Virus record (IMG/VR): IMGVR_UViG_3300047553_000127
Span: 1-20,322 of that record
Source: a virus
Reading direction: 5' to 3' (one strand)
DNA: 20,322 nucleotides
This document shows, one piece after another, positions 1-20,322 of this stretch (position 1 is its first letter; the number at the start of each line of letters is the position of its first letter). The position numbers and the translations under genes were made by a program. Under the pieces are notes generated by a model. It had not been told where the DNA came from. It did not search any database and worked only from the letters and a program-made list of their open reading frames with translations.

Positions 1-1078
1 CATTGGTACCATCCTCACGGAAGAATTCCAATGATAAGTTTTGGCGGATCCACAATTGTGTTCCAACTGCAAAGTTTCCAACTAAATAATCACCTGCCGG
101 TACCGCTGTGTTGATTACTACCGGAATTCCTAAAAATTGTGGCTGTAATCCCATGTACACCTGCTCTTGTAGGTATTCATTTGTTGTTGACTTCAATAAC
201 ACGATTTTGTGGAAATCTGTTGGATTCAACATAATGTAATCCGGTGTGTAGTTAACCAATGCTAATTGATTGATTGCAACTGTCAACACATCGAATTCGT
301 TTGCTGCTTCGATTGTATCAGCAAATGCACCTGCTGCGAAATCTGTTGATGCTGTGATGATACCTGTCAAGTTTGGTGCTGTACCATTACCTGACAACAA
401 TTGTGTATCTTCTACTGTCAAAAGTTTTTCCGGCGCGCGCGCTGCAAGGTATGATGTCAATTGTGCTGTATCAGCTAACATCTCCTCTGAAATACGGAAA
501 TATGTTCCGATCTTTTGAACATTTGCATCGTATGCTGTCAAATCAAAATCTGATTCGTTCAATGTTGCGCCTTGTGCTTTTGGTGCTGCACCATTGTCAT
601 ATGCTGATTCTTTCACATAACGAACAACCTCTGCATTTGTTGATCCTTGTGGCAACAATTGGCGAACGTGTACCGCACGCGTTGGATCGTACTTGATACC
701 CGGAACATATTGTGCCGGAATAACCTCACCTGTGAATGAATTCGCAACAGTCATATCTCCTGCTTTGATTTCAAACTTCGCTGAACGGCTACCACCTGAA
801 ATCAATGATTCCAATGCACCTTTTGAAATTCCTTCAACTAATGAATCTTTGAATGATTTTACTGTTGCACCTGTTGCTGTTTTCTTTGCTGCAATTTCTG
901 CTGCATCAATACGGCTGTGGATTTCAGTAAATTTCACCTCCAAATTCTTGATTTCGGACTTTAATAATTCATCCGCTTTTCCTGTTGCTGATGCAACCGC
1001 CTGACCTTCTGCTTTCGCAATACGGCTGTCAATGGCAGCATTTAACTGATCCAATTGACCTTTGATTTCTTCTGTCAT
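1..1078 (-). CDS. HK97-type major capsid protein (3' end missing)
   Basis: Reading from an ATG at 1078 gives 359 codons without a stop; the C-terminus lies beyond the left edge. Residues 1-85 are rich in Ala, Glu and Lys and look helical or coiled-coil, like the delta/scaffold region that HK97-type capsid precursors carry and the prohead protease removes. The rest matches the HK97 fold family: an N-arm with FTGEVIPAQYVPGI, a central part with FRISEEMLAD, a later LNPTDFHKIVLLK segment and a GIPVVINTAVPAGDYLVGNF stretch typical of the A-domain end. The gene begins 5 nt after the protease stop, the standard protease-capsid order. Family assignment is from memory of these motifs. Ala, Thr and Ser codons are mostly GCA, ACA and TCA. 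Confidence 0.93.
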   Translation of the reverse strand, partial: MTEEIKGQLDQLNAAIDSRIAKAEGQAVASATGKADELLKSEIKNLEVKFTEIHSRIDAAEIAAKKTATGATVKSFKDSLVEGISKGALESLISGGSRSAKFEIKAGDMTVANSFTGEVIPAQYVPGIKYDPTRAVHVRQLLPQGSTNAEVVRYVKESAYDNGAAPKAQGATLNESDFDLTAYDANVQKIGTYFRISEEMLADTAQLTSYLAARAPEKLLTVEDTQLLSGNGTAPNLTGIITASTDFAAGAFADTIEAANEFDVLTVAINQLALVNYTPDYIMLNPTDFHKIVLLKSTTNEYLQEQVYMGLQPQFLGIPVVINTAVPAGDYLVGNFAVGTQLWIRQNLSLEFFREDGTN

Positions 1079-1083
1079 CTCTG

Positions 1084-1767
1084 TTAAGATTTTAAATTTT
1101 GATTTAAATAATTAAATATTTCGGAAATATCAATCGATTTTGTTTCCTCCGGCAATGTGGCATCCTGTGCCGGCATTGTGGTTAAATCAACAAACATAGA
1201 TTTTAATTTCATCAACTCACTTTCAATCGCGTATCCTAATTCATCAGATACATTTTCTTTTTTGATCATTTTTGCCAAAATATCAAATCGCTTGGCAACC
1301 AATTCCTGATCAATTTCACCTTTGGCATCTGTGATCAATGCCATTGGATTTGCTGCTAATGTCACACATGAAATTTCGTATAATTTCACTTCCTTCAATT
1401 CACGAACACCATCAGAACGGAATGATTTTACTATTGGCATAATACCAACTGAATTTTCGGTGATCACACCGTTTTTCATCAAAAGTAATATATCTTCACC
1501 CATTCTTGTTTTGGGTATTTCAGCGACAAATGCAAGGCCAACCCCATCTTCGTACAATTCGCTGAATTTTCCCAAAGGCTGATCAATCCGGTGTTGGTTA
1601 CAGTAACGAACGCGTGATCCATTTTCTTTCAATGTTTTAGTGTATGCCCCCGGCAAAATAATATCATTGTCTGAATCAATGTTTCCAAACACGGATCCAT
1701 AACCTTTCACAATGCCATTTGCTTCATCAATATCATCAATGCCAATGGCTGTCTGTTTAAAAATCAT
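1084..1767 (-). CDS. HK97-family prohead protease (peptidase U35)
   Basis: The product is about 227 aa and is expected to cleave the scaffold part of the capsid protein inside the prohead. The family signatures are present: GIVKGYGSVFGNIDSDND followed by IILPGAY near residues 20-45, a YCNQHRID segment with the likely catalytic His near 60, ENSVGI with the likely catalytic Ser near 107, and YEISCVTLAANPMA, the EVSLVxxPANP-like block, near 135. Residues 170-227 form a charged C-terminal tail of unknown role. An in-frame ATG also exists at 1773, but the purine run AAAAAAGGA ends directly against it and lies 6 nt from the ATG at 1767, so the second start is preferred. A TAATTTTG box lies just upstream at 1785-1792, but no well-spaced TTG accompanies it. 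Confidence 0.9.
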   Translation of the reverse strand: MIFKQTAIGIDDIDEANGIVKGYGSVFGNIDSDNDIILPGAYTKTLKENGSRVRYCNQHRIDQPLGKFSELYEDGVGLAFVAEIPKTRMGEDILLLMKNGVITENSVGIMPIVKSFRSDGVRELKEVKLYEISCVTLAANPMALITDAKGEIDQELVAKRFDILAKMIKKENVSDELGYAIESELMKLKSMFVDLTTMPAQDATLPEETKSIDISEIFNYLNQNLKS

Positions 1768-1826
1768 GCTCATTCCTTTTTTGCCAAAATTATAAATTAT
1801 TCAAATCCAATTGACCTGATGAAAAA

Positions 1827-2039
1827 TTAATCTTCAACATATTGTAAATACCCACCATCCAACACATCAGTATCACTTTGAATCACAAATTCAATTTCAC
1901 GGCCATCAGCATTTTTAATAAACTCAATGATTTCTAACATTGTTAAATCATATGCCCAATTTTGCGGATTTTCTGCCTTTGGATGCAATTTCATATAATC
2001 TGAAACGATTGCATTAAATTCTGCTATTTGTTGAATCAT
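1827..2039 (-). CDS. small acidic protein of unknown function
   Basis: This is a 70-aa acidic protein with no recognised family. Its start overlaps the stop of the MuF-type head gene as ATGA (2036-2039), which suggests translational coupling. It lies between the head morphogenesis gene and the protease, so a head-assembly or accessory role is possible but only inferred from position. The sequence looks globular, with an amphipathic N-terminus (MIQQIAEFNAIVSDYMKL) and an acidic C-terminus ending GGYLQYVED. If the MuF fusion partner is a toxin-like enzyme, this gene is in the right place for an immunity protein, which is speculative. Confidence 0.7.
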   Translation of the reverse strand: MIQQIAEFNAIVSDYMKLHPKAENPQNWAYDLTMLEIIEFIKNADGREIEFVIQSDTDVLDGGYLQYVED

Positions 2040-3754
2040 TTTATTGTTGCGATTAGTTCATCTAATATTGTTATTGTTTCATCATATATGTTTGGAAATA
2101 ATTCCTTAAATATTGGATTACCTGCATATTTATTTTCAAAAATGTGTGCCATCCATTCCATTTTATTCCTGTTTGGTAATCTATAATATGATGTGTCATG
2201 CCCCCATCCAATTTTATTTTTTGTTAATGCCCCAAAAAAATCATTTACCGCTGCCCTGTATTCTAAATATTGATCATCAGATAAATCTGAAAATTTATTC
2301 CTGAATTCAATTGTATCAATCTTTTGCAATCTATAATGTGCCTGTGATAATTTTTTAAATCTTTCCTCACCTCGTAATCCAATACCAATAATTTTTTGTT
2401 GTTTTTTAAAATAAAAATCAATTATTGGATCTGAATATAAACCATTTAACCAACCATTTTGGAAATGAATTGCATGTCCAAATTCATGCGCTAAAATTGA
2501 TGGCATTGTTGATGAATCAAACCTTACCACATCAATTAACAATTCATTTGTACTTGGTTTATATGAACTACCTTTGGCTGATTTGAACATTTTAGGTTTG
2601 TTTTTTAATAATCCCAAAAATGAATCATCAACAACTGCATCTGCCGGCACAATATCACTCCAATTGTCCGGCCTCATTTTGTCAATCAACGATTGTTCAT
2701 TTACAACAGCAACTTCCGTTGCAATAACTGCGGCAACCTCCGGTGTAATAAATGCACTTGAAATTGCGCTTTCAACCTGTGCCTGTGCCATACCGAATCC
2801 AATGTCCGTAATTGCTTCGCCAATCGTTTGCGCGTTTGGCCTTGGAATTGGTGCAACTGAACAACGGCAATTAATCACATTGCCTGCGGATCCATTGGAA
2901 TCACCCGGATGCATTAATGATTCACCACCCACAATGAATGGTTTGGTAAACTGCACGGTTTGGCGATTGGCTGAATGATGCGCCGGCCTTTCACGGCCAT
3001 CAATTGCTGTGATCCACACCTTATTCATTTCCTGTGCCGGAAACAAATCTGATGCGCTTTGCATCGTTGCAAAATTGGCGGCATTTGTTGATTCTGTGCG
3101 CACCAATCTACGCGCCTGATAATCTGAATATTTATCGAATTGCGATCGCAATATGCGCGCCTTTTCCTTGTCACCTAATGACATGAATTGTGGATCACGC
3201 ATTGCCTGCTGTGTAATTTTGATCAATGTATCTTTGGCTGTTCCTGCAACCAATGTAACGCGTTGCGCACCAACCTGTTCACCAATGTATGCGAATTTCG
3301 CCTGCCAAATGGATTGATACCCATTGATGTCTGTGGCTTTTGCTAATGCTTTTTTCCAATGCTTGGCATACCAATTTGCAAATCGTAATCCGATTTTTTC
3401 GTACATATTTATGTACATATTTTGCAAATCGTTGTTTTGGAAATAGGCTGATAAATCCGCCTGATTCAAATTACCGGTTAAAATGAATTGTGCCGATGCC
3501 TTGTTGTATTGGCTTGAATAGTAATCGCGGAAATCCTTAATTGATTCGCGTTCTGCGCGTTTTAATTCTGCTTCGAATAATGTTCCCCAATTTTCCGAAA
3601 CCGATTTGATTTCCTTTTCCTGCTCATACAAAGAATTACAAACAGCCATGCGCTGTTCCATTGATCTAAAATCATTTACGACATTTAAATCAACAATACA
3701 ACGATCAACAAAATCCGCCCGGCTTTCGCCTGTTCTTGGTTTAGGTAACGGCAT
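2036..3754 (-). CDS. MuF-type head morphogenesis protein fused to an HEFGH metallopeptidase-like domain
   Basis: The product is 572 aa. Residues 1-45 form a short Cys-containing N-terminal module. The MuF-like (phage head morphogenesis) domain covers about 150-305, with RLVRTESTNAANFATMQ, ITAIDGRERPAHH and the conserved end GNVINCRCSVAPIPR. Residues 305-395 are a linker. After it comes a domain with ILAHEFGHAIH at 420-430, an HExxH zinc-binding motif (H423, E424, H427), and EWMAHIF at 533-539, which resembles the ExxAxxF third-ligand helix of gluzincin peptidases. MuF proteins are minor head proteins found next to the portal. Fusions of MuF to enzymatic effector domains are known in phages, and some are thought to be injected with DNA. 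The start at 3754 follows AAGGAAATTA and overlaps the portal gene by 14 nt. Confidence 0.88.
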   Translation of the reverse strand: MPLPKPRTGESRADFVDRCIVDLNVVNDFRSMEQRMAVCNSLYEQEKEIKSVSENWGTLFEAELKRAERESIKDFRDYYSSQYNKASAQFILTGNLNQADLSAYFQNNDLQNMYINMYEKIGLRFANWYAKHWKKALAKATDINGYQSIWQAKFAYIGEQVGAQRVTLVAGTAKDTLIKITQQAMRDPQFMSLGDKEKARILRSQFDKYSDYQARRLVRTESTNAANFATMQSASDLFPAQEMNKVWITAIDGRERPAHHSANRQTVQFTKPFIVGGESLMHPGDSNGSAGNVINCRCSVAPIPRPNAQTIGEAITDIGFGMAQAQVESAISSAFITPEVAAVIATEVAVVNEQSLIDKMRPDNWSDIVPADAVVDDSFLGLLKNKPKMFKSAKGSSYKPSTNELLIDVVRFDSSTMPSILAHEFGHAIHFQNGWLNGLYSDPIIDFYFKKQQKIIGIGLRGEERFKKLSQAHYRLQKIDTIEFRNKFSDLSDDQYLEYRAAVNDFFGALTKNKIGWGHDTSYYRLPNRNKMEWMAHIFENKYAGNPIFKELFPNIYDETITILDELIATIK

Positions 3755-5462
3755 TAATTTCCTTCATTTTTGCAATCGCCCAATCAACACCTTCCGTTCC
3801 ACCCCATAAATTCCATGCAACATATCCTGCATCTTTCCATGGTGTGTCCTTATATTCATCTGCAACCTTGGCATTTTCACGATGGCGATTAAATTGAGCC
3901 ATTCTGCTAACTATGTCACGGCTGATCGCATCACGATCTGCCAATTGTCTTGCTCTTGTCCAACCTATTTCCGTTCCTCCACGGATTTCATCAGGATATT
4001 TTTCCTTCCAATCCAACATTTTTTGTGCATTGTCTGATGCTTTTTGGGGGTAATCATCATACATTTCATTTGATGCTGCCTTGAATGAATAATCAATATC
4101 CAATGCCTTTGGTGCCTCCAATGCATCAATTGTCACATTTTGTGGCATCAGGTTTGATGGAATGTAATAATCATCCATAAATGGATTCTGATCATCTTTT
4201 CCATAATTCATGGCTTCGCGCTTTTCGTTTGGTGTTATCCACCATGCAGCAGCCATTTGTGTCACCAATTTGTCAACTTCTTCCTGTAATTCGCTGATGG
4301 CTGTAAAATCAAAATCGAAATACAAATCTGCACCATATTGTGGCACCAACCACCGATTCAATTCATCACGAATTTTGATCAATTCAGGGATTACCGCATT
4401 TTGATATAATGCCTTTTTTGCTTCCTTTTGATTGTTGTATGTGGATGCATCTGTGTTGTTCAATAACTGCACCGGAATGTTGTAAATATTACATAAATCC
4501 TTCACGGTGCCATTGTATTGCTCAATCAATGATAAATCCGATGCTGTTAAACCAAAATTCACCCATGATAAATCCTTTGGTGTGATGATGATGTCACCGG
4601 CATTTCCTGCGCCCTGATATGTTTTACGGAATTTATCCTTTAATGCCTGCGCTTGTGTTTCGTTGATAGTTCCATCTTTGGAAACCAACATACCGCGTGA
4701 TGTTTGATTTTGTAGGTATTTTAAACCTGTTGTCACCGCTTCATTGTTTGACATCATAACGCGTAAACCTGCGCGCAATGGTGATTGACCATATAGGTTT
4801 GATCCTGCGCTGTTGTAATCAGGATTAAAATCCTTGATGTGGCACATGTTTTCCGGTGCAATGTAATATTCGCTGTTATAAATGATTTTGTATGCCTGTA
4901 CCGGATCCATAAGGCCACCGGAAACGATTTCAACCAATTGTGATGGCATCACATACAATTGTTGAAATTTACCTTGATTTGGGCCGGTTTCAGGTGATAT
5001 TCCGTAAATGTATCTGTTGCCTGTTAATTTACCGAATGCGATTACTTCCTGTAACCATGTGCTGAATGATTGTTCCGGATTTGGCCGTTTTAATACCTGT
5101 TCCAATTCAGAATCAGATACCAATTCCATTGCCGATTTCCGCAATAAATTGGCGCGATAAATTGCTGATCCATCCAAATGACCTGATGTCATTGATTTGT
5201 ATTGTTTCATCTTTGAATCAGATTTAATCTGATAAATCTGAAATGGAACTGTTGTGGCCGCTTTTGTGATCAAATTAATGATCGAATAAATCGTTGCATT
5301 GCGCTGATAACCTTCACGGATGTATGTTTCATCATTATCATCCTGCATGATCACGGATGTTCCCAACCATGTATATAATAATTTATTGTATTGTGGATCC
5401 GTTCCCGATGTGCTTAATGCTTTGATGATTCCGGCTTTGACCTGATCAATAATTGATGCCAT
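3741..5462 (-). CDS. phage portal protein with extra C-terminal domain
   Basis: This 573-aa protein forms the dodecameric DNA channel at the head vertex. Residues 30-450 match HK97-type portals: a YSIINLITKAATTVPFQIY segment near 59-77, the wing region with LMDPVQAYKIIYN near 184-196, QSPLRAGLRVMMSNNEA near 226-242, and the clip/stem-associated region around 310-345 followed by LYQNAVIPELIKIRDELNRW. Residues 466-573 are not part of a standard portal; they contain GWTRARQLADRDAISRDIV, MAQFNRHREN and AGYVAWNLWGGTEGVDWA. A similar block occurs as a C-terminal piece of other phage head proteins (from memory). The ATG lies on the junction of a 12-bp tandem repeat. A TATTTTTG box sits at 5486-5493, in the spacer after the terminase. 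Confidence 0.93.
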   Translation of the reverse strand: MASIIDQVKAGIIKALSTSGTDPQYNKLLYTWLGTSVIMQDDNDETYIREGYQRNATIYSIINLITKAATTVPFQIYQIKSDSKMKQYKSMTSGHLDGSAIYRANLLRKSAMELVSDSELEQVLKRPNPEQSFSTWLQEVIAFGKLTGNRYIYGISPETGPNQGKFQQLYVMPSQLVEIVSGGLMDPVQAYKIIYNSEYYIAPENMCHIKDFNPDYNSAGSNLYGQSPLRAGLRVMMSNNEAVTTGLKYLQNQTSRGMLVSKDGTINETQAQALKDKFRKTYQGAGNAGDIIITPKDLSWVNFGLTASDLSLIEQYNGTVKDLCNIYNIPVQLLNNTDASTYNNQKEAKKALYQNAVIPELIKIRDELNRWLVPQYGADLYFDFDFTAISELQEEVDKLVTQMAAAWWITPNEKREAMNYGKDDQNPFMDDYYIPSNLMPQNVTIDALEAPKALDIDYSFKAASNEMYDDYPQKASDNAQKMLDWKEKYPDEIRGGTEIGWTRARQLADRDAISRDIVSRMAQFNRHRENAKVADEYKDTPWKDAGYVAWNLWGGTEGVDWAIAKMKEINAVT

Positions 5463-5472
5463 AATTGATGCC
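5449..5472. repeat. 12-bp tandem duplication at the portal start codon
   Basis: ATAATTGATGCC occurs twice in exact tandem on the plus strand (5449-5460 and 5461-5472). On the coding strand the units read GGCATCAATTAT, and the ATG of the portal gene is formed across the junction of the two copies (AT from one, G from the next). With one copy the ATG would be lost. Confidence 0.85.
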
Positions 5473-5498
5473 TATTAATTTTTTCCAAAAATAACGAA

Positions 5499-6683
5499 TT
5501 AAACAACAAAGAAATCAACGCGATTTTTGTATTTTGAATAAACACCATACCTTATCGCATCCATTAGGTGATTCCATTTGTCAATTGGTTTGTTGATGAT
5601 TGTTTCATCCTTTAATTGTTCCCAAAAATAGCTGTTGTATTCCTTTTGCAAATTCTTGGATTCATTGGAAACAAACACATCATGTTCTTTTATTAAACTG
5701 ATTCCGGCCTTAATTGATCCTTCACCTTTAATTGCCGGTTTGGCCCAAATATCCATTTGGCGCAATTCTTCTATTGATTTTGGCTCTGCTGCATCGCAAT
5801 AAATGATTTGTTCATTCAATCCGCGTTCCTTTAAGAAATCCGCAATGTCGCGATTTGTCATGCCTTTCTGATAACATATTTCATGAATGTACAATTTATC
5901 ATTCACCTTGGCGATTTCCACAATGGCTGTCGGATCCTGCGAATAACCAAAATCAAGGCCATAAAACACATCATCGAATGGCGGAAATTCTGCGCGATCA
6001 ATAAATGTCCAATTCTGAAAAATCTGCCTGTGGCTAAATACCGCGCGTTTACCTTCACCATAAATTCGCCAATAATCCGGATCCCTTGCGCGCAATCTTT
6101 CAATTTCATCTACCAATTCCTTTGGCAAAAATTTGTTATCCTGATATGTGGTGATCCATGTATCGCAATCATCGCGCATGATTACTTCATCGTAAATCCA
6201 ATGCACCGGATCTGATGGATTAAAATCACAAATCATTTCATCTGTTGTTCGCATTAACAACTGTCTGAAATCCTCGAAATCCAATTCGTTTACCTCATTA
6301 CAATAACAAATATTTCGTTTCCGACCGCGAATCTTTTGTGGCTCATCAACAGAAAGGAATTCGATCACATGATTTCCAAATGTATATGTGTTTTCTGATT
6401 TGTTGTGTTGACCAATAAACAGGATGCCTAAATTGTCCAATATTTCAAACAGATCGCGTTGCACGGATCCCTTTAATGATGGCAATGTTTTCCTGACAAT
6501 TGAAATGGTTAATGGCTTGGATGATGATGTCATCCGATAAATCAGGTATTGGCAAATCGCATAAGTTTTACCCGATCGCGTTCCACCTTGGTGTACCTTA
6601 ATCCGCTTTTTGCTGTTTAATGTTTGAAAAAACTGAACATTGCATTTCTGTCCTATTCGCTTTCTGTTGTCGATGGTGTCCAT
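5499..6683 (-). CDS. terL: terminase large subunit (TerL)
   Basis: This 394-aa protein is the ATP-driven motor and nuclease that packages the genome. The ATPase half has a Walker A motif GGTRSGKT at residues 33-40, a Walker B-like ICYCNE with E130, and the MICDFNPSD coupling region near 150. The nuclease half has the three acidic positions expected of the RNase H-like fold: D244 in YGLDFGYSQDPTA, D297 in IIYCDAAEPKSIEEL and D375 in NHLMDAIRYG. This is the PBSX-like terminase type (Terminase_3/6 class). The start overlaps the small-subunit gene by 31 nt; the next Met is residue 51, after Walker A, so the first Met is used. A 36-nt spacer precedes the portal gene. Confidence 0.95.
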   Translation of the reverse strand: MDTIDNRKRIGQKCNVQFFQTLNSKKRIKVHQGGTRSGKTYAICQYLIYRMTSSSKPLTISIVRKTLPSLKGSVQRDLFEILDNLGILFIGQHNKSENTYTFGNHVIEFLSVDEPQKIRGRKRNICYCNEVNELDFEDFRQLLMRTTDEMICDFNPSDPVHWIYDEVIMRDDCDTWITTYQDNKFLPKELVDEIERLRARDPDYWRIYGEGKRAVFSHRQIFQNWTFIDRAEFPPFDDVFYGLDFGYSQDPTAIVEIAKVNDKLYIHEICYQKGMTNRDIADFLKERGLNEQIIYCDAAEPKSIEELRQMDIWAKPAIKGEGSIKAGISLIKEHDVFVSNESKNLQKEYNSYFWEQLKDETIINKPIDKWNHLMDAIRYGVYSKYKNRVDFFVV

Positions 6684-7015
6684 TCAATAACGGCTGATTC
6701 AATGCCTGTTTCGTGTTTGATTTCCGTTCTTTCAATGTAATCGCGTTTTTTACCTTTGGTTTTCAGGTAAAAAATTGTGGCCGTTGTATTGCCTTCTTTT
6801 ATCTGCTTGTGCAATTGTGATTCGGCAAAATCAAGCACCATGTCCTGCAATTCATCAACGGCTTTTTTATATTCCGGATCTGTGTGCATCCATTGATAAT
6901 GCACAATGCGCGTAATGCCAACCATCTTTGCGGCTGTTGTTACGATCCCCAATGATTTTTCCAATGCTTCCAACATTGCTTTTTTATTCTGCCTTGTTGT
7001 CGATGCCTTTCTCAT
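6653..7015 (-). CDS. terS: terminase small subunit (TerS)
   Basis: The product is 120 aa and recognises phage DNA for packaging. Residues 10-45 contain a helix-turn-helix-like segment (ALEKSLGIVTTAAKMVGIT), residues 50-85 a helical oligomerisation region, and FYLKTKGKKRDYIER is the block common to many TerS proteins just before the C-terminal tail. The reading frame has an ATG at 7030, but the ATG at 7015 makes an ATGA overlap with the stop of the upstream ParB-like gene (7012-7015), the junction used repeatedly in this genome, so the shorter form is preferred. It lies directly before TerL, with a 31-nt overlap. Confidence 0.88.
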   Translation of the reverse strand: MRKASTTRQNKKAMLEALEKSLGIVTTAAKMVGITRIVHYQWMHTDPEYKKAVDELQDMVLDFAESQLHKQIKEGNTTATIFYLKTKGKKRDYIERTEIKHETGIESAVIEWTPSTTESE

Positions 7016-7515
7016 TTCTTTAAATAGCAATTAAAACCTAATTCAACCATTTTGTTGTAAATCGCTTGCCTTGAATCCTCATCATCGCATTTCACCTCAA
7101 TGATATATGATTCATTTTTGACCTGCTCATACTGATCATTTGTTTCCGGATCAAATATTGGCACATCCAATCCCCATTCAACCAATTGATTTGGATCCCA
7201 TTCATTTGCTAATGCATCCCAATCCCATTCACCAAATCCAACATTGTCTGTGATGATGAATCGTTTCTGCTGTTCTGCTGTCAATGCGGATGCCTTGATG
7301 ATTGGCACATGTGTCAACCCGGCTTCCTTGCATGCTCTTAATCTCATGTTTCCACCTAATACAACCATATTATCATCAACGACAATTGGCCGTAATTGTA
7401 GCATTTCAGGGAATTCCTGAATGGATTTAACCAATCGTTTAAATTTATCATCCTTGATGATCCGCGGATTATTAGGATGTGGAATGATTAATTTAATGTT
7501 TACCGATTCGATCAT
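7012..7515 (-). CDS. ParB/sulfiredoxin-like nuclease-domain protein
   Basis: This 167-aa protein has the N-terminal ParB-like fold: LIIPHPNNPRIIKDDKFKRL, IQEFPEMLQLRPIVVDD and the box VVLGGNMRLRACKEAG near residues 51-66, corresponding to the GxxR ParB motif. Residues 75-130 hold ITDNVGFGEWDWDALANEW, seen in phage ParB-like proteins that often carry or adjoin an adenine methylase. No methylase domain is present; the last 40 residues (VKCDDEDSRQAIYNKMVELG) are an unassigned C-terminal piece. Its position just before TerS suggests a packaging or DNA-modification adaptor role. A good Shine-Dalgarno site (GGAAGG, plus 7525-7530) lies 9 nt before the ATG. The 96 nt upstream contain no convincing gene. 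Confidence 0.87.
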   Translation of the reverse strand: MIESVNIKLIIPHPNNPRIIKDDKFKRLVKSIQEFPEMLQLRPIVVDDNMVVLGGNMRLRACKEAGLTHVPIIKASALTAEQQKRFIITDNVGFGEWDWDALANEWDPNQLVEWGLDVPIFDPETNDQYEQVKNESYIIEVKCDDEDSRQAIYNKMVELGFNCYLKK

Positions 7516-7611
7516 TTTTCTTTTCCTTCCAAATTAAATATGTCATGTACTAAATGAACATGATTTCGATTGATCCAACAATCATTGCCTGAAATACTAA
7601 ATCATCCATAA

Positions 7612-7755
7612 TTAATCGTTTATGCCGATTACCAATTCAAATACTATCCAACTAAAAACAACCACATCATTTCGGCGCTTCTTTGGCAAATTGATACGAA
7701 TTGATGGTAATATTTCAACCGTGTGCTGTGTTTTCTTAAATCCAATGTATATCAT
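7612..7755 (-). CDS. small hypothetical protein, 47 aa
   Basis: This short gene starts with an ATG overlapping the stop of the DUF3310 gene as ATGA (7752-7755). It encodes 47 residues beginning MIYIGFKKTQHTVEILP, with a basic stretch NLPKKRRND near 23-30 and a hydrophobic C-terminal segment VVVFSWIVFELVIGI near 31-45. The arrangement, positive residues followed by one hydrophobic stretch, fits a small membrane-associated protein. No function is recognised. The coupling and the otherwise unexplained gap support it as real. Confidence 0.6.
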   Translation of the reverse strand: MIYIGFKKTQHTVEILPSIRINLPKKRRNDVVVFSWIVFELVIGIND

Positions 7756-7970
7756 GATAAATTATTTATTTCCCTACGAAGGTAATAAATAGCTTTTTCC
7801 AAATCCTGTTGCGCCGATCCTTTTTTCCCGGCGCGCAAAATATACTTGATTGAATTGCCTAAATTGAAATTTAGATTGAATTTCTCAATCACATCAATTG
7901 GCTGTAATCCTGATTCTGTTTGGTAATGTGGCGGATTGTTAACCATGTCCGCATCCGGATTGTGTTTCAT
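7752..7970 (-). CDS. DUF3310 family protein (phage nucleotide kinase-like)
   Basis: The product is about 72 aa. The DUF3310 pattern covers almost the whole length: NPPHYQTESGLQPIDVIEKF, then FNLGNSIKYILRAGKKG and LEKAIYYLRREI. These small phage proteins are sometimes annotated as nucleotide kinases, but the biochemical role is unproven. The frame is also open from a TTG at 7991; the ATG at 7970 is preferred because it is a standard start and the conserved region begins after it. It is followed by a 47-aa gene with an ATGA overlap. Confidence 0.85.
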   Translation of the reverse strand: MKHNPDADMVNNPPHYQTESGLQPIDVIEKFNLNFNLGNSIKYILRAGKKGSAQQDLEKAIYYLRREINNLS

Positions 7971-7997
7971 ATTATTGATTAGTTTTTGCAAAGTTAG

Positions 7998-8384
7998 TTA
8001 TTTGGCCCATAACTCTGACATAGGCTTTTCCCATAAATCAATTCCGTATGATTGCAACAGGATGTTGATCTGTGTGTTCAATCCTTGTTTCTTTACAACA
8101 TCTAATTCATCCATGGCCATTCCCAAAATAAAAAACGATTCCATGGCATCTGTGGCATTGATAAATGTGTCAATCACATCACCGGCATCCCTGTGATCCT
8201 CCAAATCCTTTGGGAATAATACGGCCATTGCCTTTTCAAGTTCGCGCAACAAATCCTGTGATCGCATTTTAACGGCCTGTTTATTTGCCGGATGTCCGCG
8301 CCATTCGCCATCAATAAAATTGATTAGGTTTTGGCACAATGCGAAATATGTCAATAATTTAATTTTATCTGTTTTACTTTTCAT
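7998..8384 (-). CDS. hypothetical helical protein, 128 aa
   Basis: No family is recognised. The protein appears mainly helical: KIKLLTYFALCQNLINFIDG, QDLLRELEKAMAVLF, and a middle part rich in Asp and Met (DVIDTFINATDAMESFFILGMAMDE). The arrangement recalls small all-alpha phage proteins, but no MazG-type motif can be pinned down. The start lies 1 nt after the preceding stop, and the DUF3310 gene follows, so it belongs to the same transcription unit of small phage proteins. Confidence 0.8.
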   Translation of the reverse strand: MKSKTDKIKLLTYFALCQNLINFIDGEWRGHPANKQAVKMRSQDLLRELEKAMAVLFPKDLEDHRDAGDVIDTFINATDAMESFFILGMAMDELDVVKKQGLNTQINILLQSYGIDLWEKPMSELWAK

Positions 8385-8385
8385 C

Positions 8386-8643
8386 TTAAAAATCTGTGTA
8401 AATAATTAATGGCGCATTCTCATAATATGGTATTGATCGCTGAACATTGTATTCAAAATGTTCAATTGCCTCATCAGGATGCATTCCCTGTTTGACAAAA
8501 CAATCCACAATTTTATTGGCCGAATAAACCAATCTAAAATTTTCCTGATTACAATCAACACCAATTATCGCATCATTGCAATCATCAATGGTTAAAAAAT
8601 CATTATCAGGAAATGCATTTATAATTTCATCCAATTTGTTCAT
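8386..8643 (-). CDS. hypothetical acidic phage protein, 85 aa
   Basis: This acidic 85-aa protein begins MNKLDEIINAFPDNDFL. Its C-terminal half, GMHPDEAIEHFEYNVQRSIPY followed by ENAPLIIYTDF, resembles a widespread phage pattern (GxxxEAIEYFEFNxxGAYxGExTPIF, from memory) of unknown function. It starts with an ATGA overlap (8640-8643) and its stop lies 1 nt before the next start, so it is probably translated in a coupled series. Confidence 0.78.
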   Translation of the reverse strand: MNKLDEIINAFPDNDFLTIDDCNDAIIGVDCNQENFRLVYSANKIVDCFVKQGMHPDEAIEHFEYNVQRSIPYYENAPLIIYTDF

Positions 8644-8846
8644 TTCATATTTTGTTTTAATGTTCTTATCCTGTCATATGCCAACCGCTGTTCCCGGTGT
8701 GATGCAAACTGAATCCGTTGCACATTGGTTTGTAAATACAGCACCGGATCCGAAATTGTTTCCCATGCATTTATTTTAATTGGCCCTGCAATACCTGCTT
8801 CGATCTGCTTATTGGCCCATTCGATTGCCTGATCCCTGTAATTCAT
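8640..8846 (-). CDS. hypothetical protein, 68 aa
   Basis: This is a 68-aa mixed-charge protein, MNYRDQAIEWANKQIEAG at the start and IRTLKQNMK at the end. No family is recognised. Both ends form ATGA overlaps with neighbours (8843-8846 upstream, 8640-8643 downstream), which is the best support for its being a real gene. No membrane segment or signal peptide is visible. Confidence 0.75.
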   Translation of the reverse strand: MNYRDQAIEWANKQIEAGIAGPIKINAWETISDPVLYLQTNVQRIQFASHREQRLAYDRIRTLKQNMK

Positions 8847-9022
8847 CGCCTTTCAAGTTCATCCATTACATCGTACCAAAATGCCTGATACACACGATCA
8901 CATTGACCGTAATTGATTATTTTATCAACGGCAAACATTGCAATTTCAATTGCTGTTTTGCTGTCATATCCTTGATTTTCCGCATACCATACCATGGCAT
9001 CCGCTTGCTGTTTAATTGTCAT
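8843..9022 (-). CDS. hypothetical protein, 59 aa
   Basis: This short gene fills the space between the VRR-NUC gene and the 68-aa gene exactly: its ATG overlaps the VRR-NUC stop as ATGA (9019-9022) and its own stop overlaps the next ATG as ATGA (8843-8846). It encodes MTIKQQADAMVWYAENQGYD, then KTAIEIAMFAVDKIINYG and VYQAFWYDVMDELERR, a compact helical pattern. No family is recognised. The double coupling makes it very likely to be expressed. Confidence 0.8.
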   Translation of the reverse strand: MTIKQQADAMVWYAENQGYDSKTAIEIAMFAVDKIINYGQCDRVYQAFWYDVMDELERR

Positions 9023-9432
9023 ATCTTTGTGATTTGTGCATTTAATTGGCCATCCTTGTATCCATCAGCATATGATCGCGCAATGGCTTTTTCGCTTTCA
9101 TATTGTTTTAATAACTCCATCATCTGATCCAATGATTTAACAACGGCATATTGGTATCCGTGTTTTTTTACAATGGCCTCAAATTCAATTTGACTTGGCT
9201 GTTGTTTATTTGTTCCAACTTTCAATTCGACAAACAGGCCATGATAATTGGCATTTGGTTTACAGATAAACAAATCAGCAACACCGGCTTTCACACCTTC
9301 TGCTTTCAATTGTGATGCCACACGGATGTTTCGCAACCCACCATTTGGAATTGCAAAGAAATCGTAATTCATCAGATCCAACCATTTCACAATTACCACC
9401 TGCAAATGATGTTCATTTTTATTTCGGGCCAT
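9019..9432 (-). CDS. VRR-NUC domain nuclease
   Basis: This 137-aa protein matches the VRR-NUC (PD-(D/E)XK-like) nuclease family. Visible elements are E7 and Q11 in NEHHLQVVIVKWL, AIPNGGLRN near 27-35, GVADLFI with D53, FVELKV with E69 and K71, and KQQPSQIEFE near 76-84. In phages this domain acts as a structure-specific nuclease or Holliday-junction-like resolvase; here it would serve recombination or replication with the Bet/RecT protein. The C-terminal 30 residues after LLKQYESEKAIARS are an extra helical tail. It overlaps the preceding lipoprotein gene by 14 nt and the next gene by ATGA. Confidence 0.9.
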   Translation of the reverse strand: MARNKNEHHLQVVIVKWLDLMNYDFFAIPNGGLRNIRVASQLKAEGVKAGVADLFICKPNANYHGLFVELKVGTNKQQPSQIEFEAIVKKHGYQYAVVKSLDQMMELLKQYESEKAIARSYADGYKDGQLNAQITKI

Positions 9433-9589
9433 TGGGTTTCAAATTAGGTAAATAGATAGGATAAAATGATGATCCTGTCGGATTCGGATTCAAACCATAT
9501 GATTTGGTAATCTTTTCCACGGAAACCGGTTTTGGAATCTGTGGTGTTTCGCATGATGCTAAAATCAGCATTAAAATTAGGTATCTCAT
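9419..9589 (-). CDS. small proline-rich lipoprotein, 56 aa
   Basis: From the ATG at 9589 the product starts MRYLILMLILASC, a short lipoprotein signal with a lipobox-like LAS|C. The mature part would be 44 residues with 9 prolines (TPQIPKP, LNPNPTG, YPIYLPNLKPNGP). Small size, lipid anchor and proline-rich body resemble outer-membrane spanin subunits of the Rz1 type; this is inference, because it sits among DNA-metabolism genes. The open frame extends to a TTG at 9655, but that would bury the signal peptide, so the internal ATG is chosen. The gene overlaps the VRR-NUC start by 14 nt. Confidence 0.8.
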   Translation of the reverse strand: MRYLILMLILASCETPQIPKPVSVEKITKSYGLNPNPTGSSFYPIYLPNLKPNGPK

Positions 9590-9608
9590 TTTTATCTGTA
9601 AAATATGG

Positions 9609-9692
9609 TTAAAGAAAAATATTAATAATTGCGATGCCAACCACAATTCCTGCAATCGCTAAAACAATAAATATTGGCTCAATTTTTTTCAT
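9609..9692 (-). CDS. single-span membrane peptide, 27 aa
   Basis: This very short frame begins at an ATG inside the 3' end of the preceding gene (14-nt overlap) and ends 19 nt before the lipoprotein start. It encodes MKKIEP followed by about 20 uninterrupted hydrophobic residues (IFIVLAIAGIVVGIAIINIF), a single transmembrane helix with a positive N-terminus. It fills an otherwise empty gap and has the composition of a real membrane peptide. The role is unknown; it may pair with the neighbouring signal-bearing and lipoprotein genes. Confidence 0.6.
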   Translation of the reverse strand: MKKIEPIFIVLAIAGIVVGIAIINIFL

Positions 9693-9900
9693 TGCATTTG
9701 TGATTTGATTTGAACGAATTGTATTTGCAACCATAAACATAATATGTTGAATCAAAATCATCATGAAATGTCATTTCATCAGGATTTAATATTATGGCTT
9801 TATTTGAACGATATTCTTCCGGCTGATACGATTGTTCATCTGCATCATAAAACATCGCTGTGATGCCAAAAAACATGGCAAAAATTAGTGTTGTTTTCAT
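9679..9900 (-). CDS. small exported or membrane-anchored protein, 73 aa
   Basis: The N-terminus MKTTLIFAMFFGITAMF is a hydrophobic signal or anchor. The rest (residues 18-73) is hydrophilic, acidic first (DADEQSYQPEEY, DEMTFHDDFDS) and basic at the end, with two cysteines (YGCKYN, HKCNEKN). No family is recognised. It is the first of three consecutive membrane or envelope-directed peptides (with the 27-aa and lipoprotein genes), so an envelope role such as lysis or exclusion is possible. Confidence 0.72.
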   Translation of the reverse strand: MKTTLIFAMFFGITAMFYDADEQSYQPEEYRSNKAIILNPDEMTFHDDFDSTYYVYGCKYNSFKSNHKCNEKN

Positions 9901-9924
9901 TTTTGATTAGGTTTAATTGTTTGA

Positions 9925-10641
9925 TTACTCAATGATCCTGTTTTCACGAATCATTTTGTGGATAAAATAAATGTAGGAATCCGATTTTGCCATGGTGATT
10001 TTAATTGTCATGTCATCAATGTGATTTAACCGATTCCAAATTTTTTCCTTTTCTTCCGGATCAATCTGAATGATTCCAAATTTTTTGGCGATGTCATAAA
10101 GGTGATGCAATCCGCCATATGGAAACCTGTAATCAGGATTTTTTTTGATTGTGTCAATGTAATCATTTAATGTTTCCACGGCCTGCTTCCGTAATTCATG
10201 ATCCGATGGTACCGGTAATGGTGGCTGTTCAACATATGTGTTTTGGATCATGCCAATCACCTGCCTTTTGTCCATGCTGTAATATTTTAGCCATCGAACA
10301 AAATTTGATGAATTGAAAAACACATTGGTTTCCGATTCCTTCAAATAATCTCCATTCAATCCGCGTTTTGTGGCTATCAATACATCCTGTTCTGTATATG
10401 CCGGAAATTCTTTAATGTCCTGCAATAACATCAGCACATTGGCCTGTTCATCCTGTGCGCTAATTCCGTTCAATCCTAATTTGAATTTAGCCAATGATAA
10501 AACTTTTGTGGCTAATGTAATCAGGTGTTCATCGCTGATCGTTTTGATCAATGGCATTTTGGATGCCTCAATGATTTCTAAATCTGCCTTGGTAAATTTA
10601 CCAATTGCTGATGTCGAATGGATTGTTAATGACTTTTCCAT
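9925..10641 (-). CDS. hypothetical replication-associated protein, 238 aa
   Basis: The protein directly follows the replication initiator-like gene and overlaps it by 44 nt. It lacks a P-loop, so it is not a DnaC-type ATPase loader. The N-terminal part (SDEHLITLATKVLSLAKFKLG) is helical; the middle holds LLQDIKEFPAYTEQDVLIAT and NVFFNSSNFVRWLKYY, and the C-terminal half is basic and helical, with RFPYGGLHHLYDIAKKFG. Comparable proteins occur beside initiators in Bacteroidota prophages (from memory), without known function. The start at 10641 follows GAAAG; the long overlap makes the exact start uncertain. Confidence 0.78.
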   Translation of the reverse strand: MEKSLTIHSTSAIGKFTKADLEIIEASKMPLIKTISDEHLITLATKVLSLAKFKLGLNGISAQDEQANVLMLLQDIKEFPAYTEQDVLIATKRGLNGDYLKESETNVFFNSSNFVRWLKYYSMDKRQVIGMIQNTYVEQPPLPVPSDHELRKQAVETLNDYIDTIKKNPDYRFPYGGLHHLYDIAKKFGIIQIDPEEKEKIWNRLNHIDDMTIKITMAKSDSYIYFIHKMIRENRIIE

Positions 10642-11353
10642 CTTTCATGTTGTGTTTTATGGCTTGCTGTGCCGCGTTTATATTCTCTAAATTCGTTTGA
10701 ATTTTACCTTTCTTTTCGGCAATTACTGAATTATTATTTTTTGGCTCAAATAATCCCTGATAATTATTTGCGATTGAATGTTCGATGGCATTCATCAACT
10801 GATCATCCGTTTTGCCTTCCCATAACTTCATCAATTTGGCTTTTCCGATTTCCGTGTATTTGGATTTCTTTTGTTTTTTGTAATCAAACCATGTTTCAAA
10901 TAACTGATCCCTAAACGAAACAAATTCAACAATTTCAACTTCGCCTTTATTGTTTACTTCTATTGTTTTATTTATTTCTTGTTTTATGGATTCTTGTTTT
11001 ATATTATTTGATGGTTTTCCTGTATTAGGATTTTCCTGTACCGGGTTTCCTAACATTAGGTTTTCCGCAACAGGGATTTCGCATAGTAGGTATTGAACAT
11101 GCCAATGACCAAACTCATTTTGATACCTTTCGCGTTTTAAATATCCGTTTGATTCCAATTCCTTCAATGCTGAATTGATTGTTGGCAAACCTTCTTTCAA
11201 TTGATTTGAAATCCGTTCTGCACTAAATTCCCAACCATCCGGTTTTGATTGAATGTATGCAAATAATCCTTTTGCCTTCAATGAAATGTCAATACTATTG
11301 ACCAAATCATTTGGTATTGTGGCATACCTGTTTTTGATGACTAATTTTTTCAT
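10598..11353 (-). CDS. phage replication initiator-like protein (winged HTH plus DnaT/DnaD-like C-terminal region)
   Basis: The product is 251 aa from the ATG at 11353. Residues 1-90 form a winged helix-turn-helix: YATIPNDLVNSIDISLKAKG, WEFSAERISNQLKEG, TINSALKELESNGYLKRE, as in phage replication proteins that bind origin DNA. Residues 95-160 are a polar, Asn-rich linker. Residues 155-215 hold FETWFDYKKQKKSKYTEIGK and LMNAIEHSIANNYQGLF, the aromatic pattern of the C-terminal domain of DnaT/replisome-organiser proteins that recruit helicase. An in-frame ATG at 11395 would add 14 residues but lies in the arm of a hairpin. Expression is probably controlled by the promoter at 11456-11485 and the structured leader. 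Confidence 0.82.
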   Translation of the reverse strand: MKKLVIKNRYATIPNDLVNSIDISLKAKGLFAYIQSKPDGWEFSAERISNQLKEGLPTINSALKELESNGYLKRERYQNEFGHWHVQYLLCEIPVAENLMLGNPVQENPNTGKPSNNIKQESIKQEINKTIEVNNKGEVEIVEFVSFRDQLFETWFDYKKQKKSKYTEIGKAKLMKLWEGKTDDQLMNAIEHSIANNYQGLFEPKNNNSVIAEKKGKIQTNLENINAAQQAIKHNMKDGKVINNPFDISNW

Positions 11354-11356
11354 GAT

Positions 11357-11396
11357 AAAAAAAATGCCTGAATCCGTAGGAGTGGAAACAGGCATT
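11357..11396 (-). terminator. hairpin with U-run directly before the replication gene (terminator or attenuator)
   Basis: On the coding strand, AATGCCTG (11396-11389) pairs perfectly with CAGGCATT (11370-11363). Inside come a UU/UU internal loop, a 3-bp UCC/GGA stem and an 8-nt apical loop ACTCCTAC. Eight T follow (plus A-run 11357-11364, partly in the stem), then ATC and the ATG at 11353. It has the form of an intrinsic terminator but lies in the leader of the gene it precedes, so attenuation is possible. Confidence 0.7.
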
Positions 11397-11450
11397 GTGG
11401 TTTTTAACCCTCATTAATCACCCGGAAACTCCTACCCTTCCGGCTGATTA
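11357..11450 (-). promoter_or_regulatory. structured leader RNA with two hairpins and complementary loops (candidate kissing-loop element)
   Basis: Hairpin A (11450-11415) has arms TAATCA-G-CCGGAA and TTCCGG-G-TGATTA, 12 pairs with one G/G mismatch, and a 10-nt loop GGGTAGGAGT. Hairpin B is the terminator-like stem at 11396-11363 with the loop ACTCCTAC. The eight bases GTAGGAGT in loop A are the exact reverse complement of the whole loop B. A small GGTT/AACC hairpin lies in the linker (11409-11399). The predicted transcription start from the promoter just upstream falls at about 11450, so hairpin A would form the 5' end of the mRNA of the replication gene. Structure is read by eye and function is inferred. 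Confidence 0.65.
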
Positions 11451-11455
11451 CTTTG

Positions 11456-11485
11456 CAAATATAGGTGTTTAATTTATTTGCGCAA
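11456..11485 (-). promoter_or_regulatory. Bacteroidota-type promoter for the replication gene
   Basis: A TTG (-33 box, minus strand 11485-11483) is followed after 19 nt by TATATTTG (11463-11456), a perfect TAnnTTTG -7 box. It lies at the 3' end of the preceding 86-aa gene, and its expected start near 11450 coincides with the foot of the first leader hairpin. Confidence 0.55.
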
Positions 11486-11734
11486 TGGCCTGAAATTAAA
11501 CATGTTGCTAAACTGCGGAAATTCATTGGCAAATTTACGCGCATACATGGCCGTGAAATTGTTACTGATTTTGTATGGCTCATTTGTTTTCACCGAATGA
11601 TGCCATCTGATTTCCTCCACGATCCGCTTGGATCCTAATTTTCGCATACCGCGTTTAATTAAATCCATGGCGATTGCTTTGTACAATTCCCAAATGTGTG
11701 GATTTTCCTGATCGTATTGCTGAAAATTTTTCAT
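11474..11734 (-). CDS. conserved phage hypothetical protein, 86 aa
   Basis: The sequence (QYDQENPHIWELYKAIAMD, KLGSKRIVEEIRWHHSV, FTAMYARKFANEFPQFSNMF) follows a pattern I recall from many phages: an IWELF-type start, an IRW block and a NNxxxxYARxFxxxxPxxxxFF end. No function is established; a basic, helical DNA- or protein-binding role is plausible. The start overlaps the stop of a membrane gene as ATGA (11731-11734). It ends just after the -33 box of the downstream promoter, so the two transcription units overlap. Confidence 0.82.
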   Translation of the reverse strand: MKNFQQYDQENPHIWELYKAIAMDLIKRGMRKLGSKRIVEEIRWHHSVKTNEPYKISNNFTAMYARKFANEFPQFSNMFNFRPLRK

Positions 11735-11886
11735 AGTTTGGATAATTTTAAAAGGTAAATAATTGGTTTAAAAATCAAAATATAAATGACTAATCCGCAA
11801 GAATACAACACCATAAACACCCACAATAAAATCCGCACAATAATGTAAACGATTAGTGTTTTCAAAAATTTCCAAATTGCTTTCAT
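11731..11886 (-). CDS. small membrane protein, 51 aa
   Basis: The frame begins with an ATGA overlap at 11883-11886 and ends with another at 11731-11734, so it fills the gap between two genes exactly. It encodes MKAIWKFLKTLIVYIIVRIL then LWVFMVLYSCGLVIYILIF and a C-terminal IIYLLKLSKL. This is almost entirely hydrophobic with a few Lys/Arg, consistent with one long or two short membrane spans. The function is unknown. Confidence 0.75.
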   Translation of the reverse strand: MKAIWKFLKTLIVYIIVRILLWVFMVLYSCGLVIYILIFKPIIYLLKLSKL

Positions 11887-12080
11887 ATGCCTATGTGATC
11901 ATCAATCGATTTTGGTGTGACTGTGTAATGTTCATTCAGATATTCAATCAGATCCGTGTCCGTGGATCCATCCCAATCATCCGGCATCCTGCCATCAATA
12001 ATTGCGCACTTTAACATGACCACGATTGATGCGATTCGCATTTTGTTGTGGCTTTCTTCGATCATTCGTTGTTGATCCAT
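11883..12080 (-). CDS. hypothetical protein, 65 aa
   Basis: This acidic protein begins MDQQRMIEESHNKMRIASIV and contains a cysteine in MLKCAIIDGRMPDDWDGS near 23-40. It ends with TVTPKSIDDHIGI. No family is recognised. It is coupled downstream by ATGA to a membrane protein gene. Its frame is closed upstream by a stop near 12104, so the ATG at 12080 is the farthest possible ATG. A second frame (11995-12171) overlaps its first 86 nt, which raises the question of an overlapping gene or a frameshift. Confidence 0.65.
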   Translation of the reverse strand: MDQQRMIEESHNKMRIASIVVMLKCAIIDGRMPDDWDGSTDTDLIEYLNEHYTVTPKSIDDHIGI

Positions 12081-12171
12081 TTCCGTATAATTTAATGTAG
12101 TTTAATTTTAAGTTCTGCGCGATTGTATTCATCGCCTCATTGTATGTGTACCCCAATTCGTTTGTTCTCAT
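11995..12171 (-). CDS. candidate overlapping small gene, 58 aa
   Basis: Its ATG overlaps the stop of the 91-aa gene as ATGA (12168-12171), the junction used throughout this operon, and it alone occupies the 87-nt gap before the next start. The first 30 residues (MRTNELGYTYNEAMNTIAQN, then LKLNYIKLYG) look like ordinary protein. The last 28 overlap the 65-aa gene in another frame and are rich in Asn, Arg and Gln, as expected of an out-of-frame shadow. The real product may be short, or joined to the 65-aa gene by a +1 shift near TACGGAAATGG. Confidence 0.42.
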   Translation of the reverse strand: MRTNELGYTYNEAMNTIAQNLKLNYIKLYGNGSTTNDRRKPQQNANRINRGHVKVRNY

Positions 12172-12443
12172 TTTTTTACATATTTAATGATGTTCATCAA
12201 TGGAATTCCAATCAATTTTCGTGATGGATCCGGATGCCGAAAAAATAATGTCCTGAAATCATCTGTGTGCATGATCAATTCAGATTTCAAATATGAATCG
12301 CCATTGCCTAATTTGTAGGCAATTTCGTAAATAGCACCGATCTCAATGTCACGGTGCTTTAATACTGATTCCTTTGTTGAATAAATGGCGCGCAATTCGC
12401 CATTCTTTGTGGTATATTGACCAACGATTTTTCGCATTGCCAT
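12168..12443 (-). CDS. hypothetical protein, 91 aa
   Basis: A basic, beta-rich looking protein: KIVGQYTTKNGELRAIYST, then IEIGAIYEIAYKLGNGDSYL and FRTLFFRHPDPSRKLIGIPL. No family is recognised. It follows the SSB-like gene by 11 nt and is coupled to the next frame by ATGA. A second in-frame ATG lies two codons inside (12437). Its position in the recombination-replication block suggests a DNA-metabolism accessory role. Confidence 0.72.
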   Translation of the reverse strand: MAMRKIVGQYTTKNGELRAIYSTKESVLKHRDIEIGAIYEIAYKLGNGDSYLKSELIMHTDDFRTLFFRHPDPSRKLIGIPLMNIIKYVKK

Positions 12444-12454
12444 TATCTTAAAAT

Positions 12455-12787
12455 TTAAAATGGTAAATCTGATCCTAAATCTGAATCAGGAATTAAAATC
12501 TGTGATTCAAAATTTGATGGTTTATTTGGTGCTGTTTGAACGATATTTGTCACAGGTGTACCTTTTGCCATTGGTAACTTAAAATTGCCTAAAATTGGCA
12601 ACTTTGCCTTTGCTTCGCGTTCTTCCTTTGTTGGCGATTGTGTAACGAATCCATATGATCCGTATTGATCCATTTCATCGTTGATCCATCCGGATAAATT
12701 CAACCATTGATTACCATTCTTGTCTGTGGTTAAACGCGATTGATCAACCGCTGAAAATTTAACCGAAATGTTTACTAATTGTGCCAT
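12455..12787 (-). CDS. SSB-like single-strand DNA-binding protein
   Basis: From the ATG at 12787 the product is 110 aa. The N-terminal part (MAQLVNISVKFSAVDQSRLT, then NGNQWLNLSGWINDEMDQYG) is beta-rich and compatible with an OB-like fold. The C-terminus ends DSDLGSDLPF, resembling the acidic tip (DDDIPF) by which bacterial SSBs contact partner proteins. No strong OB-fold match can be claimed by eye. A longer frame starts at 12844, but its extra 19 residues overlap the preceding gene out of frame and the shorter start lies 2 nt after that gene's stop. It sits two genes after the Bet/RecT gene. Confidence 0.65.
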   Translation of the reverse strand: MAQLVNISVKFSAVDQSRLTTDKNGNQWLNLSGWINDEMDQYGSYGFVTQSPTKEEREAKAKLPILGNFKLPMAKGTPVTNIVQTAPNKPSNFESQILIPDSDLGSDLPF

Positions 12788-12789
12788 GA

Positions 12790-13257
12790 TTATTTGATTG
12801 TTTTTTTGATTGTTGTTGTACTTGATTTTGATGGCGGAAACCATTCATGTGATTCGCCTGTTTCCGGATCCACGGTGACTGTTGGTGCCTTCAATGATTT
12901 ACAGAATGCCTCAATGTCTTTCTGCTGTGCTTTCAGGTGTTCAATACGATCCTGAATGTCATTCCAAATTTCATTGGCTGAATAATCATATTTTACACCT
13001 GATTCCATTTCTGAAAATTCAATTCCAAATGCGGAAACCTTTGATCCTTGGTGTTGGCGAATCTCATTCAATGTGGTTTCCTTGAAATTCTTTTCAAGTT
13101 CTGCCAACATCAACTGAAATTTTGCGATTGCTGCCGCTGATTTCAATCCGGCCATGCCTTCCATTGATTCGGCAAATGATTTGGCCCTGTACGCGATTTC
13201 TGATTTGTCCATTAGGATGATCTGATCACCTGTTGGAAATACTAATTCTGTTGTCAT
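12790..13257 (-). CDS. recombination-associated phage protein (Gp157-like or related), 155 aa
   Basis: The N-terminal two-thirds is helical (AYRAKSFAESMEGMAGLKSA, AKFQLMLAELEKNFKETTLN). A later block GVKYDYSANEIWNDIQDRIE and HLKAQQKDIEAFCKSL resembles small phage proteins that accompany RecT/Erf-type annealing proteins. The C-terminus is Ser/Thr/Lys-rich. The exact family is uncertain. It overlaps the Bet gene by one base (TAATG at 13257), indicating coupled translation and a likely partner role. Confidence 0.65.
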   Translation of the reverse strand: MTTELVFPTGDQIILMDKSEIAYRAKSFAESMEGMAGLKSAAAIAKFQLMLAELEKNFKETTLNEIRQHQGSKVSAFGIEFSEMESGVKYDYSANEIWNDIQDRIEHLKAQQKDIEAFCKSLKAPTVTVDPETGESHEWFPPSKSSTTTIKKTIK

Positions 13258-13988
13258 TATAAATTAGGTTTAATTGATTGTTTGTATTGATTAAACATTT
13301 GGCGCACTTTGGCATCCGCTTGATATTCTTTTGGGCATGAATCCCAAACTTCTTTGATTGATTCAATGTCTTTGCATTGTAACAAAACATATTCCAAATC
13401 CTTGTAATCCTGATCATCCAATGATGAAACCTGAATTGGCTTTGGATCCGGTTTAATTTCAACCACATCTGCCTGTGACATTTCATCCGCTGTGTACAAT
13501 CCGGATAAATCCTGTGGATATGCTTTTCGTAATGCTAATGCCTCCGCAACCTTCGACAACATGGTATGTGGCATCTTTGTCCACAATCCCGAATTTTGGC
13601 TGTATTCTGCCCAATATGCAACACCAACTGATGCTTGATACCGAACATCACCACGGAAACGAAATACGGCAATTTTACAGCATTTCAATTTTTCATTCTC
13701 ATATACAAATTCCGGCTCTGATTGGCCTGCATAATCGCCTGATCTTTCAGCAATCACACGGAATCCATCAATGGATGTTTGGATTGTCATTTTGGATGAA
13801 TATGATCCATCCTGATTGCGCTGATTTCTGTGGATGCAATAGATTTGGCGCGTTAACGGATCCAAACCTGTGCGCTTGGCTTGATACATGAATAATTTTA
13901 ATTCATCTGCTGTTGCCTTTGGCGCGATTTGCGATTTGATCAATTTGACCTGTTCATCGCTAAATTCAATCTTGGTTAATTGTGTCAT
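13257..13988 (-). CDS. bet: phage recombination protein Bet (RecT-like single-strand annealing protein)
   Basis: This 243-aa protein matches the Bet family closely: FMYQAKRTGLDPLTRQIYCI near 33-52, MTIQTSIDGFRVIAERSGDY near 67-86, VGVAYWAEYSQ near 120-130, and HTMLSKVAEALALRKAYPQD near 140-160, followed by GLYTADEM. Such proteins anneal single strands during phage recombination and replication. The C-terminal 65 residues are a lineage-specific tail. No lambda-type exonuclease gene is adjacent. The start at 13988 lies inside the preceding HTH-like gene (23-nt overlap), with the context AATCAAACAC before ATG. Confidence 0.94.
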   Translation of the reverse strand: MTQLTKIEFSDEQVKLIKSQIAPKATADELKLFMYQAKRTGLDPLTRQIYCIHRNQRNQDGSYSSKMTIQTSIDGFRVIAERSGDYAGQSEPEFVYENEKLKCCKIAVFRFRGDVRYQASVGVAYWAEYSQNSGLWTKMPHTMLSKVAEALALRKAYPQDLSGLYTADEMSQADVVEIKPDPKPIQVSSLDDQDYKDLEYVLLQCKDIESIKEVWDSCPKEYQADAKVRQMFNQYKQSIKPNL

Positions 13989-14172
13989 GTGTTTGATTGG
14001 CTATTGTGAAAAATTGGTTAATTACTTTTTTTACCACCGGATCCTGACATCCGCGCGATATGAATGATTGCACATTGTGGCCCTTCCATGATCTTGCCGT
14101 TGGTGGCAATATGTTTAATCTGTTCAATTCATCAGCGATTCGCTGATATGTTTCCATTTTAGGGATTCTCAT
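13966..14172 (-). CDS. small HTH-like DNA-binding protein, 68 aa
   Basis: The segment YQRIADELNRLNILPPTARS followed by WKGHNVQSFI resembles the helix-turn-helix of serine recombinase C-termini (IAxxLNxxGIxTxxGxxWxxxxV), suggesting DNA binding. No catalytic domain is present, so this is a free-standing small regulator or accessory factor. It starts with an ATGA overlap (14169-14172) after a membrane peptide gene and overlaps the Bet gene by 23 nt. An early-operon regulatory role is inferred from position. Confidence 0.65.
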   Translation of the reverse strand: MRIPKMETYQRIADELNRLNILPPTARSWKGHNVQSFISRGCQDPVVKKVINQFFTIANQTHDTINQD

Positions 14173-14294
14173 AAGTTTTCGATAAATGATATAAAGGATA
14201 ACAATAACATAAGGCCAATGAATGTGGTGATGGCCGGAATGATGTCGGCTGTTGTGAAATCTTCGCCGATCAAAAGTTTAAAGAAATTTTTCAT
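14169..14294 (-). CDS. small membrane protein, 41 aa
   Basis: This short gene starts at an ATG with the A-rich context CAATTAAACAC and ends as ATGA with the HTH-like gene. It encodes MKNFFKLLIGEDFTTADIIP and then a hydrophobic helix AITTFIGLMLLLSFISF, a single membrane span with an N-terminal amphipathic segment. It is the first gene after the promoter-like boxes at 14318-14347, so it would open the early operon. No function is recognised. Confidence 0.72.
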   Translation of the reverse strand: MKNFFKLLIGEDFTTADIIPAITTFIGLMLLLSFISFIENL

Positions 14295-14317
14295 GTGTTT
14301 AATTGATTAAAGTTTTA

Positions 14318-14347
14318 TAAATGTACCTGTAATTTTAAAAAATGCAA
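14318..14347 (-). promoter_or_regulatory. candidate early-operon promoter
   Basis: On the minus strand, TTTTG (TTG at 14347-14345) is followed after 19 nt by TACATTTA (14325-14318), one base from TAnnTTTG. The spacing equals that of the replication gene promoter. It lies after a terminator and 24 nt before the first early gene. Confidence 0.42.
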
Positions 14348-14360
14348 AACAATACTAATA

Positions 14361-14389
14361 ATTTTTAAAAGGCCGGAATTTCACCGGCC
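14361..14389 (-). terminator. terminator after the 71-aa gene
   Basis: GGCCGG and CCGGCC form a perfect 6-bp stem around a 7-nt loop (14371-14389). On the minus strand it is followed by TTTTAAAAATT. It begins 5 nt after the stop of the 71-aa gene and separates the small-gene cassettes from the early operon. Confidence 0.7.
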
Positions 14390-14394
14390 AATAA

Positions 14395-14610
14395 TTATTT
14401 TGCTTTATCTAATATGATCAATCTGTAATCATTCCAAAATGATTTCAAATGTTTAAATGATTGCCATTCTGTGGCATTCCAATTATTTGCGCATAAATGA
14501 TCAACTTTTGTGGCTGTAATATCGCCTTCAAAATCGCGCTTGATGGCATGTCCATTTATTACTAAAAAGAAACCTAATTTTCCGTGTTGAATTTCTACTG
14601 AATTTTTCAT
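14395..14610 (-). CDS. small hypothetical protein of the cassette region, 71 aa
   Basis: The product begins MKNSVEIQHGKLGFFLVINGH and contains the element NNWNATEWQSF near 43-53. The DNA coding for NATEW and its surroundings (AATGCCACAGAATGG) is identical over 15 nt in the 79-aa gene 500 nt away, so the two may share ancestry or have exchanged DNA. The gene has its own hairpin terminator and a leader repeat shared with the 74-aa gene. No function is recognised. Confidence 0.75.
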   Translation of the reverse strand: MKNSVEIQHGKLGFFLVINGHAIKRDFEGDITATKVDHLCANNWNATEWQSFKHLKSFWNDYRLIILDKAK

Positions 14611-14617
14611 GATCCTG

Positions 14618-14634
14618 ATGTTTATTGGTTTATG
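14618..14634 (-). repeat. leader repeat, copy 1
   Basis: ATGTTTATTGGTTTATG on the plus strand; the coding-strand form CATAAACCAATAAACAT lies 7 nt before the start of the 71-aa gene. Copy 2 at 14894-14911 differs by one extra T. The copies sit between an upstream hairpin and a start codon in both cases. Confidence 0.75.
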
Positions 14635-14654
14635 TGCCGGAATTTCTCCGGCAC
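14634..14654 (-). terminator. GC hairpin after the 74-aa gene
   Basis: GTGCCGG and CCGGCAC form a perfect 7-bp stem around a 7-nt loop. There is no U-run, so it may be a weak terminator or an RNA-processing or protective hairpin. Its core CCGGAGAAATTCCGG is nearly the same as CCGGTGAAATTCCGG in the hairpin at 14371-14389. Confidence 0.55.
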
Positions 14655-14662
14655 GGATTTTA

Positions 14663-14887
14663 TTAATAGCGCAATTTGAAACCTTTTGGAATCCATTTTA
14701 AAGAATACACCACATAACCTGAATGCATTTCATCCAAATATGCATTTTGATTTAATTCATATTGATATTTTAAGGCATCAATTTGATTCGCAAAACATCC
14801 CATTAATTCGTATTTCAAACCTGCAAATAATTTACCTTCTTTTGTTGGTGCATAATAAACTCCCCAACCGATTATTGAATTTTCCAT
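14663..14887 (-). CDS. small hypothetical protein of the cassette region, 74 aa
   Basis: The product begins MENSIIGWGVYYAPTKEGKL, continues KYELMGCFANQIDALKYQYE and ends with VYSLKWIPKGFKLRY. It is rich in Tyr and Trp and probably a compact globular protein. No family is recognised. It has the shared leader repeat at 14894-14911 and is followed by a GC hairpin 8 nt after its stop, so it appears to be an independent one-gene unit or part of a series of such units. Confidence 0.75.
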   Translation of the reverse strand: MENSIIGWGVYYAPTKEGKLFAGLKYELMGCFANQIDALKYQYELNQNAYLDEMHSGYVVYSLKWIPKGFKLRY

Positions 14888-14893
14888 GTCTTT

Positions 14894-14911
14894 ATGTTTT
14901 ATTGGTTTATG
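14894..14911 (-). repeat. leader repeat, copy 2
   Basis: ATGTTTTATTGGTTTATG on the plus strand, upstream of the 74-aa gene. The 13-nt core AACCAATAAAACA (coding strand) also occurs in the opposite orientation at 15310-15322, after the metallophosphoesterase gene. Confidence 0.7.
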
Positions 14912-14928
14912 GGGGTTTTTACACCCCC
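14911..14928 (-). terminator. GC hairpin after the 79-aa gene
   Basis: Five G and five C (14911-14915, 14924-14928) form a stem around TTTTTACA, 8 nt after the stop of the 79-aa gene. No T-run follows on the minus strand (it continues ATAAACC), so termination efficiency is uncertain. Confidence 0.5.
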
Positions 14929-14936
14929 TGATTTAT

Positions 14937-15176
14937 TTATCTGATTACTCTGTTTTCTAAATACCATTCTGTGGCATTTTCATCATTTTTCCGAACGAAT
15001 CTGCCTGTGTTCCCAAATCCGCAATTACCTCTTTGTAATTTTGAAATTTGATGTAACATGATGTTTTTTTCTGTGATGTTAGTAATCAACATTTCGTGAC
15101 CTAAATATGTCACAATTCTTTGAAATCCGTTGTTTACCTTGTTTTCTGCGATGAACTTTGATGTTAAATTTGCCAT
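14937..15176 (-). CDS. small hypothetical protein of the cassette region, 79 aa
   Basis: The product begins MANLTSKFIAENKVNNGFQR, contains VTYLGHEMLITNITEKNIML and ends KNDENATEWYLENRVIR. A GNCGFGNTGRFVRK segment has one Cys. It shares the NATEW element and its 15-nt DNA with the 71-aa gene. No family is recognised. About 156 nt separate it from the metallophosphoesterase gene; this AT-rich spacer holds a strong terminator and presumably a promoter, which I cannot place with confidence. Confidence 0.75.
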   Translation of the reverse strand: MANLTSKFIAENKVNNGFQRIVTYLGHEMLITNITEKNIMLHQISKLQRGNCGFGNTGRFVRKNDENATEWYLENRVIR

Positions 15177-15273
15177 GTCTGTGTTTTTTTATCGTTTAAC
15201 ATGATGTAAAGTAAAAGGATTGAAATGATATATCCTAAACATTTTTAAAATATTTTAAAAAATATTTGAAAAT

Positions 15274-15300
15274 AAAAAAAAGGCACCCAATGCGGATGCC
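15274..15300 (-). terminator. terminator of the metallophosphoesterase gene
   Basis: On the minus strand GGCATCC pairs with GGGTGCC (one U-G pair) around the loop GCATT and is followed by eight T (plus A-run 15274-15281). This is a classical intrinsic terminator, 32 nt after the stop. Confidence 0.85.
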
Positions 15301-15309
15301 AATTTTGTT

Positions 15310-15323
15310 AACCAATAAAACAC
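15310..15323 (+). repeat. inverted copy of the leader-repeat core
   Basis: AACCAATAAAACAC on the plus strand matches over 13 nt the coding-strand core of the leader repeats, in the opposite orientation, between the metallophosphoesterase stop and its terminator. It may be chance or an edge of an inserted cassette block. Confidence 0.45.
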
Positions 15324-15332
15324 ATTGCAAAT

Positions 15333-16364
15333 TTAAACTATTTTTCCATTCTTGATCATGATGTTGGAAACCTTTGTTTTGCCTTCATTTATTTCAACTA
15401 TGGCACACCCATGATTGTGTTGGCTGAACGGCATATATTTTGGTGATAATGCTGTTAAACAACCTGTGCTGTATGTATGAATGAATTGTTTAAATCCGGT
15501 TTTCTTGATTGTGCTTGATGTCTTATGCACATGTCCGATCAATGTGTTGCAAATCGTTTTGTTAAATAGATTTTGGCTTGGATTAACTCCACCACCACCA
15601 TACAATTCATGTCCGTGTAAAACCAACAAATCACCCATTTCCATTCCGCGCCATGAATCAATCACTTCGTACTTTAAGCGATCCAAATGAAAAAACACCT
15701 CAAATTGTAAATCATGGATTTGTGCGAATTCCTCCGCTTGCATTTGTAATGATCGCGCATAACGATCCTCATGATTCCCTAATTTGTAGTAAATTGGAAT
15801 GTGGCCGAATATGTCGCGCAATTTGTACATGAATTGTCGGCACATTTCTACTTCACGCGCAAAATCGCGTAAATCCTTATCCTTTTCATGCCGGCTGATC
15901 GAATAGAAATCGAATATATCACCGTTTAAATACAGGCAATCAATTTCCTGTTCTTTAAAATGCTTTATTGCGCATTTTAAGGCATCCAAATCATGAAATG
16001 GGAAATGTACATCCGACATGATGCCAACCTTCTTTATATGGCCCGGCAATTGTGCTGATGTGTATTCTTGACCGATTGATTGTGCAATGCCAAAATCATC
16101 CAATGAATCCCAATCCATTGGATCCATTTTAATTGGCACCGATCGTTTGTTTTCCATTAAATACTTTGTTCTTTCTTTTACTGTGATGTTGTGGCTGATT
16201 AATGCCTTCCGGAACATTTCTGAATTTTTGTATCCGTACAACTCCCAATGCTCTTTATAAAAAATGTGCAATGGTAATGATGATGTGAAAAAATGGTGCT
16301 TTATATTATCCCACTTTTTTTCATTTTTCATAAAATTTGTTTTTGGTTTTTCAAAATTAGCCAT
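15333..16364 (-). CDS. calcineurin-like metallophosphoesterase
   Basis: The product is 343 aa from the ATG at 16364. All five metal-binding blocks of the family are present: D118 and H120 in GIMSDVHFPFHD, D149 in YLNGDIFDFYS, N197-H198 in LGNHEDRYARS, H250 in LLVLHGHEL, and H278/H280 in IGHVHKTSS. Residues 20-75 form a separate N-terminal helical region (SLPLHIFYKEHWELYGYKNS). The substrate is unknown: phage members include DNA-end or nucleotide phosphatases and nucleases. The frame is open to a TTG at 16439, but that would run through the previous terminator. An ATG at 16331, about 20 nt after a TAATTTTG box, is an alternative start. Confidence 0.9.
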   Translation of the reverse strand: MANFEKPKTNFMKNEKKWDNIKHHFFTSSLPLHIFYKEHWELYGYKNSEMFRKALISHNITVKERTKYLMENKRSVPIKMDPMDWDSLDDFGIAQSIGQEYTSAQLPGHIKKVGIMSDVHFPFHDLDALKCAIKHFKEQEIDCLYLNGDIFDFYSISRHEKDKDLRDFAREVEMCRQFMYKLRDIFGHIPIYYKLGNHEDRYARSLQMQAEEFAQIHDLQFEVFFHLDRLKYEVIDSWRGMEMGDLLVLHGHELYGGGGVNPSQNLFNKTICNTLIGHVHKTSSTIKKTGFKQFIHTYSTGCLTALSPKYMPFSQHNHGCAIVEINEGKTKVSNIMIKNGKIV

Positions 16365-16384
16365 ATAACAAATGCAAAAAACAA
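16352..16384 (-). promoter_or_regulatory. candidate promoter for the metallophosphoesterase gene
   Basis: A perfect TAnnTTTG box (TAATTTTG, minus 16359-16352) follows a TTG at 16384-16382 after 22 nt, longer than the 19 nt of the other two promoters. It overlaps the T-tract of the preceding terminator. In such AT-rich sequence chance matches are frequent. Confidence 0.35.
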
Positions 16385-16415
16385 AAATGGCCACCAACAT
16401 TGTCAATGGCCATTT
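16379..16415 (-). terminator. terminator of the tail gene operon
   Basis: AAATGGCCA and TGGCCATTT form a perfect 9-bp stem (16385-16393 and 16407-16415) around a 13-nt loop, followed on the minus strand by TTGTTTTTT. It lies 78 nt after the stop of the tail gene. A further GGCCATT at 16454-16460 could pair with the 5' arm and compete with the hairpin. Confidence 0.8.
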
Positions 16416-16493
16416 CAAACAACAACTAAACCTAATCAATAAATGATATAGCCAATGGCCGTACCATTTACAACCTTACCCTACTATGAAAAA

Positions 16494-18431
16494 CTATTCT
16501 TGATACGAAACCCTAAATGTTGATGCAACATCTGTGTAATTATTAGGCACATGGCATAATACATCATATGTGTTGGCTTTAACATTGTATTTCATGGAAT
16601 CAATTATGCATGAATCTGATTCCTGATAATTGGCCCATTTAAAATATATTTTGTTTTGCAATGTCATTACCAAATATCCAAAATTTCCATATAATGCACC
16701 TTCATATGATTTGGAATATGTCCGATGATCATTCAATCGTTGCTGTGTAACAATCTGTTCAATCGTTTTTGGTGTTGTGTCATTGCATCGCTTAAATGCC
16801 GGCTGATTTTTGAATTGGCCCCAAAATATACCATCACCAATGTTGGCCTGTTTAACACCTTCGTGTTCCATTACATCCGTTGTAATCTGCGATGATGTTT
16901 GTTCCCTGATAAATAAAACCTCATTGTAATTATTGATTTCCTTGTCAATATTACGAACTGCAAAATTATCAATGTGTGTGTCAACGAATGATCCTGCGGC
17001 ATCAATGTATGGAATACCAAAACCAATATCAATTGTGCCATCAACAGTCAATTCACCTGCTGTGGCTTTCAATGCTTCCCATTCACCTTTGGCATCCAAT
17101 CTAAATTCATTCCATAAAATTGATCCTGATGTTCCCCATGTTTTGTTCACATCACTCCAATAATAATAATTTCCTGATTGTAACACGCGCATGTACCATG
17201 GCAACCGCGCACCATTTGCACCACCGGATGCCGAATTCAAATTAACCGAAATCAACACTTGATATTGTTCACCTTTTACAGCATTGGCCACATTATCTGA
17301 ATACAATTTCCGTGTGTATGATCCCAATGTTGTTGTGTATTCACTAAACACAAATGCGCGCCTTCCGGCAAATGGATTGTTGTCAACAGATCCTGCACCG
17401 AATGGCATTTGCCAACCTTCAACCAATGCAAATTCAAATGATGCATTTTCATTCAGATCCAAATTCTTTTGCGATATGTCAACAATTTCCTGATATCGTT
17501 TAACAGGCCGATCCAATTTGCGCACTAAATCGTTTCCAACCAACGCAAAATAATCCGGTGCTATTCGGATAAAATTATCAGTCAAATTACCTGTTTCAAC
17601 TCCGGATGAATTGTAAATGTAAAATTTAATGTTTTCTGATCCTCCATTCAAAAATCCTTGTTTGGCTGTTAATATTCCGGATCCTGTATATGTTCCGGCC
17701 TGCACACCTTCAATGATTCTTTGATCACCATATGATGATGCATTCGCAATAATCCAACGGCCATATGCTTGGAATATACGGCAATTAAATCCCTTTAATA
17801 TTGAACTGATTACTGTCTTTGCATCATCAATCACATATGATTTGTGGAAATATGTTGATTTGTTTACCGTTACATCTGTAAATACATTTTTCCATGCTGA
17901 CTGATCAAAAATCCGGATGTCATTTGAAATCCAAATGTCAAAACCTAAATCCAAATATGTCAAATTGTGCCAAATAAATTCCCATAATGTGGCTTCATAA
18001 ATATCCGTTCCGGGCATCCATGAATCAAATGCATTTAAAGTACCTAAACCATCAATGGCTTTGATGCTGAATGTGTATGGTGTTGTTGTCATTGCTTCGG
18101 TGTACATGTCATTTGTCATGTAACCCATCCAATACAATGAATATGTGTTTTCTGATGATTCAAAGTAAATTTTTACCTGATATTCGCGTTCATCATATTC
18201 ATAAAAATTGTCATATGATACTGAATCAGTCACCATCAAATTGATTGTGCATGATGATCCGATTAATGGCTCATAAACATCATCATCAGATTTCCATTCG
18301 ATTTCCACCGGATTACCTGTGCAAACCATTGGTAAAATGGATCCGCTGTAATCTTTTTTCAATATATCAATCCGTTTTTTGATGCCTCTGACATCATCGA
18401 ATGTCAACCTGTATTTTACACCGTATGCCAT
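16494..18431 (-). CDS. large tail/baseplate protein with carbohydrate-binding-like module
   Basis: This 645-aa protein directly follows the tape measure gene (3-nt gap), the usual place of distal tail or baseplate proteins. The N-terminal 250 residues (YRLTFDDVRGIKKRIDILKK, GYMTNDMYTEAMTTTPYTFS, IKAIDGLGTLNAFDSW) look like the tail-associated proteins of Bacteroidota siphoviruses. Residues about 324-495 start NENASFEFALVEGWQMPF and end DTHIDNFAVRNID, the pattern of a jelly-roll carbohydrate-binding module (CBM4/9-like), which suggests binding to host surface sugars. The C-terminal 150 residues may be a further attachment domain. No enzymatic motif is visible. The tail location is inferred from context. 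Confidence 0.75.
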   Translation of the reverse strand: MAYGVKYRLTFDDVRGIKKRIDILKKDYSGSILPMVCTGNPVEIEWKSDDDVYEPLIGSSCTINLMVTDSVSYDNFYEYDEREYQVKIYFESSENTYSLYWMGYMTNDMYTEAMTTTPYTFSIKAIDGLGTLNAFDSWMPGTDIYEATLWEFIWHNLTYLDLGFDIWISNDIRIFDQSAWKNVFTDVTVNKSTYFHKSYVIDDAKTVISSILKGFNCRIFQAYGRWIIANASSYGDQRIIEGVQAGTYTGSGILTAKQGFLNGGSENIKFYIYNSSGVETGNLTDNFIRIAPDYFALVGNDLVRKLDRPVKRYQEIVDISQKNLDLNENASFEFALVEGWQMPFGAGSVDNNPFAGRRAFVFSEYTTTLGSYTRKLYSDNVANAVKGEQYQVLISVNLNSASGGANGARLPWYMRVLQSGNYYYWSDVNKTWGTSGSILWNEFRLDAKGEWEALKATAGELTVDGTIDIGFGIPYIDAAGSFVDTHIDNFAVRNIDKEINNYNEVLFIREQTSSQITTDVMEHEGVKQANIGDGIFWGQFKNQPAFKRCNDTTPKTIEQIVTQQRLNDHRTYSKSYEGALYGNFGYLVMTLQNKIYFKWANYQESDSCIIDSMKYNVKANTYDVLCHVPNNYTDVASTFRVSYQE

Positions 18432-18434
18432 ATT

Positions 18435-20322
18435 TTATCCTATTCTATTTTTTTGTCTTTCTGCGCGTTGTAATGCCAATACTAAATCCTGACCTCTAAC
18501 AACAAATTCACCGGTTAAATTCATATTACCACCTGATCCATTATCAATCATTCCCTGCAATTTACTCAACGGTGCAATAACCTCCGGATTTGATTTTGCG
18601 CCCGGATATTCACCCATCAAACCCATTGTTGGCCCTGATACAATACCACCTGCTGCAAACTTTGGAACGGCTGCAAATGCACCTGTTGTCATCGCAACCG
18701 CTGATGCGATAAATGGTGCCAATAATGCTAAACCGGCCGGCCCTGCTGCAACCGCTGCCGCCGTACCAACTTTAATTGAATCCGCTGTTGCCTGTGCTTG
18801 CTTTGTTTTAATAGACTTTGCACCAAATAACTTATCAGCAATTGCCATTGCACCCATCTGCACCATTACACGCGCAATTGACATTGCAACCTGTTCCAAA
18901 ATTGTTGTTGCCGGCCCAAATGCATTTAAAATTGAATTTCCAATGTCTGTGAAAATTGATGCTGTTGTATCTCTCAATTGTGCATAACTATTGGCAATTT
19001 GCTCTTTGTAATATTCTAAATTCTTTAATCGTGTTTCCTCTTGGAATTGCAACTGCGCTTCCTGTTCTGCACCTGCATCTGTAATATTTTGCAAATCAAT
19101 TGCATTCCATTTATCATCCAATGCTTTCTTTTGCAATCTGTATGCATCCTCAACATCAATTGTGCTTTGGCCAAATTTTCTGCGCAAATTTATCTGCTCA
19201 TCAAATGATGAATTTAATGCCTCATATTCTTTGTCTTTTTGAGTTAAAAATAATGATGCACTATAATCTGCCGCTTCCTGATTTACTTTTGCAATATCTG
19301 CCAAATTCTTTTCATATGCCGCACGCGCATCCTCTCCGGCTTTTGTTATTTCATCCTGTTTCCTTTTTGCTTCTTTTAATCTTGCCTTTTCTGCTTCCTT
19401 TTCTGCCTTCGGATCATATGGTGTTGTCGGTGCTTTTGTTGTTTCTGTTGGCGAAACCTTATTTAAATCAATGCCTGCTGTTTTTGCAATCTGCGCAATT
19501 AATTCTTTATTCTTGGCAATTTGTTTATCTAATTGCAATGTGTATTCGGCACCTGCTTTGGCTAAATATTTAACATTTCCTGTTGCCTTATACAATGCAT
19601 AATTCAATAATTGATGTGCATTCATATTTGCATTAACTTTTCCTGTCTGCAAATCTAAATTTTCACCTGTTAATTGCTCAATACGCGCCATTGCCGCCTG
19701 TGTTGTTGCTTTCTTCAACAATGATGCATTATATTGATCAATTGCTTTTTTGGCCTTATCTGTATTTATTGAATCTAATGTTATGTTTTTAAGGTATTCC
19801 GGCGAAACATTATTTATTGCCTTTATGGCTTTTAATCTTTCATCCTTGGAAACGCGTTCATTTCTTGCAATGCCAACTAATCTTTCAAGTTCATTTTTTT
19901 CTTTTGCAATGCTTTCTGTCGCTTTCTGATTTACAGCAACCATTTCCTGCGCTGCTGTTTTTTGCTTATTCAAAATTCCTGTATATGCAACAAATCCTGC
20001 TGTTAATGCGGCAACAACTGTGATCAATGCTGTAAATGGATTTGCAAGGATTAAAGCATATAGTGATTTAACTGCGCTTGATGCAACTGCAAATCCTTCA
20101 ACAATATTTTTTGATAATAAACCAATTCCAAATAATACCGGCCCAATTCCGGCTGCTAATGATGCCAAAACAACAATCAATGTTTTTGTGCCATCTGATG
20201 TTGCTGATAAACTTGTAATAAATCCGTTCATGGCTTTAACGATTTTATTAACTGTTGGCAACATTACCTGTCCAAATTCATTTCCAATTTGTTTTAATGA
20301 TTCACCCAAAATTCGCATTTGA
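18435..20322 (-). CDS. tail tape measure protein (5' end missing)
   Basis: The frame is open to the right edge, with about 628 residues visible; an internal ATG at 20318 is unlikely to be the true start because the preceding codon is also open. LGESLKQIGNEFGQVMLPTV at the edge is a typical internal tape measure segment. Hydrophobic stretches follow (VVLASLAAGIGPVLFGIGLL; YALILANPFTALITVVAALT), then long Ala/Lys/Glu coiled coils to about residue 450. The end holds a second Ala-rich hydrophobic region and KFAAGGIVSGPTMGLMGEYP followed by NPEVIAPLSKL, a hallmark of tape measure C-termini. The protein sets tail length and is released during DNA injection. Confidence 0.92.
   Translation of the reverse strand, partial: QMRILGESLKQIGNEFGQVMLPTVNKIVKAMNGFITSLSATSDGTKTLIVVLASLAAGIGPVLFGIGLLSKNIVEGFAVASSAVKSLYALILANPFTALITVVAALTAGFVAYTGILNKQKTAAQEMVAVNQKATESIAKEKNELERLVGIARNERVSKDERLKAIKAINNVSPEYLKNITLDSINTDKAKKAIDQYNASLLKKATTQAAMARIEQLTGENLDLQTGKVNANMNAHQLLNYALYKATGNVKYLAKAGAEYTLQLDKQIAKNKELIAQIAKTAGIDLNKVSPTETTKAPTTPYDPKAEKEAEKARLKEAKRKQDEITKAGEDARAAYEKNLADIAKVNQEAADYSASLFLTQKDKEYEALNSSFDEQINLRRKFGQSTIDVEDAYRLQKKALDDKWNAIDLQNITDAGAEQEAQLQFQEETRLKNLEYYKEQIANSYAQLRDTTASIFTDIGNSILNAFGPATTILEQVAMSIARVMVQMGAMAIADKLFGAKSIKTKQAQATADSIKVGTAAAVAAGPAGLALLAPFIASAVAMTTGAFAAVPKFAAGGIVSGPTMGLMGEYPGAKSNPEVIAPLSKLQGMIDNGSGGNMNLTGEFVVRGQDLVLALQRAERQKNRIG

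Follow-up and report, generated by a model that had tools for sequence, protein, structure and literature searches.

A phage early-operon leader with two hairpins, complementary loops and a terminator-like U-run

The virus record IMGVR_UViG_3300047553_000127 is a stretch of 20,322 nt, referred to here as the window. Upstream of a replication initiator gene on its minus strand, two hairpins present complementary apical loops, and the locus raises the question of whether this pairing is more than chance, whether it belongs to RNA or to DNA, and what it might control. A sequence-only reading had placed the hairpins at the coordinates given below, which proved correct, and both structures are present in the MFE and centroid folds of the leader. 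Its placement of the element between a promoter and the initiator start was also borne out. The features of the locus, from upstream to downstream, are as follows.

11474–11734, minus strand: conserved upstream ORF of 86 aa (PHROG 13625), used as the anchor for unbiased fetching of relatives
11456–11463, minus strand: −7 box TATATTTG, fitting TAnnTTTG, the consensus of the Bacteroidota −7 box; transcription start expected at the base of hairpin A
11415–11450, minus strand: hairpin A, a stem with a conserved 1 × 1 mismatch (fold and covariation)
11428–11435, minus strand: kissing strand of loop A, GUAGGAGU (fold, covariation, scoring of own versus swapped partners)
11399–11410, minus strand: small linker hairpin GGGUUAAAAACC (fold; class I relatives have a similar one)
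11363–11396, minus strand: hairpin B, a terminator-like stem with an internal loop beneath a 3-bp apical stem (fold)
11376–11383, minus strand: kissing strand of loop B, ACUCCUAC (fold, covariation, scoring of own versus swapped partners)
11357–11364, minus strand: U8 run, an intrinsic-terminator-like tail that directly continues hairpin B (sequence)
10598–11353, minus strand: first gene of the operon, a replication initiator of 251 aa with an HTH_36 domain (Pfam HTH_36, 3e-7; PHROG 428, replication initiation protein, 5e-18)

The complementarity of the two loops at the hairpin tips was confirmed by the fold and by relatives. The stems had been described as otherwise perfect, which needs correction: hairpin B consists of 8 bp, a 2 × 2 UU/UU internal loop, 3 bp and an 8-nt loop, and hairpin A contains the 1 × 1 mismatch. 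The loop of hairpin A is closed by a G-U pair that can cut the kiss to 7 bp. Two features had been overlooked, namely the U8 run after hairpin B and the initiator start codon, an ATG at 11353, which follows the run almost immediately. Hairpin B resembles an intrinsic terminator, since its stem runs straight into the U8 run. The leader folds at −37.8 kcal/mol, compared with a mean of −25 kcal/mol for shuffled sequences (z = −3.96; 0/200 shuffles). Relatives of the PHROG 13625 upstream ORF occur in phages that include those of Acinetobacter and Mycobacterium.

The chance of the loop match had been put at 1 in 65,000, a figure that ignores multiple testing. In three block shuffles of four phage sequences (∼188 kb in total per shuffle, both strands), one comparable two-hairpin match was found, which corresponds to roughly 0.04 per 20-kb window. 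Block shuffles were used for this estimate because real elements survive reversal, making a reversed-sequence control invalid; a generic two-hairpin scanner, applied to every locus, gave too much noise where the DNA was G+C-rich. Taken alone, the window sequence is thus suggestive of an element only moderately beyond chance. It is the comparison with relatives, at the level of sequence, that decisively settles the leader as more than a chance arrangement.

Relatives were collected by alignment to the 86-aa upstream ORF alone, irrespective of the RNA, which yielded 80 viral loci. Within 125 nt after the ORF, 78 of the 80 contain perfect loop complementarity of at least 7 nt, represented by about nine loop types. 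The two exceptions are an unrelated contig (L268) and a locus in which the element is displaced downstream (L285). Among the 58 unique relatives in this set, all have a U-run after hairpin B, for which they had not been selected, and 47 have the TAnnTTTG box at a fixed upstream distance (∼0.03 expected per sequence). The start codon lies 10–36 nt past the start of the U-run in 52/58; in the remaining six, the distance is slightly negative because an in-frame ATG inside hairpin B was picked first. Promoter spacing, U-run and position are established by these alignments. Relatives anchored on the Rep protein have the same leader with different yet complementary loops (GUGAGAG/CUCUCAC and GUCGGAG/CUCCGAC) and include a pair of swapped polarity, CUCUCGAC/GUCGAGAG. 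A scan with the class I pattern returned 92 stretches, and the full layout is present in nearly all of them. As sole query, the 14-mer of hairpin A retrieved mostly unrelated contigs.

Two classes of the leader share one geometry. Hairpin A of class I contains the purine-rich kissing strand, preceded by GG. Class II has this strand in hairpin B, after two bases that are mostly purines, and its hairpin A contains the pyrimidine-rich strand, with six bases, mostly A/U, on its 3′ side. In nearly all cases, the purine strand begins with GU. Class II versions of hairpin B (L308, L310, L320, L324, L415 and others) keep an internal loop, UGAA/GGAU or GAGUA/GAAA, and these sequences resemble tandem G-A and bulged-G motifs.

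Both classes covary in the stems and in the kiss. In the class I alignment (36 sequences), 97.4% of cells are paired, compared with 79.9% after shuffling and 30–50% when slid, and the covariation score is 0.495 versus 0.142 (0/500). Each of the 11 pairs counted in hairpin A (alignment A2) shows two-sided changes, with 97.9% of cells paired, and all three apical pairs of class I hairpin B covary. The 7-bp core of the class I kiss is never broken (252/252 cells paired), with compensated changes at two positions (A-U/G-C/C-G and G-C/A-U). In the class II alignment (30 sequences), the kiss is paired in 240/240 cells, six of its eight pairs changed on both sides, and the covariation score is 0.691 versus 0.194 (0/500). 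Class II loop A is closed in 30/30 sequences by a 5–6 bp stem of widely differing sequence, and a 6-nt linker lies 3′ of the kiss in 26/30. A first class II alignment, in which MAFFT misaligned hairpin B, was left out of counting. Exact-match searches produced the GUAGGAG set of class I and both pattern sets of class II, so part of the loop pairing in these sets is built in; the protein-anchored set and the differences between loop types are free of this bias. Across 13 distinct loop pairs, each loop forms 7–8 Watson-Crick pairs with its own partner and a mean of 3.1 with swapped partners. Both hairpins, a kiss of 7–9 bp and its coevolution are established by these comparisons, and the kissing-loop reading stands: relatives retain the stems, and loop changes are compensated. 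Mimicry of an SD/anti-SD pair by GUAGGAGU/ACUCCUAC was considered and dropped, as other loop types do not keep it.

The strand is likewise determined. G-U pairs in hairpin A occur on the minus strand only, and the class I covariance model scores 99.9 bits on the minus strand and 21.1 on the plus strand; class II and the cultured phages lie beyond the reach of this model. The adjoining replication genes would fit a DNA structure at an origin, whether cruciform or single-stranded, or else a site bound by a protein; an origin structure had been among the earlier suggestions. The strand asymmetry argues against these readings, as do the promoter, the U-run and a copy that precedes an antirepressor gene, and we regard such a DNA element as extremely improbable.

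The genes that follow the leader are diverse. When an initiator comes first, it may be of the HTH_36, Lin1244 or DnaD/DnaA-like type; other first genes encode a DnaG-type primase, a BT4734-like (VirE N-terminal type) protein, a DEAD helicase, DUF6291, an antirepressor or small ORFs. The leader is kept when the initiator is swapped (L001–L003 compared with L004 and L005), and small ORFs have been inserted exactly between it and the initiator gene in L011, L013, L180, L187, L194 and L291 (28678–29046). This persistence through swaps and insertions makes it unlikely that the initiator itself is the regulator. The ORF that separates leader and initiator in phage Danklef_1 may be a homing endonuclease. 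In four further loci (L129, L145, L190 and L232), the initiators have unrelated N-termini and a common C-terminal tail, LGTSAARMEA(L/I)(R/K)xW, as if N-terminal domains had been swapped between the leader and a fixed C-terminus. The proposal of an RNA switch controlling replication remains plausible in that the leader mostly heads replication operons. As a description it is too narrow, given that an antirepressor follows one copy and a helicase or small ORFs follow others; ‘early-operon leader’ is the more exact name.

The leader is also present in cultured phages. It was found in Polaribacter phages Danklef_1 and Freya_1, in Tenacibaculum phage JQ, where the kiss is 9 bp long, and twice in Tenacibaculum phage Gundel_1 (L297; 16774–16893 and 33884–33998). 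The Gundel_1 copies, one before a replication protein and one before an antirepressor, have different loop pairs, which makes orthogonality of the two possible. Two elements on one viral contig were also seen in L362 and L364, with different loop pairs in the copies of L364. Both kinds of loop, class I polarity and the reverse, occur in cultured Polaribacter and Tenacibaculum phages. The loop patterns of Gundel_1 copy 2 and of JQ match 106 and 60 viral stretches, respectively, many with the full layout; by a rough hand estimate, some ten to a few tens of matches would be expected by chance. Of the distinct matches to the first pattern, 50/98 have the box and a fold that exposes both loops. Matches to the JQ pattern give less clear MFE structures, with both loops exposed in 3/45, and loop-A stems of 5–6 bp are plain in the aligned sequences. 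No match was found in cultured phages P12024S, P2559S, 6H, phi12:1 and 11b or in the first 50 kb of Maribacter phage Colly_1; with five cultured flavophages and part of a sixth lacking a match, the leader is not universal. Neither the class I pattern nor the alignment of the upstream ORF found a counterpart among 84,980 prokaryote genomes, and blastn with the class I consensus returned nothing convincing in phage or plasmid records.

On this comparative evidence, the leader is almost certainly a real genetic control element. It is laid out like a transcription leader with an intrinsic terminator at its end, and the kiss is the sole conserved contact between hairpin A and that terminator. From this we infer an attenuator role: the element is probably a kissing-loop transcription attenuator of Bacteroidota phages, located in a 5′ leader of ∼90 nt with its own −7 box, that tunes readthrough into the early operon, with the kiss either favoring or opposing termination. 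The leader would be transcribed from this box. Loop A would then capture or hold loop B as the terminator stem closes, while RNA polymerase is leaving the leader, and the contest between the kiss and terminator closing would set readthrough into the replication operon or another early operon. As the loop sequence and the first gene vary and the geometry is kept, the likeliest input would be a shared factor or a kinetic state, such as polymerase speed, a Nus/Rho-type factor or a phage protein; the last would recognize the kissing shape and not its sequence. Tentatively, and with less confidence than in attenuation as such, the kissing-loop terminator may be a new mechanistic class, in which a shape read by polymerase or a phage factor times early operons and orthogonal pairs coexist within a genome. 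No conserved antiterminator helix, as needed by a classical two-state attenuator, was established in a search by eye. In class II, a weak AU-rich pairing with the 5′ arm of the terminator is possible by eye as an alternative; its positions are invariant.

A strong terminator directly before a start codon would suit a stand-alone small RNA equally well. The leader would then be a complete unit of promoter, kiss-closed two-hairpin RNA and terminator, acting in trans or as a decoy, and the gene would abut it through genome compactness. The box and U-run do form a complete transcription unit, the first gene is not conserved and can be parted from the leader by ORFs (L011, L013, L180 and L187), and one phage holds two copies with different loops. 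However, the interval from U-run to start codon is too short for a separate promoter, so the operon must be transcribed through the leader; the loops are consumed by pairing in cis, no conserved exposed segment was found, and nearly all copies sit at early-operon starts. An independent small RNA is therefore rather unlikely. The structure extends from near +1 almost to the start codon, which might also suit a 5′ UTR that stabilizes the mRNA or positions it for translation in a phylum where Shine-Dalgarno pairing is rare; the U-run would then terminate only weakly. This reading is improbable, as protection needs no kiss onto a terminator loop and a strong G+C stem with a U-run is kept in 58/58 relatives. 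Copy control by an antisense RNA, of the pT181 or ColE1 kind, would account for a rep leader, a terminator before the initiator gene and kissing-loop hairpins; a binding site for an antisense RNA had been among the earlier suggestions. But the complementarity lies within one strand, between two hairpins, and antisense TAnnTTTG boxes, the only type counted, are not in excess within 200 nt downstream (21/109 loci, compared with 15/109 in control DNA). Antisense control is thus unsupported, and we consider it very improbable.

Known regulatory RNAs offer partial parallels to the attenuator that we favor. In the ColE1 RNAI-RNAII and R1 CopA-CopT systems, complementary loops of 7–8 nt are tied to replication control, and in ColE1 the protein Rop reads the kissing shape. 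The leader is similar in its covarying loop-loop pairing of 7–9 bp. Unlike these systems, in which two RNAs arise from opposite strands, its two hairpins share one strand and fit into ∼90 nt, and no antisense partner was found. Purine riboswitches form an intramolecular L2-L3 kiss in a 5′ leader upstream of a terminator. The leader differs from them in having no P1 helix, three-way junction or invariant ligand-binding core, and consists of two separate hairpins and a linker hairpin. The put RNAs of phage HK022 are short phage leaders with two hairpins that act in cis on transcription; to our knowledge, neither a U-run nor a loop-loop kiss has been described for them, and the leader was compared with put by description only. 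The attenuator of pT181 combines kissing loops with interior loops close by and a terminator ahead of the rep gene; its kiss is made with an antisense RNA in trans, and an antiterminator segment takes up the terminator stem (PMC4878617). The leader shares with the repC attenuator of this Staphylococcus plasmid its location 5′ of an initiator gene, the terminator-like stem and U-run before the gene, the loop-loop kissing and the interior loops. In contrast to pT181, its two loops are in one RNA, with the terminator-like hairpin supplying one of the two; no excess of antisense −7 boxes was found, and inspection by eye did not establish an antiterminator.

The leader family is likely new and uncatalogued. 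The window and nine related loci gave no match in Rfam 15 at the gathering threshold; a permissive search returned only weak matches far below it. No such element was found in full-text literature, in a search that left subscription papers and preprints largely outside its coverage, and hairpins and non-coding RNA go unmentioned in the papers that describe isolation of the cultured phages. These phage RNAs thus seem to form an abundant family missing from catalogues, with the key contact backed by coevolution in both orientations. Its presence in cultured Polaribacter and Tenacibaculum phages makes a break-and-restore test of the loop pair feasible. The family provides a naturally occurring collection of orthogonal kissing pairs placed on a terminator, and it may show how phages of Bacteroidota, whose regulation is little known, time their replication.
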